A DNA stretch of 64,000 nucleotides from a virus: positions 1-64,000 of IMG/VR virus record IMGVR_UViG_3300031521_000014; one strand, 5' to 3'. The notes below the pieces were generated by a model. It searched no databases. It was not told the origin of the DNA and worked only from the letters and a program-made list of their open reading frames with translations. Shown piece after piece: positions 1 through 64,000 of the stretch (position 1 is its first letter; the number at the start of each line of letters is the position of its first letter). Position numbers and translations under genes: made by a program.

Positions 1-1143
1 GGTGTGTTTGTTGTGCGCAAAAATGATGGAAAAGTATTTGCTTTTGGTGGGAATGGCGCAGGTCAACTTGGTGTAGGTAACACAACAGCAGCTATCACAA
101 CTTTAACAGAATGTGTTGGTATTACCAATCCAACATACATGACTGGGTCAGGCTCTCATAGTGTAGCTATAGGACAAGACGGTAGACTATATTCAACTGG
201 TTATAATACAGTTGGGCAACTTTGTTTAAATAACACCATTGATACAACGGTATTTACACCTACTAGCTATGTTGTAAAAGCCGTAGCATGTTCCTATGAT
301 AATACTTTGTTTATATCGATTGCAAATGAGTTAATGTTCGTTGGTAGGAATGCGAATGGCCAGGCTGGGTTAGGGAATACGATTGCTAAGACTACCCCTA
401 CGTTTACTAATATTTACGCAACTGATGTTAAGTGCGTTGGAGAGCTTTTTGTTATTAAAAAACTGGATGGGTTACTTTATTATGCTGGGTTGTTTGGATA
501 TCTTCTTAATGCTCTTCCCGGCACTATTGTAACTACATACACGCAGATATCAGGGTTATCGGATATAGTTTCTTTTGAAGTAAATGAGTCATCTGTATAC
601 GCCATTAATACAGAAGGTTATCTTTATACTTTTGGAAATAATCTACTTGGAAAACTTTGTTTGGGTACAACTAGTGATGTACTAGACGGGTTTCACTCTA
701 CTGGGTACAAATGTAAATTTTATAGTGTTGGTAGTTTTGGCGCTACTTTATTCTTAACTACTGGTAAAATCATTGGGTTTGGGTACAGATTTGATTATAA
801 CAGAGGTGATAACAGAATGTACCCAGCTGGCACACCTATCACACTTGATTATGCTTATCCATTAGGTGGATCTTATAAAGTTAATAAATGGATAACCGTT
901 AAAGAAACACTTGCAAATGTTCCAACGGCTATTTATCCATTAGCTAACATCTATTTTAACGGAATAGAAGCTATACCTAATACGGGTATAATAAATAATG
1001 GTGTTGCTAGTGTTTGGCATGACGATATAGAGTTACCTTTATGTCGATCTATTGAAACAAAAGTAGAGAGACAACAAAGCGCCTTAGTTACATTGATTAC
1101 AGCGAATCTAGAAAAAATAGGTTCAAAAGTTACGGTTAGTTAG
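1..1143 (+). CDS. RCC1-repeat protein, probable tail/receptor-binding component (5' truncated)
   Basis: The reading frame is open from base 1, so the true start lies upstream and only the C-terminal 380 or so residues are seen. Repeated motifs of the form 'FGGNGAGQLGVGN' and 'YSTGYNTVGQLCLNN' at spacings of 50-60 residues are the signature of RCC1-type beta-propeller blades and cover roughly residues 8-290. The last 80 residues are unlike RCC1 and end in a short helical tail. The gene is followed by a short GC hairpin and two virion-type genes, and a second, longer RCC1 protein lies 1.1 kb downstream. RCC1 propellers bind proteins or nucleic acids in other settings. Here the position among FN3-rich genes suggests a surface-exposed virion protein, which is inference. 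Confidence 0.75.
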   Translation, partial: GVFVVRKNDGKVFAFGGNGAGQLGVGNTTAAITTLTECVGITNPTYMTGSGSHSVAIGQDGRLYSTGYNTVGQLCLNNTIDTTVFTPTSYVVKAVACSYDNTLFISIANELMFVGRNANGQAGLGNTIAKTTPTFTNIYATDVKCVGELFVIKKLDGLLYYAGLFGYLLNALPGTIVTTYTQISGLSDIVSFEVNESSVYAINTEGYLYTFGNNLLGKLCLGTTSDVLDGFHSTGYKCKFYSVGSFGATLFLTTGKIIGFGYRFDYNRGDNRMYPAGTPITLDYAYPLGGSYKVNKWITVKETLANVPTAIYPLANIYFNGIEAIPNTGIINNGVASVWHDDIELPLCRSIETKVERQQSALVTLITANLEKIGSKVTVS

Positions 1144-1158
1144 GGGATTAAACCCCTA
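1141..1158 (+). terminator. short GC hairpin after RCC1 gene
   Basis: TAGGGG (1141-1146) pairs with CCCCTA (1153-1158) and overlaps the stop codon of the RCC1 gene. No strong T-run follows, so this may be a weak terminator or a 3'-end stabiliser. Confidence 0.4.
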
Positions 1159-1219
1159 GCTATTTTAATGACAAATAATGATTAAGCTGATTAAAAATTT
1201 TAAACATTAGGAATATATC

Positions 1220-1633
1220 ATGGGATATGAAAAAAAGATTGAACAGAATGGTGCTTTAGCCACAGTTGTCTATGAGAACAGCAATGGTGTTAGGGTTAGC
1301 AAGAGTAAGGGTGAGATTAGAAATGCTCTTGTAGCGGCTGGAATTGATCCTGAGGACGTATTAGCAGACATCTCGAATAGTCTTTCACTCATGATCTCAT
1401 TAACATCTAGAATGTACGGCGTTATGCCGGAAGAACAAAAAGCAAATTTGTTACCTGCTGATAGAACTCTTATTGAATATGTCTTTAAGAAACATCTAGA
1501 GACAAATACAACAGCAGATCTTAAGTTGTCAAGTGAAGGTACTACTATGATTGATAACATCTTCACACGCTGGTCAACCATCACGAACATTGTAAACAGT
1601 ATTAAAAAGTTTGTAACAACTGTTACTAAATAG
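1220..1633 (+). CDS. Unrecognised helical protein, 137 aa
   Basis: I do not recognise this protein. It starts at ATG behind a weak AGGAA, 77 bp after the RCC1 gene, and ends just before a 12-bp hairpin terminator. The sequence looks mostly alpha-helical, has no membrane segment, and its C-terminus is basic. It lies between the RCC1 protein and a predicted cell-wall hydrolase, which suggests a virion or virion-assembly role. That is inference from position only. An antisense ORF of 106 codons across the same bases is treated as a shadow. Confidence 0.7.
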   Translation: MGYEKKIEQNGALATVVYENSNGVRVSKSKGEIRNALVAAGIDPEDVLADISNSLSLMISLTSRMYGVMPEEQKANLLPADRTLIEYVFKKHLETNTTADLKLSSEGTTMIDNIFTRWSTITNIVNSIKKFVTTVTK

Positions 1634-1650
1634 ACATCTTAAGATTATGG

Positions 1651-1697
1651 ATATGATAGGACCATTGAGTCCTATCATATTCTATCCACTTTTTTTT
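1651..1697 (+). terminator. Rho-independent terminator
   Basis: ATATGATAGGAC (1651-1662) pairs perfectly with GTCCTATCATAT (1669-1680) around a 6-nt loop. A run of eight T residues begins 9 nt later, at 1690. Confidence 0.75.
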
Positions 1698-1709
1698 AAA
1701 GGTTAACCT

Positions 1710-2210
1710 ATGGAATTATTTACAGGGGCTGAACAAGAAATGGAGTGTTTAAAACTACCTGTTTCTATAGCTTTTAAACGTATTAACAAGAATAAACATG
1801 AAGAATTTGCCCATAAAGCAATTTGCTGGTGGACTAAGAGTGAACTCTATCATGTTGAAATAGTAATTGGTGATATATGGATATCATCCACTGGTAAGGG
1901 TACTCATGTTGAAGCTCTTAAAGAGGATCTTAGTGATTGGAACGTATTAGATATTGAGGATGTTGTGTTAACAAGAGAACAGTATAATAATGTGTTAGAT
2001 TGGTTAAAAGATCATGAGCATATGAAATATGATTGGTTAGCTATTGTTATGTCACAGTTTATACCTATAGGTATTCAAAGTGATAAACGTTGGTTCTGTT
2101 CAGAGATGGCTACACGTGTATTACAACTTCTAGGATATCCACAGGTACAAGATGTAGAAGCTTATAATGTATCACCTGGTTATCTGGGAATGTTATTTAA
2201 TTATAAATAA
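1710..2210 (+). CDS. Permuted NlpC/P60 (YiiX-like) papain-fold hydrolase
   Basis: This 166-aa protein has the order expected of circularly permuted NlpC/P60 enzymes of the YiiX type. A histidine sits in a beta-strand motif 'YHVEIVIGD' (His48), and the candidate nucleophile comes later in 'WFCSEMATRVL' (Cys130). Members of this superfamily cleave peptides in cell-wall or lipid-linked substrates. In a virion block this could be a tail-associated peptidase helping penetration, but that role is inferred. The start is supported by AAAGGT 8 nt upstream, just after a terminator, so it likely begins a new transcript. No signal peptide is visible. Confidence 0.65.
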   Translation: MELFTGAEQEMECLKLPVSIAFKRINKNKHEEFAHKAICWWTKSELYHVEIVIGDIWISSTGKGTHVEALKEDLSDWNVLDIEDVVLTREQYNNVLDWLKDHEHMKYDWLAIVMSQFIPIGIQSDKRWFCSEMATRVLQLLGYPQVQDVEAYNVSPGYLGMLFNYK

Positions 2211-2259
2211 ACAGTAAAGAATAATTACGTTTGTAGTTATGACTTAAAAAGGAAAGAGA

Positions 2260-5200
2260 ATGAGTAAAGGACTAAAAATTAAGTCAGTAGGTGGCGGTAG
2301 TCTTACTATTAAACCTAGTGACAGTGCTGACGTAGTCATCACGTTACCAGAAAATGGTGGAGACTTAGCAGGAGAAAGTGATCTTACAGCGGGTATTGAT
2401 GCTATTGTATCAACTACGGTTAGTAGTGTTGCCTTTATAGAAAAACCAGCTGTAACATCACCATTGTTAGACGCCATTGATTTTACAGGCGTGATAACAA
2501 CAACACCTTTTAAGACTATCGGTAATTATAAGGGTCAACATTTATCAACTGAATGGAAAATAGCATTAGATGCTAACTTTACCAATATGGTTTTAGATAG
2601 CACAGATATTATTAATCTTGAGGCTATAACAATAGCGGCAGGTATAGGTGTAAAATACTTTATCAAATGTAGATATAATACTCCACTCTATGTTAGTGAA
2701 TGGTCCGGCGTAGTTTCAGCTACTGGTAAAGGTATTATTATAGATGCTCCAGTTTTGAATACTGTACCTATATCAGCTATTGATCAGAATGGATTTCCTT
2801 ATAAAGATGTACGTTTTAGGGATATCTCAGGATACGGTTATACTGAAAAAGATGGCGTGGCGCTAACTAGTTATGGTTTATATTTTATTTATGGAACATC
2901 TCTTGCTGATCTTAATACTAAGATAGCTGCATTTGATGCCGGGACTGCAACATGGGAAAGTCTTAGTCCTGTCAATAATAACATGACGATAGTACCAAAT
3001 AGTTATGTTAGTACGGTTATAACACCTGATTATAATCAAACATTGTATGTTGCTGCTGGGTACACAGCTGTCTATGGAGCTTCTGCAGTATTGCATGGTA
3101 AATTCTCTTCACCTTTTACTATTACAGGATTGACACAACTAGTAGTTCCTGTTGTAGCAGGTGATTCAATTGGATATGAGTTTAATACATCTACATTGAC
3201 AATAAGCAATTATTCTTCTAAAACAGATCTACAAGGGTATACCATTAATGTAACTCTTGGATCAATCGTCAGAACAGGCAATACTTTAAAATGGTCACTC
3301 CCAGCTGTAACAGCAGATACTCAAGCGACTATAACTATCAGTAATTATAGTTTAACTTCAGCTGTAGCGACAAGTCCTGTTTATAGTAAAACTATTACTG
3401 CTAAGAACGTCAATGGTACCATAACAACCAACTGGGTTGAAGATGTTTATAGACTTAGATCAGGTAACCTTATTGCTAGAACAGCTGCTGATACACATAA
3501 TGGTGCTACTGCAGGTGCTGCTATGGTTGATATTTTAAACCATACTAAAACATCTACTACCAGTACATTATATGTAGATGACAGAGGTTTTAAAATCAAA
3601 TCAGGTGATATGCTTATTAATGAAATAGGCGATGAAGTTATTGTTGACACGGTTGTTGATGATGGTGTGAGAGAGTATGTTTTTGATAACACAACTTCTA
3701 AAATATATGCAGATAATACTCATGGTAATGCTGCAAGTACAGGATGTGTTGTTAAGAGTGATGGGACACTATACTATGGTGCATTTACTAAGTATAACCC
3801 TAGTGTGCAGTTTAATGCTGAAGAAGGTAAAAAGTATCTTGATGATACATGTAACTTTATTAAGTTACCTTTTAAAGCAAAGTATGTTTATTTTAATTCA
3901 CATATAGCTGGATCAGGTTATGCTATTGATAGCACAGGTTGTTTATGGACTATAGGTAACACAGCTCCGTTTTTCTATGCCACAGGGTATACAACACCAA
4001 CTATGAATACATGGAGAAAAACTCAAACGATCGTTATTGATTTCTACAACAGGTGGATTATTGGTAATGACAATAATATGTATGATGTGTTTGCTACTAA
4101 TATTACAGCAATTGCTGTACGTGTTTGGAGAATCGTAAGAGGCTCAAATGCAGATTTACCTGTTATAGGGTGTATTAGTACAGAAGCAAATACATTATAT
4201 GTAAAAGGTATTAATACCTATAGCCAGTTAGGTACAGGTAATAATACAACAGCAGCAAATTTTGTAAGTACAGGACTAAGTGTAGTAGATGCTGTCTTCG
4301 TAGGAGATGAAAACAATATTTATGGTACCGTGTGTATTGAACAAACAACGAATCTCGTTAAAGTAGCCGGTACTAACTCATTATTTCAATTTGGTGCGTT
4401 ATTAGCGACCAGTACTACGTATTTAAACTTTACATCATTAGGTATACACGCTACCCATTTATATTATCTTATTTATGGCCATGCTTTACAAACTGTTTCA
4501 AATGGTTTATACATATCTCCTAACGCAATAGATCCTGTAAACGCTACCTATAATTCTACCATAGGCTGGAAAACAACGGCATTAGCGTGTACTGATTTGA
4601 ATTCATACGCTGCGTTAATGAGCGACGGATATTGGTATGCTAACGATAGCTCCAGAGATGGTTGCTGGTATGGTAAAGGTGACTCAAGAGCTAACTATAA
4701 AATAACTCCTAACGCAAACTTCACTACGCCAACAGGGGTATTCGGTAGAATAAGTGATTTAAATCCTTATAAGCCTAACTTATATGTAACATCTAAAACA
4801 CCTTACTTCGCAGCAGTTCCTAAACGTTTATTTGTAGCAGACACACAGTTCAACATCTATGTTGATAAACATACAAATACTGCTACCAATATTAAACAGA
4901 TTGGTTGTTCTTATTCTGAACTGTATATGAATATTCTTTATAAATATCCGCTTACAGTAACGAATACTAATACCACAACTAGCTTTAGGGTGAATGGTAA
5001 AGAGATTGATGTTAATGTAGGGGATAGAGTTGTAGATGTCAATGGTAACATACGTAATGTTGCGGCTGTTTCTAAATCAACTTTGACAAAACAACCTTTT
5101 TGTCCATCAATAGGTCAAAACATAATAACCTCCACAGATTTTAATTCTTTCATATCTGCAAGTGATAAAACTTATGAGTTTAAAACAAATGGCTACTATG

Positions 5201-6459
5201 ATGAAGGATCTGTAGAAGGTATATCTCCTTATCCATTAGTGTTTAAGAAAATAATGAAAAATCAGTACGTTACATTGGCACTTACTACGGATGGTGTCTT
5301 ATACGGTAAGGGTTCAAATATGCAGGGTGGACTAGGTGCCGGGCCATATTCATTAACCTATACTAATTTCACACCACTTGGTATGACTGATGTCGTAGAT
5401 TTCTGTTTAAGTTACACTTCCACATTTGTACTTAAATGGGACGGGACTGTTTATGTAACAGGTGGTAATGATAATGGTGAATTAGGTATTAATGCTATTG
5501 ATGAATATGGCGATACCGTGACAGTATACGGGTTCACACCTATAAGTATTAAAGCAACAGCTATAGCCGCAGGGTATAATAACTTTGCTATGATAGGAAC
5601 AGCTGGCGATGTTTATGTTGCCGGATCAAATCAATATAATGCTTTTTTAAATAGTGGTTTTGCAAACGGCAATGATGATAATCATCCCGCATTAACACTG
5701 CTACCATTTAAAGCAACAGCTATAGCATTAAGCAGGCATAACCTAGTGATGATAAACCAAAGTGGTTTTTTAGTCGGCACAGGCGTTGGTAAATATCTTG
5801 GGGTTGGTTCTACAGAAGGGTATAGTTCTAATATAACTACTAGTATTAAACCTAAATATATAGTAGCGGGCGAGAGTTGTACTGGGTATATTACAGATAC
5901 TGATGACTTTTACGTATCTGGCAGTAATACCGCCGGTGCTATTATAAATACTAATATATGTGATACCGTTACTATACTATCTACATATACATTAGTGGCA
6001 TCTGGTATTAAAACTATTAATATTAATGGTTATAACATGTTTGCTGCTAGTTATACTGGAGAAATTATAGGATCTGGTACCAATGGTTCAAAACTTCTAG
6101 GTAACACTGGACCATCTACGTCACAGCCATTTAAAAGAATAACAAACTCTCTTACGGATCCTGATAGTAATCTTACAGCGAAATTTAATTATCGTGATAA
6201 GTATTACAGTGTTTATACGATTACGGTTGATACACCATTCCCTAGTATACCAACTTCATTGCACATCTTACCGAAGATGGAAATAGAAGGTATCGTGGAT
6301 ACAGTTAGTATAACAGGTGCCGTTACTAGTTCTGGTGTTGTTACTTCAACATTTGCTACTACCGAATTTTCTCCAGTTGAGGCTGCTAGATTATTCTTTA
6401 GAACGCATCGTAAAGCAGCAATTACAAGTTTAAATTGTTCTTTCTATACAGTAAGTTAG
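2260..6459 (+). CDS. Giant modular tail protein with FN3-like and RCC1 domains, 1399 aa
   Basis: The N-terminus (residues 1-50) is a short beta-rich phage-fibre-like segment. It is followed by FN3/Ig-like modules at about 77-160 ('LSTEWKIALDANFTN') and 290-380, then a 'KSGDMLINEIGDEVIV' module near 448. RCC1-type blades appear near 647-673 ('GINTYSQLGTGNN') and strongly at 1005-1290. A second GD module ('VNVGDRVVDVNGN') sits near 925. The protein shares its first half with the next two genes and its RCC1 half with the gene at the left edge. The start has a GGAAAG site. It is probably a fibre or receptor-binding protein, with the role inferred from architecture and context. Confidence 0.75.
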   Translation: MSKGLKIKSVGGGSLTIKPSDSADVVITLPENGGDLAGESDLTAGIDAIVSTTVSSVAFIEKPAVTSPLLDAIDFTGVITTTPFKTIGNYKGQHLSTEWKIALDANFTNMVLDSTDIINLEAITIAAGIGVKYFIKCRYNTPLYVSEWSGVVSATGKGIIIDAPVLNTVPISAIDQNGFPYKDVRFRDISGYGYTEKDGVALTSYGLYFIYGTSLADLNTKIAAFDAGTATWESLSPVNNNMTIVPNSYVSTVITPDYNQTLYVAAGYTAVYGASAVLHGKFSSPFTITGLTQLVVPVVAGDSIGYEFNTSTLTISNYSSKTDLQGYTINVTLGSIVRTGNTLKWSLPAVTADTQATITISNYSLTSAVATSPVYSKTITAKNVNGTITTNWVEDVYRLRSGNLIARTAADTHNGATAGAAMVDILNHTKTSTTSTLYVDDRGFKIKSGDMLINEIGDEVIVDTVVDDGVREYVFDNTTSKIYADNTHGNAASTGCVVKSDGTLYYGAFTKYNPSVQFNAEEGKKYLDDTCNFIKLPFKAKYVYFNSHIAGSGYAIDSTGCLWTIGNTAPFFYATGYTTPTMNTWRKTQTIVIDFYNRWIIGNDNNMYDVFATNITAIAVRVWRIVRGSNADLPVIGCISTEANTLYVKGINTYSQLGTGNNTTAANFVSTGLSVVDAVFVGDENNIYGTVCIEQTTNLVKVAGTNSLFQFGALLATSTTYLNFTSLGIHATHLYYLIYGHALQTVSNGLYISPNAIDPVNATYNSTIGWKTTALACTDLNSYAALMSDGYWYANDSSRDGCWYGKGDSRANYKITPNANFTTPTGVFGRISDLNPYKPNLYVTSKTPYFAAVPKRLFVADTQFNIYVDKHTNTATNIKQIGCSYSELYMNILYKYPLTVTNTNTTTSFRVNGKEIDVNVGDRVVDVNGNIRNVAAVSKSTLTKQPFCPSIGQNIITSTDFNSFISASDKTYEFKTNGYYDEGSVEGISPYPLVFKKIMKNQYVTLALTTDGVLYGKGSNMQGGLGAGPYSLTYTNFTPLGMTDVVDFCLSYTSTFVLKWDGTVYVTGGNDNGELGINAIDEYGDTVTVYGFTPISIKATAIAAGYNNFAMIGTAGDVYVAGSNQYNAFLNSGFANGNDDNHPALTLLPFKATAIALSRHNLVMINQSGFLVGTGVGKYLGVGSTEGYSSNITTSIKPKYIVAGESCTGYITDTDDFYVSGSNTAGAIINTNICDTVTILSTYTLVASGIKTININGYNMFAASYTGEIIGSGTNGSKLLGNTGPSTSQPFKRITNSLTDPDSNLTAKFNYRDKYYSVYTITVDTPFPSIPTSLHILPKMEIEGIVDTVSITGAVTSSGVVTSTFATTEFSPVEAARLFFRTHRKAAITSLNCSFYTVS

Positions 6460-6477
6460 CGGGGTAATTCCCCGCTA
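6457..6477 (+). terminator. GC hairpin overlapping the stop codon
   Basis: TAGCGGGG (6457-6464) pairs with CCCCGCTA (6470-6477) around TAATT, with the stop codon in the 5' arm. No long T-run follows, so termination may be partial. Confidence 0.5.
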
Positions 6478-6494
6478 TAATTTAAGGATCATAT

Positions 6495-8093
6495 ATGCAA
6501 ATAAAAACAAATGGAAACATTTCAAACATCAATATCGGATCTATTCCAGATGATAGAGAGATCATTTTTAGCTCAAGTTCGATATCTCCTATTACTAAAA
6601 GTACTTTGGGTATTAAACTTAGTGGTTTAACTATAAAGAATACTGTGGTGACTTCTCCTATTTCACAACCAGAGATTATTGATTCTGAGAAATTAGGATA
6701 TGTATCTACATCTTCTTATGCTGTGAGCGACGGTTTTGTAGAACCCCATGTTAGTACAAGTTGGATCATTAGTTCTACATTAGATAAAGCAACTGCTGGA
6801 AATGGTGATATCGCCAATGTTGCTAAATCAACAAGTTATTTAACAGATTTTCCTAATAGTTTATTAAACTATGGTGGCACGTATTTTGTTAAAGCAAAAC
6901 ATCATAGTGCGAGTTATGACTCCGATTGGTCTATTGTTAAAGAAGTTAGTATTACTGATAAGTATATACAAACACCAACCATAACACTTGTTGATTCTAA
7001 CATACTCGCGGCAACTCTCTCACCAGTTTTAACAATTACGGCATTTAGAGCTGAAGGATTTACAGATACTCTTAAGGCTATTACTGTATTAGTAAGTGAA
7101 GATAGTAACTTTACATATGGCGTACCTTATACGGTAACAACACCAACGATTACCTTAGAAGCATTAACACCTGGTACTGAGTATTTTGTTAAAGCAAAAA
7201 TGCTTGGAGAGACACTAGAATCTGAATGGTCAGATGTTATTAGTTTTACAACAATGTTTAAAACAGAGAAGCCAGTTATAACAGGTGATACATCAGGATA
7301 TGAAAACAACGTAGTTGTTATTACGATTACTAATTATAACCCTGAATTGTTATATTCTATATCTTTAACAGGTGGAACCAGTGAACAAGATGGTGATAAG
7401 ATAAATTGGAAGTTACCTGTTGTTAATACTACAATCGATACCTATACTGAAACACATACTTTACAAGTTGTAGCTTTGAATCTCAAAGATTCATTAGGCT
7501 TAAGCGATATTACAAGTCATGATGTGCTGGTAATGAATATTCCTGCCAGTGTAGACTATTTGTTTAATTATCCTACAGTTATGGTAAATGGATTTCATTC
7601 TGCTGTTTCAGGTATGAATAAATTTATAACAACAAAAACGATTGATCAACCAGAAAGTGATACTCCATTTGTTTCTGTTAGAGATATTATCTGTGTCGAA
7701 AATGCTGTTACGATACTTGATCCGTTACGTAGAAGTTTTGGGCCTACGACTATTTTTAACTATAATGAAAGTGTCTATATTCCTAAAGCAGGTGATATTC
7801 TCTTTACAGATACGAGTGCAATGTTATACGTTCTAAGTGTTGATATTGAGAATAAAACATTTACAGTTAACAATGAGGTGGCAGTTTACAGTAAGATATT
7901 TAAACCTGCTAGTATGAATATAGGTATAGATACAGCTACTATAGTAAGAGCTTCTTATGTTGATGGTTTATTACAAACTTACTATGGTGAACTTGTAGTA
8001 GAAGAGACGTACTCATTAACACTTATTGTCGAGACATTAACTGGAAACACTGTTATGAATGTTTCTGGATCAATTTGTAAGAAGGCGGTGTAA
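6495..8093 (+). CDS. FN3-rich tail protein, 532 aa
   Basis: This is a paralog of its two neighbours without RCC1 blades. FN3-like modules run through roughly residues 55-260, with the strand signatures 'YFVKAKHHSASYDSDWS' and 'YFVKAKMLGETLESEWS'. An Ig-like module at about 258-350 starts 'KPVITGDTSGYE', and a 'PKAGDILFTDTSAMLYV' module lies near 430. Each element occurs in the same order in the flanking genes. The SD is AAGGA 9 nt before ATG. It is a likely fibre/baseplate decoration protein, since FN3 domains are common on virion surfaces, but the target is unknown. Confidence 0.75.
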   Translation: MQIKTNGNISNINIGSIPDDREIIFSSSSISPITKSTLGIKLSGLTIKNTVVTSPISQPEIIDSEKLGYVSTSSYAVSDGFVEPHVSTSWIISSTLDKATAGNGDIANVAKSTSYLTDFPNSLLNYGGTYFVKAKHHSASYDSDWSIVKEVSITDKYIQTPTITLVDSNILAATLSPVLTITAFRAEGFTDTLKAITVLVSEDSNFTYGVPYTVTTPTITLEALTPGTEYFVKAKMLGETLESEWSDVISFTTMFKTEKPVITGDTSGYENNVVVITITNYNPELLYSISLTGGTSEQDGDKINWKLPVVNTTIDTYTETHTLQVVALNLKDSLGLSDITSHDVLVMNIPASVDYLFNYPTVMVNGFHSAVSGMNKFITTKTIDQPESDTPFVSVRDIICVENAVTILDPLRRSFGPTTIFNYNESVYIPKAGDILFTDTSAMLYVLSVDIENKTFTVNNEVAVYSKIFKPASMNIGIDTATIVRASYVDGLLQTYYGELVVEETYSLTLIVETLTGNTVMNVSGSICKKAV

Positions 8094-8094
8094 T

Positions 8095-9963
8095 ATGGGT
8101 AACATACTCTTATACGGAGATAATAATAAAAACACTACAACTATTATTGTTCCAGCAGCAGGCGGGGATTATATATTCCCAACTACTAATTTAGTATCAG
8201 AAGATTCTGCTGCTTTAGAAGTAGTGAAACGAACAAATGATGTTTTAGTAAAAGTAGGTGGAATATCTAAACCAAGTATCATAACTCCCCTTGTTGGTAT
8301 ATTAGGATTTACAGGTTATGTAAAAACTGATGATTTTAGTTTAACAGGATCTTATAAAGGTCAACATGTTAATACTGATTGGGAGTTAGGTTTAGATCCA
8401 GATTTTGTAAATCTTATGGATAGTAGTTATAACAATGCTACTGATTTAACGGCACATACATTTAAAATAACAGATCCAAGTTATAAAGTATATGTAAGAT
8501 GTAGATTTAGATCTGGTACATATACCAGTGATTGGTCTGATACTGTTCAAGTCACAACGGTGAATGCCTATATTGCTACTCCTGCTTTAACAGCAACGGA
8601 TACCAGTGATGCTAGTAATCATTTGTTTACTATTAACGGAACAGTATTCGCACCTGTTAACGTTGATATGGAAGCTCATATTAAAACACGATGGGTTGTT
8701 AGTTTAGACAGTGATTTTAAAACAACTCTGTATGATGTTAAAACAACAGATTTAGTATCAACTGTTTTAGGTAAAACAGGATCTATTAATATTGAACTTC
8801 TTAGAGGTAAGACTTACTATGTCAAATGTAAATACATGGGTGAATTTTATAACAGCGGGTGGTCTAATACGGTAATTATTTCTGTAAAGGCTATAACAAT
8901 TGCCCCAGTTGTAACAGGTCCAGCCTATGGCGTAGAGGGTACTACGGTTAATGTTATTATTAACAATTTTAATCCTAACTATAAGTATACGGTATTAAAA
9001 CAAACAGGTAGCTACGTTATAGACAGCGGAGTCATTAGTTATACTTTACCCTATGTTGACAATGATACTGACATTACTTTATCTGTTATTGCAGAAGATG
9101 TTATAGCAGGTAGTTTAGAATCACCACATACTGATTTTAAAATCAGAGTTCTTAATAGAGCTTTTGTAGCTGATACTAGTTTAGTATTTGATCCTACCAC
9201 GTTCTCTACAGCTATTGGTAAAACAAATATGAGTTTTGTTACTAGTGGTATGACGTTTAACAAGAATATTAATATTTTCAATAATCATCTTGTTTCTTCT
9301 AAAGATGTTATTTGGATTAACAATAAACTTATTAATCTTAAACCAGGTGATATTCTTATAGATGATTTAAAAAATGAGATTATTGTTGGCACTGTTAAGT
9401 TTGCTGGTGATTATATCAATACTAATGGTGGGTATTATGGAACCTATTGGATAGTTCCTGCTATACCTATAGATAGAGTTCCGTTAACACTTTATTTAAA
9501 GCATGGTCGAGCTGTGAGTAATATCGCTATGCAAAGTATTACAGAAAAAGACTTTGTAGGCTTTGGGTCATTTACCGTAACTGAATCAACCAGTAACGCA
9601 TTGGTTTCAGTATCAGATGATAGAAAAACATTAACGTTAAATATTCAACCTTTTGTGGATATGGTATTGCATACTAATCTTGATACTTATTTAGTAGCTA
9701 CTACTAACGATGTTGATGGTAAGGTAACATTAAATGATCCGTTAGACCAGGGCGTTACTGTTATTAATGCATTAACATCAGTGGTCATTAATAATGAGTC
9801 TGCGACACCTCTAAGTTCTACTTATAGTAATGATGGTTTAACTATGACAACTACATTTGCTGCGGGTGAGCTTATTAGTACACGAACACTTCTTGTTGAG
9901 TTTGAAGTTCCTAACAATCATACTCTTGAGATTGTTAATATTCCTATTACTAAACAAGGGTAA
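8095..9963 (+). CDS. FN3-rich tail protein, 622 aa
   Basis: The start at ATG 8095 is preferred over upstream in-frame codons because AAGGCGG precedes it and the N-terminus then begins with the beta-rich 'MGNILLYGDNN'. Its two FN3-like modules carry 'HVNTDWELGLDPDF' (about residue 95) and 'IKTRWVVSLDSDFK' (about 200). An Ig-like module begins near 275, and 'KPGDILIDDLKNEIIV' lies near 420. This is the same order as in the two preceding genes. The gene begins 1 bp after its neighbour stops, so the two are translationally coupled, and it ends at a hairpin terminator. Confidence 0.75.
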   Translation: MGNILLYGDNNKNTTTIIVPAAGGDYIFPTTNLVSEDSAALEVVKRTNDVLVKVGGISKPSIITPLVGILGFTGYVKTDDFSLTGSYKGQHVNTDWELGLDPDFVNLMDSSYNNATDLTAHTFKITDPSYKVYVRCRFRSGTYTSDWSDTVQVTTVNAYIATPALTATDTSDASNHLFTINGTVFAPVNVDMEAHIKTRWVVSLDSDFKTTLYDVKTTDLVSTVLGKTGSINIELLRGKTYYVKCKYMGEFYNSGWSNTVIISVKAITIAPVVTGPAYGVEGTTVNVIINNFNPNYKYTVLKQTGSYVIDSGVISYTLPYVDNDTDITLSVIAEDVIAGSLESPHTDFKIRVLNRAFVADTSLVFDPTTFSTAIGKTNMSFVTSGMTFNKNINIFNNHLVSSKDVIWINNKLINLKPGDILIDDLKNEIIVGTVKFAGDYINTNGGYYGTYWIVPAIPIDRVPLTLYLKHGRAVSNIAMQSITEKDFVGFGSFTVTESTSNALVSVSDDRKTLTLNIQPFVDMVLHTNLDTYLVATTNDVDGKVTLNDPLDQGVTVINALTSVVINNESATPLSSTYSNDGLTMTTTFAAGELISTRTLLVEFEVPNNHTLEIVNIPITKQG

Positions 9964-9999
9964 CTATAGAGCGCAACTGCGCTCTATAGTCTCTTTTTA
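9963..9999 (+). terminator. Rho-independent terminator
   Basis: ACTATAGAGCGCA (9963-9975) pairs perfectly with TGCGCTCTATAGT (9978-9990), the loop is 2 nt, and TCTTTTT follows. The arm directly follows the stop codon of the FN3 gene. Confidence 0.8.
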
Positions 10000-10029
10000 A
10001 TTTTTTAATCTTAATATAAAGGAAGTAAA

Positions 10030-10707
10030 ATGGTAGATATTACAAATATAGATAGTAAGATAGCTAGCATCAGTGACAAGTATAAATATGTTTTAGATTA
10101 TCTAAAAGATGCAGAAGGTAATGTTGTTGAACGTAATCCAGGCGAATCTGATATTACTGCACCTTTAGGTGTTTATAGAAAAGAACATCCTAATGCTGAT
10201 GTGTTTGTGTACATCGATAGTGTTGCTAAAGCAGTAACAAGTGATCCATCAACAGCATGGAGCGCTTCTACTATTGCTAAGGTAGATAGTTTAGTAGATA
10301 AGAAAGTATGTTATTATTTAGCATATCTTTATTACAGTGATTTTTATAAATCTGCCGCATTAGATTATTATGATGCTGAAGTAGCTATTGCTATTGTTAG
10401 TATTTATGCTAATAGTCCATTGCTATGTAACACATCAGTTCAAAAAGCGGTTAACACCATGGGTGTTAAGAATTATATACATCTTGATAATGGCCCTCTT
10501 AAAGTAGATGGCGGTGTTGGTTCTGGTACTAAAAGTGAACTAACTGAAATTGATGGATTATCAAAAGATGTTAATTACTCTTTTAGACTTTTGATTCTTC
10601 ACCATGTTAAAACAGGATACCTTACATTATATCTTGGTAATATTGATAAATTTTGTACCTTTATTAAAGGTTGGTTTAATCGTGTTGATAACTTATTAGC
10701 ACTATAA
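10030..10707 (+). CDS. GH108-like muramidase (virion or lysis lysozyme)
   Basis: The layout fits glycoside hydrolase family 108 plus its peptidoglycan-binding extension. An early 'DAEGNVVERNPGESD' (Glu29 as candidate catalytic acid) is followed by 'GVYRKEHP', a helical middle with 'YYDAEVAIAIVSIYAN', and 'VQKAVNTMGV'. The C-terminal 'FIKGWFNRVDNLL' matches the 'GWxNRV' ending of that extension. The reaction would be cleavage of the glycan backbone of peptidoglycan. The usual EGG is here EGN, so activity is not certain. Lying inside the tail module, it is more likely a virion entry enzyme than an endolysin. No signal peptide is seen. The SD is AAGGAAG. Confidence 0.6.
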   Translation: MVDITNIDSKIASISDKYKYVLDYLKDAEGNVVERNPGESDITAPLGVYRKEHPNADVFVYIDSVAKAVTSDPSTAWSASTIAKVDSLVDKKVCYYLAYLYYSDFYKSAALDYYDAEVAIAIVSIYANSPLLCNTSVQKAVNTMGVKNYIHLDNGPLKVDGGVGSGTKSELTEIDGLSKDVNYSFRLLILHHVKTGYLTLYLGNIDKFCTFIKGWFNRVDNLLAL

Positions 10708-10716
10708 GGAAATAGT

Positions 10717-11100
10717 ATGGGTGATACAGTAACCACAACAACAACTGCAGCTGAAACAGCTGTAGAAAATAATTACCCTTATTCTTCAGCAACAGGATTA
10801 GATCCAACTGTAGGAGTAACAGATGGTGTAGTAGATGTTACTACACGTATACGTAGACCGAACTTTGAAACAATAGCTCAAAACCTAGCAGCATTTCCTT
10901 CTAGAGAATTATATCCTGAAGCTAATTTAAAAGTAAAAACATTCTATATAACAGCAACATCAACAATTACATTAACAACAGATTGGCGTGTTAAAGGCAC
11001 TGTTGTTAAAACATTAGCAGGGGATACTGGTCTTACAACAGGGTTAACTAAAACCGTTGTAAGAGTTAAAGGTAAGGTTAAGGATACGGTTTACAGCTAA
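10717..11100 (+). CDS. Unrecognised Thr-rich virion-module protein, 127 aa
   Basis: I do not recognise this protein. It has a threonine/alanine-rich, probably disordered first 45 residues, then a beta-rich half with 'KTFYITATSTITLTTDW' and a basic C-terminus. It starts 9 bp after the muramidase with AAGGAA as SD, so the two are co-transcribed. Size, composition and position suggest a small structural or linker protein of the virion, which is inference. Confidence 0.7.
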   Translation: MGDTVTTTTTAAETAVENNYPYSSATGLDPTVGVTDGVVDVTTRIRRPNFETIAQNLAAFPSRELYPEANLKVKTFYITATSTITLTTDWRVKGTVVKTLAGDTGLTTGLTKTVVRVKGKVKDTVYS

Positions 11101-11164
11101 ACCATTTTAAATGAGACATATTGTCTAACATTACGTAATGATTATGATTAAAAAGAGGTGAGAA

Positions 11165-12448
11165 ATGGCAGGAATTTCATTTACTACTGAGGCAGTTATT
11201 GTTGATGGTGTAAGTACTAGTTTCGCAGGACTCTATAGCGCATCACAAGCTGCAGGAAATACGTTAGTTACAAAGTCAGGTAGTATTTATGTGGTTAACG
11301 CTAATATTGTTTTAAAGAATAATGCTAAGTTATCAGATACCTCTAAAACGGTCTCTATTCTAGGCGAGTCATTCGATATACAATATGGGTCTACGTTTCA
11401 AGTCGGTACCAAATACAGTAACTCATCTGTAGGCAATGGCTGTACCATTTCGATGCCTAACCTCATAAATGAATATGGCTTTGGAGGTCTTGATCCGACT
11501 AACTCCGGTAACTTTTTATGTTATGGGTCGATAGTAGATGCTTATTGTTATTGGAGCTTCTTTAAGGGAACTAACATTGTTGATATCATTCAGTCTACGA
11601 TTGACGGTTATGGTAGGGTCTCTGGTCCTACTAGTGCATTACGCACAGTAACTATTAGACGTGCTCATGGTAAATACGGTGCTTTGTTACCTTCTGATAA
11701 TATAGCAGCCTACAGCAATGTAACCATTCTAGACGTTGATGCTTATAATGTTGCTGACGATTTACCGGATTTAAGAAACCTATATACATTAGATGGTAAT
11801 ACTAGCACGACATCGTCGAGCATAGATATTTACTATGTTGATGCGAAATATGCCTATTCAGACTTGTTAACTGTTTTGGATTCAGAAGTAAGTAAACCCA
11901 TTAAGTTATATGGCGGAAGCGTTGATAATGGGTATAACATTTCTAGATCGGATCCTAACAAGAATGACTTTTATCATTTGTTAAAGTTTTCACCGTATAT
12001 TCAAAATACGGATGGTGTTAGATTAACAAAGATACCTGTTGTTATTAAAAACAAGTTAGGGGTTGTTGAATTCAGTGGTGTCACAGGTGATGACGGTTCC
12101 ATAGACGTGTGGCTAACCCGATATCAAGATCTAGCAGGTCCAACTGTTGGAGAGTACCTTACGCCGCATACAGTAACAGTTACCTATAACGGTGAGGATA
12201 TAGTTTCAATTGTTAATATGACTGATAACTTAGAGGATTTTCCTTTAATTATGCACCCACAGTTGACTATTAATTCTGACAGTTTAGCGACATTGCTTAC
12301 AAGTGTTGTTATGGCGGCTAATACGAAGTTAGAAGAAGATCTAGGTCTTATTTCAAATGCTACTAATACAATCTTATTAGCAGTGAGTGATAAAGTAACG
12401 GCTACAGATACTATTCTTAAGCGTAATGGTATTACTATAAAGTTATAA
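11165..12448 (+). CDS. Beta-helix-like tail protein with C-terminal helical tail, 427 aa
   Basis: Residues 1-265 are rich in short beta-strands with repeated N/G turns and resemble right-handed beta-helix adhesins or tailspikes. Residues 280-365 look like a carboxypeptidase-regulatory/Ig-like module ('VVIKNKLGVVEFSGVTGDDGS'). The last 60 residues are a predicted coiled coil, which would suit trimerisation. No catalytic motif is recognised. The start follows AGAGGTG. The gene lies in the tail block before a protein with a similar helical tail. Confidence 0.65.
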   Translation: MAGISFTTEAVIVDGVSTSFAGLYSASQAAGNTLVTKSGSIYVVNANIVLKNNAKLSDTSKTVSILGESFDIQYGSTFQVGTKYSNSSVGNGCTISMPNLINEYGFGGLDPTNSGNFLCYGSIVDAYCYWSFFKGTNIVDIIQSTIDGYGRVSGPTSALRTVTIRRAHGKYGALLPSDNIAAYSNVTILDVDAYNVADDLPDLRNLYTLDGNTSTTSSSIDIYYVDAKYAYSDLLTVLDSEVSKPIKLYGGSVDNGYNISRSDPNKNDFYHLLKFSPYIQNTDGVRLTKIPVVIKNKLGVVEFSGVTGDDGSIDVWLTRYQDLAGPTVGEYLTPHTVTVTYNGEDIVSIVNMTDNLEDFPLIMHPQLTINSDSLATLLTSVVMAANTKLEEDLGLISNATNTILLAVSDKVTATDTILKRNGITIKL

Positions 12449-12489
12449 AGTTATTTAATTTAAAAAACTCTTTTAAAAGGTATGACACA

Positions 12490-13518
12490 ATGAGAAAACA
12501 AAATATCCCTTTCGGAATTCTTATCGAACTTTCACCAGATGCAACTGGCTTGGCTGCAACATTCCTAGCGAAATATCGTTTACAAAATGCAACAGGTGAA
12601 TGGACAACTTTACCAGGTACATTTGTTGAACTTAAACCAGGTACTTATGAACTTGCTGCAACATTTACAACTGTTGGTACATACAACGTTCTTCTAGAGT
12701 CTAGCGATGCAAGCATTGATAGTAACTCTATGGTTCTTGTTATTGGTAAAGCAAGTATTGATGATGTTTATGACGTTGTTACTGCTGCAAGTACAGAGAT
12801 CGGTCTTATCAAGGACAAAGTTAACTCTTTGGATACAACCGCACTAAGTACAATTCAATCAGGTGTTTCTAACGCTATCTCATTGCTTAACGAATTAAGC
12901 AATATGGTTGGTAATACTGAAGTTGCAAGTATTACAGCTCTTAAAGACTTGTTGATCGCTATCGGTAATAGTGAAGATGCCCAAACTGGTCTTATCAATG
13001 CTATCAGAAGTATTTCTGACGGTATCAAAGAGATCTTGATGGGTCAAGATCAGTTCCTTGCTGATGGTACAACTCCAAACCCTAACTACCAAGCAACTAA
13101 CGTTGAGCTTAAAGCTTTAATCGTTGCTTCTGTTGACGCTATGAAAGCTGATATCACTGCTGCTCAAGCTGCTATTATTGCAGATGCTCAAGCTACACGT
13201 GATCTTATCGTTACTAAACTTACAGGTGTTAAAACTGTAGTTGACGCTAACGCAACTCTTCTTGGTGACAGTACCGCAGGTCTTGTTGCTATTAGAGCTG
13301 TTTTAGATCAAATCGCTACAAACACTGCAGGTGGAACAAATACAATCATCGACGCATTGAACAATGCTGAGAATGGTCTTGCTGTTCTTAAAGCACAAAC
13401 TGTTAGTATCCTTACAGCTATTGCTGGTGTTGATACTAAAGTATCAAGTATTGCTACAGACGTTACAGCTCTTAAAGCAGCTGGTGGCGCTTCTACCAAG
13501 ATTTCAGTCGTTATGTAA
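12490..13518 (+). CDS. Ig-like head plus long coiled-coil protein, probable major fibre or abundant virion protein
   Basis: Residues 1-85 form an Ig-like beta-sandwich ('YRLQNATGEWTTLPG', 'TFTTVGTYNVLLESSD'). Residues 95-330 are alanine-rich heptad-like helix with few breaks. Codon choice is unlike its neighbours: leucine is mainly CTT and many codons end in C, where flanking genes favour TTA and A/T-ending codons. That pattern suggests strong expression. The gene has its own strong terminator. A smaller gene directly downstream repeats the same head-plus-helix plan. It is a likely abundant fibre or tail-surface protein (inference). Confidence 0.7.
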   Translation: MRKQNIPFGILIELSPDATGLAATFLAKYRLQNATGEWTTLPGTFVELKPGTYELAATFTTVGTYNVLLESSDASIDSNSMVLVIGKASIDDVYDVVTAASTEIGLIKDKVNSLDTTALSTIQSGVSNAISLLNELSNMVGNTEVASITALKDLLIAIGNSEDAQTGLINAIRSISDGIKEILMGQDQFLADGTTPNPNYQATNVELKALIVASVDAMKADITAAQAAIIADAQATRDLIVTKLTGVKTVVDANATLLGDSTAGLVAIRAVLDQIATNTAGGTNTIIDALNNAENGLAVLKAQTVSILTAIAGVDTKVSSIATDVTALKAAGGASTKISVVM

Positions 13519-13525
13519 TCTTTCA

Positions 13526-13557
13526 ACACAGGGGTCACAACCCCTGTGTGATTTTTT
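13526..13557 (+). terminator. Rho-independent terminator
   Basis: ACACAGGGGT (13526-13535) pairs perfectly with ACCCCTGTGT (13540-13549) around CACA, and six T residues follow at 13552. It closes the highly codon-biased fibre gene. Confidence 0.85.
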
Positions 13558-13574
13558 AAGTATAAAGGTGTCGT

Positions 13575-13964
13575 ATGAGCAGTATAATTTTCACATGGAA
13601 TGAAAACACACAAAACATTATCACTATCACGGCTGATGCCACCGCTAAGATTAAGGCTGCTTATAAGAAAAGGGGTTCTTCGGTGGCCTTTAAAGAGATT
13701 AGTGAAGAGCCAACCTATCGCGGTGAGAATATCTGGGAGATAGCCACTTCCTTTAGTCTTGGAGAATACATTATCTGGGTAGAAGCAGAAATAACCGGTT
13801 CCACTTACGATGATTACAGTTTATTAAAAGTTATAACACCTGCAGATACTACTATAAACGATTCCTTATTAACATTGGAAGATAAAGTAAGTCTGTTAGA
13901 AGATGTTATCACATCGTTACAAGAAACAATAAAAGCAAAAACAAATATTAAAGCCGTAGGTTAA
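13575..13964 (+). CDS. Small Ig-like plus coiled-coil virion protein, 129 aa
   Basis: This is a shortened version of the preceding gene's plan: a beta-sandwich of about 85 residues ('IIFTWNENTQNIITI', 'GEYIIWVEAEITG') followed by one 35-residue helix with a heptad pattern. The SD is AAAGGTG, 7 nt from the ATG. The gene begins an operon of five close or overlapping genes running to 17,385. The specific role is unknown. Confidence 0.7.
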   Translation: MSSIIFTWNENTQNIITITADATAKIKAAYKKRGSSVAFKEISEEPTYRGENIWEIATSFSLGEYIIWVEAEITGSTYDDYSLLKVITPADTTINDSLLTLEDKVSLLEDVITSLQETIKAKTNIKAVG

Positions 13965-13968
13965 TACG

Positions 13969-14772
13969 ATGCGTTACAATAACACATTTAAAGTAACCGA
14001 AACCCCTACTATAGTATTACCAATAGCGATCAATTACCTTAGGGTAAAAGCGTATAAATACAGTCTTGTTGATGGGCTTATTTTGGTAGACTTAGTAGTT
14101 GATAAACAGAAGTTATTTAATTTTTTCACATTAACAAATGTTGAAGCAGATACCTATTACATTATAGTCTATACAGGTGGCTTTGAAGTTATACGTGTTG
14201 GTAATCCTCCTATATCTTATTTTGCCTATTGTGAGGATGTCAGTATTACAGAGTTACCTTATACTCAATATGACTATACTGGTAATATTATTAAATCTGG
14301 TACGTTAACAAAACTAACAGATTATGTTTATGGTATGTTAATAACAGAGACTGTTAAAAGCTTTGTTACAACAGATAATACCTTAACAACAATTACCTTA
14401 CCAAGCAAGTTTATATTAGCTAACAACTATTCACAAGGTGAAATATTACTACAACGTGGTAGATGGCAGTTGATAGCAATACCCGAAGCAGGTAAAGTGA
14501 AAGATATCTTCTTAGATAGATTAGCTAAACAAGAAGGTGTTGAAGCATCAAGTATGATAGACTTTGTTAGTGCGTATCCTGGTAGTGTTAATAAGTATCT
14601 TACTTATGTACCTGGTTTTACCAGTACTACAAGTGAGCATAATTTTGATCTTATGCTAGTAGATGCTGGGCATAAAGAGATAACAGGATTCTGGGTAAAG
14701 TGTAAAGAGTGGTCACATACAACATCTGATATCGTATTCTCTTGGAGTAATACTGAAAGTGAGGTTGTCTAA
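13969..14772 (+). CDS. Unrecognised virion-module protein, 267 aa
   Basis: I do not recognise this protein. It is beta-rich throughout with no transmembrane segment. Two related stretches of about 90 residues at the start ('TPTIVLPIAINYLRVKAYKY', 'TEADTYYIIVYTGGFEVI'-like) suggest Ig-type folds, and a third domain follows from about residue 150. It starts 4 bp after the previous stop with no clear SD, and its stop overlaps the next ATG (TAATG), so translation is coupled on both sides. It is probably a baseplate or fibre-attachment component by position. Confidence 0.6.
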   Translation: MRYNNTFKVTETPTIVLPIAINYLRVKAYKYSLVDGLILVDLVVDKQKLFNFFTLTNVEADTYYIIVYTGGFEVIRVGNPPISYFAYCEDVSITELPYTQYDYTGNIIKSGTLTKLTDYVYGMLITETVKSFVTTDNTLTTITLPSKFILANNYSQGEILLQRGRWQLIAIPEAGKVKDIFLDRLAKQEGVEASSMIDFVSAYPGSVNKYLTYVPGFTSTTSEHNFDLMLVDAGHKEITGFWVKCKEWSHTTSDIVFSWSNTESEVV

Positions 14773-16127
14773 TGGCTTTATTTACACTATTAACAGGTAA
14801 TATTATTGATGTTAACAATAATCCTGTATCTAAATTTAGATACAGGGGGTACCATAAAGAAACTAAGACATGGTCTGGATGGTATAGTAACAATAACGAA
14901 ACACAGTATAACTTCAATATGGGCGATGCCGCGTGGTTAACACCTGCCGGTACCGTTAATAGTGGAGACACTGTTTATATTGTTGTTGAAACTTTAGAAG
15001 ATACTGTAACTGCTAGAGCTTTTGCTATGATAAGTTTAACATTAACAAATGAAACTAGCTATGTTAATGATATTCAATTACTAAAATGTATCAAACCTAA
15101 CGTTATTGGACTATGGTCATTACAGTCACCTACAGATGGTATTACACTTGTAACCGATGATTCACACCCTGGATGGAAAATCTATACAGGTCGTGTCGGC
15201 GAGAGTATTGATGTAGTTGAAACTTTTAACGATAACAGCACGTGGAAGTATAACAATGTAGTACACTATCATACATTAGTTCATGATGGTGTTGATATTT
15301 TTTCAGATAGACTTGGTGTTGCTAGGACAATGTATGATTGGGGCGATAGTTCTTTTGTTACTTCTAATACAAATGTGTTTGCTTATGTTAGTAATGGAGC
15401 TGATAATGGCTACTATACTATCAACGCTAGGATTACAAACTTAGCCGGATTAACAACTACAGATACTGTTTATATTAAGGTTAAAAATAATGTTCCTGTA
15501 CTAGTTTACACATGGGAACCTGTTAATCCTACTATAAAAGATACTTTCATTATTACAGGTACTATAAAAGATATTAACAGTTCTATTATTACCGCTAAAC
15601 ATTATTTTGATAATGTTCTTATCGTTAGTAATAAGAAACTTTCTCAGAACTGGGAACAATCTTTAGGTGTTAAATATGTGAAAGAGCATATAATCAAAGG
15701 TGTTGTAAGTTGGTCAGATGGTTTTGCAGCACAATCTTTTGAGGTACTTGCTACGATAACAACCTTAAATATTCCTCCTAAATTTACAGTAAGCGAAGCA
15801 CCTTCTGATACAGTAGGCTCTATACGTTTAACGTGTAATGATTTAGAAGATGTTGATGGTGTTACCAGTAACATACGAGTGCGTTGGGAATTATATTTTA
15901 AGACACCTGTTGATAATGATTATAAGAAGATCTTTGAAACAGCTTATCCTACAAGTACTAATAAGCGTTATATCGATATAGCAGTTGATACTGCTGGTTC
16001 GTATAAAGGTATTTGTTATGCTATTGATGAAGCAGGTGGAGAAACGAATAATTATGTTGAATTTGTTATAACGGCTGTGGTAAGTGACGCTGATAGCGAA
16101 GCTTGTAACAAGATAGAGTGGGAGTAG
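14772..16127 (+). CDS. Multi-Ig-like tail protein, 451 aa
   Basis: The whole length reads as tandem Ig-like or PKD-like beta-sandwiches. The most regular copies are at about residues 235-330 ('VPVLVYTWEPVNPTIKDTF') and 335-435 ('PPKFTVSEAPSDTVGSIRL'). The C-terminus ends in a short acidic tail. The start codon overlaps the upstream stop. It is not an enzyme as far as can be seen. Together with its neighbours it forms a run of Ig/FN3 proteins typical of surface-displayed virion modules. Confidence 0.65.
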   Translation: MALFTLLTGNIIDVNNNPVSKFRYRGYHKETKTWSGWYSNNNETQYNFNMGDAAWLTPAGTVNSGDTVYIVVETLEDTVTARAFAMISLTLTNETSYVNDIQLLKCIKPNVIGLWSLQSPTDGITLVTDDSHPGWKIYTGRVGESIDVVETFNDNSTWKYNNVVHYHTLVHDGVDIFSDRLGVARTMYDWGDSSFVTSNTNVFAYVSNGADNGYYTINARITNLAGLTTTDTVYIKVKNNVPVLVYTWEPVNPTIKDTFIITGTIKDINSSIITAKHYFDNVLIVSNKKLSQNWEQSLGVKYVKEHIIKGVVSWSDGFAAQSFEVLATITTLNIPPKFTVSEAPSDTVGSIRLTCNDLEDVDGVTSNIRVRWELYFKTPVDNDYKKIFETAYPTSTNKRYIDIAVDTAGSYKGICYAIDEAGGETNNYVEFVITAVVSDADSEACNKIEWE

Positions 16128-16131
16128 ATAG

Positions 16132-16506
16132 ATGAGATATATTAAAGGTGAAAAAGCTATACTTGTAGGTATTTTTAGTAAACCAGGATTAACAGTCACT
16201 ATGAAAATGATCGTATTAGAAGGTGATAATCTTGTTGAGCTAACCAGCAATATATGTGTTGAGAGTGAACATATGCCGGGTGTCTATATGTTTAGTACAG
16301 AAAACATTAAAGATGATTCTATCGTAACTGACTGCAATATACTAGCTGAGATGACAAATACGGCAGATGAGACGATGAAGCGGTACGGTAAGATATCCTT
16401 TGGTGGTGGCTTTAATAATGATACTGTCGTTGATCTTACAGAGATAAAAACACTCCTTATGACTTTAACAAGTGACATAGAAGAGTTGATCGCGGAGGTA
16501 TCATAA
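16132..16506 (+). CDS. Small Ig-like plus helix protein, 124 aa
   Basis: It has the same plan as the protein at 13,575: a beta-rich domain of about 95 residues ('GEKAILVGIFSKPGLTV', 'PGVYMFSTENI') followed by a C-terminal helix ('TEIKTLLMTLTSDIEELI') able to form a coiled coil. The SD is GGGAGT. It sits between the multi-Ig protein and an FN3 protein with 4-bp or shorter gaps, so all belong to one operon. The precise role is unknown. Confidence 0.65.
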   Translation: MRYIKGEKAILVGIFSKPGLTVTMKMIVLEGDNLVELTSNICVESEHMPGVYMFSTENIKDDSIVTDCNILAEMTNTADETMKRYGKISFGGGFNNDTVVDLTEIKTLLMTLTSDIEELIAEVS

Positions 16507-17385
16507 ATGGCTGCTCGTATTGAGATACTAGATCTTAAACTAGAAGACCAGGTTGATCATATTTGGACAGATTGGGAGATAAGTACAACCTTAGCTTTTA
16601 ATGCCGTTGTTGCCAGATCAACTATGGACAAAGTGAATAAAACAGACATTATGTTTCAGCAGGTATTTAACCCTAATGTTAAGTACTATGCCAGAGCAAG
16701 AGCATTATTAAGTACAGGTTATACAATATGGGGTAACATTGATGTTACAAGACCAAAACGTGTTAACGATATTGGTGACAATGATGATATCCCTAGCAGG
16801 ATAAGTATCCCTGTTATTACTACGGATAGTAACGATCTTGAACACGATATTACCTTATTTAAAATAAGTGTAACTGGGTTCAGTGCACTGGGTACAGCTA
16901 ACCATTCTGCTACATCTTGGTTTATAGAAACACTAGAGGGTGTTCCTATTTGGAGTAGAGTATTTGAAGAAGTCGATATGTTGAATATACTGGTTGATGA
17001 TGTTATCCTTGAAAGTAATACAGCTTATCGTATTAAAGCTATGTTTCATAGTAGTTCTAATGATGCATCACAAATGGTTAGTAAAACAATCAGAACTTCT
17101 GATAGTAGTACTATAGAGTTAGCAACTTATCTTGATGATATTGATATTACAACAAGTGTGTCTTTAGAGATCAATTCTGTTGATAACGCTACAGGTTATA
17201 CGTATGAGTTACTAGAACTAGATCGTGGTCTAGTGACACAATTATGGAGCGCTAGTAGTACTGAGACGACAGCTATTATACCTGCTAACATTATGATTAA
17301 CGCAAGTGTTTATATTCTGCGTATTAAAGATAATTATACTAATGTGTGGAAATACTTTACCTTTACAACTCAACCTCTACAGTAG
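16507..17385 (+). CDS. FN3-like tail protein, 292 aa
   Basis: Three FN3-like modules are seen at about residues 5-85, 95-195 and 205-290. The first two carry the same strand signature as the larger FN3 genes upstream ('IWTDWEISTTLAFN', then 'YYARARALLSTGYTIWG'). GGAGG precedes the start by 8 nt. It is the last gene of the virion block, and its stop codon lies inside the 5' arm of the terminator. Confidence 0.7.
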   Translation: MAARIEILDLKLEDQVDHIWTDWEISTTLAFNAVVARSTMDKVNKTDIMFQQVFNPNVKYYARARALLSTGYTIWGNIDVTRPKRVNDIGDNDDIPSRISIPVITTDSNDLEHDITLFKISVTGFSALGTANHSATSWFIETLEGVPIWSRVFEEVDMLNILVDDVILESNTAYRIKAMFHSSSNDASQMVSKTIRTSDSSTIELATYLDDIDITTSVSLEINSVDNATGYTYELLELDRGLVTQLWSASSTETTAIIPANIMINASVYILRIKDNYTNVWKYFTFTTQPLQ

Positions 17386-17426
17386 ACCCTAGGGTCTACT
17401 GTAGAGTAGTGAGTCTCCATTTTTTT
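17375..17426 (+). terminator. Perfect-palindrome terminator closing the virion module
   Basis: CTCTACAGTAGACCCT (17375-17390) and its exact complement (17391-17406) form a 32-nt uninterrupted palindrome that includes the stop codon. A T-run follows at 17420-17426 and merges directly with the next promoter. Confidence 0.85.
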
Positions 17427-17446
17427 ATAAAGATACATTATAAAGG
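17419..17446 (+). promoter_or_regulatory. AT-rich phage promoter, class ATAAAGATAcATTATA
   Basis: The block TTTTTTTATAAAGATACATT followed by ATAAAG recurs almost unchanged at four operon starts in this window (17.4, 27.4, 39.8 and 58.6 kb), each directly after a terminator. The core ATAcATTATA resembles phiKZ early promoters (TATATTAC). The assignment as a promoter is inferred from recurrence and position. Confidence 0.7.
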
Positions 17447-17456
17447 TAGATTAAAA

Positions 17457-17550
17457 TACAAGATCAACTACAGCAATGTAGTTGATCTTGTACGATTACG
17501 GAAATGATTATAGTGGTGAAAAGCAGTGGGACACATCATTATCCCACTGC
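17457..17550 (+). promoter_or_regulatory. Structured 5' leader with two long hairpins
   Basis: Downstream of the promoter, 17457-17471 pairs perfectly with 17478-17492 (15 bp, loop AGCAAT). GCAGTGGGA (17523-17531) pairs with TCCCACTGC (17542-17550). Neither is followed by a T-run, so they look like leader structures rather than terminators. The start codon lies 20 nt after the second hairpin, behind AAAGGAA. Confidence 0.65.
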
Positions 17551-17570
17551 ACTAACCGAAAGGAAATATA

Positions 17571-18158
17571 ATGAAAGAAGCTTCTTTCATTAAATATATC
17601 ACTACTCCTAGTAGAGAAAAAATGGTACTTGCCTATATTGGGTTCTTTGCAATAGTTGTATTAATACTGTCTACTATAGCAGTGTTAATATGGGTTATCC
17701 TTATGTTAAATAATATTATTATCATAGACGAAAAAGAACGTTTTATGGTATTAACACTAGGATACGGTAGTATAGTTATTATAGCTCTAGGTCTGTATAA
17801 CAGAGCGGTGTTAGCACCGCCTAAATTAGATCAAAGAGAATGCTTGGTTAAAGCCTATCGTATGTACGGATTGGACCAAATAAATGAAAACGACCTTATG
17901 GCTATTAAAAAGTCATATCTAAATAGAAAAAATATTAGAGCTATTATGAAAATGGATATACCATTTATAATAGTATGGCTGGCATTGAATGCCCCAATTG
18001 TTTTTGTACCAGTTTTTCATTGGCCACTAACGTTAGTTGTAGTTTCTCTTTACAGCTCTTATATACTGTCTGTAATAACAAAGTATGAACAAACTGAGGA
18101 TACACTAACAATGATTTTAAATATACACAAAAAAAGGATACATAATGTTTTTAATTAA
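17571..18158 (+). CDS. Four-helix membrane protein, 195 aa
   Basis: I do not recognise a family. Hydrophobic segments at about residues 18-47, 59-76, 127-147 and 150-168 predict four membrane spans, with a charged loop of about 45 residues between the second and third. The SD is AAAGGAA. Its last 14 bases overlap the start of the RCC1-like gene, so the two are coupled. It is the first gene of the early-type region and would sit in the host inner membrane. Its function is unknown. Confidence 0.7.
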   Translation: MKEASFIKYITTPSREKMVLAYIGFFAIVVLILSTIAVLIWVILMLNNIIIIDEKERFMVLTLGYGSIVIIALGLYNRAVLAPPKLDQRECLVKAYRMYGLDQINENDLMAIKKSYLNRKNIRAIMKMDIPFIIVWLALNAPIVFVPVFHWPLTLVVVSLYSSYILSVITKYEQTEDTLTMILNIHKKRIHNVFN

Positions 18159-18576
18159 AATAGTAAATGGGAAAGAAAATAAATTAATCAAATCAGGTGA
18201 ATCTTATACTTCAGTAATACAAAACCAAGGTTTTGATGTTATTGTAAGTTTTGGGGATTTTAACAACGTAGAAATACTTACTGATGTTAAACAAGTATGC
18301 GCTGGTTATACACATTGTGTTGCCGTAACAACAGATAATAAACTCTATGGTATCGGTAACAATGTGAGAGGACAACTAGGTCTAAAAGAAACACAGAATG
18401 CCAAAGGTTGGTGTTTCTTAATGGATAACGTAGCAAGTGTTCATACTGGGTTAACAAATACGATTGTTAAGAATTCTGAAGGTTATACCTACGCTACCGG
18501 TGACTTTAGAAAATCTGATCCAGTGCTCGGTGTGTTGAAAGAGTTTAAAATGATTTTACAAGATAAAATAGCTTAA
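18145..18576 (+). CDS. Short RCC1-like protein, 143 aa
   Basis: Residues 45-115 contain RCC1 blades ('VKQVCAGYTHCVAVTTDNKLYG', split here as 'VKQVCAGYTHCVAV' and 'TTDNKLYGIGNN', then 'RGQLGL'). The protein is far shorter than a seven-bladed propeller. The next gene begins with 'MVYGKSDN' and 'IVAAGDDHVAVLK', which also reads as an RCC1 blade in another frame. The pair may therefore be a split descendant of one propeller gene. It shares its origin with the tail RCC1 proteins but lies in the early region. Confidence 0.65.
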   Translation: MFLIKIVNGKENKLIKSGESYTSVIQNQGFDVIVSFGDFNNVEILTDVKQVCAGYTHCVAVTTDNKLYGIGNNVRGQLGLKETQNAKGWCFLMDNVASVHTGLTNTIVKNSEGYTYATGDFRKSDPVLGVLKEFKMILQDKIA

Positions 18577-18589
18577 AGGTAGGAATATA

Positions 18590-19093
18590 ATGGTATATGG
18601 CAAAAGTGATAACATTCTAATGATTAAAGATATTGTTGCGGCTGGAGATGACCATGTCGCAGTTCTAAAAAATTGGATGGATGCTACGGCATTAACAATT
18701 CTGAATAAATGTAATGAAGAGTGCGGTGTGGAATTACCATATAACCATCGACATGATGATGTCGATCTGGATACCGATATTTGTATAGAAATAACTACTG
18801 AAACTAGTTATCATATGATAACTAGTGAGTCAGGTGAGCAAGAAATAATCGCAGCTCTTGGTGGTTTCGGAGTCTATATCAAAAGTAAAGAAAGTACCAA
18901 TATTCATCACGTTCACATTCCAGAACAATTTCCATTACCTGAGGTAATGATAAAACTCTGTGAAGAAATTAATATTATCTTAATGAAAACTCTTACTGGT
19001 GATTCAGATTCAAGACTTTTAGCTAATGTTGGATTAGCTACTATTGAATTAATGGAAATGATCTCTAAGTGCGTGGCGAGGTTAAAAAAATAA
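18590..19093 (+). CDS. Unrecognised protein with RCC1-like N-terminus, 167 aa
   Basis: The first 27 residues ('YGKSDNILMI', 'IVAAGDDHVAVLK') look like a single RCC1 blade, as if detached from the upstream gene. The remaining 140 residues are a mixed alpha/beta domain with a helical C-terminus and no recognised motif. A conserved-looking 'NHRHDDVDLDTD' is acidic and histidine-rich and could bind a metal, which is speculation. The SD is TAGGAA and the intergenic gap is 13 bp. Confidence 0.6.
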   Translation: MVYGKSDNILMIKDIVAAGDDHVAVLKNWMDATALTILNKCNEECGVELPYNHRHDDVDLDTDICIEITTETSYHMITSESGEQEIIAALGGFGVYIKSKESTNIHHVHIPEQFPLPEVMIKLCEEINIILMKTLTGDSDSRLLANVGLATIELMEMISKCVARLKK

Positions 19094-19110
19094 ATAGGAA
19101 AGGAATAAAG

Positions 19111-19614
19111 ATGACGACCTCTAATTATAAGGTGGCTAAAAATACAGTAGAGTACTATAAAAGTCTAGGTGAACAACCTATCACTTTACCGGCAGATATC
19201 TTAGCTAATCTTCTTGAAAAGAATTTAGATATGCTTATCGAGCTTGAGATGACAAGAGAGCATTCTTCAAAAGTAGTTGTAGATTCATTAGCAAAAGGAC
19301 TTGCTAAGAGTGGTGTTCGTATTGTTACACCAGAGGAACTAAAAGATGATTTAACTATCACAGGTAATATTATTACAGATGCTGGTGAGATTCGTTCTTT
19401 AGTAATATCTAAAGAACGCTATCGTAGCAAGTCTGAAGACACCTTAAAGGAACTTAACCGTCACAAAGATAAGATTGTAGATTTGAATCGTAGAATTGAT
19501 TCTATGCTCATTAAGGTACCTTTAAAGACGTCGTCGTCTGGTACAGAAACAGCAGCCTTTGCAATAGCAGTCTTTACAGATATCGTTGGAAATACTTTAG
19601 ACAAACACGCATAA
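19111..19614 (+). CDS. Unrecognised helical protein, 167 aa
   Basis: ATG 19111 is preferred because AAAGGAA lies 6 nt upstream. The longer in-frame ORF reaches back into the preceding gene. The sequence is helix-rich with a likely coiled coil at about residues 95-140 and a hydrophobic, weakly membrane-like C-terminus ('AAFAIAVFTDIVG'). It is the last gene before a palindromic terminator and faces the minus-strand gene. No family is recognised. Confidence 0.65.
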   Translation: MTTSNYKVAKNTVEYYKSLGEQPITLPADILANLLEKNLDMLIELEMTREHSSKVVVDSLAKGLAKSGVRIVTPEELKDDLTITGNIITDAGEIRSLVISKERYRSKSEDTLKELNRHKDKIVDLNRRIDSMLIKVPLKTSSSGTETAAFAIAVFTDIVGNTLDKHA

Positions 19615-19658
19615 CAAGAGATAGCCTAGGCTATCTCTTGTTACTTTGTTATTTTTTT
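19612..19658 (+). terminator. Perfect-palindrome terminator between convergent genes
   Basis: Bases 19612-19643 form a 32-nt perfect palindrome centred on CCTAGG, overlapping the stop codon of the upstream gene. A T-run lies at 19652-19658 on the plus strand. The minus-strand side has no T-run, so termination of the convergent gene there is less certain. Confidence 0.8.
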
Positions 19659-19659
19659 C

Positions 19660-20466
19660 TTAGAGAGGTAAATGCTTATAAGTCTGCCCTGTGACACAAC
19701 GATTAATCGTACTAGTAGAGACATTAAAGTCTTTTGATATTATTGTATCTCTTTCACCTGCTTTTGATCGTGATCTGATAACCGCAACATCTTCATCTGA
19801 AAGTACTTTCTGATTTTTAATATTACCGGCTTTAACTGCTTTTTCAGCTTTAATCTGAGTTATAGTAGCTTTAGCTTCTTCTAAAGCAGTTTTAAATTTA
19901 TCTGCTTTTAAAATAGCATCACCTGCTGTTTTTGATAAACTTGCTTTTTCAGATTCAAGTCGTTTACGCATACTGTCCATAGCTTTTTCTAACTCATTGG
20001 TATCTTTAGTATGCCCTGCTATAAGTTTATGCATTTTTATATCTGCACATCTTACATGCTCAGTATGCTCTATCTTAAGAGCATCATAAGCTATTGCTAA
20101 TGCTTCTTTCTCTTCAAGGAGTTGTTTATACCCGTGGTCTTTGGTACAGTCAGAAACATTAATAAGAAAAGTAATAAAATGTTCTGTCTTTTGAAAAGGT
20201 AAGTTTTTTAAAGCTTTTACAGCTGTGCTAATATTAGTAGTAATTGTTTTACTAACATCATAAGTGAAAGCCTTAATAAATTTATCAACCATAGAACCAC
20301 ACTCGGCCATGTCGTGCTCAAAATGTTTATTCTTTTCAACAGCCCCATCAAAAGCATGTTTATGCTGTTCTGCTGTCATTCCCGATTTCAACATTCCTTT
20401 ACCATAAATAAACCAGGCGAATAATTCGCTAACGTAACTACCTGTAGACTTAACAAAACCACGCAT
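19660..20466 (-). CDS. Coiled-coil protein with C-terminal HTH, 268 aa (only minus-strand gene)
   Basis: Residues 1-90 are a helical domain. Residues 105-220 are strongly charged, heptad-rich and probably coiled coil. Residues 224-265 form a helix-turn-helix ('LSDEDVAVIRSRSKAGERDT', 'FNVSTSTINRCVTG') of the kind often found at the C-terminus of phage HNH homing endonucleases, but no HNH motif is present. The start has AAGGAGCG upstream on the minus strand. Being the only counter-oriented gene and divergent from a strong promoter, it is a good candidate for a phage regulator. This role is inferred. No KfrA-type N-terminal HTH is seen. Confidence 0.75.
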   Translation of the reverse strand: MRGFVKSTGSYVSELFAWFIYGKGMLKSGMTAEQHKHAFDGAVEKNKHFEHDMAECGSMVDKFIKAFTYDVSKTITTNISTAVKALKNLPFQKTEHFITFLINVSDCTKDHGYKQLLEEKEALAIAYDALKIEHTEHVRCADIKMHKLIAGHTKDTNELEKAMDSMRKRLESEKASLSKTAGDAILKADKFKTALEEAKATITQIKAEKAVKAGNIKNQKVLSDEDVAVIRSRSKAGERDTIISKDFNVSTSTINRCVTGQTYKHLPL

Positions 20467-20520
20467 AAACGCTCCTTATTGAGTAAGTATATCAATTAAC
20501 TAGTATTAGTTTTGAAATAC

Positions 20521-20545
20521 TTATAAAGATATATTATAAAAGTAA
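20521..20545 (+). promoter_or_regulatory. AT-rich phage promoter (TTATAAAGATATATTATAAA)
   Basis: TTATAAAGATATATTATAAA is the consensus form of the recurring promoter block. It lies in the 118-bp divergent region between the minus-strand HTH gene and the GTG-initiated gene at 20,585. A sequence with minus-strand promoter potential lies beside it (20470-20510), but I cannot define it. Confidence 0.7.
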
Positions 20546-20584
20546 TAACAAGAGATTGTTATAATAAAATCTAAGGGAGATCCC

Positions 20585-20863
20585 GTGAAAAAGAAAATTG
20601 CTGCTGTCGTTAGCAGAAAGTTAGGTAAAAAAGAACCAGTCGTTATGATGGTTTTAGAATCAGATGACAGAGAAACCCCGCCATTTTCAGCAAGGAAGGC
20701 ATTGATGATGGGTTGTAAGATGCGAATAGTGGAGTACTGTAACACGTTTCCAGAATTTAAGAAAGCGTCCTGGATTATTGCGTATGTGAAAGTAAATGAA
20801 ACAAGCGCCTTTGAGACAAGCGAGACGTTGTCTTATTCAGACTGTTTAAAGGTGGAGGGGTAA
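20585..20863 (+). CDS. Small basic protein, 92 aa
   Basis: It begins at GTG 5 nt after AAGGGAGA. It is lysine-rich at the start ('KKKIAAVVSRKLGKKEP') and then mixed alpha/beta, with no recognised motif or membrane span. It is first in an operon of small genes. The size and position directly behind an early-type promoter fit a host-takeover protein, which is a guess. Confidence 0.65.
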   Translation: MKKKIAAVVSRKLGKKEPVVMMVLESDDRETPPFSARKALMMGCKMRIVEYCNTFPEFKKASWIIAYVKVNETSAFETSETLSYSDCLKVEG

Positions 20864-20903
20864 AACCCTCCTTAGTTTATAATAAGATACGAGAGCAATT
20901 GAA

Positions 20904-21152
20904 ATGAGTAATATGCACACTTTTTGGGATAGATGGGATAAATATCGTAAAGGTGAGATTACTATGGTAGATCTCTATGGAGCGGGTGATTTAATTAGGG
21001 AATACAGACAAAGGCAACGACTACTAAATCAAAAACACCCACGATATAGTTTTAGGCTGCGTAAGACTAAAATATTTTATAACGATAAAGTGTATGAAAT
21101 GTTGACTAGAAAAGAGTTACGGTTAGTGGTCAGAGCAGGTATTAAAAAATAA
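20904..21152 (+). CDS. Small basic protein, paralog of next gene, 82 aa
   Basis: The C-terminal half aligns with the next gene: 'KTKIFYNDKVYEMLTRKEL' here corresponds to 'KKIVRFNNVRYTLLSKREL' there, followed by a basic tail in both. The N-terminal halves differ. It is positively charged overall and could bind nucleic acid, but no fold is recognised. The SD is weak (GAGAG). Confidence 0.65.
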   Translation: MSNMHTFWDRWDKYRKGEITMVDLYGAGDLIREYRQRQRLLNQKHPRYSFRLRKTKIFYNDKVYEMLTRKELRLVVRAGIKK

Positions 21153-21165
21153 AGGGGGTTGTGTT

Positions 21166-21414
21166 ATGAGTGATATAAAAAATGGTACTAGTAATATTAA
21201 AAAAGCCCTGTATATTTATGGTGGATATTATAGTTTATCAAACACGGTTAGGCGTGAGGTAGGTATTGGTGATTTTGACGGAGATAGTGTATCCTACGGT
21301 TTTATCACCGGAAAGAAAATCGTAAGATTTAATAATGTAAGATATACCTTGCTCTCTAAAAGAGAATTAAAAATGTCTGTTAGAAAACAAGTTAAAATCA
21401 AAAGAAAAGGATAG
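21166..21414 (+). CDS. Small basic protein, tandem paralog, 82 aa
   Basis: This is the second copy of the tandem pair. The shared C-terminal module includes an 'F/Y-N-x-x-x-Y' strand, then 'KREL' and a lysine-rich end. The ATG follows AAAGGGGG. The pair probably arose by local duplication followed by divergence of the first halves. Confidence 0.65.
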   Translation: MSDIKNGTSNIKKALYIYGGYYSLSNTVRREVGIGDFDGDSVSYGFITGKKIVRFNNVRYTLLSKRELKMSVRKQVKIKRKG

Positions 21415-21417
21415 TAA

Positions 21418-21645
21418 ATGGAAACAATAGGAATGATATGTACAGGATGGTTATTGATCATGGACATATACACGGGTAGACCAACATCTAAAACGGATAC
21501 ACAAATTTCCACAATTGCAGTATGCGTGCCTAGCGAGATAGCTTGTAGAAGAGCAGGCGCTGAACGTGAAGTTACATTAAGAAATGAATTCGGCTTCTTT
21601 CCAAAACAATACGCGTTTACATGCACGGATATGTCCAAAAAATAA
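21418..21645 (+). CDS. Unrecognised small protein, 75 aa
   Basis: It starts 3 bp after the previous stop behind AAAAGGA. The first 15 residues are hydrophobic ('IGMICTGWLLIMDIY') and could be a weak membrane or signal segment. The rest is polar, with an arginine-rich stretch near residue 45. No family is recognised. Confidence 0.55.
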   Translation: METIGMICTGWLLIMDIYTGRPTSKTDTQISTIAVCVPSEIACRRAGAEREVTLRNEFGFFPKQYAFTCTDMSKK

Positions 21646-21666
21646 TAAGTACTAAAAAGGAGTCTT

Positions 21667-21888
21667 ATGAATCCGCTACTATTAAATAGTTTATGTATCG
21701 CAATGCTGCTAGTGGTTATGGTAGCTTTGGCTACTATAATCTATGATAGGTATAAAACTGGTAAGCAAGAAGGTATCGGTGGCGATATCGAGTACGTTAT
21801 TAAAAATTTTGCTGTGCTATTGTTTTTGGAGTTTATTATTATGAATTTGTTAGGGTATAGAATTTATACCTTATGTTTACTTTTATAA
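21667..21888 (+). CDS. Small membrane protein, 73 aa
   Basis: Two hydrophobic segments (about residues 5-26 and 47-73) flank a short charged loop containing 'DRYKTGKQEGIGGDIE'. The SD is AAGGAG, 9 nt from the ATG. It is last in its operon, before a 15-bp hairpin. Its function is unknown. Confidence 0.6.
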   Translation: MNPLLLNSLCIAMLLVVMVALATIIYDRYKTGKQEGIGGDIEYVIKNFAVLLFLEFIIMNLLGYRIYTLCLLL

Positions 21889-21909
21889 TAAAATATACTG
21901 CGCTATTCC

Positions 21910-21966
21910 ACCTGTATCATTCGGTATTATCCGAATGATACAGGTACGGCGTCTCTTATAATTTTT
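21910..21966 (+). terminator. Rho-independent terminator
   Basis: ACCTGTATCATTCGG (21910-21924) pairs perfectly with CCGAATGATACAGGT (21931-21945). A TCTTATAATTTTT stretch follows within 20 nt. Confidence 0.75.
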
Positions 21967-21994
21967 CTTTAAACACTCCTTCGATGATTGATAA

Positions 21995-22022
21995 TTTTTT
22001 AAAAATATATTATTTAAATATG
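21995..22022 (+). promoter_or_regulatory. AT-rich phage promoter (AAAAATATATTATTTAAA)
   Basis: TTTTTTAAAAATATATTATT has the recurring core ATATATTAT and sits between a terminator and the next operon, 29 bp before the start codon at 22,051. Confidence 0.6.
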
Positions 22023-22050
22023 TAGAAATAACTGTTAAAAAGGAGATATC

Positions 22051-22317
22051 ATGAATATTAGTGTCAGTATGCGGCTAGCCGATGGTAATAATTACATAGT
22101 AACTTATACGTCTGGAAATAATGATTACGTCGCTGTTAGTAGAACGGATACTAATGAAAGAATCTTAGTTATCTTATTAGAAGTCAATAGTACCATAGTT
22201 GCTGAGCATTTTGATTCTACTAATGTAAGTGAGGATCTTATGGTAACCTTACATAATCTACAAACTAATATTGAGTATTTTAATGCTAAAATACGTGAAT
22301 ACAATACTAGCAAGTAG
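22051..22317 (+). CDS. Unrecognised small beta-rich protein, 88 aa
   Basis: AAAAGGAG lies 7 nt before the ATG. The first 55 residues look like an antiparallel beta-sheet domain ('NYIVTYTSGNNDYVAVSRT'), followed by a C-terminal helix. It is followed by a TAA-repeat tract and the intein-containing ATPase gene. No family is recognised. Confidence 0.6.
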   Translation: MNISVSMRLADGNNYIVTYTSGNNDYVAVSRTDTNERILVILLEVNSTIVAEHFDSTNVSEDLMVTLHNLQTNIEYFNAKIREYNTSK

Positions 22318-22323
22318 AACTAC

Positions 22324-22349
22324 GAGATAATAATAATAATAATAATAAA
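22324..22349 (+). repeat. (TAA)n microsatellite upstream of the ATPase gene
   Basis: Seven or so tandem TAA/ATA units lie between a short gene and the ATPase start. A similar tract is found inside the gene starting at 52,095. Such tracts are prone to slippage. Confidence 0.7.
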
Positions 22350-22365
22350 CCCAAAGGAAGTAAGT

Positions 22366-24186
22366 ATGTCATCACCATTTGACGTAGAGTCATTCATGTC
22401 TTCGCACAATATTCAAAAGACTGTCCCTGAAATTGTTAACAATCTTAATACTACTTTTACTATTAAGATTGGTAAATCAGGTATACCTACTTTAATTTAC
22501 AAAGTAGTTAAGCAACCTAAAGGTAATAAATATTACTTAGAGCCTACCTTACCAAGATGGTCACTACCGCATAAAATCTATGGGGATCTTCGTGATAAAG
22601 CAGTTATCATTTGGAATAACTATGCCAAGTTATATAATAAAGGTGGTGGCTCTAGTGGGGCTATGCTAACAGGAGATTCTGGTGCTGGTAAAGCACTACA
22701 TGGTGATACACTTGTTAGGGTAACGAATGGTTGGAAACCTATTAAAGATATCAAAATTAATGATAAAGTAATTGGAAAAAATGGGTTACCTGCTAAAGTA
22801 GTCGGCGTATTTCCACAAGGAAAAGTTCCATTATACAGAATAACCTTTGAAGATGGTAGATCAACTAGGCCCTGTGGTGATCATCTATGGGAGATTATTC
22901 AAGATGGTGTAAAGGATGTGTATAATACTAAAGAACTTATTCTAAGAATGGATAAGCATCCTGACAGTATCTTTAGTATACCGCTTTGCGATGCTGTTTT
23001 AAATACACCTTTTACGATACCTTATGAGCCAGATGATTATACTAAACGTGTTAACAATTATCTGGAAGAGCGTATTCGCAAGTGTTATTTAGACAACACT
23101 GCTGATGTTAGAGAGAAGCTTCTACGATGTCTTTTAAAAGATAGTGTAAGTGAAGAAAAACCTTTCTTTCATTATGAATGTACAAATGAATTCATCGTTA
23201 AAGATATTGTTATGTTGGCACGTTCGTTAGGGTATATTGCTAAAGAGTATGCTACTACGGACACGAAGTCAATACCGCTGTTTGGTGTACGTGTTGAAGG
23301 TGAGAAACGAACATTACAAATATCATGTATTGAACCTATTGAAGCAGCTGAGGCTTATTGTATCTCTGTTAATAATGCCGATCATCTTTATGTTGTTGAA
23401 GATTATATTGTTACGCATAATACAGAAACATGTAAGATACTCTGCAATATTGCTATTGATAACAATATGCCTGTGATCGAGGTTAGTAACCTTGAAGCAA
23501 CGATGGAGCTAGTTCAATTCTTAAGCGGACTAAATGATGTTGTAATATTCCTAGATGAATTTGTAAAGAACTTTGCATCATTACAGGATACGATGTTAAC
23601 AGCTCTGAGTGATCTTTATAAAACGAATAAGTTGTTTATCATTACAGAGAATGACTCAAGGCGTATTAATCAATATATCTTAAATAGTCCTAGTCGTATA
23701 AAACATCATTATCGTTTTAAACGTATTGGTAAAGATGTTCTAGAAGAATACAGTACAGATATGAAAGTAAGAGAAGATTTCTTAAAAGATCTTCTCTTAA
23801 AATATGATAGGTCGCCTGTTTTCTCGTTTAACCATTTACGTGCTATTGTAGAAGAACATGTTGAGTACCCTAATGATAGTCTTGATGATCTTATAGGAAG
23901 ACTAAATGTATCCGTGCTTGACAATACTACAGCATTAAAAGTAACCAAGGTATATGACACTGTTGCAAAAGAAGAATTAAAGTTTGACAGCTGTATTATA
24001 GATATACCTTATTTTAATAAAGGTTACTCTCAAGCTATAAAAGTAGCAAACAATGTTTATAAGTTTAGTAAAAATGACATCATAACAACGTATGATGATG
24101 GTGATAGAATTCTTTTAGGTATTGAGAATTTGGTTATCACACTTGATCTAATTAAAGAAACGGGGGGATCGACATCACGATGGTAG
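22366..24186 (+). CDS. AAA+ ATPase interrupted in Walker A by a class 3-like intein
   Basis: The 606-aa product contains a 363-aa ATPase once the intein (residues 110-352) is removed. The spliced Walker A reads GDSGAGK joined to TE, so the insertion falls exactly after the catalytic lysine. Walker B is 'VIFLDEF' (Asp397, Glu398), and a sensor-like 'FIITENDSRRIN' follows. The family resembles AAA+ ATPases of large phages, but I cannot give a specific role. The first 95 residues are a separate mixed domain. AAAGGAAG precedes the ATG. Unspliced protein cannot hold ATP normally, so splicing gates activity. Confidence 0.8.
   Translation: MSSPFDVESFMSSHNIQKTVPEIVNNLNTTFTIKIGKSGIPTLIYKVVKQPKGNKYYLEPTLPRWSLPHKIYGDLRDKAVIIWNNYAKLYNKGGGSSGAMLTGDSGAGKALHGDTLVRVTNGWKPIKDIKINDKVIGKNGLPAKVVGVFPQGKVPLYRITFEDGRSTRPCGDHLWEIIQDGVKDVYNTKELILRMDKHPDSIFSIPLCDAVLNTPFTIPYEPDDYTKRVNNYLEERIRKCYLDNTADVREKLLRCLLKDSVSEEKPFFHYECTNEFIVKDIVMLARSLGYIAKEYATTDTKSIPLFGVRVEGEKRTLQISCIEPIEAAEAYCISVNNADHLYVVEDYIVTHNTETCKILCNIAIDNNMPVIEVSNLEATMELVQFLSGLNDVVIFLDEFVKNFASLQDTMLTALSDLYKTNKLFIITENDSRRINQYILNSPSRIKHHYRFKRIGKDVLEEYSTDMKVREDFLKDLLLKYDRSPVFSFNHLRAIVEEHVEYPNDSLDDLIGRLNVSVLDNTTALKVTKVYDTVAKEELKFDSCIIDIPYFNKGYSQAIKVANNVYKFSKNDIITTYDDGDRILLGIENLVITLDLIKETGGSTSRW
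22693..23421 (+). other. Intein coding segment, class 3 type, 243 aa
   Basis: The intein begins with Ala (not Cys or Ser) in 'ALHGDTLVRV' and ends 'IVTHN' before Thr+1. The class 3 triad is visible: Trp in block B 'GDHLW' (intein residue 66), Cys at block F position 4 'YCISV' (223) and Thr in block G 'VTHN' (241). The middle has 'REKLLRCLLKDS' and 'IVMLARSLGYIAKEY', which look like a decayed LAGLIDADG endonuclease lacking its acidic motif. The intein is therefore probably splicing-competent but no longer mobile. Mechanistic class is based on the known class 3 definition. Confidence 0.8.
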
Positions 24187-24392
24187 TAGTATTAACAGAC
24201 AAGGCTAAGGATTACTGGTTATCAAGGCATTTGGGGCTTAATCTTAAACCAGGACAACGTTACACGATAGTAGCAGGAAGTAAGATATGTGTACATGTTA
24301 ATACCCCTAAGGTATCAGGAACTATGTTTATTAGTGCTACGAATCTTTTGAATGCTGGTGCTGCTAAAGCTGCTATGGAATTAGAAGGATGA
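24180..24392 (+). CDS. Unrecognised small protein, 70 aa
   Basis: The start overlaps the end of the ATPase gene by 7 bp behind GGGGG, and the stop overlaps the next start (ATGA). It is alpha/beta with an alanine-rich C-terminal helix. No motif is recognised. Tight coupling on both sides suggests co-expression with the ATPase and the SLOG protein. Confidence 0.6.
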   Translation: MVVVLTDKAKDYWLSRHLGLNLKPGQRYTIVAGSKICVHVNTPKVSGTMFISATNLLNAGAAKAAMELEG

Positions 24393-24754
24393 GAACTATC
24401 ATTATTGCTGGATCAAGAGATTTTAGCGATAGGGAACTGATGACGAAAACTCTTGACTCTCTTATAACAGATAAGAAAGATATCAAGATTATTCATGGGG
24501 ATGCCCGTGGTGCTGATAAGATGGCAGGTGAGTATGCTAAAGTAAATAATATTCCATATGAAGCTTATCCTGCAGATTGGGATAAGTACAAAAAAGCAGC
24601 TGGACCTATTCGTAATAGAGAAATGTCTAAAGTAGGTAATGAACTGGTAGCCTTTTGGGATGGGATTAGCCCTGGTACTAAGAACATGATTAATGTTATG
24701 GAAAAGAAAAAAGCTAAAGTCACTACGGTAATATATAAAAGAGAAGAAGAGTAG
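24389..24754 (+). CDS. YspA-like SLOG-fold protein (DUF2493 type)
   Basis: This 121-aa protein shows the SLOG/Rossmann signature: 'RTIIIAGSRDF' at the start, 'IHGDARGADKMAGEYA' at about residues 37-52, and 'AGPIRNREM' near 71. SLOG proteins bind nucleotides or their derivatives, and some sense signalling ligands in immune systems. The YspA branch is common in phages without a proven substrate. The ATG overlaps the upstream TGA. It is the last gene before a strong terminator. Confidence 0.8.
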   Translation: MRTIIIAGSRDFSDRELMTKTLDSLITDKKDIKIIHGDARGADKMAGEYAKVNNIPYEAYPADWDKYKKAAGPIRNREMSKVGNELVAFWDGISPGTKNMINVMEKKKAKVTTVIYKREEE

Positions 24755-24781
24755 CTAACGCTACTCTTCTTCTTGTGTTTA
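24742..24781 (+). terminator. Rho-independent terminator
   Basis: AGAAGAAGAGTAGC (24742-24755) pairs with GCTACTCTTCTTCT (24760-24773) around TAAC. The stop codon of the SLOG gene is in the 5' arm, and TGTGTTTATC follows. Confidence 0.7.
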
Positions 24782-24799
24782 TCTTGATTTCCAGTAAAA

Positions 24800-24826
24800 C
24801 ATAAAGATATATTATACTATTAGATA
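24800..24826 (+). promoter_or_regulatory. AT-rich phage promoter (ATAAAGATATATTATACT)
   Basis: ATAAAGATATATTATACT matches the recurring promoter block and lies between a terminator and the 60-codon membrane peptide gene. Confidence 0.65.
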
Positions 24827-24868
24827 AAGACAGTAATGCCTTTATAATTCATACCCTAGGAGTATACC

Positions 24869-25051
24869 ATGTCTGAGAAAGTACAAGATGAGGCAGTAGC
24901 TTCACAACCATCCACTTTAAGAAAAGTTTTAGTTATGAGCGGTAAAGTAGTAGCAGGTGTCGCAGTTGTCGGAGTCGTTGTGTTTGGTGCGTTAAAAGCA
25001 TTTGAGTGCGCTGGTGGTAGTGTCAGTGTTAGCCTTCCGTCAGAGGCATAA
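24869..25051 (+). CDS. Small single-span membrane protein, 60 aa
   Basis: It has a polar N-terminal 20 residues, then one hydrophobic span at about residues 26-47 ('VLVMSGKVVAGVAVVGVVVF') and a short serine-rich C-terminus. It sits alone between a promoter and a terminator, with AGGAG 9 nt before the ATG. Its function is unknown. Confidence 0.65.
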   Translation: MSEKVQDEAVASQPSTLRKVLVMSGKVVAGVAVVGVVVFGALKAFECAGGSVSVSLPSEA

Positions 25052-25054
25052 TTT

Positions 25055-25101
25055 CATAGGACTCGAAAGAGTCCTGTGTTTCTATTAACTATTTTTTTTT
25101 T
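25055..25101 (+). terminator. Rho-independent terminator with GAAA tetraloop
   Basis: CATAGGACTC (25055-25064) pairs with GAGTCCTGTG (25069-25078), with one G-T pair, around GAAA. A run of ten T residues follows at 25092-25101. Confidence 0.85.
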
Positions 25102-25130
25102 GTTCTGTTCACCGAACGTTGATAGCTAAT

Positions 25131-25160
25131 GTTTTTTAGCAACATATTATTCATTTGATA
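25131..25160 (+). promoter_or_regulatory. AT-rich promoter-like block (AACATATTATTCATTT)
   Basis: TTTTTTAGCAACATATTATT matches the variant seen at 49.1 and 63.6 kb (AACATATTATTT). It lies upstream of the small-RNA region and the tRNA. Confidence 0.55.
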
Positions 25161-25183
25161 AAGGGAAATATTGTATAACATTA

Positions 25184-25211
25184 TTTTTCAACAGATCCCT
25201 ATTATCATGAG
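25184..25211 (+). promoter_or_regulatory. Shared upstream motif of the two non-coding RNA regions, copy 1
   Basis: TTTTTCAACAGATCCCTATT followed by ATCATGAG matches 23 of 28 positions at 57,776-57,803 (TTTTTTAACAGGTCACTATT, ATATTGAG). It is found only before these two structured intergenic regions, so it may be a dedicated promoter or processing signal. Confidence 0.55.
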
Positions 25212-25325
25212 TACATTAGCATGTACTTACAATCGTCATAAGAAATTGTATATCAGTTTCTTAAGCAATACTCCTTTGGGTAAGGGGTGGGAGAGATTCG
25301 TAGTTGTATCTCTCCCATTTTTTTA
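25205..25325 (+). ncRNA. Candidate phage small RNA, three hairpins plus terminator
   Basis: There is no ORF here. Perfect or near-perfect stems follow in series: AGTACAT/ATGTACT (25210-25227), TAAGAAA/TTTCTTA (25239-25263), ACTCCTT/AAGGGGT (25270-25288, one G-T), and a 10-bp terminator. The series starts just after the shared motif and ends in a T-run, 20 bp before the tRNA. It may also be a processed leader of the tRNA transcript. No Rfam class is recognised by eye. Confidence 0.6.
25288..25325 (+). terminator. Rho-independent terminator of the small RNA
   Basis: TGGGAGAGAT (25288-25297) pairs perfectly with ATCTCTCCCA (25308-25317), followed by seven or more T residues. Confidence 0.85.
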
Positions 25326-25345
25326 GTTACGGTGTTTAATAATAC

Positions 25346-25420
25346 GGGCCTATAGCTCAGAGGTAGAGCAATCCGTTCATAACGGATCGGTCGGGATTTC
25401 AAAACTCTCTGGGCCCACCA
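25346..25420 (+). tRNA. tRNA with CAU anticodon (Met or, more likely, Ile2)
   Basis: The 75-nt cloverleaf has a 7-bp acceptor stem (GGGCCTA/TGGGCCC), D arm GCTC/GAGC, anticodon stem ATCCG/CGGAT with loop TTCATAA (CAT at 25378-25380), T loop TTCAAAA and encoded CCA. The T stem has a T-C mismatch at the pair closing the T loop (53-61), which is unusual. Acceptor pairs C4-G69 and C5-G68 match the determinants reported for E. coli TilS on tRNA-Ile2, so this could read AUA after lysidine modification. Confidence 0.9.
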
Positions 25421-25444
25421 CTTTATTAAGTAAGGATAGTTAAG

Positions 25445-25609
25445 ATGAACGAGATAAAAGAAATCCTATACTTTATTTTAGGTATCCTTATTATTCAAGG
25501 TATGCTTGCAATACCTGTATTTACAGTAATACTAGTAGTAAGTGTGCTGGCTATTATATGGGTGATATCTAAGATAGTAAACGGTATAAAGAAGATATTT
25601 GCAGACTAA
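25445..25609 (+). CDS. Small membrane protein, 54 aa
   Basis: This short ORF begins behind TAAGGATAG and encodes almost continuous hydrophobic sequence from residue 7 to 45 ('LYFILGILIIQGMLAI', 'VILVVSVLAIIWVI') with a basic C-terminus. That predicts two tight membrane helices or one long hairpin. Its stop overlaps the terminator stem. It follows the tRNA directly. Confidence 0.55.
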   Translation: MNEIKEILYFILGILIIQGMLAIPVFTVILVVSVLAIIWVISKIVNGIKKIFAD

Positions 25610-25655
25610 CACTGGAATTAACTTTCCAGTGTTAGAAGTTTTTTATTTTTTATCT
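25608..25655 (+). terminator. Rho-independent terminator
   Basis: AACACTGGAA (25608-25617) pairs perfectly with TTCCAGTGTT (25624-25633), followed by TTTTTTATTTTTT from about 25640. Confidence 0.75.
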
Positions 25656-25670
25656 ATAAGGGAGTTAATA

Positions 25671-26318
25671 GTGGAAAAAGGTAAGTTAATCGTGTTAGAG
25701 GGTCTAGATGGTTGTGGTAAAACTACACAACAGGGATTACTGTATAATGCTCTAAATCGCGAAGGGTTAGAGACTATAGCTATTAATAATGTTTCCGATA
25801 GTATCTTCGGTAAAACGATACGCGCTGCTTTAGCAGATAGAAAATACTGTGTTAATTCTAAACAAATGGCTGCGTTGTATATTGCTGAATTGCACTATGT
25901 TACAGAGACTATTAAAGAAGCTATTTATTCTGGTAAGAATGTTATATGTTCTAGGCATTATCTTTCAACCTTGGCTTATGCAGGTACTGACGATAGTGTT
26001 GTTAACGGTATTATAGAATTATCTAAGTATGATATTATGCCAGATGTAATCTACTACATAGGCGTTCCTTTTAAAACAATACATGAACGATTAACGAAAA
26101 ATAGTAATCCAGACTTTTACGAAACTTCTCATAAACAAAAAGAAGTACTAGAGCGATATGAATATTTCACTCATCCGGATAATGAACCATTCGGAACACC
26201 TATTGTTAAGATAGATGGAAGTCTCAGTGTATATGCTATAGTAACTTTAATATTACAAGATTTATATCCACGTTTAAGCTACAAATATTCTAAAGATGAA
26301 AAGGATCCACAGTGTTAA
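25671..26318 (+). CDS. tmk: Thymidylate kinase
   Basis: The GTG at 25671 is chosen because AAGGGAG lies 7 nt upstream. A longer ORF would run through a terminator. The P-loop is EGLDGCGKTT (residues 10-19), and a DR-like 'SRHYLSTLAYAG' and lid region follow, in the length (215 aa) normal for dTMP kinase. It phosphorylates dTMP to dTDP. A dCMP deaminase in the same region would supply dUMP, so both support dTTP synthesis. The end overlaps the next gene by 7 bp. Confidence 0.85.
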   Translation: MEKGKLIVLEGLDGCGKTTQQGLLYNALNREGLETIAINNVSDSIFGKTIRAALADRKYCVNSKQMAALYIAELHYVTETIKEAIYSGKNVICSRHYLSTLAYAGTDDSVVNGIIELSKYDIMPDVIYYIGVPFKTIHERLTKNSNPDFYETSHKQKEVLERYEYFTHPDNEPFGTPIVKIDGSLSVYAIVTLILQDLYPRLSYKYSKDEKDPQC

Positions 26319-26761
26319 AAATTATAATGGTTTTAATGTTAACGTTAGGTTATTTAGTATCAGGTCAAGGTGATGGACAAGTTCTTAATACTGTTCCTGG
26401 TAAGATACATGTTCTTGATGGTGACACTATCCGTGTCGATATGGCTGTTGAGAATTGTCCCGCGGTTCTTTGTAAGGATTTAGATATTCGTATCACCGGT
26501 ATCGATGCTCCTGAGGTACATACTAAAATAGCTTATGAAAAAACACTTGGCGAAATGTCTAAAACTCTTTTTGAGGACTTCATTAAGAAAAGTACAATTA
26601 CTATACATAATTGTTTTAGAGATAAATACTTTAGACTTAACTGTCAAGTCCAAGATGCCAATGGAACAGATTGGTCAGAATATGTTATTAGTAAAAAACT
26701 TGCGATACCTTATCAAGGTGAGAAGAAAGTTTATGACTGGACAAAACATACTTTAAACTAG
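26312..26761 (+). CDS. Staphylococcal-nuclease-like (thermonuclease) protein, secreted or membrane-anchored
   Basis: The GTG start, preceded by AAGGA, overlaps the kinase stop. Residues 1-18 are a hydrophobic signal-like segment. The SNase fold follows, with 'DGDTIRVD' at 36-43 and 'RITGIDAPE', where Arg60 and Glu68 match Arg35 and Glu43 of the staphylococcal enzyme. A third catalytic Arg is plausible in 'CFRDKYFRLNC'. The protein is 149 aa, normal for the family. It could degrade host DNA/RNA or act in the periplasm against other DNA; localisation is inferred. Confidence 0.8.
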   Translation: MLKIIMVLMLTLGYLVSGQGDGQVLNTVPGKIHVLDGDTIRVDMAVENCPAVLCKDLDIRITGIDAPEVHTKIAYEKTLGEMSKTLFEDFIKKSTITIHNCFRDKYFRLNCQVQDANGTDWSEYVISKKLAIPYQGEKKVYDWTKHTLN

Positions 26762-26769
26762 GATAGACC

Positions 26770-26955
26770 ATGACAAATAATTTAAGAATGGCAAGCTCCG
26801 CATTACATAGTATAAATATCGCAGCGGAGATATGCGATACTTTTTGTGGCCCTATTAATAAAAAAAAAAAGACTCCTATAGAGATGCGAATAAAAGCCAA
26901 TCGTGCTAAAGCCAAGATAGCTAAGAAATCTAAAAAAGAAAATCGTAAAAAGTGA
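26770..26955 (+). CDS. Small highly basic protein, 61 aa
   Basis: The C-terminal half is nearly all lysine, arginine and alanine and is a likely nucleic-acid-binding or disordered tail. The first half contains two cysteines ('EICDTFCGP'). A run of ten A residues at 26,862 falls in the coding region and is a potential slippage site. AGGA precedes the ATG by 7 nt. Confidence 0.6.
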   Translation: MTNNLRMASSALHSINIAAEICDTFCGPINKKKKTPIEMRIKANRAKAKIAKKSKKENRKK

Positions 26956-26965
26956 GGTAAATACT

Positions 26966-27361
26966 ATGGGTAGTTGTAGTGATATTAAAAGAAAGTATAA
27001 ACGTGCATTGTTTACAGGTGGTGCTAATACAGCTATGGTTATAGCTGCAAAGCACACAGTGTTTATAAATAGTATTATTTACCCTACGGCATTAATAACG
27101 CCAGTATTCAGCTTTAACGGTTTTGATACTGGTAATGATAAAACGAATCTAAATTTAAGAACCACGTACAGGTCTACAGCCAAATTCACAACAAAGGATA
27201 ACGCAGTGTGCGTCGCGCAACAACTTAAAACAAAAGTAGTGTCAGAGAAAGAAGAAAAAATCTTTGAAGAAATGACCGACGAAGAGCTAGAAGAACTCGC
27301 TAAGAAGAAAATAGCTGAAGGGCTATCTATATCACAAGATGAAATTAAATCAGAAGAGTAA
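26966..27361 (+). CDS. Unrecognised protein with acidic C-terminus, 131 aa
   Basis: It follows the preceding gene by 10 bp behind GTGAGGT. The N-terminal half is basic with a hydrophobic centre, and the last 45 residues are strongly acidic and helical ('EKEEKIFEEMTDEELEEL'). The combination resembles small adaptor or inhibitor proteins, but no family is recognised. The stop lies in the terminator stem. Confidence 0.6.
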   Translation: MGSCSDIKRKYKRALFTGGANTAMVIAAKHTVFINSIIYPTALITPVFSFNGFDTGNDKTNLNLRTTYRSTAKFTTKDNAVCVAQQLKTKVVSEKEEKIFEEMTDEELEELAKKKIAEGLSISQDEIKSEE

Positions 27362-27400
27362 CGGGTTGTCCCGTTACTCTTCTGAGAGTACTCATTTTTT
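27351..27400 (+). terminator. Rho-independent terminator
   Basis: CAGAAGAGTAACGGG (27351-27365) pairs perfectly (15 bp) with CCCGTTACTCTTCTG (27370-27384) around TTGT. The T-run at 27394-27401 fuses with the next promoter. Confidence 0.85.
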
Positions 27401-27421
27401 TATAAACGTATATTATAAAAG
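27393..27421 (+). promoter_or_regulatory. AT-rich phage promoter (TATAAACGTATATTATAAAA)
   Basis: CATTTTTTTATAAACGTATA followed by TTATAAAAG matches the block at 17.4 and 58.6 kb, 25 bp before the next start codon. Confidence 0.7.
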
Positions 27422-27445
27422 TATAAATCAATTAGGAGGTAATAA

Positions 27446-27691
27446 ATGTGCGAATTAACTGCTCCAGATATTAACAAGGATATTAACATTGTCAATGCTG
27501 ATGATTATGTTAATAAGGTGGATAGTAGCCTAATACTAACCGATGAGGTTGTAAATGTGCTAGATGAACTAATTTCATTAGAAATAGCTTGTTACCTGAT
27601 GTCACGTATTGGTGGAAAAAGACCTTTTGATCAAACACATTCTGATACATTACGCGTACTACATGAAAATAAAACAACGGAGTTTTTTTAA
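27446..27691 (+). CDS. Unrecognised acidic protein, 81 aa
   Basis: A strong AGGAGG lies 7 nt before the ATG. The sequence is acidic, mainly helical after residue 30, and includes 'CYLMSRIGGKRPFDQTHSDT'. It is first in its operon and near a promoter, so it should be well expressed early. No family is recognised. Confidence 0.6.
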   Translation: MCELTAPDINKDINIVNADDYVNKVDSSLILTDEVVNVLDELISLEIACYLMSRIGGKRPFDQTHSDTLRVLHENKTTEFF

Positions 27692-27760
27692 TAAAACCGA
27701 AAAAGTATACATTAGTAATAATGTTGAGTGGTAAAAAAAAATAAAATTAAGGAGTTTCCT

Positions 27761-28240
27761 ATGCTTAATAAAGAATTAAAACAAACAAAACGGGATTTTC
27801 TAGGTTTAGGAGTTTTAGCATGTATTATTATACTATGCTTTTTATCATCTATTATCAAAAGTATTAACAATAATATCATCTCTTATGATTTAACAGAGGC
27901 ATCCTATGCTAAAGTTACTCCTAACGGGGCAGCAGTTCACTTTGATATCTATAGCATAGATAGTAGTACCTATGAGGTAATCATAACACCTTTTACTGGT
28001 ACTTGTGAGGATTATAAAAAGAATGTAACTCATGTCCCATCTAACACAGGAACAATTATTTCCAAAGTACCTTCTGGTATGAACATACCTATTTCATTTT
28101 GTATACAAAATGTGAATGATACTACAACTATGAAAGTTGAAGTAATAGGCAAAGTTAATGGCGACACAGCTTTAAGAACTAGTAAGGTGATTTATGACAG
28201 CTTATTAAAGTATATTGATAACAATAACACATCTAAGTAG
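27761..28240 (+). CDS. Membrane-anchored protein with extracytoplasmic beta domain, 159 aa
   Basis: ATG 27761 is chosen because TAAGGAG lies 8 nt upstream. One membrane span at about residues 14-36 follows a basic N-terminus, which predicts an N-in signal anchor. The exposed domain (residues 45-145) is beta-rich and Ig/FN3-like, with two cysteines (in 'GTCEDYK' and 'SFCIQN') that could form a disulfide in the periplasm. A terminator follows. A superinfection or envelope role is possible but unsupported. Confidence 0.6.
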   Translation: MLNKELKQTKRDFLGLGVLACIIILCFLSSIIKSINNNIISYDLTEASYAKVTPNGAAVHFDIYSIDSSTYEVIITPFTGTCEDYKKNVTHVPSNTGTIISKVPSGMNIPISFCIQNVNDTTTMKVEVIGKVNGDTALRTSKVIYDSLLKYIDNNNTSK

Positions 28241-28280
28241 TCGGATTGATCCGACTACTTAGATGTAGTTCTTTTTTTTT
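28229..28280 (+). terminator. Rho-independent terminator, 17-bp stem
   Basis: ACATCTAAGTAGTCGGA (28229-28245) pairs perfectly with 28250-28266 around TTGA, with the stop codon inside the stem and a ten-T run at 28271. Confidence 0.9.
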
Positions 28281-28306
28281 TCTATTTTAGAGTATTATTT
28301 AGATTA
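28278..28306 (+). promoter_or_regulatory. Weak AT-rich promoter-like block
   Basis: CTATTTTAGAGTATTATTTA is a divergent match to the promoter family (core GTATTATTT instead of ATATTATTT), 20-40 bp before the start at 28,323. Confidence 0.4.
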
Positions 28307-28322
28307 ACCAATAAGGATAACT

Positions 28323-28571
28323 ATGAGTCTTATACTTGATGCTAAAGCTGAACCTTTAGTAGGTGAATATTTAAGCTATGTTGGATTAACTACTACAGAA
28401 AAGGATAAGTACCTTAATATGATTAAGCAAGCTATTGCTGCTGTTAAATATCGTATTAAACTCGTAAGAAGAAAAAAAGTATCGGACTCTGAGCCTGTTC
28501 TATTAGCTACCTTAATTGACTTTAACGAGGACTACAGCTTAGTCAATACTGCAAGAATAATAAAGGAATAG
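28323..28571 (+). CDS. Unrecognised small helical protein, 82 aa
   Basis: It follows AAGGATAACT and is mostly helical, with a basic patch near residues 50-57 ('KLVRRKKVSD'). No motif is recognised. Its stop lies 2 bp before the next ATG. Confidence 0.6.
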   Translation: MSLILDAKAEPLVGEYLSYVGLTTTEKDKYLNMIKQAIAAVKYRIKLVRRKKVSDSEPVLLATLIDFNEDYSLVNTARIIKE

Positions 28572-28573
28572 TT

Positions 28574-29128
28574 ATGGTGCTTATAGAAAAAGTTATACCT
28601 GAATTGATTCAGGATATACATGGTGTTAATAGGTTTGGTGTTTATGTTGTTATACGAAAAGGCTTATTCTTTCCGAAGTATTTTGGTAAAACTTATATCG
28701 TTTATGTCGATAGTAGTATGAGCCATGAGAAAATGGATAGTAAATATTGCATCTATGCTAATGATAAGTATAGTGGTAAAGAGTTCTTAGTTTTTTCAGA
28801 CTCTGAAGCAATTCGTATTGATACAGCTATCATAGAGGAATGTAAAGAAACCATAGAATGCGTAATTAAAAACCTGTATGGCGATAGACCTTTAAAACCA
28901 GGTAATAAAAAGATAGACCATTACTTAAGAAACATTAAAGATAATATTGATATTGTCACATTATCAATGGATGAAGATGTTCCTAATCAGAAAGCTGCTA
29001 TTTATGCTGTTTTAAAAATAGCAGATCAAGTAGTTTGTAATGTTAGAAACTATCTTAGAACAGGGGATTTCTCAAGTCACAAACACGTTATTATTGAAAC
29101 AGATGCTATTTTAAATACTAATGAATAA
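28574..29128 (+). CDS. Unrecognised protein, 184 aa
   Basis: It is mixed alpha/beta with no membrane span. The N-terminal half has regular strands ('RFGVYVVIRKGLFFPKYFG', 'TYIVYVDSS') and the C-terminal half is helical. It is coupled to the previous gene and shares an operon with a possible NADAR-like protein and a lipoprotein. No family is recognised. Confidence 0.6.
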   Translation: MVLIEKVIPELIQDIHGVNRFGVYVVIRKGLFFPKYFGKTYIVYVDSSMSHEKMDSKYCIYANDKYSGKEFLVFSDSEAIRIDTAIIEECKETIECVIKNLYGDRPLKPGNKKIDHYLRNIKDNIDIVTLSMDEDVPNQKAAIYAVLKIADQVVCNVRNYLRTGDFSSHKHVIIETDAILNTNE

Positions 29129-29142
29129 AAAAAAGGGTTACT

Positions 29143-29718
29143 ATGAACAAGGAATTGATAGAGGGTGATGGTGTTAATTTTATAAATATAAGTCCACAAG
29201 CTACAACTGAGCTAGGAAAATGGCTATCGCCTTTTGCAGAACACGCACCTATTATTGTAGAAGGAACAGCTTATAGTGTTAAAACACTTGAGGCTGCTAG
29301 ATGGGTACTAAAATATCTATATGTTATTAATGAGACACCAACGATAGATGATGCTCTAAAGTGTAAATTGTGTAAACATTATATACGTAATATTGTAGCA
29401 GGCAGTGGTGAAAAATCACGTTACTATGGTACAAGAATGATGATGTATCTTGTTAATATACACGATATCAGTATTTCCTTATTTAAAGATAAGAATACTA
29501 TCATAGCCGAGTTAAGCCATTACTATGATTTACTAACACATGATACTGGAGACAATATTGATGCTCTTATTAAAAATGAGCTTGCATTTAAATATATTCA
29601 GATCAATGAGAAAGGTAAATACGTTAGAGATCTTAGTTTACAATATGGTCTTAGAATACAAATATTGTCTAAAATCAAATTCCTGAGAAAGTTATGCGAA
29701 GAATCTCTTCATTCATAA
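29143..29718 (+). CDS. Possible NADAR-like protein, paralog of the gene at 57.1 kb, 191 aa
   Basis: The N-terminus 'INISPQATTELGKWLSPFA' matches 'INIGKDAKTDLGKTLWLYA' of the gene at 57.1 kb and resembles the 'INIYS..TELGR.LSNFA' opening of a phage family similar to NADAR/YbiA proteins. The family link is from memory and weak. NADAR domains can remove ADP-ribose from nucleobases. The expected glutamate region 'VKTLEAARW' is only partly conserved, so activity is doubtful. Its end overlaps the lipoprotein gene by 25 bp. Confidence 0.45.
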   Translation: MNKELIEGDGVNFINISPQATTELGKWLSPFAEHAPIIVEGTAYSVKTLEAARWVLKYLYVINETPTIDDALKCKLCKHYIRNIVAGSGEKSRYYGTRMMMYLVNIHDISISLFKDKNTIIAELSHYYDLLTHDTGDNIDALIKNELAFKYIQINEKGKYVRDLSLQYGLRIQILSKIKFLRKLCEESLHS

Positions 29719-29939
29719 TACTTACTCTAATAGGTGTAGTATTATCAGGTTGTATCCTAAAATCATTTACGATACCTATTACAACTAGAACTGTGTTAGA
29801 TTGTAATATAGGTAGAGGCACGCTTGTAAATAATCTGTATCATGATGTTTCAAATACAGATATGTACGCTGCTATTACTATTAACTGCGAGATTAAAACA
29901 ATTAATATGCTTGAACACCCACTACAAGTTACGGAGTAA
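29694..29939 (+). CDS. Small lipoprotein, 81 aa
   Basis: A classic signal II sequence is present: basic MRR, a hydrophobic stretch, then the lipobox LSGC with Cys20. The mature part is about 60 residues with two further cysteines. It would be anchored in the inner or outer membrane. Phage lipoproteins of this size often act in superinfection exclusion, but no direct evidence is seen. It starts inside the previous gene and ends at a terminator. Confidence 0.75.
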   Translation: MRRISSFIILTLIGVVLSGCILKSFTIPITTRTVLDCNIGRGTLVNNLYHDVSNTDMYAAITINCEIKTINMLEHPLQVTE

Positions 29940-29965
29940 TCCGTAACTTGTAAGAGTCTATTTTT
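29923..29965 (+). terminator. Rho-independent terminator
   Basis: TACAAGTTACGGA (29923-29935) pairs perfectly with TCCGTAACTTGTA (29940-29952) around GTAA, overlapping the stop codon, followed by TTTTT at 29961. Confidence 0.8.
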
Positions 29966-29970
29966 ACAAT

Positions 29971-30000
29971 CTTTTAACGATATATTATTTAATTAATAAC
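29971..30000 (+). promoter_or_regulatory. AT-rich phage promoter, TTTAATTAATAAC subtype
   Basis: CTTTTAACGATATATTATTT followed by AATTAATAAC shares its core and downstream extension with the promoters at 39.8 and 63.6 kb. Confidence 0.7.
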
Positions 30001-30057
30001 CTATAACTAGTTTACTAGTTGTTGGTTAATTAATAACGAACAAGTACGTTAGTAATT
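29991..30057 (+). repeat. Promoter leader with repeat modules A then B
   Basis: Module A, AACTAGTTTACTAGTT (30005-30020), is an inverted repeat. Module B, CAAGTACGTTAGTAATT (30041-30057), follows the linker TTAATTAATAACGAA. The same two modules appear at 63.7 kb in the opposite order, and module A alone at 39.8 kb. Confidence 0.8.
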
Positions 30058-30093
30058 AAGAGTTAATATATAAAATGGCACTAAGGACTTGAA

Positions 30094-30342
30094 ATGAGAA
30101 AGTTTTTTAAAATGTTATTGGCTTATACGTGCTATATTACTTTTATAGCAAAATTCTATAAAAAAGAAGTTGTTATTTACTTTATACCAACTACGTTGTT
30201 ATCAGGTGTAAGTGAACAAGTTAACGCTGATATTGTTTCTACCTATGGTAGAAGACTATTTGGAATTAGCGCGCCTAGAGGTACTAAACGTACTGTAATA
30301 CGCACTATTTTAAATAAACTAAAACTATGCCTTATCTGGTAA
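30094..30342 (+). CDS. Unrecognised small protein with hydrophobic N-terminus, 82 aa
   Basis: Residues 5-38 are hydrophobic with interspersed lysines and may form one membrane helix or an amphipathic segment. The C-terminal half is basic ('RGTKRTVIRTILNKLK'). The SD is AAGGAC. It is first after a leader-repeat promoter, so likely early. Its function is unknown. Confidence 0.55.
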   Translation: MRKFFKMLLAYTCYITFIAKFYKKEVVIYFIPTTLLSGVSEQVNADIVSTYGRRLFGISAPRGTKRTVIRTILNKLKLCLIW

Positions 30343-30358
30343 AAAAGGGAATACTAAA

Positions 30359-30763
30359 ATGAGTATAAAAACAATCCTAGATGGAAAAACATTTGATGCT
30401 TTTGTTAATGATGATGCTAAGCATTATGAGAATTTAGATTACAGTGAGGCAAAATTATTAGATAGTTTGACACCTACTATTTTAAGTATCATGAGTAAAC
30501 TTGCTCCTGTAAGACAAGCTATTATTCATAACTTGATCATGAAATGTCCTGATAAGATTACTTATTATCAAACTAAGGATATTGCTAATGCTATACGCGA
30601 AACAGTAAATGAAACATCTATCTGGTGTAAATTACTGTATGATATGGGTATGCTAAAGCGACGACGTGTTGAGGGTGAGACAGGTGGAGTTAAGTTTGAA
30701 TACGCCATTACTAATGGGCTATTTAGAAAATGGTTTATCATGCGCTATACTATAAAAAAATAA
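30359..30763 (+). CDS. Probable winged-helix protein, 134 aa
   Basis: The central 80 residues follow a winged HTH plan: helix 'PVRQAIIHNLIMK', then 'YYQTKDIANAIRETVNETSIWCKLLYDMGML' (cited in parts: 'TKDIANAIRET', 'WCKLLYDMGMLKRRR') and a beta-wing 'GGVKFEYAI'. This is typical of DNA-binding regulators that read an operator as dimers. It precedes an HD hydrolase with a 9-bp gap, so regulation and hydrolase are co-expressed. The specific target is unknown. Confidence 0.55.
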   Translation: MSIKTILDGKTFDAFVNDDAKHYENLDYSEAKLLDSLTPTILSIMSKLAPVRQAIIHNLIMKCPDKITYYQTKDIANAIRETVNETSIWCKLLYDMGMLKRRRVEGETGGVKFEYAITNGLFRKWFIMRYTIKK

Positions 30764-30772
30764 GGATTATCC

Positions 30773-32548
30773 GTGATTAAAAATAATAAAGGTCTTGTGG
30801 ACTATACCGGTGATAATGAGGCTATGCAACTTTTAGAAGGAACAAATAGACAAGAGTTATTAAATATGATGGGCTACGAACCTTTCGTATCGTTTATGGG
30901 CGATCTTATTCATACATGTAACATGTTCATAAGGAAAGCTGATTCTAAAAAGAAACGCTCAAGAACAGAAGGTCTTAATGCGCTTACGTTTTTAGCAGAT
31001 AGTATAGTAAATAGACATCTTGTAAAAATATCGAAATATGCTAAAACGGTTGATATTAGGTTTAAACCAAATCGATACGGATTTGAACCTTTTACCTTAG
31101 AGATATGTTTTAGATCTAAAAACGGTAGTGACATTATAACCTTATATTTACCTAATATGGAGTTAGGGGGTGGAATACTTTCATTAGCCGAAATATTGAC
31201 CCTCTCTGATACAAGACGTCCTATTAATTATTTCATTAATAACTATCCTGTTACTGAAACTTTTAACTTTAAGATACGCATGTTTATGAGAAGTGACAAT
31301 TTAGAGCACGTACGGTTCTACGCAGATGTTATGGGTAGATCTTATCAGGGATTTATTTGTTCAACACTTATGAGTATCTACACCAACTTCTTATCTTGTA
31401 TGTATGGTAAACACGACAACTATTCAGATGTCGATCTTTTAAAAGAGATGCTTGCCGAGTCTGATATTGATAATTTGATTACTTATGCTGGGCGCGAATC
31501 AGAATGTCTTATTGATGGCGAGTATACAGTAATACATACAAACAAAGGTAGAATGTGGTGTAAGGTACTGCCAAGCAGCGATTACTTTATAGGTACGACT
31601 TCTGAAAATATAGATGTGATTATACCTATCATTACTAGTGCTGAACTTACAAAACTAAAACTACATATGAAGTTTTTTAAGAATCCCGTACTTAAAGAAG
31701 TCTATGATAAGGTTTCTAAATTAGCAGAGTTATATTATGAAGGCAATGATGCCGAACATGGTATTAATCATGTTAACGAAGTTCTTTATAAAGCTTTGGA
31801 TATGAATAGAAAACAATCACTAGGTGTTGACGAGACTCATATTATAAAAGCTGCGATGTTTCATGATATTTGCGCCACATCACACCGTAAAGATCACGAG
31901 ATAAAAGGTGGTGAGGTGTATCTTACAAAAATAGCATTAGAATATTTTATAACAGAAAGTCGTTTCGAGTCAGAGACTATCGCTAATGCCATAGTACAAC
32001 ATCGTGGATCTTATAAAGGTGAGTTTACAAGTACGTTAGCAGAGCTCATTAACGCTGCTGATAGGGACAGCCCTATCTTATCCGATTGTATAAGTCGTGT
32101 ATACAGCTGTGCTACAGACGATAAACTTGTCTTTAATACTGATATTGATACTAGTAAGATAGATCCTATGTATAAAGATAAAGTAGCTACTGCTTTACGT
32201 AATCTTGATACTTTTAAAAATAATAATATTAAGAAAGCAATACGCCGTACATATCTGCACCTGTTAGAAAAATATTCTAGGGTTGGATACGGTAGGCGTA
32301 ATGCTATCTATATTGAATACTGGAAAGATCATTTAGAAGCATTCTATACTGAAATCGATGAACTTACGGTAGCTACTTTGATGCAAAAACTATATGCACT
32401 CGGTTTTAAAAGTATTAAGTATTATGACGTTCCTGGTTTAAAAGATGTTATCAAGAGGTGCGACGGCGATACGGTAACGGCGATGCAGCATATCTTTAGA
32501 AAAAGAATAGATATAGCTACTAACGCGGCGTTTAACCCGCAGTTTTAA
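30773..32548 (+). CDS. HD-domain phosphohydrolase, 591 aa
   Basis: It starts at GTG behind AAGGAT. The N-terminal 300 residues are unrecognised and begin with helices. The HD domain spans about residues 325-450, with His329 and His333 in 'EHGINHVNEV', 'FHD' (His364, Asp365), 'DHEIKGGEVY', 'IVQHRGS' and 'NAADRD', which are the metal-binding positions of HD hydrolases. Such enzymes remove phosphates from nucleotides or cleave (p)ppGpp-like or cyclic signals. The C-terminal 130 residues are helical. The large size is unusual for stand-alone HD enzymes and suggests a fused sensor or substrate domain. Confidence 0.75.
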   Translation: MIKNNKGLVDYTGDNEAMQLLEGTNRQELLNMMGYEPFVSFMGDLIHTCNMFIRKADSKKKRSRTEGLNALTFLADSIVNRHLVKISKYAKTVDIRFKPNRYGFEPFTLEICFRSKNGSDIITLYLPNMELGGGILSLAEILTLSDTRRPINYFINNYPVTETFNFKIRMFMRSDNLEHVRFYADVMGRSYQGFICSTLMSIYTNFLSCMYGKHDNYSDVDLLKEMLAESDIDNLITYAGRESECLIDGEYTVIHTNKGRMWCKVLPSSDYFIGTTSENIDVIIPIITSAELTKLKLHMKFFKNPVLKEVYDKVSKLAELYYEGNDAEHGINHVNEVLYKALDMNRKQSLGVDETHIIKAAMFHDICATSHRKDHEIKGGEVYLTKIALEYFITESRFESETIANAIVQHRGSYKGEFTSTLAELINAADRDSPILSDCISRVYSCATDDKLVFNTDIDTSKIDPMYKDKVATALRNLDTFKNNNIKKAIRRTYLHLLEKYSRVGYGRRNAIYIEYWKDHLEAFYTEIDELTVATLMQKLYALGFKSIKYYDVPGLKDVIKRCDGDTVTAMQHIFRKRIDIATNAAFNPQF

Positions 32549-32583
32549 ATAAAACAGATTTATTAAAATATAAGGAAAATCCT

Positions 32584-33522
32584 ATGGTATACAATATATA
32601 CTTATTCGGTAACTTTATAGGTCCAGTATCACTCTCTGATGAGAGTGATACTGAAACTGAGTTATTGAACGCTGTTGTCGACATAGTTGGAGTTTATTTA
32701 GAAACTTCTCATTATATATCAGGTATAGGACAAAAAGATCTAGGAGTTGATATCACCCCTAGTGTTAAAAAACTATCACTTGCTATTAATTTAACCCATG
32801 TTATTAGTTATGCTAATAATGAAGATAGCAGTGATGGGTACAGGTTTAATATCTTAGAGGTGATGGCTATCATTAGATATTTTGATGGTAAGGAAGAGCA
32901 GTTTATAACATCAACAGCTAACACTATCAGTAACACTGTAGATATTATAACTGAGGGTAAACAACTTGCGAAAATACTAGATAATCTTTCTATTGAAGAC
33001 TTAGCAAGTAAAGATATTTTAGAAAAATGTGCCCATGTTGAAATAGACAATTCTCTTAATGATGCTACTGAGGTTGTATTATTCGACAAGTCTATAGGAC
33101 GTATTGGTGATGTTAATAATAAGAAAACAAAAGATAGCTCGCCAAAAGAGAAAGTTAACATACTGGTTAAAGAGTATATGAAAAAGCGTATAGTTAATTT
33201 TCTAGATGCCAAAGGCTATCCTGAAGATTATATTAAATTATTTACACCGTGCGGCAAAGATGGTATGCTTATAGATCATGGTATCACAGCATCTACCAAT
33301 CTTGAGAATAATTTTCGTATAACCAATATACTGTATACGTTATATTTTAGATTGAAAAAGGTACCTTACGGTGTTTCTGTTGGAATTGATTCTAATGAGG
33401 ATTATGAAATGGCTATGACAAAACTTATAGCTATGTCGACTGCGATCAAATCCTTATATGGTAGAGCTAGAACGACAGAAAGAATAAAAAAACTAGCTGA
33501 GGTTATTTTAAAGAAAGATTAA
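32584..33522 (+). CDS. Unrecognised protein, 312 aa
   Basis: No family is recognised. The N-terminal half is beta-rich with a short 'SDESDTETE' acidic stretch, the middle is helical, and the last 120 residues are basic and helical ('RARTTERIKKLAEVILKKD'). AAGGAA precedes the ATG. It follows the HD gene and is probably co-transcribed. Its length is close to the proteins at 49.9 and 50.8 kb, but I see no convincing alignment. Confidence 0.65.
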   Translation: MVYNIYLFGNFIGPVSLSDESDTETELLNAVVDIVGVYLETSHYISGIGQKDLGVDITPSVKKLSLAINLTHVISYANNEDSSDGYRFNILEVMAIIRYFDGKEEQFITSTANTISNTVDIITEGKQLAKILDNLSIEDLASKDILEKCAHVEIDNSLNDATEVVLFDKSIGRIGDVNNKKTKDSSPKEKVNILVKEYMKKRIVNFLDAKGYPEDYIKLFTPCGKDGMLIDHGITASTNLENNFRITNILYTLYFRLKKVPYGVSVGIDSNEDYEMAMTKLIAMSTAIKSLYGRARTTERIKKLAEVILKKD

Positions 33523-33560
33523 CTATTATAGAGTATAGCCTAAAAATAGTTATCATAGTT

Positions 33561-33571
33561 GTTCACCGAAC
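33561..33571. repeat. GTTCACCGAAC motif, copy 2
   Basis: The 11-mer GTTCACCGAAC (GTTC/GAAC arms) occurs here and at 25107-25117, both in intergenic DNA near possible promoters. Here TTATAATAG follows at once, which could be a sigma70-type -10 element. Confidence 0.5.
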
Positions 33572-33633
33572 TTATAATAGACGAATTGGAATGCGCGCAA
33601 TCTGAATAAAAATAAAATAAAAAAGGTAGTCAA

Positions 33634-34107
33634 ATGAAGATTGTGGAATACAACTCTCTTTTACAAGAGGTCGATGAATCAAAACTTATACAAAGTATAC
33701 TACAGGTTTACAAGGTAACCTTTAAAGGTGATAAGAATATCTATACCTTACGTAAGGTTATAAACAAGTTTGTTAAAACAAGAAAAGCAACCATGCTTCT
33801 TTGTATAAACGACACAAGTGTTTTAGGATATTGTTTTGTGTTTGAAGTTTTAAAGACGGACAGAACATGTTTATATCGTAGATATTCTGAAACAAATACT
33901 TTTGGTTTTATTTCAGAGTTCTGCAGTATTAAAAAAGGCTGTGGTACTTTATTAATGAATCATGTTATAAATGATTCAGACTTTAAAGATAAAGACCTGA
34001 TATTAACTATAAATAAAAAATCATTAATACATTACTATCATAGGTTTGGATTTATTCCACAAAATGTTGGTAAGAATGTACTGGTAAAAGCAATAAATAA
34101 AAAATAA
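33634..34107 (+). CDS. GNAT-family acetyltransferase
   Basis: This 157-aa protein has the GNAT order: strand pair 'YCFVFEVLK' after about residue 65, the acetyl-CoA pyrophosphate loop region 'KKGCGTLLMNHV' at about 99-110, and the C-terminal 'HYYHRFGFI' motif near 130, typical of the fold. It would transfer an acetyl group to an amine or protein. Substrate is unknown. Phage GNATs can modify host factors. It stands in its own short operon behind AAAGGTAG. Confidence 0.7.
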   Translation: MKIVEYNSLLQEVDESKLIQSILQVYKVTFKGDKNIYTLRKVINKFVKTRKATMLLCINDTSVLGYCFVFEVLKTDRTCLYRRYSETNTFGFISEFCSIKKGCGTLLMNHVINDSDFKDKDLILTINKKSLIHYYHRFGFIPQNVGKNVLVKAINKK

Positions 34108-34132
34108 AATTAAAAAAAAAAGAGGTAAAAAA

Positions 34133-34705
34133 ATGTTACATGTAAGTAAATATCCTAATGTGGATAAAGGCTTGAAGACAACAATTGGGGTTAGTATCGT
34201 TACTCTAGCGTTTGGTGGTAAACAAGATCACCGTGTTAGTATCAGGTTTTTAACAGCTACTGACGCTGAAGCGTTCTATGACGAAATTAAAAACCTGCAG
34301 TCATTTAGAGCTCTTACACTACTGTCTATTAAAAAGAAAGACTATTCATATCTATTAGTTATTGATAATATTTCTGCGGACAATAAAATGGAAACTTTTT
34401 GTAAATTATTTCCAGAGGAAGTGATCATTGATGTAGTTAGTACGCTTCCTGAAACACGTGACATGGACCATAAGTTAATGAAAAAGACACTTAACCATGC
34501 AAGTAATATTTACTGCGTGGTTAACAATTACAACATGTTACTTTCTTTTAAACATCCGGAGGATTACGCCGATAGGTGTATTATCAGTATTACTCTAAGT
34601 GATGATCAGTTTAGTGGGGCAGTTTTAAATCTTCTAACTGAGAAAAATATTGGGCATGCGGGTACTTTACACAATACCTTCGTAAATGATATTCAGATAG
34701 GCTAA
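34133..34705 (+). CDS. Unrecognised protein, 190 aa
   Basis: A strong AGAGG precedes the ATG. The protein is alpha/beta: strands 'KTTIGVSIVTLAFGG' and 'YLLVID' alternate with helices. No catalytic motif or membrane span is seen. It lies between the GNAT and a lysine-rich peptide. Confidence 0.6.
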   Translation: MLHVSKYPNVDKGLKTTIGVSIVTLAFGGKQDHRVSIRFLTATDAEAFYDEIKNLQSFRALTLLSIKKKDYSYLLVIDNISADNKMETFCKLFPEEVIIDVVSTLPETRDMDHKLMKKTLNHASNIYCVVNNYNMLLSFKHPEDYADRCIISITLSDDQFSGAVLNLLTEKNIGHAGTLHNTFVNDIQIG

Positions 34706-34757
34706 CGCTAAGTGTCCTACACCACTGGACTAACTTTTAAAAAATAGGAGATGTGCA

Positions 34758-34988
34758 ATGCCAAAAGGTAGCAAAGTAGACAGTTGTCATGATAAGATTA
34801 AAAAAGCTTTAATTAAAGAAGGTAAATCTGAAAAAGATGCCGAAAGAGAATCTCGGGCTATTTGTAAAGAACAAGAGCGAAAGCGTAACAAGGAAGCCGC
34901 TACAAAAGAGAGAGAAAAGAAGTTAGCAAAAGAAAAGAAAGACAAAGAGAAAGAACGTGAAAATATTAAAAAACTTAAACAATGGTAA
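34758..34988 (+). CDS. Highly charged small protein, 76 aa
   Basis: More than half of the residues are Lys, Arg or Glu. A helical N-terminus contains 'DSCHDKIKKALIKEGKSEKD' and 'SRAICKEQERKR', resembling small phage proteins with a 'C...C' helix pair of unknown role. The rest is a long charged single helix. AGGAG precedes the ATG by 8 nt. It ends before a hairpin without a T-run. Confidence 0.65.
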   Translation: MPKGSKVDSCHDKIKKALIKEGKSEKDAERESRAICKEQERKRNKEAATKEREKKLAKEKKDKEKERENIKKLKQW

Positions 34989-34997
34989 ACCATACCC

Positions 34998-35030
34998 AGG
35001 ACACGCGCTCTTTTTAGGAGCGCATGTCCT
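34998..35030 (+). terminator. Inverted repeat after charged protein gene
   Basis: AGGACA.GCGCTC (34998-35010) pairs with GAGCGC.TGTCCT (35018-35030), with one C-A mismatch and loop TTTTTAG. No downstream T-run, so terminator function is uncertain. Confidence 0.5.
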
Positions 35031-35081
35031 GCTAGTATTGAGTAATTATACCAAAATTCAAAAAATAAAAGGAACATGGAA

Positions 35082-35561
35082 ATGTTAGTAACTGAAATAG
35101 TAAACCACACGCCATATACTATAGGTTTTACCTATGGTGATAAAGAAATTGTTTTAGCGTCTAGAGGATTATTTAATGCAAATCATGCTTATAATAAAAA
35201 CGAAGATGCTGGTGTTTTACGTATTGTAGATGATGAGATGATAATTAGCTTAGCTGCACGATCAGGTATACCTAATTTTATTACGTTATCCGATATGTTA
35301 GAGAAGTATGTTAAAAGTAATAGTATTACAGAGCATGTATGTTTCTTTGTTAATTCAGGTTTTGGGAAAGCCGTTAATGTATTGGATATTTACAAACCTA
35401 CAACACCGTACTACCAACCTGATAAAAATCGTGTTAATATATGTGATGATGACCACACAGATCATCTTGGTTGGGAATTAGCTATACCAGAATCATTCTT
35501 TAAAAATAGTGAAGGAACATACGATAATGACAAATACACATCTATATTTATTAATCCTTAA
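35082..35561 (+). CDS. Unrecognised protein, 159 aa
   Basis: Two ATGs lie 6 bp apart. The second (35082) has better spacing to AAAGGA and is chosen. The protein is beta-rich at the start ('YTIGFTYGDKEIVLASRG') and helical in the middle. The C-terminal part contains 'NICDDDHTDHLGWEL', an acidic and histidine-rich cluster that might bind a metal. No family is recognised. Confidence 0.6.
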   Translation: MLVTEIVNHTPYTIGFTYGDKEIVLASRGLFNANHAYNKNEDAGVLRIVDDEMIISLAARSGIPNFITLSDMLEKYVKSNSITEHVCFFVNSGFGKAVNVLDIYKPTTPYYQPDKNRVNICDDDHTDHLGWELAIPESFFKNSEGTYDNDKYTSIFINP

Positions 35562-35622
35562 TGACTAGTGCCGTTCTGAATCAAAAATTAAAGTCTGTAA
35601 ATTAAAATAAAAGGAGTTGGTT

Positions 35623-36720
35623 ATGATACTATACGTTGTTACTGATATACCTGAGGTAGTATTAGCAGCCGAAAGGATTAAAAAGATATATGCCGCTATT
35701 CCTGAAATAAACATACCCATTAAAATTATTAGTATGTTCGAACACATAATCGAACCTGTAGAGTTTTTTGAACTCCGTGTTAGTAAGATTATGGTCAAGT
35801 ATGAGTTTAAGTTAATATCCTCCGGCGGAGACATAATTGATGTTAAAACAGCAAGGGCGCCCTACACAGAATATTCCAGCGAGTCACCTTTTCAAATATC
35901 AACTATAAGTAACATACTTGTGTACCGTATGCTATCAATGATTTATAATAACCAAAAAAGGTTATTTAAAGACGATGTGTCATCACAACTGCTCTTAACC
36001 AGATATGCCAACGCACTTTGTGATGATGAAATCAAAACGAATACTTCTGGGTGGAATGAAGCTTACAGAAATATTCCATTTGAAAAAGAAGACCAAATAG
36101 AAGTTACGAAGCCAACAGTTGTTAACTCTTTAGAGGCTAAACAACTGTTGCGTATGCATAACAAAACTAATGGAGATTCTGGCGAGACACATGTGTTTAC
36201 AAAGCATGACCATATGATTATGAAGTGGTGCAAAGATCTTGCGGGTATGTCGTACTGTGAACGTTCACAGATGGGCGCTATTATAGCTATTGATGAAAAA
36301 ACATTTATCACTGGTTATAATGGTACACTAGAAGGGTTTGAAAATAAATGTGATGAAATGGCGCTGGTGTGCAATGTTTGTAATGTTGCTGTTGACCCTA
36401 ATGACTATATTGAAGGTGAAAAACATTGTAAGAAAGGTTGGGTTGAGAAAAGACCTAAATCTACTCTCAATGTTATACATGCTGAAACGAACGCGTTATT
36501 CCATGCTAATGTTAACGGTATCAGTGTTGTTGGTAAGACAATGTATATGACAACATCTCCGTGCGTCACATGCGCCAACAACATCGTTAAAGCTAAAATA
36601 GGTATGATTATCTACGAAAATGAACATGATGATCTACGAGGCTTAGAGACGTTAAGAAAAGCTGGTGTTAAAGTTGTTAAGTATACGGATCAAAGTAGCA
36701 CTAATGAAAACTGCCAATAG
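35623..36720 (+). CDS. dCMP deaminase with extra N-terminal domain, 365 aa
   Basis: ATG 35623 lies 6 nt after AAGGAG. Residues 190-355 are a deoxycytidylate deaminase: 'GYNGTLEGFENKCDE', zinc ligand and proton shuttle 'HAET' (His286, Glu288), and 'SPCVTC' (Cys314, Cys317). It converts dCMP to dUMP, which with thymidylate kinase supports dTTP synthesis. A four-cysteine/His insert ('VCNVCN', 'HCKK') may bind a second zinc. The first 190 residues are not recognised and make the protein about twice normal length. Confidence 0.85.
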   Translation: MILYVVTDIPEVVLAAERIKKIYAAIPEINIPIKIISMFEHIIEPVEFFELRVSKIMVKYEFKLISSGGDIIDVKTARAPYTEYSSESPFQISTISNILVYRMLSMIYNNQKRLFKDDVSSQLLLTRYANALCDDEIKTNTSGWNEAYRNIPFEKEDQIEVTKPTVVNSLEAKQLLRMHNKTNGDSGETHVFTKHDHMIMKWCKDLAGMSYCERSQMGAIIAIDEKTFITGYNGTLEGFENKCDEMALVCNVCNVAVDPNDYIEGEKHCKKGWVEKRPKSTLNVIHAETNALFHANVNGISVVGKTMYMTTSPCVTCANNIVKAKIGMIIYENEHDDLRGLETLRKAGVKVVKYTDQSSTNENCQ

Positions 36721-36847
36721 CGTATGGCTTAATATGGCCATCGCAGAGACAATAGTTGTTCTGGGGTTATCGATAATCATTTCTTACTTAGAATGGCGTG
36801 TTGATTGCAACTTAGCTACCATCATCTTTAATAGGTGTGGTAAATAA
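36704..36847 (+). CDS. Small membrane protein, 47 aa
   Basis: It starts within the end of the deaminase gene, with only a weak SD. One hydrophobic span ('AIAETIVVLGLSIIISYL') is followed by two cysteines. The ATG at 36704 is the most likely start, and 36734 is an alternative. Moderate confidence that it is expressed. Confidence 0.45.
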   Translation: MKTANSVWLNMAIAETIVVLGLSIIISYLEWRVDCNLATIIFNRCGK

Positions 36848-36871
36848 AAAAATAATGCTTAAGAGGGTATT

Positions 36872-37924
36872 ATGAAAAATAAGATTGAGTGCCTTGAGAT
36901 TGAAATACTCAAGGATGAACTGATTATGGATGTTGTTGATTTAAATGGGGATGTTTCTAATTCATTATATGGAAAAAGAAACACTAATGATTTAAATTTT
37001 GGAAATACTAAAAGATTAGCATTTAAAACTTACGGCAATCAAGTGATGCTAAATTTTACAAAAGATGGCGTTTGTTGTATTACAGCTTCACTTGACTTCT
37101 TTTTGAATAAGTATTATACACATCTTTTGCATTATGCTGATGAACTGCATACAAAATATCGCAAGACAATACCAGGATTTAAACAAGTAGGTTTATTAAT
37201 AAATATTGAAGTAACCCCTAATTATTTTGCAGTACTTACTGCTAATAGGTATTTACTAGATGAACTTGATTTGTTATACGATGGTATCGTTAAAGCAGCT
37301 GTAGCTATTAAAGAAAAAAGATCTATGATAACTAGTGATGTGTTTAATTCACTAACTTATAAAAAGATACCAGGGACAGAAATGTTTTTGAATAAAGATA
37401 TGTATCTGCTTGTAGATTTGGATCGCACATCTAGTTATTTATCCAAAGATGTTTTAGAGTTTATGCCGTCAGAGAATGAGGTTCCAGATAACACTGTTTT
37501 ATATAAAGCAGGCGCCAATATCAATATTAAAATTCGTAAGATTCTTAATTATGGTATATCTGAATTCTTAGCAAAGTTTAAAACAACAGATGATCTTTAC
37601 ACCGATGTTGAAAAATATCTTAAAGAATATGTTTCACTTGGTGTTACTTATGATAAAGTAACTATCATTTTAAATTTCCTTAATGATATTTCTGATCATG
37701 GTCAAAAAGTAGCTAGATCAAGTATTGAACGTAAACTTGATAAAGAGTTACGTGTTGTTAAAAAATCTTTAGAAGATATCAAGTTTGTATATGTTATTAG
37801 ACCAGATGGGTACGTACAGGTAAAGTCACCACATGAACGTAGTGGGCACTGGCGTAACTATAGAAGTGGTAAAACTATATGGGTACCTAAATGTAAGGTA
37901 CACAGTGAACTGATGTCGGCATAA
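36872..37924 (+). CDS. Unrecognised protein with GHWRxYxSGK C-terminal motif, 350 aa
   Basis: Most of the protein is alpha/beta without a recognised domain. The C-terminus 'SPHERSGHWRNYRSGKTIWV' is a short motif seen at the ends of various phage and plasmid proteins ('RGHWRxYxSGKxxWV'), with conserved His, Trp and Arg that may bind nucleic acid. The motif's function is not established to my knowledge. The SD is AAGAGGG. Confidence 0.6.
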   Translation: MKNKIECLEIEILKDELIMDVVDLNGDVSNSLYGKRNTNDLNFGNTKRLAFKTYGNQVMLNFTKDGVCCITASLDFFLNKYYTHLLHYADELHTKYRKTIPGFKQVGLLINIEVTPNYFAVLTANRYLLDELDLLYDGIVKAAVAIKEKRSMITSDVFNSLTYKKIPGTEMFLNKDMYLLVDLDRTSSYLSKDVLEFMPSENEVPDNTVLYKAGANINIKIRKILNYGISEFLAKFKTTDDLYTDVEKYLKEYVSLGVTYDKVTIILNFLNDISDHGQKVARSSIERKLDKELRVVKKSLEDIKFVYVIRPDGYVQVKSPHERSGHWRNYRSGKTIWVPKCKVHSELMSA

Positions 37925-37934
37925 AAAAGGAGTA

Positions 37935-38159
37935 ATGGTGGGTGAAACAGTTTCAAAAGTATGGGAAGTTAAACAGCGTGTTAAAAATAAACATGCCGAG
38001 TTAATCGCAGCTGGAGTAGATATAAAAATTAGTAAAGTCTATGAGAAGATGGCTACTGAACACGGATATCGCGATTGGAATACTTACGTGGCCATATTAA
38101 AACGTGCTGATGAGAAGGCAGGGTTTATTACGAATAAAAGGAAATCCTATGGAAAATAA
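37935..38159 (+). CDS. Small helical domain protein with GYRDWNT motif, 74 aa
   Basis: It is entirely helical, with the 'HGYRDWNTYVAIL' motif known from small domains in plasmid and phage proteins (often N-terminal to glyoxalase-like folds). The motif is preceded by a helix, with a basic C-terminus. A DNA-binding role is plausible but unproven. AAGGAG precedes the ATG, and the last 11 bp overlap the next gene. Confidence 0.55.
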   Translation: MVGETVSKVWEVKQRVKNKHAELIAAGVDIKISKVYEKMATEHGYRDWNTYVAILKRADEKAGFITNKRKSYGK

Positions 38160-38658
38160 GAAACCATTAGTTAAAGATAGCGAAGGTTACTATACTGTAC
38201 AATTAGGAACTATCATAGGTGAGAATGTTGTTCTTCATAAGGGAACGCCCCATGAGATTACTTTACATTACCCTGCGAAGGATTTTGCTGTAGCCTTAAA
38301 TATTTTAAAGGAAGGCTTAAAAGAAAAACCTCTTCTAGGCGAAATGGGCAGTCCTAAATATTATGAGAACATGCCGAGGGATCAACGTTTTACAATGTTT
38401 CGTACAGTCATGTTAGATAGGGTCTCACATGAAGTAGTAGATGTTGAAATGATTCCAGTAGGTGAAACAGAAACATTTATTATTAAAGGTAAGATAAAAC
38501 CTTGTGGCCCAAACGGTCATATGCTAGCAGCCTTTATAGCTGAGGATAACTTTCCAGTATTTGGACTAAGATCTATAGCTAATATACATCTACTTGATGA
38601 GAAAGTTCACACACGCACAGTGGAAAGAATCATAACTTGGGATTGGATTTTAGAATGA
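38149..38658 (+). CDS. Prohead-protease-like protein, probably inactive, 169 aa
   Basis: ATG 38149 has AAAAGGAAA upstream, and earlier in-frame codons lie inside the previous gene. The strand order and phrases 'KPLLGEMGSP', 'MLDRVSHEVVDVEM', 'IKGKIKPCGPNGHML' and 'ERIITWDWIL' follow the prohead protease fold of large phages. The usual His in GE.xHP and the Ser in the 'SxR' strand are not obvious (here 'VFGLRSIA'), so catalysis is doubtful. It lies among accessory genes rather than capsid genes, which suggests a repurposed copy. This assignment is from motif memory. Confidence 0.4.
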   Translation: MENKKPLVKDSEGYYTVQLGTIIGENVVLHKGTPHEITLHYPAKDFAVALNILKEGLKEKPLLGEMGSPKYYENMPRDQRFTMFRTVMLDRVSHEVVDVEMIPVGETETFIIKGKIKPCGPNGHMLAAFIAEDNFPVFGLRSIANIHLLDEKVHTRTVERIITWDWILE

Positions 38659-38873
38659 AAAACATTTTTGCAAAGGTTCTAGCATTTTTAGTTTTAGCCT
38701 GTACTGGTGTGTTTTTAGCAGGAGGGTTCTTACCAATATCTTTTAAACTTATTGGTGGAATACCTCAGGCTATAACCAGTATGGAACTATGGTTTCTTAC
38801 GGGTATTGTACCCTTTATTATATCTGTGCTTATTGGTAAACGCCACAATGCGGCTATGAATAAAAAACCATAA
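38655..38873 (+). CDS. Small two-span membrane protein, 72 aa
   Basis: The ATG overlaps the previous TGA. Hydrophobic segments at about residues 7-30 and 46-63 are joined by a polar loop, with a basic C-terminus on the predicted cytoplasmic side. No family is recognised. The next gene is a CorA-like channel, so this operon has an envelope theme. Confidence 0.6.
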   Translation: MKNIFAKVLAFLVLACTGVFLAGGFLPISFKLIGGIPQAITSMELWFLTGIVPFIISVLIGKRHNAAMNKKP

Positions 38874-38941
38874 CACTTTATTGATTACACAGTTCATGTT
38901 TTAAAACAACACATACTGTAGACAATAAATGGTGGTGCCAC

Positions 38942-39727
38942 ATGAGTCCTATTTATGAGAAGTTAGATCCGTTTCATCTTTTAGATGTTAAAAATCCCCT
39001 TCATCCTTCTATCTTTATAGATACACCAGAATACAATATGTTGATACTAGCATTACCAGCATATGTGGAGAATGAAATTGTTATAAATCCTTGTTCCTTT
39101 GTGTTCAACGATACGGAATATTATTACTATGATATTAGTGATGATAGATTTGTAAGTTGTGGCTCTATGGAACAGATTTATGAAATTATCAATGCTAAAA
39201 CGACATTAGTCATGGATATGATGGAAGAGTTTCACGATGCTATTGATTGTGTTGAAGATATGCTTTATAATAATAAAGCTTTTAAAACATTTAATAGCTA
39301 TTGGCTTACGAACAAGAAAAAACTGAGTAAGATAAGCAGACTACTGATCGTTGCAATAGATGCTGTAGAGGATTTTCTAGAAGTCTGTGTTAAAGACGAT
39401 TCGCCATTAGCAGTACACTTTAAAGATATCTATGAACATTTAGAGCGTACGGATAGATCAGCAACCTATGCTTTAGAACAGTTGGCTAACCTTTATAGCT
39501 TTTACGATAGTAGAAATAGTGAACGCATGAATAGTATCATGTATTTTCTAACAATATTATCTGGTGTATTCTTACCACTAAGCTTGATAGTAGGTTACCT
39601 CGGTATGAACACACATGGCTTGCCATTGGTAGATAATGAATATGGTACATGGATAGCAACAGGTATGCTATTATCGTGTGCTAGCGGTATGGGATTCCTT
39701 ATACGTTACTTAAGTAATAAACACTAA
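38942..39727 (+). CDS. CorA-like metal ion channel, 261 aa
   Basis: A long helical cytoplasmic domain is followed by two C-terminal spans (about residues 201-220 and 236-256). The CorA signature is present as 'YLGMNTHG' (Gly221-Met222-Asn223) between the spans, as needed for the pore mouth. CorA/ZntB proteins move Mg2+ or other divalent ions. At 261 aa it is shorter than bacterial CorA, mainly in the N-terminal domain. A phage copy could adjust host ion balance (inference). It is followed by a terminator. Confidence 0.85.
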   Translation: MSPIYEKLDPFHLLDVKNPLHPSIFIDTPEYNMLILALPAYVENEIVINPCSFVFNDTEYYYYDISDDRFVSCGSMEQIYEIINAKTTLVMDMMEEFHDAIDCVEDMLYNNKAFKTFNSYWLTNKKKLSKISRLLIVAIDAVEDFLEVCVKDDSPLAVHFKDIYEHLERTDRSATYALEQLANLYSFYDSRNSERMNSIMYFLTILSGVFLPLSLIVGYLGMNTHGLPLVDNEYGTWIATGMLLSCASGMGFLIRYLSNKH

Positions 39728-39738
39728 CAAAATCAATA

Positions 39739-39787
39739 TGATACTCAACAGCCAAGGCTGTTGAGTATCGTGACTATTTATTTTTTT
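39739..39787 (+). terminator. Rho-independent terminator
   Basis: GATACTCAACAGCC (39739-39752) pairs perfectly with GGCTGTTGAGTATC (39755-39768), and a T-run at 39781-39787 merges with the next promoter. Confidence 0.85.
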
Positions 39788-39805
39788 ATAAGGATATATT
39801 ATTTA
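39779..39805 (+). promoter_or_regulatory. AT-rich phage promoter, TTTAATTAATAAC subtype
   Basis: ATTTTTTTATAAGGATATAT followed by TATTTAATTAATAAC combines the terminator-fused form (17.4, 58.6 kb) with the downstream extension of 30.0 and 63.6 kb. Confidence 0.7.
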
Positions 39806-39832
39806 ATTAATAACGAACAACTAGTTTACTAG
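39801..39832 (+). repeat. Promoter leader with hybrid repeat module
   Basis: TAATAACGAAC, which elsewhere introduces module B, is here joined to module A, AACTAGTTTACTAGTT (39809-39824). This looks like a recombinant of the two-module leaders at 30.0 and 63.7 kb. Confidence 0.75.
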
Positions 39833-39866
39833 TTGAGTTAAAATATAAAACATTAAAGGGGATCCT

Positions 39867-40532
39867 ATGAGAGTTATTTTACTTTGTGATAAAGTTGATG
39901 AATACTACGTAAGTGGTGTTATGACACATTCAGGTATTGACATGTCAAAATGCGCTATTGATAACACATGTACAAGTGATGATGGCGATACACGTTTTAC
40001 TTTTGAGATCGAAGATGGTTATGATACATCTGATAAGGTTATTTCAAGATTAGCCGGGTTAAATGGCCGCTATCATATACACTATGATGAACGCGGATAC
40101 TATTTTCTTGTAAATAAAACTATCGTGATGCATAAATTAAATACTGGTTTTGCATCGTATCCGTGTGAAACAGGGGTAACCCAAAAGATTCCACACCACA
40201 CAAAAGCAAATATGTTAGACGTGCTAAAAAAATCATCTTTTGGTTTAAAACAGCACGGGTTTAAAACAATCGGGGAGTTGCAGGATAAAGTTTATGAAAA
40301 TGATGGTAGCAGCTATGGCTCAGTACTTACAGATATATTGACACAAAAAGTAATTTCAGATTATACTAAAATATCCGAAGCACTAGCACTATTGAAAATA
40401 TATGTTGCTTCCGGGGAGTGTAACGATTTTGATAGCGATATTGTTAGTCTATTTGAATTAGTATTCCATAGGAATCCTGATGTTGATCTAGTAGCACCTT
40501 ACAGTATGCATACAAATAAAGAAGGAAAGTAA
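39867..40532 (+). CDS. Unrecognised protein, 221 aa
   Basis: AAAGGGG precedes the ATG. The N-terminal half is alpha/beta with three cysteines by residue 45, and a basic helical part follows ('PHHTKANMLDVLKKS'). No motif is recognised. It is the first gene behind a leader-repeat promoter, and its stop abuts the next ATG. Confidence 0.6.
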   Translation: MRVILLCDKVDEYYVSGVMTHSGIDMSKCAIDNTCTSDDGDTRFTFEIEDGYDTSDKVISRLAGLNGRYHIHYDERGYYFLVNKTIVMHKLNTGFASYPCETGVTQKIPHHTKANMLDVLKKSSFGLKQHGFKTIGELQDKVYENDGSSYGSVLTDILTQKVISDYTKISEALALLKIYVASGECNDFDSDIVSLFELVFHRNPDVDLVAPYSMHTNKEGK

Positions 40533-40928
40533 ATGGACGCTATCACCGTATATAAAATCATTATTACAACCATTGTCGTTGCCTTCGTCATATTCGCTGT
40601 TTATCGCATAGAAAGAAATGTATTTGGCATTAATGATGCTAAAGAGTATCCTCTTAAAAAGACAACAGTTAGCCATAATGTAGATTGTATATTTGTAAAT
40701 GACATGGTTGAAACTCTTAATAAGTATTTTGAGTTAGGTCTCTTTACAGATGCAAGAACATATCTTGATAGAATATTTAACATAGCAGGATTAAGTTCTG
40801 AAGAAAAACTTCTACTAGTTACATTATTACGTCAAGAGATACATGATGAACACGTAAAGACAGAGACGGGTAATAATTATCTTAGAATATATTTACTACG
40901 TGCTGATCTAAGATATAGAAAAATATAA
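40533..40928 (+). CDS. Membrane-anchored protein, paralog of 55.9 and 56.6 kb genes, 131 aa
   Basis: One N-terminal span (about residues 6-25) precedes a helical soluble domain. The central 'ELGLFTDARTYLDRI' aligns with 'QRGKIGSATKYLVDG' and 'NTGKIAEATKLLCET' of the genes at 55.9 and 56.6 kb, and helix order is similar. The family is not recognised. The helical domain resembles TPR-like packing and may bind a partner at the membrane. It is directly adjacent to the previous stop. Confidence 0.6.
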   Translation: MDAITVYKIIITTIVVAFVIFAVYRIERNVFGINDAKEYPLKKTTVSHNVDCIFVNDMVETLNKYFELGLFTDARTYLDRIFNIAGLSSEEKLLLVTLLRQEIHDEHVKTETGNNYLRIYLLRADLRYRKI

Positions 40929-40941
40929 AAGGTGTTGCGAT

Positions 40942-41172
40942 ATGAAGATTAAGCGTCCGGAGATAGTTTTAAATCATATACAGATAAAAAGTCTAAAGGC
41001 TTTTAAGAAGTTGGCCAAGGCCTTAACTGTTATTGAGGAAGAATGTGGTATAAAGGAAACACGTATTACTATTAAAGGTGTGTTCTTTTGTCCGTGGATA
41101 GATAAGTCTAAATGTGAAGATACTCCTATGGAGAAATTACTTATAGATATTGTAAAAGAGGTAAAATGGTGA
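40942..41172 (+). CDS. Unrecognised small protein, 76 aa
   Basis: It follows AAAGGTGT. The helical first half is basic, then 'GVFFCPWIDKSKCED' contains two cysteines. No family is recognised. The end overlaps the next gene by 7 bp. Confidence 0.55.
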   Translation: MKIKRPEIVLNHIQIKSLKAFKKLAKALTVIEEECGIKETRITIKGVFFCPWIDKSKCEDTPMEKLLIDIVKEVKW

Positions 41173-41516
41173 GAACAGTTGTTATGGATTTTGAAAACGG
41201 GTTAGTAGTCCCTGATGGGCAAGTGCTAAGTTGTATCGAAGAGTTATTTAAGTCCGATAAAGACGAATTGATACTGGGATCTAACGTCATGTTATATGGC
41301 GTTAGATATTACTGTAAAAAAGAAAAGATCGTGTTTAAACTAGTACTTATGAACGGTACCAGCGTCGAAGTAGAGAATGACATACTAAAGGGCGAGAGTA
41401 CCAGGTTAGGAACAGGGTTATTAGATGTTCCCTACCACGAGATACATGGCATTTGTTTAGATTATCTATTAGGTATAGACGATGGTAGCATTGTGAAACT
41501 AAAGGATACCCTATGA
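41166..41516 (+). CDS. Unrecognised protein, 116 aa
   Basis: It overlaps its neighbours at both ends, so translation is coupled. It is beta-rich, with 'LGSNVMLYGVRYYCKKEKI' and 'VFKLVLMNGTSVEVE' as regular strands. No catalytic or membrane features are seen. Confidence 0.55.
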   Translation: MVRTVVMDFENGLVVPDGQVLSCIEELFKSDKDELILGSNVMLYGVRYYCKKEKIVFKLVLMNGTSVEVENDILKGESTRLGTGLLDVPYHEIHGICLDYLLGIDDGSIVKLKDTL

Positions 41517-41959
41517 ATGCTACACAGTGGCTAGAATGGCTAGAAAAACAAATGGTGGATAATAACGCTATTGAAATGGATTTTGACCCAGGTGAGCTAA
41601 TTGCTAAAATTTTTAATATAACAACATATGACTCAGCAATGTCACGTATTTTTGCAGAACAAATTGTTGAAGTATTTGAAGTAATCCGCGACAAGAATAC
41701 ATTTCAATATATACAGAAGTCGCATGAGCATTACTATCGTTTCTTAATGGTTATAAATCTCAAGAAAATTATTAAATTATTATCGTGGGGTACCTCTATA
41801 CGTGGATGTTGGTTCGATGTTAGTATAGACTCTGTATTTGATCCAGTTGATGGGTTAACACGTTTTGACAATCAAACATACCCACAGATAACTACTAATG
41901 AAGAAATGGGTGAATTCATAACAGCGTTGCACTTATATTTAGATAAGTACCCAGAATAA
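41513..41959 (+). CDS. Unrecognised protein, 148 aa
   Basis: The ATG overlaps the previous TGA (ATGA). It is helical and acidic, with an N-terminal 'WLEWLEKQM' amphipathic helix. No family is recognised. It is the last gene before a GC hairpin and a 287-bp interval without genes. Confidence 0.6.
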   Translation: MNATQWLEWLEKQMVDNNAIEMDFDPGELIAKIFNITTYDSAMSRIFAEQIVEVFEVIRDKNTFQYIQKSHEHYYRFLMVINLKKIIKLLSWGTSIRGCWFDVSIDSVFDPVDGLTRFDNQTYPQITTNEEMGEFITALHLYLDKYPE

Positions 41960-42002
41960 ATAGAAGAACTATTTTCTAAATAATTTGTATAATAAAGAGG
42001 TC

Positions 42003-42031
42003 GGGGCTTCGCCCCTCCCTATAGTATTTTT
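42003..42031 (+). terminator. GC-rich terminator hairpin
   Basis: GGGGC (42003-42007) pairs with GCCCC (42011-42015) around TTC, with AGG/CCT outside it. TTTTT lies 12 nt downstream. Confidence 0.6.
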
Positions 42032-42045
42032 CATTTCAGAATATA

Positions 42046-42152
42046 TTTCATGCGGTGAGCATGTACCGATTAGTTTATAGTGTTACCGTGTGGTGCCCGC
42101 TTCCCCTACGCCAGAATCTCGTCTGACTCAAAGTAGTCTAACCCGCATGAAA
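42046..42152 (+). ncRNA. Candidate structured RNA element closed by a perfect 10-bp stem
   Basis: TTTCATGCGG (42046-42055) pairs exactly with CCGCATGAAA (42143-42152). Inner pairings include GACT/AGTC (42125-42138) and GGTG/CGCC (about 42096-42115). The interval has no ORF and is more GC-rich than its surroundings. It could be a small RNA or the 5' leader of the gene at 42,247. No known class is recognised. Confidence 0.45.
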
Positions 42153-42246
42153 CATAAACTGAACCCGCAATATAGTTGCCAAAGGACTGACACCAAAAGA
42201 TGTCATATAATACCATAGTGTAAACTATTATTAATAAGGAATAGAA

Positions 42247-42498
42247 ATGATACAAGAAACTACCATAACGTTTAATGAACCTATTGGTAAGGATTATGTT
42301 GTGTATGCCGAACAGCTGCATACGTTAGCTAAGGAAGTAGGTATGAGCTATTCTCTAACCTATCAAGAGTTTTCTAATAATTGGTATGGTAGTGTTACAG
42401 ATTCTGTCACAGAGAATGAACTAGAGACTAGAGACTATATGCTTAGTAGCACAATGGAGTTAATGATAGATCATCTTACCAAAATAAAAAATAAATAA
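42247..42498 (+). CDS. Unrecognised small protein, 83 aa
   Basis: It starts behind AAGGAATAGAA. An N-terminal beta stretch and two helices are predicted, with no recognised motif. It follows the structured intergenic element, so its expression may be controlled by that leader. Confidence 0.55.
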   Translation: MIQETTITFNEPIGKDYVVYAEQLHTLAKEVGMSYSLTYQEFSNNWYGSVTDSVTENELETRDYMLSSTMELMIDHLTKIKNK

Positions 42499-42508
42499 GG
42501 AGTTTCCT

Positions 42509-42826
42509 ATGTTAGAAAAAGGTTATTGCGAAGTATGTGGTAATAGTGATTTATCTGTCGATACTGGTAAAACAGAATATGGTGAATTCACCCGTTGCTC
42601 TATCTGTTTAAGAGTAGGTGCAGGTATCCCTGGTGATCCTAGGTTTGTTAAAAACACTACTCGTTACGATAAAGAAACGGATCAGTATATTCGTGACGGT
42701 AAAGTGGTAACACTGCGTGAACGTCACACTGCGAATAGAACAGTGCTTAAAACTAGGAAAGACATGATAGGTAGTATTACAGCAATAGCTGCTGAAAAAG
42801 GTAGAAAGTGGCCTAATGTAAAATAA
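42509..42826 (+). CDS. Zinc-ribbon protein, 105 aa
   Basis: CxxC pairs at 'YCEVCGN' and 'RCSICLR', about 23 residues apart, form a treble-clef/zinc-ribbon. The C-terminal half is basic and helical and probably binds nucleic acid. AAGGAG precedes the ATG by 7 nt. No specific family is recognised. Similar small ribbon proteins of phages can act as transcription or repair adaptors. Confidence 0.65.
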   Translation: MLEKGYCEVCGNSDLSVDTGKTEYGEFTRCSICLRVGAGIPGDPRFVKNTTRYDKETDQYIRDGKVVTLRERHTANRTVLKTRKDMIGSITAIAAEKGRKWPNVK

Positions 42827-42841
42827 TAAAAAGGAATCAAT

Positions 42842-43297
42842 ATGAGAATACAAAAAAGGGTATATGACATAGTAGATTACGGCGCGATGCTAACTTTTGT
42901 AGTGGCGCTAGTAAGTTACGTCATATCTATAGATATTGATGTATACACCTATTGGAATGCCGATAGTGTAACATCAAATTTAATGGCAGTGATGTTTTAC
43001 TTTAATAAAGCGTATATTGCAACAAGCATACTTTGTTTTGTCTTTCTCTCCGTAGTTTATTTTGACGAACTGGGGTTTAGGGCTTATCTACTTAACAGTG
43101 CGTGTCTAATGTTGGTAATTATGGCGTTCTGGTTTTTGCATATGTACTGCATTACATATCTTTTATACGGTATACACCCAGAGGTGTATGCTCAGAGTAG
43201 TTTATTATTCGCAGGCTCAGTATTGTTTATTTTCTTTAGCGTTGCTATTTTATTTAAGGTGCTAGTTGAAGTTATTAATATTTTTAAAAATACATAA
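42842..43297 (+). CDS. Four-span membrane protein, 151 aa
   Basis: Hydrophobic segments at about residues 15-31, 57-73, 85-110 and 120-145 predict four spans, with a basic N-terminus. AAAGGAA precedes the ATG. No family is recognised. It lies between two zinc-binding proteins. Confidence 0.6.
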   Translation: MRIQKRVYDIVDYGAMLTFVVALVSYVISIDIDVYTYWNADSVTSNLMAVMFYFNKAYIATSILCFVFLSVVYFDELGFRAYLLNSACLMLVIMAFWFLHMYCITYLLYGIHPEVYAQSSLLFAGSVLFIFFSVAILFKVLVEVINIFKNT

Positions 43298-43314
43298 TAG
43301 TCTGAGGAGTCTCT

Positions 43315-43632
43315 ATGCCAGAAAATAAAAGATACCCTTATATCAATAAGGACTTTAAATACAGTCTTGAACAGCCGGCCCAAGTTGAAAGTTTCGTAAA
43401 AATAGCCACTATAAAATGTGATAGTTGCAAGACTATCGCTACTGTAACGGTATGTTACCATGATTTTGGAGCTGATGATGATGCCGATAATCTAGATACA
43501 TATTGTTCTAAATGCGGTAAATACTGGAAAAAGTATGATAGGCTTTTAGAGTCCGAAATTCTTTCAGAAGTTTTCAAATGGTATGTCGGTAAGAAACCGT
43601 TACCTAAACCAGAAATAGGGTACATAAAATGA
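43315..43632 (+). CDS. Zinc-ribbon protein, 105 aa
   Basis: Cysteine pairs 'KCDSCKT' and 'YCSKCGK', 33 residues apart, make a zinc ribbon in the centre of the protein, and the C-terminus is basic. The SD is GAGGAG. The stop TGA overlaps the start of a 28-codon membrane peptide. Confidence 0.6.
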   Translation: MPENKRYPYINKDFKYSLEQPAQVESFVKIATIKCDSCKTIATVTVCYHDFGADDDADNLDTYCSKCGKYWKKYDRLLESEILSEVFKWYVGKKPLPKPEIGYIK

Positions 43633-43715
43633 TTAATGTCTTAAAAATGTTCATATTAGCCTGGCTAGTTCTAGATATATTCATCACTCTTGTAAAACAT
43701 TTTAAATTAGTTTAG
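43629..43715 (+). CDS. Very small membrane peptide, 28 aa
   Basis: The ATG overlaps the preceding stop (ATGA). The peptide is a single hydrophobic helix ('LKMFILAWLVLDIFITLV') with a basic end. It is plausible through translational coupling, but there is no separate SD. Confidence 0.4.
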   Translation: MINVLKMFILAWLVLDIFITLVKHFKLV

Positions 43716-43741
43716 TATTATAAATAAATAGAGGAGCAATC

Positions 43742-44569
43742 GTGTTAAAATATAACGATCTGAAAGATAGACCGGCAATAGTGTTTAGCGTAATAAACGC
43801 GGTCACTTATGAAGCTGTACTTGTTGTTGACACCGGAGGGGATATTTTATATATTATTAACAGGACAATTAAGAAGATTGCCGGTATATATAAGTTACCA
43901 TCTGGTCGTCAACCTTACTCTGGAACATTTGATCCGGCATATACAGGAGAAGATCTTTTTAATATTCTTGTTAAACTTCAAAATGATAAAGATTTTAAAG
44001 AAAGTCTATTATGTAGTGAAAACGCCAAAGATAAACTTGCAAAGTATCAAAGTATTGATAGGCTATCTAGAGCAAAAAGAAAAGTTCTTAATGAAATTAT
44101 TAAGGTAAACTTCTTATCAGTATGGCGTGCCTGTTCTGGTATAGATTCTGATAAAATTCCCAAAGACGGCATAGCCTCGGGGATCACTGCCTATTTTGTA
44201 AAGAATATTATGTTACCTACAATAGACGGTTCTAATTGTTTATTAATATCTAATAATGATACGGTATTTGTACCTAAAGCCAACAGTGTACTTAAACAAG
44301 ATGGTAAGATCTATACATATGTCGATATTATTTTTAAACATAACGGATGTGACATTAAAGAACTTGAGCAAAGTGATGTGAGTACTTATAATGTAAGAGA
44401 TAATTTTGAAGATCCTGCAAACAAAAAGCTCACACATTACTACGTCACAAATAATGGTATTAATAGTGCACGACTTACTTTAGAGTTAGTATCTATTAAA
44501 GAATCGGCATGCGTTAAATTCAGGGTACTTGGTCAGTTATTTAAATTTAACTTTGTTATCGAACACTAA
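43742..44569 (+). CDS. Unrecognised protein, 275 aa
   Basis: It begins at GTG behind GAGGAG. Three parts can be seen: an alpha/beta N-terminus with a 'YKLPSGRQPYSGTFDPAY' loop, a helical middle, and a beta-rich C-terminus. No motif is recognised. It has an 11-bp gap to the next gene. Confidence 0.6.
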   Translation: MLKYNDLKDRPAIVFSVINAVTYEAVLVVDTGGDILYIINRTIKKIAGIYKLPSGRQPYSGTFDPAYTGEDLFNILVKLQNDKDFKESLLCSENAKDKLAKYQSIDRLSRAKRKVLNEIIKVNFLSVWRACSGIDSDKIPKDGIASGITAYFVKNIMLPTIDGSNCLLISNNDTVFVPKANSVLKQDGKIYTYVDIIFKHNGCDIKELEQSDVSTYNVRDNFEDPANKKLTHYYVTNNGINSARLTLELVSIKESACVKFRVLGQLFKFNFVIEH

Positions 44570-44580
44570 AAGGAGTAGTT

Positions 44581-45258
44581 ATGAGGTTTGCTACATATGT
44601 TTGGAATAAATTATTTAATAGCAAAGAGGATAATCCTGTTAAAGAGATTAAGAAAGATTATCCTCTTTACGCTATTGATAAACTTATTCGAGCTTGTAAC
44701 CAATCAGTAATAGACGCGCTGCTACCATTAGCAGATATTGGTAAGTATCTTGGTTTTCCAGAAGGTGTTCCTAACGATGAAGCTGACATAGTACTTAAAC
44801 TTAATGATACCGAGTATTTATATCTATATTCTATCGTATGTGAAGAGGATATTCTATTCTGTACTTTTGAGTATACAGATAAAGGAGATGTAGAAATATA
44901 CCCTTATAAAAGTGTTAATCAGTTCATGCGACTAAGCGATTGCTTCTATACAAGGGGACTGTTAAATGTGATTATCAGTACACTCCAAAGAGTAGCAAGT
45001 GACAGAATATATAACTGCCCTTATGTGATTGTTGGGGTATGCGATAATGCTTATATACTTGGTGCCGAAGCAACCTTTGAAAACTATGTTCTTCCTAAAT
45101 GGATCGTTGAGGATAAGACTCAACTTAAAGATTTTTTAGGATTAAAGAGCTCTGCAGATATGGTAGTTACTAATGTATACGCCGAGGTTAAAGATTATGT
45201 CAGGGATGCAGTTATAAAAAATAAGGATCCGAAGACATTATTCAGATTACCATATTAA
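44581..45258 (+). CDS. Unrecognised protein, 225 aa
   Basis: AAAGGAG precedes the ATG by 6 nt. It is alpha/beta with a basic N-terminal 25 residues. The only notable features are an acidic run at residues 60-80 and an 'NCPYVIVGVCDNAYILG' strand pair. No family is recognised. Confidence 0.6.
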   Translation: MRFATYVWNKLFNSKEDNPVKEIKKDYPLYAIDKLIRACNQSVIDALLPLADIGKYLGFPEGVPNDEADIVLKLNDTEYLYLYSIVCEEDILFCTFEYTDKGDVEIYPYKSVNQFMRLSDCFYTRGLLNVIISTLQRVASDRIYNCPYVIVGVCDNAYILGAEATFENYVLPKWIVEDKTQLKDFLGLKSSADMVVTNVYAEVKDYVRDAVIKNKDPKTLFRLPY

Positions 45259-45290
45259 AAAAAAAAACAACTACAAAAAAAGGATAAATA

Positions 45291-46703
45291 ATGAAAACAG
45301 CGATTTCACTATTTGCAATTAACACAATGAGTGCCGTCTATCTTGGTAAAGGTAAACTGGCATCGGCCAACATTGAAACAGGGATTATATGGGATTTATT
45401 ATTTACGACCAAGAAATATCTTCTTGATTTAGACATTAGTTTAGGAACGTCCGAACATCTTAACTTTTACACATCACGTGATTATTTCGCGTGGGTTAAA
45501 AAACTTAAAAAATCAGATGAAAGTGCCGAAAAAGAGCCTGTCTTACATGCGAGTTTTGATGTGGATGTTGAAAAAGGTGTTCTTGTTATTACCGGTGATG
45601 TCAAGCTTATGATATCTACTAGCTTTACACCCGAAGAAAATTTTGAGACATGTGGTATGACAACGACTATCGGTGATTTAAAAAGAGACTTAAAGATTTT
45701 ATTAAAAAATTATGATATGGGTAATTTTGAAAAAGCTGATACTAAACAAGTGAAGCCTAACTACAACGTCGGGGATACTGTAACAGTTGCTGAGGATCGT
45801 AATCCATATATAGATGATGTGACGGAAACAGCGATGCTTAAATTTACTGGTAAAAAAATGGTAATTGATACGATCGATATCGTAGGCGGAGGTCTTATTC
45901 GTTACTTTTGTACTGATGAGAATTCTGTTTCTCCAATGCTTGGTAGTAGAAGGCTTGCGTTTTTTGATTCAGATTTAGTTTCATATCATGATCAAGATAC
46001 AACAAAAAAATGTGATACATTAGCAGCGTATCTAAAGGAACTTAAACTACTAAATGTGGCAAAACCTTTCATTTTAAAACTTGTAAATGACGTGTACGAC
46101 GTAGACTATGTTAAAAATTGTGAAGATGGTTTCAAATGGTTAGTAGCAGGTAATCTAGTTACCGCTACACATCCCACTATAACAGATGTGTATAATTTAA
46201 AATTCTCTTTTGAGGATAATAATATATCAGGAACAGTCTCAATCTATGACGGGGTTGAACTTTTAGAAATTTTAAAATATGGGGGTAGTCTGTCCGATTT
46301 TAAATTCGCCTTTCAGGAATTTACTTTTAGTATTAGTAAAGAAAAGACGCTTCCTGAGACAGTAACCAATGCCGAGCTTATAGCTGAAAAATTCACACCT
46401 GTTTATAGTATTTTAGCTATGGCTCAGGCTTTTAATGTTAATGGGTATACTAGTACTAATTTTCAACTTATGTCATTATCAGAGATTATCGATATAACAG
46501 ATAACTTTTCTAATAATGAGAATCCGGCTATTTTAAATATACATAATCCAGATAGAGAGCACATGGAACTGGATGAAGCTTTTGATGTGGAAGATTTTAT
46601 AAAAACACCGCGAAGAAACGATACCTTTATGAGTATTGAGGGTATTCATGGTCCTGTGAATCTTAGACTAATTTTTAGGAATAAAGATGTCAATATATCA
46701 TGA
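45291..46703 (+). CDS. Unrecognised large protein, 470 aa
   Basis: No family is recognised. The N-terminus is weakly hydrophobic. Residues 150-230 contain a beta-rich module beginning 'VGDTVTVAEDRNPYIDD', and residues 270-350 another. It looks like a multi-domain cytoplasmic beta protein. AAAAGGAT precedes the ATG, and its end overlaps the next start by 17 bp. Confidence 0.6.
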   Translation: MKTAISLFAINTMSAVYLGKGKLASANIETGIIWDLLFTTKKYLLDLDISLGTSEHLNFYTSRDYFAWVKKLKKSDESAEKEPVLHASFDVDVEKGVLVITGDVKLMISTSFTPEENFETCGMTTTIGDLKRDLKILLKNYDMGNFEKADTKQVKPNYNVGDTVTVAEDRNPYIDDVTETAMLKFTGKKMVIDTIDIVGGGLIRYFCTDENSVSPMLGSRRLAFFDSDLVSYHDQDTTKKCDTLAAYLKELKLLNVAKPFILKLVNDVYDVDYVKNCEDGFKWLVAGNLVTATHPTITDVYNLKFSFEDNNISGTVSIYDGVELLEILKYGGSLSDFKFAFQEFTFSISKEKTLPETVTNAELIAEKFTPVYSILAMAQAFNVNGYTSTNFQLMSLSEIIDITDNFSNNENPAILNIHNPDREHMELDEAFDVEDFIKTPRRNDTFMSIEGIHGPVNLRLIFRNKDVNIS

Positions 46704-47169
46704 GTGTAGATTTAAAGAAGTTAAACTAGATCTTTCTGAAAGACCTGACATCATCAGTTGGTTAGTCTATTCTGAGAATGCCAGACTAGGTGTAGAGTGC
46801 GCTATAGAACTTCCGCCAGAAATCACACCTGGTAGTATATGTAATGAGTTGTTTCATCAATGTATAACAACCGATTCTGACGATACTCTAACATTGGATA
46901 TATCCAATGTTAGAGAAGTTCTTATAGATTACACACTAGGTAATGCTAATAAGGATAATGATATTGAGGAAGTTGTTCTTTTATTAAGTCAGTACATTAT
47001 CTCTGGAAAGATTATTCTAAGCTATGATGGTATTTATCGTAATTTTGATTTAGAGGCTATTAAAATGGATCACGATATACTTACTAAAGATGATCTTTAT
47101 AAGTATACTACATATAGAGGTAGCTGCGGGAAAAATGAGCCTGAAGAGGATTTTTACTATTATTATTAA
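46687..47169 (+). CDS. Unrecognised acidic protein, 160 aa
   Basis: It starts inside the previous gene behind TTAGGA. It is acidic and ends in a tyrosine-rich 'EEDFYYYY' tail. The C-terminal tail could be an interaction or degradation signal, which is speculation. No family is recognised. Confidence 0.55.
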   Translation: MSIYHECRFKEVKLDLSERPDIISWLVYSENARLGVECAIELPPEITPGSICNELFHQCITTDSDDTLTLDISNVREVLIDYTLGNANKDNDIEEVVLLLSQYIISGKIILSYDGIYRNFDLEAIKMDHDILTKDDLYKYTTYRGSCGKNEPEEDFYYYY

Positions 47170-47187
47170 ATATACCGTGGAGGTAAC

Positions 47188-47865
47188 ATGTCGTTATTTA
47201 TTTGTAGCAAATGCAAGGCTATTGAGAATACTGCATTAGTATTAGCAAGCTTAGAAAATGAAAAAGATTTTCCTATGCCAGAAGATGAACCTGAAAAAGG
47301 TATTCATATTCGTAGTAAGGGTAATCTAAGACAACTTTATAGAACAGATAGGCATCCTTGTTATGCTCTTATGGATATGCAGGGTTTTGGATGTATTGAT
47401 CATGTTGAAATGTTGTGTTGTGAATGTAACACAGGTAAGCATCACAATGAATTTCCAAGAACTATTGCTAATGAAGATGAACTTAAGTTAGCAACCTATT
47501 CTAAATATAATTTGATAACTCCTTTCGATCATGTTGACGGAACAATCATAAGTGATGACGCTGCCCGTTTTGGATATCGAGCACCTACAGAAGAAGAAGA
47601 AAAAAACAGATCTAAAAAAGGTAAAGCTCTTTTAGCTGAAATGGCGGGTTTAGCAGCAGGGCTAGGCGGGTCAGACATATTTGCAGGTAGTAAATACTTT
47701 AGAGATAAACCAGATAGGTTTGCAGATCAAACTGAGCTTGAAAAGAAAAAAGCGCTTATGAAAGCGGATCTTAAAAGACAGATTAAAGAACTTAAACGTT
47801 CTGGCGAAGATCCTGTAAAACTTAGTAATTTTATTTCAATGTATAATAAATTTAAGGAGAAGTAA
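47188..47865 (+). CDS. Zinc-binding protein with central Cys/His cluster, 225 aa
   Basis: The N-terminal 'FICSKCKA' and later 'LCCECNTGKHHNEFPR' form a likely zinc site. The second part is an alanine/glycine-rich loop and a basic, helical C-terminus ('LKRQIKELKRSGEDP'). 'MSLFICSKCKAIENTAL' with downstream HH resembles phage proteins annotated only as hypothetical. A GTGGAGG lies upstream of the ATG. Confidence 0.6.
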   Translation: MSLFICSKCKAIENTALVLASLENEKDFPMPEDEPEKGIHIRSKGNLRQLYRTDRHPCYALMDMQGFGCIDHVEMLCCECNTGKHHNEFPRTIANEDELKLATYSKYNLITPFDHVDGTIISDDAARFGYRAPTEEEEKNRSKKGKALLAEMAGLAAGLGGSDIFAGSKYFRDKPDRFADQTELEKKKALMKADLKRQIKELKRSGEDPVKLSNFISMYNKFKEK

Positions 47866-47952
47866 TGCGTGATATATTATAAAAAGCCCTTACATGCGAT
47901 AAAGCTATTCTTGGATTAATTATTAATTGATTTAACTGGTAAAGAGGGTGAG

Positions 47953-48216
47953 ATGACGTTTTCAAGAGATAGTGATGTAAGAGTTCCTAATAAGGAATAC
48001 CTAGAAAACATGGTAGACGATGTCGAAGGATCTATTAAGAAACTTTGTAAAGTTGTAGGGAGTAATTTTGAATTAACCCAAACAATAGATAGGTTACAGT
48101 TTGATCTTAAGAATGTTTTTCTAGGTCTTAACTTATGTCTTCCAAGAGATAAACTTAGAGCGAAAGAAGCTATAGAGGATATTGCTATCCGTGTTGCAAG
48201 TGTTATAAGAAAATAA
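47953..48216 (+). CDS. Unrecognised helical protein, 87 aa
   Basis: AAAGAGGGTG precedes the ATG. It is entirely helical with a basic C-terminus. An 87-bp interval separates it from the previous gene and holds no other ORF. A terminator follows directly. Confidence 0.6.
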   Translation: MTFSRDSDVRVPNKEYLENMVDDVEGSIKKLCKVVGSNFELTQTIDRLQFDLKNVFLGLNLCLPRDKLRAKEAIEDIAIRVASVIRK

Positions 48217-48275
48217 GGTATACTGGTTAACCCACACGGGTTAACCAGTATACCTAGTAGTCATTTATTTTTTTA
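48217..48275 (+). terminator. Rho-independent terminator, 17-bp stem
   Basis: GGTATACTGGTTAACCC (48217-48233) pairs perfectly with 48238-48254 around ACAC. TTTATTTTTTT follows from about 48264. Confidence 0.85.
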
Positions 48276-48306
48276 AGAATAGATTCTTAAATAGAATATA
48301 TTAAAC
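48270..48306 (+). promoter_or_regulatory. AT-rich promoter-like block with inverted repeat
   Basis: TTTTTAAGAATAGATTCTTA contains the palindrome TAAGAAT/ATTCTTA and is followed by GAATATATTAAAC, a shifted variant of the promoter core. Confidence 0.45.
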
Positions 48307-48320
48307 ATTAAGGATCAATG

Positions 48321-48926
48321 ATGTCAACAATTATACGCGTAATTACTCGCTTTCCTAAGATCTTAGAAGGATATCAAACTACTAGCTACGATAAAGCATC
48401 AAACTGTGAATATGCTAGTTTGTTAGTTGTTTTAAAACATGTTGTAGAAATAAAACCACTTCCGGTATCAGAGAAAGATTGTTACTATCTGCGAGAAGGT
48501 GAAATCGAGAAAATAAAAGGTGATAGGTTAGGGTTAGAATACCACCCCAACGATAAACCGAATATTGATAAGTTTTTGAATTTTTATACCAACAACTTCA
48601 TTATGTCTCCGGATAGCGGCAAACCACTGGTTTGTGAAAACACGGCACTCTATAAGGGCGACCCTAAAGATTTGGTACTTAATGAGTATGGTCTTTTATC
48701 GCCAGAGTTTTATACATTCGATCTCATCACACTGCTCACTGATGATAAACAACAGCTCGTGCGTTGTTGTAAACACTTTAACTGCACACCACTTTACATT
48801 AAACTGTTGGGCGAGCCTTTTCCTAAATTAGAGTTTACAGGGGTGCGCAAGTTTAATACCGCCATACTAGCTGAAGCAGAAGGGATCTTATCTAAGATAT
48901 TAAACCTAGAATCTACTGGAGAATAA
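48321..48926 (+). CDS. Unrecognised protein, 201 aa
   Basis: Tandem ATGs occur here. The second (48321) is better spaced from AAGGA. The protein is alpha/beta with scattered cysteines ('RCCKHFNCTPLY') and no recognised fold. It is first in a short operon after a promoter-like block. Confidence 0.6.
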   Translation: MSTIIRVITRFPKILEGYQTTSYDKASNCEYASLLVVLKHVVEIKPLPVSEKDCYYLREGEIEKIKGDRLGLEYHPNDKPNIDKFLNFYTNNFIMSPDSGKPLVCENTALYKGDPKDLVLNEYGLLSPEFYTFDLITLLTDDKQQLVRCCKHFNCTPLYIKLLGEPFPKLEFTGVRKFNTAILAEAEGILSKILNLESTGE

Positions 48927-48927
48927 A

Positions 48928-49029
48928 ATGGCTAATAAAAAAAGAATCATTTATGTTGATTATCTTTATACTGAGTATGCAATTCTTGATAAAAAGAAAT
49001 ATGATATTCGGCTTATAAACCAAGATTAG
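48928..49029 (+). CDS. Small basic peptide, 33 aa
   Basis: It starts 1 bp after the previous stop behind TGGAGAAT. It is lysine- and tyrosine-rich. Coupling and the downstream terminator support expression, but the size is near the limit of what can be judged. Confidence 0.4.
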   Translation: MANKKRIIYVDYLYTEYAILDKKKYDIRLINQD

Positions 49030-49057
49030 TAAAATCTATATAGTGTAAATAACATTA

Positions 49058-49089
49058 TTACAAGTAACCGTTATAACGGTTACTTGTAA
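49058..49089 (+). terminator. Perfect 32-nt palindrome terminator
   Basis: TTACAAGTAACCGTTA (49058-49073) and its exact complement (49074-49089) form a loopless palindrome. Only a short T-rich stretch follows. Confidence 0.65.
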
Positions 49090-49090
49090 C

Positions 49091-49118
49091 TACATTTAAC
49101 AACATATTATTTATATAT
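49091..49118 (+). promoter_or_regulatory. AT-rich promoter (AACATATTATTTATA)
   Basis: TACATTTAACAACATATTAT followed by TTATATATG matches the AACATATTATT variant at 25.1 and 63.6 kb and lies 30 bp before the next start. Confidence 0.65.
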
Positions 49119-49145
49119 GTATATAATAAAACCAAGGAGTAAACC

Positions 49146-49454
49146 ATGAGTACTGTTTTAGAAAAGTTGACCAAAAAGGTTATTAAAAGCACCGGTAATA
49201 AAAACTTAAAAGTTACATTTGAAAATGATACACTCTATGTTGATAACTTTGTAACATCGGAATGTGTGTTTGAGGGTATGAGAGTAGATACTATTACTAT
49301 GGAATCTACAGGTAAACTTAAAGATATAGGTTTAACATCTAAAGATTTAGCACTAGTAGGTCTTCCACCTATTCTAGATGACACCATTCTTGAAGAGTTA
49401 GTGTTGAAAGATTCGTTTGAAATTGAAGGTACTCTTGAAGTGCCTGAAGATTAA
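49146..49454 (+). CDS. Unrecognised acidic protein, 102 aa
   Basis: AAGGAG lies 7 nt upstream. A short basic helix is followed by a beta-rich, acidic domain. It is first in the operon that runs to about 57.65 kb. No family is recognised. Confidence 0.6.
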   Translation: MSTVLEKLTKKVIKSTGNKNLKVTFENDTLYVDNFVTSECVFEGMRVDTITMESTGKLKDIGLTSKDLALVGLPPILDDTILEELVLKDSFEIEGTLEVPED

Positions 49455-49468
49455 GAAAAGGACATAGT

Positions 49469-49882
49469 GTGAATGCGAATAAAGAGAAAGTTCTTAATGA
49501 AATTATTAAAGAAATGATGGAAAAATCAGAATATGAAATTATGGGTACTAGGACGTTGATTAACAAATTAATCAACGTCTTTAGAAAGATTGCCGACAAT
49601 AGTATAGCTATTTTTGATATTCCAGTTGTACTTCAAGATTTAGAAGTGTCTATGCTCATACGGTATGAAGATCAAGATGAAAATGAAACATACTTAAGAG
49701 TGGATGAAGTTGTATACACTATAGGTTTGAAAGATGCAGAAAGTGACAAAGCCCAGATTATCCTACAGGGAAATGGTCTACTACCAGAACTATTTGAAGT
49801 TTCATATCATGAAGCTATAAAAAAGACCAAAGTAAATGACAAAGTATATCCACCTTATGGTAATTACACTATTTTAAATTAA
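49469..49882 (+). CDS. Unrecognised protein, 137 aa
   Basis: GTG start behind AAAGGA. The N-terminal helices are charged and the rest is beta-rich and acidic. An 11-nt stretch 'TTGATTAACAAATTAATCAA' inside it (about 49555-49574) is an inverted repeat in coding sequence. No family is recognised. Confidence 0.55.
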   Translation: MNANKEKVLNEIIKEMMEKSEYEIMGTRTLINKLINVFRKIADNSIAIFDIPVVLQDLEVSMLIRYEDQDENETYLRVDEVVYTIGLKDAESDKAQIILQGNGLLPELFEVSYHEAIKKTKVNDKVYPPYGNYTILN

Positions 49883-49894
49883 GAGGATAACAAA

Positions 49895-50833
49895 ATGCAA
49901 GATAACTTTGTATTACAGGTTACGCTGTTAAAAGATGGCGAGTTATTATACGATGAAGATATCCACGCCACGGTGCTGCATGGATTAGTCTTTGCCGGGA
50001 TAGGCTGCGATACCTCTATTAACAAAAGTGTTTCAGAGTCGGCTATTATAATCGATCTAGACAAAAAAGGAAACTTTAAGTACAAAGGCGTACTTAATGG
50101 TGTAGCATATACTGTGCCTTCAATGTTCCTTAATGCAGCTAATTTGGCTATGGCTGTTAATAGGCATATGCTAAAAATAAATGATGTAAACTATCTTATG
50201 AACGATTTGTACGTACTTAATTTGTATGGTAAAATGAAATACGGTTTTTCAGATACTAAGAATAGGTCGGGTGAAAACAGTGTTATTATAACACCGTTCT
50301 TTTCATGTGTTTATAATATTAGTTCAGCTAAAAATCTTGGTAAAGTTTTAGCGGTAGCGTCACATTATGCTAGTGTTAATATAGGCGAAGCGCATGGTAT
50401 TAAAAACGCTTTAATAACCACAAACAGTATAAAATCTGATTGGTCGCATGCGGACATTTCTAAAAATAAAAACTTCATTATTATTAAAAAACACATTAAG
50501 ACTGTGATAGATCCGATGGCTACCATCTATAAATTTAAATTTAGAATGTATAGCCTGTCACTGTCTGACATAACTGCCACAGTACGTTACACGTCTGATA
50601 AAAAATATATCATGGAGACTATCACGATAGGTGTTTCTAGCAATATCGATACTTATAGCAAAATCCATAATTTTGTTAATAATAATATTGAAGAAAGATA
50701 TATAGGTTTTTTAAATGGTGTTATAAAATCTATTGCCGGTGAAACAAAAATATTAGGCGGTATTAAAAACAAATTTATAAAAGGGTTAGATCAAGTTATA
50801 GAAGAGTATAGTACTTTTACGAAATTTAAATAA
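49895..50833 (+). CDS. Unrecognised protein, 312 aa
   Basis: No family is recognised. It has an N-terminal beta domain, a middle part with 'FFSCVYNISSAKNLGKVLA' and a C-terminal helical tail. The neighbouring 311-aa gene has a similar order of beta domains and ends in a similar helix, but I cannot show an alignment. The SD is GAGGATAA. Confidence 0.6.
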   Translation: MQDNFVLQVTLLKDGELLYDEDIHATVLHGLVFAGIGCDTSINKSVSESAIIIDLDKKGNFKYKGVLNGVAYTVPSMFLNAANLAMAVNRHMLKINDVNYLMNDLYVLNLYGKMKYGFSDTKNRSGENSVIITPFFSCVYNISSAKNLGKVLAVASHYASVNIGEAHGIKNALITTNSIKSDWSHADISKNKNFIIIKKHIKTVIDPMATIYKFKFRMYSLSLSDITATVRYTSDKKYIMETITIGVSSNIDTYSKIHNFVNNNIEERYIGFLNGVIKSIAGETKILGGIKNKFIKGLDQVIEEYSTFTKFK

Positions 50834-50844
50834 AGGAAATTCCT

Positions 50845-51780
50845 ATGATGTATTTGATAATAAGGAATCTAGATAACGATGATAAAAGCCGTGAAGAGTC
50901 AGTGGTAGCTACAATACAAGCAGCTGTGGCTACTATAGGTCTTAAAGAATTGACAGTATCAGATAATTTTGGCTTACTCAAGACAGAAAAAAACTTCATT
51001 TATATTTTATACGAAAAAAGTAGTTGTCTTGTTATAAATGTTTGTATTGGCGGTGTTCTTTCTAGGCAAAAAGGTTGTGAATTGACAGAACTAAATCTTT
51101 CTCGTAAACTATCTTTTGCCTTGTCCGATAGTGTTTCTCGTAATAAGAAAGGGCTAGATGGTCTAAACCTATTAATAGAAGATAAACATTTTTTTCCAGG
51201 TGTAATATTATTATTACCTTATGGTTTTAAGGATCGTAAGTCTAAAACACCGGACACCATAGAGTTGACAGTCGTTACAAAACATTTCAGGGCAACCTAT
51301 AGTGTGAGTACTGGGAAAGCATATAAAGAGATCATGTTACACTATTCAAATTTGTTAACAAATGAATTTTCTCTTGATCTAGGTATTAAAACTTTTAAGA
51401 TAGTTCCAAGTGGTATATCATATGATTTTGCTTTTTATACAGATACGCCTAACAGCATACGTTTTATGTTAGAAGTAGTTACCACTACAGGAACATCGGA
51501 AGATGGTTCATTAACGTCAATATGGTTTGAGCCTGGTCGTTTACTATTCGACATAGGTGAATCCAACGGTGAATCTTATCTTGTTGGCGAGTATTATCCG
51601 GGTAGAGTTTTACCAGGTGAGACAACTTATAAAATGTTTGCAGAGGGTTTTGTAAACTTTGCAATACGGGTGCGTAACCATATCGTAACCGAAGCTAACA
51701 TTCTTGACAATGTTAAGAAACAGTTGTTAGATATATTAGATATGGAAATAGAACGTGTTAAGGGGTTTAATAACTTATAA
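50845..51780 (+). CDS. Unrecognised protein, 311 aa
   Basis: AAAGGAAA precedes the ATG. It is beta-rich with alternating loops, and an 'ISYDFAFYTDTPNSIRFML' region looks like a sheet core. The helical C-terminus parallels the previous gene. No catalytic motif is seen. Confidence 0.6.
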   Translation: MMYLIIRNLDNDDKSREESVVATIQAAVATIGLKELTVSDNFGLLKTEKNFIYILYEKSSCLVINVCIGGVLSRQKGCELTELNLSRKLSFALSDSVSRNKKGLDGLNLLIEDKHFFPGVILLLPYGFKDRKSKTPDTIELTVVTKHFRATYSVSTGKAYKEIMLHYSNLLTNEFSLDLGIKTFKIVPSGISYDFAFYTDTPNSIRFMLEVVTTTGTSEDGSLTSIWFEPGRLLFDIGESNGESYLVGEYYPGRVLPGETTYKMFAEGFVNFAIRVRNHIVTEANILDNVKKQLLDILDMEIERVKGFNNL

Positions 51781-51790
51781 AGGACTAATA

Positions 51791-52108
51791 ATGAGAGTTG
51801 GTTATGTTGTATCTGAAAAAATAGTAAAGCATGGTATGTATATTATGTTTTACGATAAAGACAGTATTGAGGCTGCTATGCGGTTCTTGAAAAATAATTT
51901 AAAACATTTGGAGTACCTGTATAGATTTTACCGTAAACGTGAAATAAAGAGTGGGTATTTTTCAAAAAGAGTTATTGTTGACCCGCCGCTATCTGAGTGT
52001 GCTTACGTGCTTACGTGTTATAAATGCACTTATCGTGTCCAAGTGCTTATTACATACATTAAAGAGAACTTCACGAATAATAAAGGGGCCAGACGTGGAA
52101 AAAACTAA
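51791..52108 (+). CDS. Unrecognised basic protein, 105 aa
   Basis: ATG 51791, behind AAAGGAC, is preferred over the in-frame ORF start inside the upstream gene. It is basic, with 'FYRKREIKSGYFSKRV' and three clustered cysteines near the end ('SECAYVLTCYKCTYR'). It may bind zinc or nucleic acid. The end overlaps the next gene. Confidence 0.55.
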   Translation: MRVGYVVSEKIVKHGMYIMFYDKDSIEAAMRFLKNNLKHLEYLYRFYRKREIKSGYFSKRVIVDPPLSECAYVLTCYKCTYRVQVLITYIKENFTNNKGARRGKN

Positions 52109-52808
52109 TAATAATAATAATAAGCCGGTGTCGGCTATTACATTAGTCACACCAGCTGTTTTTGAGCAATACCATGTAGATATTGATTATGTTGCAGCAT
52201 CTAAGGCTATTAACAAACATTTAGAAGAGGGTGTTATACCTTATGACATGTCAAAAATTTATGGTAGTGAACTAGCTACGGATGGAGCCATCGGGCAACG
52301 CCGATCGCCATCGTTTTCTGACATGTGCCATAATTCAGTACTAGAAGGGATGAACGAGGTTAAATTTGATTTTGAACTTGATTACAAAGATATGGTCGAG
52401 ACAGGAATTGAATTTTATAAGTTATTTTTTAAAAGAAAAGTAGCGCTTGCAATAAAAGCTGAAAGTGATTCTCTAGAAGTAATAGAGGTTTTTCCTAAAG
52501 AAGAAATACCTTATGTTATCGTGGCTAATAAGCATGTTCCGTTTACAAAAAATAGTAAATATTTGCTAGATAGGGATAAACATGCTAGGGGTAAATTTAT
52601 TGTTATATCAAACGTATTATATACAAATCACTTCTTATGGTATTGTGTGTTTACTAAAATTGGTAAACAATATTTTGCGATACTTCTTCCACCGGAGATA
52701 GATACGCATGTTAGTGATAACTTTCCAGCTGAGTTTGGATGGGATATACTTTCGACGCAGATAACTATTAGTAATTATAATAGAGCAAAGGATAAAAAAG
52801 ATGACTAA
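52095..52808 (+). CDS. Unrecognised protein with poly-Asn N-terminus, 237 aa
   Basis: GTG 52095 lies 7 nt after AAAGGGG and gives an N-terminus VEKT followed by five Asn codons from an (AAT)n tract. An upstream ATG would add an unlikely stretch. The rest is alpha/beta without a recognised motif. The repeat can change length by slippage without frameshift. Confidence 0.55.
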   Translation: MEKTNNNNNKPVSAITLVTPAVFEQYHVDIDYVAASKAINKHLEEGVIPYDMSKIYGSELATDGAIGQRRSPSFSDMCHNSVLEGMNEVKFDFELDYKDMVETGIEFYKLFFKRKVALAIKAESDSLEVIEVFPKEEIPYVIVANKHVPFTKNSKYLLDRDKHARGKFIVISNVLYTNHFLWYCVFTKIGKQYFAILLPPEIDTHVSDNFPAEFGWDILSTQITISNYNRAKDKKDD

Positions 52809-53502
52809 AACTCAAAAAGATTTGTTCGTAGGCAAAACCATTAAAGACATAACAAACATTGGACATCACGGGTATAGTAAATTAAAAATAGAATTTACAG
52901 ATGGTACCATTGTTGTATTGACACCAGAGGGTGATGAAATTTGTGGGTATGCTGGACTTTACTCTGAAAAAAGTAATTGTAGTCTACTTAGAGATGATGT
53001 GGAATATACTGCTGATACTAATTGGTTTGAAAACAATGACCTAGTTACTAGACCATTGCCTGTGATCGTTATTAAAAATAAGGACGATCTAAACAATTTT
53101 ATTAATCAGAGTATTAGACATAGTCAATATGATCCTGCGGAATGGCCAATAACACCATTTAATGTATTCGATACAGCGAGTGGTGGGTTATATGTTATAG
53201 CCGATACGATAGTTAACAAAATTAATAAACATATTGTTACTGATTTGGTAATAATATTACATATTCGTTGTTCTGTATGTGGTGGCGATGTACCTGTCAG
53301 TTTTGAAATTGGCAATGGAATTGGTACTCCTGTGCCTACTAAATGTTGCTGTTCAAAATGTGGTGCAGATCTTGGTGATAAGACAAATGCTGCTATTTGG
53401 TTAGGTATATCACCTATAAAACCATTCTTTAACTACATACTCACAGATCCAGAGGATGTTAAGGAATTCAAAAACATGTTAGAAACATGGAAAGAAGCAT
53501 AA
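52801..53502 (+). CDS. Zinc-ribbon-containing protein, 233 aa
   Basis: The start overlaps the previous stop. An N-terminal beta domain of about 65 residues ('GHHGYSKLKIEFTDG') precedes a middle alpha/beta part. A C-terminal ribbon has 'RCSVCGG' and 'CCCSKCGA' 24 residues apart. It is one of several zinc-ribbon proteins in this region. The role is unknown. Confidence 0.6.
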   Translation: MTKTQKDLFVGKTIKDITNIGHHGYSKLKIEFTDGTIVVLTPEGDEICGYAGLYSEKSNCSLLRDDVEYTADTNWFENNDLVTRPLPVIVIKNKDDLNNFINQSIRHSQYDPAEWPITPFNVFDTASGGLYVIADTIVNKINKHIVTDLVIILHIRCSVCGGDVPVSFEIGNGIGTPVPTKCCCSKCGADLGDKTNAAIWLGISPIKPFFNYILTDPEDVKEFKNMLETWKEA

Positions 53503-53503
53503 T

Positions 53504-54586
53504 ATGGTACTTTTTAAAGATGACTATCAATCCTCTCCAGTTATAGATCTGTCTACTAGAAACATAACTTTTCTAGAGTATGCCTATAGTTTAAAAGAGT
53601 CAGGTATTAAAAATTGGGCATTCTGTCTAATATTACATAACGCAGAACTTATAGGCGTAGATCCTTTCTCTAAGGATCTTACTGTATTACAAAAAACCGC
53701 TATCATTCTTGAAGCAGCAGAAAATCCGTGGTATTTTTTTAGAGAGGTTGTTAGGGTACCTGCGCATGGCAATTGCGCGTCTAAATACTTTAAAGCAAAT
53801 GCGTTTAGTATACCTATACTATGGTCACATCTTGCAGGTATCTCACTTTTAATTGCTGGGCCGAGGCAGGTAGGTAAATTATTACCTGTTGATATGCTAC
53901 TAGAGTATAGTATCATTTTATCTGGTTATCATACATCAGAAATACTTTTCAAAGATGATAATATCCGCAGTATAAGTATTCTGACTATTCTAAATAACAT
54001 AGAATTATTACCGGATTTTTTCAAAAGCAGTGTCACACCTCAACATATTAAAGACCCTATAGAAAAATTAGTATGTAAACCTAATAGCACATGTATCAAT
54101 ACTAGTGTTGCAAATCAGATTGCTAAATACGCCGCGTTGGCATATCGCGGACAGACTTTTAATACTTTTGTAATTAGGGATGCCTTATTCGTAAAAAATC
54201 TAGATAAGTATATCACCAATGCTTTACCAAGTATGAACTACGCCAATGAACTTGTTGAGGCTAATTCTTTAGGAGGCATGATTGTTATCACGAACTATGA
54301 TGATCTTAAACGTAAGGATTCAGAGGGATCTAAATATGTTTATGATACCTTTGTTAAAAATCAGCCAGTTTGGGATGATACCCTTTATGATACTTTAAAT
54401 TGTAACAATATTAAGGATACTTTTACTGTTAAAAAAGATGGTAAAGCTACGAGGTTGTTTCTTAATATTGATGCTAGTTATGCTAAAATAGGGTTTACGG
54501 AAGAAATGGTTAAACAACACATACTTGACAGTTGTATCGATACTGAAAAATGCCCGTATGAATTCTTAGACCATTGGGTGATTTAA
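53504..54586 (+). CDS. Terminase large-subunit-like protein, shortened and ATPase-defective
   Basis: The sequence follows the terminase large subunit of large phages: 'GIKNWAFCLILHN', 'NPWYFFREVVRVP' and 'GPRQVGK' (119-125), then 'KLVCKPNS' and 'YRGQTFNTFVIRD'. The Walker A Thr/Ser after Lys125 is replaced by Leu, and the expected Walker B Asp-Glu is Asp226-Ala. The nuclease domain is absent, since the protein is 360 aa against about 600 or more. It is therefore probably not a packaging motor. It may be a decoy or regulator of packaging or another DNA-binding protein. Based on recalled family patterns; a real terminase should exist elsewhere. Confidence 0.65.
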   Translation: MVLFKDDYQSSPVIDLSTRNITFLEYAYSLKESGIKNWAFCLILHNAELIGVDPFSKDLTVLQKTAIILEAAENPWYFFREVVRVPAHGNCASKYFKANAFSIPILWSHLAGISLLIAGPRQVGKLLPVDMLLEYSIILSGYHTSEILFKDDNIRSISILTILNNIELLPDFFKSSVTPQHIKDPIEKLVCKPNSTCINTSVANQIAKYAALAYRGQTFNTFVIRDALFVKNLDKYITNALPSMNYANELVEANSLGGMIVITNYDDLKRKDSEGSKYVYDTFVKNQPVWDDTLYDTLNCNNIKDTFTVKKDGKATRLFLNIDASYAKIGFTEEMVKQHILDSCIDTEKCPYEFLDHWVI

Positions 54587-54603
54587 AATCTGGAAGGAAT
54601 GGC

Positions 54604-55881
54604 ATGTTAGAGACACTACTTGCAAGTTATAATGATTTTATAGAAATATCTAAAAGTAATCCTATGTTAGCAGGTGCTATAGGTTTATGGGGTGCTGGGC
54701 TAGTTACGTGGTTAGCACGTAATATACCCAGCAGTATAGGATCATTTATAGTGGCACAATTAACAACAAGGATGACGATGACAAATGTCTCGTCATCTAC
54801 GTCTTGGGATAGCAATGAGTTACAGTTTAACGCCTTCGTCAAATGGGTAAATAGCGCTGGGTATATAGGGTGGAGTCGCTCATTCACAATCACAACTGAT
54901 GAAGATGTTGAACAAACTCCAGTACTTGTATTTGGTTTAGGATCACATTTTTTTATTTATAAAGGAATATTCTTTTATATCTTTCGCAGAAGATTAGAGG
55001 CGGCCTCCAGTAACCAAGATAAACAGGAAATATCAGTTATTGGTTTAACACGTAATCGACAAAAACTTTTAGATCTTTATAACGCTTTTAAATACGTAAA
55101 AGATTTTAAAGAACTTTGTGTACGTAGCTGGAGAAAAGATGAATGGATATACTCCGGATTTATTACCAAGCGGTCAATAGAAACAGTAGCTATAAATGAG
55201 AATATCCTTAGTGACATAATGGATAAACTTACCTTTTTTACAGAACATAAAGAATGGTACACCTCTAGGGGTATGTCTTATAAACAAACATTTCTTCTTC
55301 ATGGTTTACCTGGTACTGGAAAGACCTCTCTTATCAAGGCGCTAGCGAGTTATTATAACCGAGATGTCTATACCATTAATCTAGGATTAATGACCGATAC
55401 AGCACTTAGTAAGGCTATGGCTACTATTCGTAAAAATAGTATTATTCTTTTCGAGGATTTTGACGCTAATAAAACAGTGCAAAAACGAAAAGTTAAAGGA
55501 GAGTCTATTTCATCTGATGAAATAGAGGTAGAAAGTACTGAACCAGAGGAGTATTCGCCGTTGACGTTATCAGGCCTTCTTAATGAGTTAGACGGCATTA
55601 TCTCATTAGACGATGTGATTGTGTTTATGACAACAAACCATATCGAGAATATCGATAAGGCTATCTTACGTAAAGGCAGGGTTAATTTTATGTATGAGAT
55701 AGGGCTACTTAAAGATGCTGAGATTAAAAAACAGATGATGGTTTATTATCCAGGTAAAAGTTTGTCTAATGATGTCACATATGAGGATATTGCCGGGTGT
55801 AATTTAGAAGCTTTATTCTTAGAGCATACTGATGATTATGAAAGTTTCTTAAATTCGTTACCACACGCTATTAAAAAATAA
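54604..55881 (+). CDS. BCS1-like membrane AAA ATPase, 425 aa
   Basis: ATG 54604 behind GGAAGGA is chosen over an earlier TTG. An N-terminal span (about residues 20-38) and a BCS1-N-like domain to about residue 200 precede the AAA core. This has Walker A 'GLPGTGKT' (234-241), Walker B 'IILFEDFD' (280-287), and 'ELDGIISLDDVIVFMTTNH' with 'RKGRVNFMYEI', as in BCS1 family ATPases. Mitochondrial BCS1 moves folded Rieske protein across a membrane. Bacterial and phage homologs have unknown cargo. It is next to two membrane-anchored paralogs and a dead terminase. Confidence 0.8.
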   Translation: MLETLLASYNDFIEISKSNPMLAGAIGLWGAGLVTWLARNIPSSIGSFIVAQLTTRMTMTNVSSSTSWDSNELQFNAFVKWVNSAGYIGWSRSFTITTDEDVEQTPVLVFGLGSHFFIYKGIFFYIFRRRLEAASSNQDKQEISVIGLTRNRQKLLDLYNAFKYVKDFKELCVRSWRKDEWIYSGFITKRSIETVAINENILSDIMDKLTFFTEHKEWYTSRGMSYKQTFLLHGLPGTGKTSLIKALASYYNRDVYTINLGLMTDTALSKAMATIRKNSIILFEDFDANKTVQKRKVKGESISSDEIEVESTEPEEYSPLTLSGLLNELDGIISLDDVIVFMTTNHIENIDKAILRKGRVNFMYEIGLLKDAEIKKQMMVYYPGKSLSNDVTYEDIAGCNLEALFLEHTDDYESFLNSLPHAIKK

Positions 55882-55890
55882 GGAGTCATG

Positions 55891-56277
55891 ATGTGGATTT
55901 GGAATACCAGTACCATAATGGCGTTACTGTTTATTGCTTTCATTATTATCGCCGTAATTACGTTATACATATATGTGTGCATACACGACACTACTAAAGA
56001 GAATGTTGTTACTAATGATACTGAGCTTGAGTATCATGCTACTATACATATTTATTGTGTTTTAGATAATGTAGATGACTTAATACAACGTGGAAAGATT
56101 GGTAGCGCAACTAAGTATCTAGTAGATGGTTTAAGTATCTTGAATAAAGAAGATACCATATCCGCTATTGAAATCGCCCGGTTAAAGAAATCTACTTCAC
56201 AATTCAAAGATAGGTGGAACCATGTTATTGATATGCATGATATCTATACTGGTCAAAAATGGATAAGGAAAACGTAG
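55891..56277 (+). CDS. Membrane-anchored helical protein, paralog 1, 128 aa
   Basis: Start at the second of two ATGs, 5 nt after AAGGAG. One span (about residues 6-32) precedes a helical domain ending in 'FKDRWNHVIDMHDIY', which matches 'FKDRWDYVIMVFKIY' in the gene at 56.6 kb. The two paralogs flank a small beta-protein and lie next to the BCS1-like ATPase, so a membrane complex is possible (inference). Confidence 0.65.
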   Translation: MWIWNTSTIMALLFIAFIIIAVITLYIYVCIHDTTKENVVTNDTELEYHATIHIYCVLDNVDDLIQRGKIGSATKYLVDGLSILNKEDTISAIEIARLKKSTSQFKDRWNHVIDMHDIYTGQKWIRKT

Positions 56278-56325
56278 TGGTGCTTTAAACTTGTTTATAC
56301 ATAATTATTTTTTAGAAGGAAAACT

Positions 56326-56604
56326 ATGGAAATAGACAATGTTGTTCCGACTGTTATCTTTAGAAAGGATAGTGTTGGAATGACATTTATGCTAAAAGAT
56401 TTATTCGATAAAAAAGTTATAGAGGATAATACTAACTTTAGTATCGTTATACCATCAGGCATAAGTGTCATTGGTTCTTTTAGAATTGGTAGTTCAGGTA
56501 CTGCATTTGATTTTTCAGACGTACCTGATAAAAAGATTGTGATGTCGGGTGGCGGACGTATATGCAATATAAAAACAAGAAAGTTATTTAACTTAACATT
56601 ATAA
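56326..56604 (+). CDS. Unrecognised small beta protein, 92 aa
   Basis: AGAAGGAAA precedes the ATG. It is beta-rich and compact with no membrane segment; phrases 'DNVVPTVIFRKDSVGMTFM' and 'KKIVMSGGGRICN' are strand-like. No family is recognised. It lies between the two membrane-anchored paralogs. Confidence 0.55.
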   Translation: MEIDNVVPTVIFRKDSVGMTFMLKDLFDKKVIEDNTNFSIVIPSGISVIGSFRIGSSGTAFDFSDVPDKKIVMSGGGRICNIKTRKLFNLTL

Positions 56605-56619
56605 AAGAAGGAAAATAGT

Positions 56620-57096
56620 ATGGAGTTTTTTATTCAAATGTTACCAGTAATACTAATATCGTCTGGTATGGCTTATTTTGTGCAATGGTATTTTAACCAT
56701 AAGCAGTTAGTGTCTGACTTAGAAGATCTAGATAAAGAACTTCCACTACCGACAGCTATTATGAAAAGTTTGGAACGTAATCTAATACGCACACTTGTAA
56801 ATGTTAACGAACTTATTAATACAGGAAAAATAGCTGAAGCCACAAAATTACTTTGTGAAACATGTTCTAGTGGTTGTGGCTCTAAAGCTACTTTTGAGTA
56901 TGCGTTTTCAGCAGTGACGCTTGCTAGGAATGTGTCATCTTTTAAAGACCGGTGGGATTACGTTATCATGGTTTTCAAGATCTATAAGAATCTAAATGGT
57001 GATGGTGATCAAAATACCAATCTAGACATACCTGATGTTAGCCCTAAAGATTTAATAAAACAATGTGGGATTAACTTAAAGCTAGTAACGAGATAA
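56620..57096 (+). CDS. Membrane-anchored helical protein, paralog 2, 158 aa
   Basis: An N-terminal span (about residues 5-24) leads into a helical domain with 'NTGKIAEATKLLCETC' and 'FKDRWDYVIMVFKIY'. It differs from the 55.9-kb paralog by an extra C-terminal 35 residues ('GDGDQNTNLDIPDVSPKD'). GAAGGAAA is the SD. The helical domain could be TPR-like. Confidence 0.65.
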   Translation: MEFFIQMLPVILISSGMAYFVQWYFNHKQLVSDLEDLDKELPLPTAIMKSLERNLIRTLVNVNELINTGKIAEATKLLCETCSSGCGSKATFEYAFSAVTLARNVSSFKDRWDYVIMVFKIYKNLNGDGDQNTNLDIPDVSPKDLIKQCGINLKLVTR

Positions 57097-57105
57097 AGGA
57101 AAATG

Positions 57106-57651
57106 ATGAGAAATGACGGAAAGACCTATATCAATATAGGTAAAGACGCTAAAACAGATTTAGGTAAAACACTTTGGCTGTATGCCGGTTTAAAGAAACA
57201 AATCACGTATGTTGATGAACAGGGCAAGAAGTTTAAGTTCATGTCTTTAGGAGGCCTTTATGAGTATCTACGAGTACTTAATGTTATTAAGACATATAAC
57301 TTTGAAGGTGTGCCGTTAGCTATTCTAGAAATGCTTGATGGTTTGAAAGAATCAAAAGGATTTAATAGTTTAGCCGTTGGTACTTCTATTATTCGTAAAC
57401 TGGTTGAAACCAGACGATATACCCTAATAGATTTTCAAAAAGATTCTGCTGCTAGGGCAAGTGTACTTACTGCTATGGTAGACACTTTGAACAACCAACC
57501 TAAATTGGTAAAAGCACTTGTTGAAAACACTTTACCATTAGGTTCTTTTAGGGTTATTGGGTATACATCTATATATCCAAATGTATCTGAAGCATGGGTT
57601 AGCGAAAATTGGAATAAAGCACTTGAGATTGTTAATTCCAATAAAAATTAA
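57106..57651 (+). CDS. Possible NADAR-like protein, paralog of 29.1-kb gene, 181 aa
   Basis: Second of two ATGs, 5 nt after AAAGGA. The N-terminus 'INIGKDAKTDLGKTLWLYA' matches the gene at 29.1 kb. The expected catalytic region is not clear, so the relation to NADAR (ADP-ribose removal) is uncertain. The gene ends the operon with the BCS1-like ATPase and borders the large non-coding RNA region. Confidence 0.4.
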   Translation: MRNDGKTYINIGKDAKTDLGKTLWLYAGLKKQITYVDEQGKKFKFMSLGGLYEYLRVLNVIKTYNFEGVPLAILEMLDGLKESKGFNSLAVGTSIIRKLVETRRYTLIDFQKDSAARASVLTAMVDTLNNQPKLVKALVENTLPLGSFRVIGYTSIYPNVSEAWVSENWNKALEIVNSNKN

Positions 57652-57660
57652 CACCATATT

Positions 57661-57775
57661 ATTAAAAATGTAGGGGCAATAGGGTGCAGTCTTAACCGAC
57701 TGATACCTAGAGTAGCATAAACTACATAACCGGCAGGGATCACACCGTAGCTACCGTAAGGTAGTCTAGAAGTTA
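57661..57775 (+). ncRNA. Structured leader upstream of the large RNA (5' domain or separate element)
   Basis: CAGTC/GACTG (57687-57702) is followed by CTAGA (57707-57711) pairing with TCTAG (57765-57769). This closes a multiloop of GTAG/CTAC (57712-57725), CGG/CCG and CTACC/GGTAG (57751-57764) with a GTAA tetraloop. It may be the 5' domain of the large RNA or a separate element. It is not a tRNA. Confidence 0.4.
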
Positions 57776-57803
57776 TTTTTTAACAGGTCACTATTATATT
57801 GAG
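57776..57803 (+). promoter_or_regulatory. Shared upstream motif of the two non-coding RNA regions, copy 2
   Basis: TTTTTTAACAGGTCACTATT followed by ATATTGAG matches 23 of 28 positions of the copy at 25,184. It lies immediately before the large structured RNA, so a dedicated promoter or processing site is likely (inference). Confidence 0.55.
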
Positions 57804-57804
57804 A

Positions 57805-58545
57805 ATAAAAAATAACCGCTTAACAAAATTAGCGATTACTCTTCTCAGTTGGTTTATAACGGTCGCCCCCGGCCGTATAACTGACACCAGGTGATACATA
57901 ATGCCCAGCAGGTTATGTATCGATAACAGTAATAGCTGTTATACCTACCACTGCTGCAAACCTACTGCATGACAAAAAATCCGACAAATCGTTAGCAGTA
58001 TTGGGAACACGCATGCAGAGAGTCGGTAATCGTTATGCGTGTTAAACTTGGTGCCATAATGGGTTTTCACATGCAACATGTGAAAAAGCTTAGCTTTTCG
58101 CCTGACTTTAAGTCATATCGCGATGTGATGCAAGCAGCTTAGACTAACGTCTCGGCAAGCCGGTAAACCGGAGGGTGGGATTGGCAAAAAGACTAATATT
58201 AAAAGTACGATGTTACTAATAATTACTAATGGAATGCTGTATATGTTGCAAACAGTTTGACTTAGTCTAGCGGCCAATGGTCGTTATGTCCACATCGGAG
58301 TTACTAGTTAAGCAGCCGCCAAGCGCAACCATAGGTTGGTATGCTAAAACACGTATATTATTAATAAACTAAAAAAAGGATATTAGTAATACATTAGCTA
58401 TACTAAGCGTCGAAGACTGATAATATTTGCGTAGGCCACGTAGGTATTGTCAGTTTATTTTATATGGGTCGAGATGACCCACCTCTTTCGCAGTAATCGT
58501 TCACACACTCTGTAACTACTTCACGCACTAGTGCGTGAAGTAGTT
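57805..58545 (+). ncRNA. Very large structured non-coding RNA (about 740 nt), candidate ROOL/GOLLD-type or new class
   Basis: No ORF with an SD is present and the DNA is more GC-rich than its flanks. Long-range CGATTACT (57833-57840) pairs with AGTAATCG (58492-58499). Inside are many stems: ACGGTCG/CGGCCGT (57859-57876), a three-way junction AGGT/ACCT enclosing GATACATAA/TTATGTATC and ATAACAG/CTGTTAT (57889-57946), AACACGCAT/ATGCGTGTT (58006-58043), TTTTCACATG/CATGTGAAAA (58064-58086), AGACTAA/TTAGTCT (58141-58268), and ACTGATAATA/TATTGTCAGT (58416-58454). Loop pairings CAGCAG/CTGCTG and CCGAC/GTCGG suggest pseudoknots. It ends at a terminator. ROOL and GOLLD are large phage-associated RNAs; membership is untested. 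Confidence 0.7.
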
Positions 58546-58567
58546 ATATTTATATTTTCATTTTTTT
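58514..58567 (+). terminator. Perfect-palindrome terminator of the large RNA
   Basis: AACTACTTCACGCACT (58514-58529) and its exact complement (58530-58545) form a 32-nt palindrome, followed by T-rich sequence that runs into the next promoter's seven-T block. Confidence 0.8.
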
Positions 58568-58588
58568 ATAAAGATACATTATAAAAGT
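58559..58588 (+). promoter_or_regulatory. AT-rich phage promoter (ATAAAGATACATTATAAAA)
   Basis: CATTTTTTTATAAAGATACA followed by TTATAAAAG is nearly identical to the block at 17.4 kb and leads to the gene at 58,631. Confidence 0.7.
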
Positions 58589-58630
58589 AATACTATAGCA
58601 AAGCTATATAAAGAAAATGAGGAGAATAAA

Positions 58631-59176
58631 ATGGATTACGCACTCTATGAAAGAATGTTTAATGTTGTAAATGCTAGACTATTTACAAACCCTGCAGATA
58701 AGAGTTTACGCGGAAATGATCTAGCAAATGAGATTAGTTTTCATATTTCAAATATGATTAATACTATTACAGGTAACTCGTTATTAACACAAAATAACAG
58801 AATGGACTGTATCAAAATAGTAATGGATAGACTTACAACACAATACGAGCTTTCTAAAAGAATACTTTCATTGTTCGATGGTGAGACTATTACTATTGCT
58901 GATGTTAACAATGAAGTCTATGGCGATATAGTTGTTAACATCATTATGGACAGGTTGGAGACAACTAAACAACATGAAAAGATCAGTAGTGCTTATCTAC
59001 CGTTAAAAGTCTTTTTAAGTACAAATAAGTTAACTGTCGATGCTGAAGTTTCTCCTAGAGAAACATCATATCAAATATTTCTAGCTAATCCTGAATATGA
59101 AGCGTTGATTTGTAAACTTATAGCAGAGATCATCATGTCAAAATCAGTTGCTGAGAGCATAAAGTTTACGTGGTAA
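58631..59176 (+). CDS. Unrecognised helical protein, 181 aa
   Basis: GAGGAG precedes the ATG. It is mainly helical ('RGNDLANEISFHISNMI', 'RLTTQYELSKRILSLF'), neutral in charge and without membrane spans. It is first in the last operon of the window. No family is recognised. Confidence 0.6.
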   Translation: MDYALYERMFNVVNARLFTNPADKSLRGNDLANEISFHISNMINTITGNSLLTQNNRMDCIKIVMDRLTTQYELSKRILSLFDGETITIADVNNEVYGDIVVNIIMDRLETTKQHEKISSAYLPLKVFLSTNKLTVDAEVSPRETSYQIFLANPEYEALICKLIAEIIMSKSVAESIKFTW

Positions 59177-59204
59177 TAAAATTATAAAAATTAAGGAGTA
59201 TCCT

Positions 59205-59621
59205 ATGAATGAGTCTAAAAGGTCAAATGAGTTTCAAGTTGGCTTGATGCTAACAATTAACATAGTTTTTATGTTAGGTTTTTCAACATTAACTCTATTA
59301 GCTAAACTAGCTGATAGTTTTGACGTTATGAATTTATTATCACTTTTAACGCTAATCGTGTTTCTTTTAAACAGCGGTAGTTTTTACAGTTGTTTCAACT
59401 CAGCGCCTTATGGGTTTAAATATATCGTATTTTTGAATTATGGTATGTTTATCACTATCATAATGTCCGTTTTAGCTATAGCATACACTGTAGTTAATCC
59501 TGTTATACTGTTAATGATATTTATAGTGTCATTAGCCTTTACGCTCTTTATAGTAATTGGTGCTGTATTTCATTATGCTAAAGAGCATTTAAAAAATAAA
59601 CGCAGTGGGAGAATATTATGA
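59205..59621 (+). CDS. Four-span membrane protein, 138 aa
   Basis: AAGGAG precedes the ATG by 7 nt. Hydrophobic segments at about residues 12-31, 40-58, 65-88 and 94-118 predict four spans with a basic C-terminus ('KEHLKNKRSGR'). The end overlaps the next gene by 4 bp. No family is recognised. Confidence 0.6.
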   Translation: MNESKRSNEFQVGLMLTINIVFMLGFSTLTLLAKLADSFDVMNLLSLLTLIVFLLNSGSFYSCFNSAPYGFKYIVFLNYGMFITIIMSVLAIAYTVVNPVILLMIFIVSLAFTLFIVIGAVFHYAKEHLKNKRSGRIL

Positions 59622-60076
59622 AAGAGATGATTGATATAACACCTGATATAGGAGTGTTTGTGATTACAACAAATGTTGCTAGGGAGGCTGGGTATGTTAA
59701 AATCAAAGGTAAAATCTTCATGCTTTTTAGACTTGTTAAAAAGCATGAATGTTCTAAAGTTGAAAGTTTCAGTCTTACGCTGTATGATAGTAAAACAAAC
59801 ACAACAAGTCCGTTACATCATGACGTAGTGGAAGGGTTTGATGGAGATCTAATCATCGTGCGCTGGTGTGTAAATGGTCCAATTGCTGGATACGATAAAT
59901 TGATTATTAATGTTAATGAGTGTATCCATGTTATGAATTTATTCTTCCCACCTATAACAGTTATAACTGCATACGAGATGGACGAGTACAACACATTGTC
60001 ACGAGGATACGTATCTATATATACAGGGGATATGTACAAATCACATTCATCTAGTGGCACACCATTACTAGACTAA
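59618..60076 (+). CDS. Unrecognised protein, 152 aa
   Basis: It is coupled to the membrane protein upstream by an ATGA overlap. It is beta-rich with a histidine-containing motif 'TSPLHHDVVEGFDGD' near residue 65. No family is recognised. Confidence 0.6.
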   Translation: MKEMIDITPDIGVFVITTNVAREAGYVKIKGKIFMLFRLVKKHECSKVESFSLTLYDSKTNTTSPLHHDVVEGFDGDLIIVRWCVNGPIAGYDKLIINVNECIHVMNLFFPPITVITAYEMDEYNTLSRGYVSIYTGDMYKSHSSSGTPLLD

Positions 60077-60079
60077 AAG

Positions 60080-60235
60080 ATGCGTACCCTAGTAATACTA
60101 GTTATAATCACTATGGTTGCTATAGCTGTGTTTTTAGAAATACTTTGTAGTACGGGTAATAGTGGTGATAATGTAACTGATAAGCATGATACAATGTCTG
60201 AGGTAGTTGTTATCAAACATGTTATTAAAAATTAA
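60080..60235 (+). CDS. Small single-span membrane protein, 51 aa
   Basis: It starts 3 bp after the previous stop without a strong SD. A hydrophobic N-terminal span ('LVILVIITMVAIAVFLEIL') is followed by a polar tail. It probably depends on translational coupling. Confidence 0.5.
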   Translation: MRTLVILVIITMVAIAVFLEILCSTGNSGDNVTDKHDTMSEVVVIKHVIKN

Positions 60236-60246
60236 AAGGAATTCCT

Positions 60247-63200
60247 ATGAAAAGCATTATTGAAAAAATGAGAGAGCAATTAGCCAGTGGCGCCAGTATT
60301 GGCTCTAAAAAAATAGCCATATCCATAAAACCTATACCTATGGAATCTTTAGAAGATTTAGGTAAAATGTGGGCTGTTGGTATTAAAGTAGGAAGATCTA
60401 AAAGAGTACCCTACAGTATGAAACCGCGAGAGATTAGTGATCTCATAAATATCGATGTCATAAAAGTGAGCAGTCAGTATACGGGTATAAGTACTTATAT
60501 TAATTCTGTGCTATACAACGCAACTGAATCTAGCGCACATGAACCGGTAGACACGGAATCGCTTAAAGAACGAGATATGCTGGATGATGTTCTCGGGTAT
60601 TTTATCATACTATCTGCTTTAAAAGAAGATATTGAAGACGCCGCTGTACGCTCATCAATTGCAGGTGATGACATTAATATGCTATTCTGCAGGATAAACG
60701 CTGTGAAAGATTTCTATAGCCTTAAAGAACCTATAAAATTAGAGGCCTCACATTTAGAATATAGTGCGATTCACAGATTATCTTGGAAGACACCGTGCGG
60801 CAAACATTTATTTTTAGGAGATGTAAGTGACGATAGTATTAGCGGCTTTGAGGAAATGGGCGGTATAGATCTCATTATCTTGCAAAATGAAAATGAGATA
60901 GCTAAGAAAGTTGAAGAATCAACCACTACCGATAGTAAATCTAAGATACAAACTATCATAGATAAGATCGGTACAAATGCTGATAGAGGTAACCCTAACA
61001 CTATCAGTATACGTTTTTACCTTAAAGGTGAGAATGTAGGCACACTTACAAGTGAGGAACTTGAGATTGCTGTTATTCTAAATGAAAAAATAGTGATAAC
61101 AAATACCGACACCACGATGCATGATTTTACTTTGCTTATAGACTATGTTTCAAAAATTATTAATGCGGAAATTGTTATAAATAATGTCGCATTTGATAAA
61201 AGATCATTTGGTATTGAATGCGGTGCTTTACCAGATAGTATTAAAGCAAATGTAAAAGGTCTTTATTTAATTTACAGATACTACTTCGGCGGCAAATATG
61301 GCTTTCAACTTTGTCCTACGAATTCGACGATGAAAATTCTTAAGGACTATTTTGGAGGGAGATCATATCATCCGGCGGCTGCATCGAAATTGGCTAGCGA
61401 TGGGTATATGTGCCTGTTGGCAAGTTGTGTGTTTAAGGATACTGTCTCATTAGCAGTTGATATTGATAAACAAAGATCATACAAGGTACCCTACACAGAT
61501 TTATACTTAGATATTGCCAATGGATCCTACAGGCTACATTTAGCAACAATAAGTTTAGAAGATTCAGAAAGTATTCGTGACCTTTATAACGATCTTCTTG
61601 TAAAAGGTATAGCGACTCTTAGTGACTTAATCCATATTACTAAAGAGCCTGTAGCGACGACATTTAAAGAACTTACCGGTATAGCTGAAATTAGCGACTG
61701 GAAGAAAACAGGTGATGAAGAAAATGTTGTTACAACACTAAAAGCTATAACAGAAGCGATATCAGTGCTTCTTGATGATAGTGTTAGTGACGATGGAAGC
61801 TTTACAACACACTCTTTAGATACACTTTATACAGCATTTAGTGGAATAATTGGTGACAGTGTTGTTGCCGAATATAATCGTCTGCCAGTGATGGTTCTAA
61901 TTGTAGACAAAGTCAATGCGAATAGTTCTATAGTAGATCTTAAGTCTATTAAGTACATGATTGGTGATCCTAACGTCATACATCAGTGTGAACTTATATA
62001 CGAGCACCCTTTTACAAAACAGATTAGGATTAATGAGTATTGTATCCACTCAAATGTTTTGCCTAAGCACAATATTTATTTGTGTCAGGCTAACCGTATG
62101 TGTAATTCGTCAAAAGAAATTGCTAAAACGTTGGCTGAATCTTTAGCTGAAAGAAAACAACCTAAAAAAGAAGGAGAGAAAAGTATGGAAAATACCGCTA
62201 ACCCTACTTCAGGAAATGTGCTGAATCATGAGACTGAAAAAGTTTCTATAATTAGGGATGACGTTAAAAGGCGCGTTGAAAACAATGTTATTCCACTGCT
62301 AAAAAACTTGGACGGTGATGCCGAAAGTGTTGCTGATACACTAAGTGATGTTTTAACACTGATGCGTGAAATTGCTGAAAGCGGAAAAGAAAGCTGTGCA
62401 TCTTATAAGGTAGCAGTAGCTCAGATTAGGATTCTAAATTTATTAAAGGAAGCCAGTCATACTGATATGTTTAGGATTATAGATATGGCTATTGCTATTA
62501 ATGTTGTTGATGGCGAAAATAAACAGCTATTTCGATATGCCACCACCGTACAATGTGTAAACCTACCGCGAATAAGTCGTGCCAGTTCAAAACGTTTACA
62601 GCATCTTGTGTTATTTCCTAAAAACTACATCATTGATATGCCAAATATCGGTGTTGCGAAGTTTGCGTTAAATTTGTTTACTGAAACACAGCAAACTACC
62701 TCAGATGGATCTACTGGATTTATGCCGACAGCGGATAAAAACGGGTTTGTTTCTACTGGCTATCCCGATATGCCACCAGTATATGGTAATCCTGGTTTTA
62801 ATTTTGGAGGTTTTTATAATATTGGTAAGCAGTATCCTGATTATAAAGCTGAAGATAAACAGGTATTCGATCGATTTAAATGTGCTAATACGTCTGGCGG
62901 TAAGATGTATGATATTCTAGAAGCAAAGCGTATGGAATTATTCGTACAGATGGAAAAATCATTAAGGGGCACTTCTGATAACTTTCGAAATTTAGCTGCT
63001 AATTACGATACTCTAGTTTCTAAGGTCGATACGCTACAAAAACGTATAGATGTTTTAGAAAATGGTACTGCTGTTAAGAAGAGTTCTAAAAAAGAGACTG
63101 CTGAATTGTTAAAGTATTATGATAGTATTGCTATGCACGTCGGAAATATCCTGACGAGATATGGTTTAGACTATATTAGTAAACAAAATTCAGTAAGGCA

Positions 63201-63591
63201 ACAAGGTGATAAAGATTTTGGTACGACCATACCCGATATTTTCTGTAATCTTAACCTAGAGAATATTGGTAGAGATGGCACTATGATGAAATTAGAGTTT
63301 GGCGATGATTATAGTACTAACACTCGTGAGTTCATGAGTCTAGTATTTTATAAAGCTGGACATCGTGTTGTAGAGTACTCTTATACAAATGGTAATATCT
63401 GCGTAGATGCTGTTTTAAATTTGGTACGATATCTAAAACACTATTATGGTGGTCTTATTGCAGAAGCGTACAGCGTTTTTAATACTGTTACCGTGAACAG
63501 GCCATTCATAACTACTGAAAAAGTGTTGGATGATGTGAATTTAAAATTTTATATTCCTGTGACTTTTATAGGAACAGGGGTTAGATTTTAA
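60247..63591 (+). CDS. Giant unrecognised protein, 1114 aa
   Basis: AAAGGAAT precedes the ATG. The first 630 residues are alpha/beta with repeated domain-like blocks of unknown fold. Residues 640-670 are a Lys/Glu-rich linker ('ERKQPKKEGEKSMENTANPT', quoted as one stretch), 860-890 is Gly/Pro/Phe-rich, and 920-990 forms a coiled coil ('NYDTLVSKVDTLQKRIDVLE'). No motif identifies the family. It is the largest gene outside the tail block and ends at a strong terminator. A scaffold or host-takeover role is open. Confidence 0.6.
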   Translation: MKSIIEKMREQLASGASIGSKKIAISIKPIPMESLEDLGKMWAVGIKVGRSKRVPYSMKPREISDLINIDVIKVSSQYTGISTYINSVLYNATESSAHEPVDTESLKERDMLDDVLGYFIILSALKEDIEDAAVRSSIAGDDINMLFCRINAVKDFYSLKEPIKLEASHLEYSAIHRLSWKTPCGKHLFLGDVSDDSISGFEEMGGIDLIILQNENEIAKKVEESTTTDSKSKIQTIIDKIGTNADRGNPNTISIRFYLKGENVGTLTSEELEIAVILNEKIVITNTDTTMHDFTLLIDYVSKIINAEIVINNVAFDKRSFGIECGALPDSIKANVKGLYLIYRYYFGGKYGFQLCPTNSTMKILKDYFGGRSYHPAAASKLASDGYMCLLASCVFKDTVSLAVDIDKQRSYKVPYTDLYLDIANGSYRLHLATISLEDSESIRDLYNDLLVKGIATLSDLIHITKEPVATTFKELTGIAEISDWKKTGDEENVVTTLKAITEAISVLLDDSVSDDGSFTTHSLDTLYTAFSGIIGDSVVAEYNRLPVMVLIVDKVNANSSIVDLKSIKYMIGDPNVIHQCELIYEHPFTKQIRINEYCIHSNVLPKHNIYLCQANRMCNSSKEIAKTLAESLAERKQPKKEGEKSMENTANPTSGNVLNHETEKVSIIRDDVKRRVENNVIPLLKNLDGDAESVADTLSDVLTLMREIAESGKESCASYKVAVAQIRILNLLKEASHTDMFRIIDMAIAINVVDGENKQLFRYATTVQCVNLPRISRASSKRLQHLVLFPKNYIIDMPNIGVAKFALNLFTETQQTTSDGSTGFMPTADKNGFVSTGYPDMPPVYGNPGFNFGGFYNIGKQYPDYKAEDKQVFDRFKCANTSGGKMYDILEAKRMELFVQMEKSLRGTSDNFRNLAANYDTLVSKVDTLQKRIDVLENGTAVKKSSKKETAELLKYYDSIAMHVGNILTRYGLDYISKQNSVRQQGDKDFGTTIPDIFCNLNLENIGRDGTMMKLEFGDDYSTNTREFMSLVFYKAGHRVVEYSYTNGNICVDAVLNLVRYLKHYYGGLIAEAYSVFNTVTVNRPFITTEKVLDDVNLKFYIPVTFIGTGVRF

Positions 63592-63596
63592 AATAG

Positions 63597-63629
63597 TACT
63601 AACACAGACCTATTAGGTCTGTGTTAGTA
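63597..63629 (+). terminator. Rho-independent terminator
   Basis: TACTAACACAGACCT (63597-63611) pairs perfectly with AGGTCTGTGTTAGTA (63615-63629) around ATT, just after the giant gene. Only short T-runs follow. Confidence 0.75.
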
Positions 63630-63635
63630 TCTAGT

Positions 63636-63668
63636 TTCGTTTAAGAACATATTATTTAATTAATAACG
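63636..63668 (+). promoter_or_regulatory. AT-rich phage promoter, TTTAATTAATAAC subtype
   Basis: CGTTTAAGAACATATTATTT followed by AATTAATAAC shares the core and extension of the promoters at 30.0 and 39.8 kb. Confidence 0.7.
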
Positions 63669-63725
63669 AACAAGTACGTTAGTAATTGTGAGTTAAACTA
63701 ATAACCTATAACTAGTTTACTAGTT
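63661..63725 (+). repeat. Promoter leader with repeat modules B then A
   Basis: Module B CAAGTACGTTAGTAATT (63671-63687) precedes module A AACTAGTTTACTAGTT (63710-63725), the reverse of the order at 30.0 kb, with matching flanks (TAATAACGAA before B, TAATAACCTAT before A). Confidence 0.8.
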
Positions 63726-63775
63726 AAGTTACATTTATAAAATTCAAGGAGATGTCTCATGTATAAGAAGCTAAC

Positions 63776-64000
63776 ATGCAAAAGAAACATATAAGAGGTA
63801 CCACTATAAATAACATACTAATTGATAACACAATTAATATAAGCTATAGGCCTTACGATGTTTTGATGGCTAAGAAAGTAGAAAAACTACCAACAGAATA
63901 TGTCGATAAAATACTAAACACCTATAACCAACTTTATGGTATAGGCGATCTTGAAAAAGTATTTTATTATAAACTAAGAAAAATGAAAGTTATCCATAAG
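63776..64000 (+). CDS. Unrecognised protein, partial (runs off the right edge)
   Basis: The frame from ATG 63776 is open to the window end (75 codons), basic and rich in Tyr, Lys and Asn. The best SD (AAGGAG, 63746-63751) instead points to ATG 63759, which opens an 11-codon frame ending at 63794 in another phase. The long gene may be translated by coupling from that mini-ORF, or the true start is different. No family is recognised. Confidence 0.45.
   Translation, partial: MQKKHIRGTTINNILIDNTINISYRPYDVLMAKKVEKLPTEYVDKILNTYNQLYGIGDLEKVFYYKLRKMKVIHK

Follow-up and report, generated by a model that had tools for sequence, protein, structure and literature searches.

A putative large structured non-coding RNA in a gene-free interval of a phiKZ-like jumbo phage

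What does a jumbo phage encode in almost one kilobase of DNA that holds no gene? The question is raised by an interval of 979 nt (57,652-58,630), flanked by two complete genes on the same strand, in a window of 64,000 nt that comprises bases 1-64,000 of a 150,674-bp IMG/VR virus record. Some of the largest structured RNAs of unknown function are giant RNAs of phages, e.g. GOLLD and ROOL (available text of PMC12286853), and a preliminary description proposed such an RNA or a new class here. We lean towards the reading that a deep-branching phiKZ-like jumbo phage transcribes the interval as a unit of its own, into a large structured non-coding RNA (ncRNA), because the interval is gene-free, shows an excess of stems over shuffled sequence, ends in a terminator and is followed by a distinct promoter motif that would serve the next gene.

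All 64,000 bases recur with zero differences in a longer record of 252,159 bp (G001), which looks closed as an assembly because it has a terminal repeat of 127 bp. Metagenome assemblies are the sole known source of this phage. One of its RNA polymerase subunits has 34-35% identity to the counterparts of phiPA3, phage D6 and Burkholderia phage FLC9, and the nearest records by this subunit are G003, G004 and G005 (47-50%), of which G003 has 205 kb and a 127-bp terminal repeat as well. A Bcs1-like ATPase encoded ∼2 kb upstream of the gap matched 170 phage records, all at <60% identity, with Pseudomonas phage Noxifer as the best match (39%). Based on the identities of these two proteins and on the closest records, we place the source phage on a branch that splits off deep among the phiKZ-like jumbo phages. 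The window also encodes a second terminase-large-subunit-like protein of 360 aa (53,504-54,586), with terminase matches in PHROGs and 31% identity to the G003 terminase, and an ATPase-like protein with an apparent intein (22,366-24,186), where a Hom_end-associated Hint match lies just under the Pfam cut-off.

The interval was described as gene-free, and this description holds. There is no gene in any of the six frames, the longest stop-to-stop frame contained in the interval is 56 aa, 10 of the 15 listed stop-free frames were scanned with Pfam and gave zero matches up to E 1, and no other gap in the window is as long when ORFs of at least 60 aa are considered. The interval was also said to be GC-richer than its surroundings, which is borne out by a GC content of 0.384 (0.406 for 57,805-58,508) compared with a length-weighted 0.313 in the other gaps of the 252-kb record (77 gaps of at least 60 nt; 4 are at 0.384 or above). 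Neither of the two proteins encoded on the flanks has a relative in the phage collection at E 0.01, and the upstream one matches weakly a PHROG of unknown function. Protein scans (nine proteins by Pfam, nine neighbours by PHROGs and PADLOC) yielded an ATPase with weak similarity to a defence ATPase (IetA) and the terminase-like protein. A guide RNA or a retron would be hinted at by an RNA-guided nuclease or a reverse transcriptase, and neither was found among the scanned proteins.

Where would a transcript begin and end? The features are collected in Table 1. A promoter-like sequence had been noted at the 5′ side and the RNA had been taken to start at 57,805, and both points had to be revised. 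A sigma-70 scan listed no plus-strand site between 57,506 and 58,905. The phage has a promoter motif of its own, with 28 clear sites in G001, 17 of which were seeds; these sites, of ATATATTAT type, are all on the plus strand. This motif resembles the early consensus of phage AR9, given as AAATATATATTAT-6N-G in the available text of PMC5312081. A core of this type lies ∼150 nt upstream of 57,805, so a start at 57,805 is probably wrong. The pattern TTAACA.CATATTATT occurs in three copies in the 252-kb record, all intergenic and all on the plus strand. The core at 57,648 scores 6.5 on the motif matrix (listing cut 10) and has no T-A near the start site, thus we regard it as a weak promoter candidate. 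Given this core, the candidate RNA was placed at about 57,669-58,556 with an uncertain start, the 5′ end being set by the spacing rule of AR9-type early promoters and the 3′ end by the T-rich tail. An AR9-like late promoter (AACA-6N-TA) also fits at 57,650 and was rejected, as this pattern is not enriched upstream of the genes of this phage. At the 3′ side the perfect palindromic terminator was found as described, with its T-rich tail. Perfect hairpins of at least 11 bp number 22 in the window, and many stand directly after genes with T-rich sequence following. In G003, a core ATATTAT is enriched upstream of minus-strand genes (22 of 72 forward versus 4 reversed).

Table 1. Predicted features in and around the gene-free interval (positions in the 64,000-nt window)
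Feature	Position	Strand	Basis
Candidate phage promoter core TTAACACCATATTATT; overlap with upstream gene end	57,648-57,663	+	Motif with TTAACA to its left
Proposed ncRNA, ∼885 nt	57,669-58,556	+	Gene-free, z -5.0, stem excess
5′ part with hairpins 57,682-57,708, 57,712-57,725 and 57,749-57,767	57,682-57,767	+	Pair probabilities
11-bp AU-rich perfect stem	57,772-57,816	+	Mean pair probability 0.89; stem count
Possible closing stem 57,832-57,840/58,492-58,500, competing with 58,026-58,033	57,832-58,500	+	4.1 kcal/mol; p 0.053
Irregular hairpin with 7-bp GC-rich tip	57,848-57,885	+	Pair probabilities
Three-way junction, stems 57,889-57,892/57,943-57,946, 57,893-57,901/57,913-57,921 and 57,923-57,930/57,935-57,942	57,889-57,946	+	
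Possible loop pairing CAGCAG/CTGCTG	57,906-57,956	+	p 0.035
Hairpins 57,964-57,999 and 58,006-58,043, whose loops could kiss	57,964-58,043	+	Pair probabilities; kissing p 0.16
Perfect 10-bp hairpin	58,064-58,086	+	Mean pair probability 0.92; stem count
8-bp hairpin	58,268-58,286	+	Pair probabilities; stem count
11-bp AU-rich hairpin	58,356-58,391	+	Mean pair probability 0.94; stem count
19-bp hairpin with five G-U pairs on +	58,414-58,456	+	Mean probability 0.98; stem count; terminator-like listing
6-bp GC-rich hairpin	58,465-58,481	+	Mean pair probability 0.94
Intrinsic terminator, stem 58,511-58,548, perfect 34-nt palindrome 58,513-58,546, T-rich tail	58,511-58,556	+	
Strong copy of the phage promoter motif, serving the next gene (58,631-59,176)	58,568-58,589	+	Score 24.1; used as seed

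With the terminator omitted, the gap holds 104 pairs in 10 stems of at least 8 pairs, a number reached by none of 150 shuffles (mean 51). Thus the stems are as dense as had been claimed, yet 7 of 150 other windows of the genome (mean 64) equal that number. G-U counts of the long stems, tried as a strand test, gave 17 versus 18 and did not separate the strands. The nearly gapless three-way junction at 57,889-57,946 could be reproduced: all 21 proposed pairs form, one of them G-U, and one nucleotide at the junction is unpaired. By our own count, comparable junctions occur four times on the plus and once on the minus strand of the 252-kb record, and once in total in three block-shuffled genomes (one strand each), i.e. 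about once per 750 kb. The two loop pairings of pseudoknot type are present, but weak against chance, with p of 0.035 for CAGCAG (57,906-57,911) with CTGCTG (57,951-57,956) and 0.16 for CCGAC (57,981) with GTCGG (58,022). The 8-bp long-range closing stem (57,833-57,840 with 58,492-58,499) is likewise present, but it has p of 0.053, GTAATCGT recurs at 58,026 where it is able to pair with the same 5′ strand, and enforcing the stem costs 4.1 kcal/mol relative to the free minimum. Compared with chance, the loop pairings and the closing stem are at best marginal.

Fold stability was compared with shuffled sequences and with the genome itself. For 57,800-58,550, z was -7.2 on the plus and -5.3 on the minus strand (20 shuffles), values partly owed to the terminator palindrome. 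When the terminator was excluded (57,668-58,508), z was -5.0 on the plus strand (reached by none of 40 shuffles) and -3.1 on the minus strand (reached by 1 of 40). Random windows of equal length from this genome already average z = -2.4 (n = 22, sd 1.9; two below -5.0), therefore fold stability is moderate evidence only. On a finer scale, five of eight 250-nt plus-strand windows starting from 57,663 to 58,538 fell in the lowest 6% of a background of 641 windows (out of 4,032; positions 1-40 kb of the record), two of the eight, one of them containing the terminator, fell in the lowest 1%, and two were unremarkable. The 5′ part (57,682-57,767) is weak when folded alone (z -1.5, 17 of 200 shuffles as low). 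We counted against a structured RNA that the window 58,163-58,412 has z of -0.6, and that the minus strand beats its shuffles too. In sum, the interval combines a long gene-free stretch with structure beyond chance, as is looked for in large structured phage ncRNAs, and this excess is moderate relative to the background of the genome.

Could the candidate belong to a family already described? The preliminary description had proposed a comparison with the Rfam models of ROOL and GOLLD, and we ran it without a match at gathering score or up to E 10. Searched at gathering score with all Rfam families, the gap had no match; up to E 10 there were nine matches, all far under the family cut-offs and with neither GOLLD nor ROOL among them, the best being a match of the RsaJ tail to the terminator palindrome (32 bits versus a cut-off of 100). 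Within G001, GOLLD (RF02032) and ROOL (RF03087) gave nothing at E ≤ 1, and no control genome matched either model. Across 50 related records the GOLLD cut-off was reached in none and ROOL had no match; here, too, no control genome matched either. Hence, of the proposed giant ornate RNA, a large structured ncRNA stands as the best reading, but the Rfam models give no link to GOLLD or ROOL.

GOLLD is frequently located near tRNA islands. The sole tRNA of the window is at 25,346-25,420, ∼32 kb from the gap, and the 13 stretches of the 252-kb record contain this same single tRNA and no other. According to the available text of PMC12286853, GOLLD is phage-borne, >800 nt and multi-domain, ROOL is a phage-borne large structured RNA with pseudoknots, and both form nanocages. 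The candidate is like GOLLD in being phage-borne, >800 nt and multi-domain, and like ROOL in being a phage-borne large structured RNA; it differs from both in that it matches neither model and has no tRNA nearby.

Other structured RNAs of this phage and of its relatives differ in kind. Group I introns of this phage lie at L017:5054-5568, L022:14900-15443 and L027:12950-13684; the first matches RF00028 in Rfam, and the other two were judged by sequence resemblance only. Both pieces that flank one of the group I introns match a single large terminase of G003. These introns resemble the candidate as GC-rich structured RNA (0.41-0.35) in an AT-rich phage, but they are inserted within genes and have the group I core, whereas the gap sits between two complete genes; the RF00028 core has no match in the gap, though the model finds an intron elsewhere in the phage. 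Grad-seq candidates of phiKZ are likewise ncRNAs of a phiKZ-like phage, but their lengths are about 100 and 180 nt and they derive from untranslated parts of transcripts (available text of PMC8545117). No large ncRNA of a jumbo or nucleus-forming phage was found in the literature covered, which excluded most subscription journals and was available in part.

Searches for relatives by sequence gave no convincing homologue, and this was counted against an RNA. With blastn, the phage collection returned nothing at E 1e-5 and one AT-rich 36-nt piece at E 10 (E 3), and the plasmid collection returned 15 records at E 1 (best E 0.8). Related records were taken as the best 80 of 213 relatives, self included, leaving 79 others (49 and 30); a DNA search of these yielded short pieces only, and the best per-record E values, 0.0036 and 0.0023, are thus chance over 79 records. 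Four motif scans of viral contigs found 14, 13, 1 and 39 stretches, self in each, and one scan of genome contigs found 2; all stretches other than self were compared further and none extends past 24 nt. The best of them, 22 nt in L222, is antisense inside a 383-aa frame and was discarded. Moreover, a one-sequence covariance model built from 57,886-58,046 was run on the same 79 records, with two matches besides self at E ≤ 0.1. The match in G036 (20.2 bits, E 0.0032 for that genome) is owed to an intergenic terminator-like hairpin, and both it and the match in G003 (14.5 bits) were judged to be chance.

In G003, the closest complete relative and the second closed genome of this clade, the roughly corresponding stretch near 147-160 kb has no gap >250 nt. 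Elsewhere in that genome, a structured region of ∼1.45 kb with a palindromic end lies on the minus strand (68,477-69,923; L163:8477-9923). We read it as apparently noncoding, although gene calling gave two frames of about 80 aa there; it has two tRNA matches, one called by ARAGORN (tRNA-Met). Homology to the candidate was rejected, since a home-made structure-aware alignment gave scores of 18.4 and 16.4 versus 15.5 ± 2.8 for controls (n = 25, highest 21.6). Among the matches listed (20 of the 26 matched records), the similarity of this region to other sequences is mostly that of its tRNA. The window itself possibly contains a second, smaller RNA in a 287-nt gap (41,960-42,246) with a 10-bp closing stem, TTTCATGCGG/CCGCATGAAA; z there is -4.1 on the minus and -2.1 on the plus strand, and Rfam up to E 1 gave no match.

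A more suitable yardstick may be the long ncRNA (lncRNA) of phage ICP1. The transcript that ICP1 makes in the greatest amount is an RNA of ∼800 nt, located in a gap of ∼1 kb that has no ORF (available text of PMC7567579), and this RNA is conserved near lysis genes in related phages according to a review (PMC9040626, available part). We measured the ICP1 gap between ORF139 and ORF140 as 1,011 nt, with z of -2.2 on the strand of the flanking genes and -2.0 on the other (whole gap, 20 shuffles each), and with no Rfam match above gathering score. With z of -5.0 (terminator excluded) versus -2.2, the gap studied here therefore looks at least as structured as that of a demonstrated phage RNA. The two are alike in size, in lying in an ORF-less gap of ∼1 kb and in having no Rfam match above gathering score; they differ in that there is no sequence similarity and in that the RNA of ICP1 is seen in RNA-seq, whereas the candidate is known from sequence alone. 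A comparison of the candidate with 11 ICP1-type regions gave no nhmmer match, and the best similarity was a piece of 18 nt at E 0.43. The heptamer CTAAGCG, near the 3′ end of both the candidate and the ICP1 RNA (and, with one change, of the G003 region), was dismissed, as it is absent in most ICP1-type members. Regions like the ICP1 lncRNA are present in other Vibrio and Shewanella phages (L231-L240, L230:14098-15108); the search for them matched 126 records, most of them ICP1 itself, and what these regions have in common is short pieces whose order often changes, in a seemingly modular way. In Vibrio phage 501E54-1, an ICP1-type RNA piece is directly preceded by a gene of the TnpB family (L239:1-735).

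How do other explanations fare against these data? The interval could act as DNA, in replication, packaging or recombination through inverted repeats, and the several perfect inverted repeats and the minus strand that also beats its shuffles (z -3.1, 1 of 40) would suit such a role; we regard it as improbable, since such perfect palindromes are common here (22 of at least 11 bp in the window, many T-tailed), the plus strand is more stable, and the extremes of cumulative GC skew, at 35,396 and 151,156 of the record, lie away from the gap (125,309-126,287). If the interval were instead part of a neighbouring mRNA, as a long untranslated leader or trailer with cis-regulatory folds, this would agree with the common strand of the neighbouring genes, and readthrough is possible because the upstream gene and the 5′ promoter core overlap. 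But a strong terminator and a separate promoter motif precede the next gene, and no riboswitch or leader family of Rfam reached its cut-off, making this explanation very unlikely.

Equally slim are the chances that the interval is a decayed gene or functionless neutral filler: homologues and evidence of conservation are lacking and stability is only moderately above the genome background, but the GC content exceeds that of the other gaps of the phage, ten stop-free pieces have no Pfam match, and stems are in excess over shuffles. Finally, a GOLLD, ROOL or ICP1-type RNA could have diverged past detection by models and BLAST. Size, setting and kind all fit, and even among Vibrio phages the ICP1-type RNAs have only short, reordered pieces in common, thus fast divergence of such RNAs is plausible; we nevertheless give this little credence, because neither GOLLD nor ROOL is among the Rfam matches up to E 10 and the ICP1-type regions yield only the one 18-nt piece and nothing with nhmmer. 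The candidate is probably an orphan of a known kind, that of GOLLD, ROOL and the ICP1 lncRNA, and unrelated in sequence to any RNA that could be searched.

For a large structured ncRNA made as its own unit, we infer the transcription, 5′ end, abundance and function as follows. Transcription would start near 57,669 at the phage-type promoter, presumably by the phage polymerase, and would end near 58,550, where the palindromic terminator stands; the product would be a structured RNA of ∼885 nt with several domains. Analogy with GOLLD, ROOL and the ICP1 lncRNA suggests that this RNA most likely accumulates during infection and that it may serve as a stable scaffold or particle, either by itself, in oligomers or together with proteins. 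This scaffold or particle mechanism is drawn from the analogy and is possible though doubtful. A bolder and equally tentative reading is that the RNA is the first of a separate class of giant ornate RNAs in phiKZ-like jumbo phages, of an origin independent of GOLLD and ROOL, made by the phage polymerase and forming a large RNA particle for host takeover.

If the interval does encode such an RNA, giant phage RNAs that are unrelated in sequence would also be present in jumbo phages of a lineage that has an RNA polymerase of its own. The candidate would then be one for structure determination, and for asking how common RNA-only particles are in phages.
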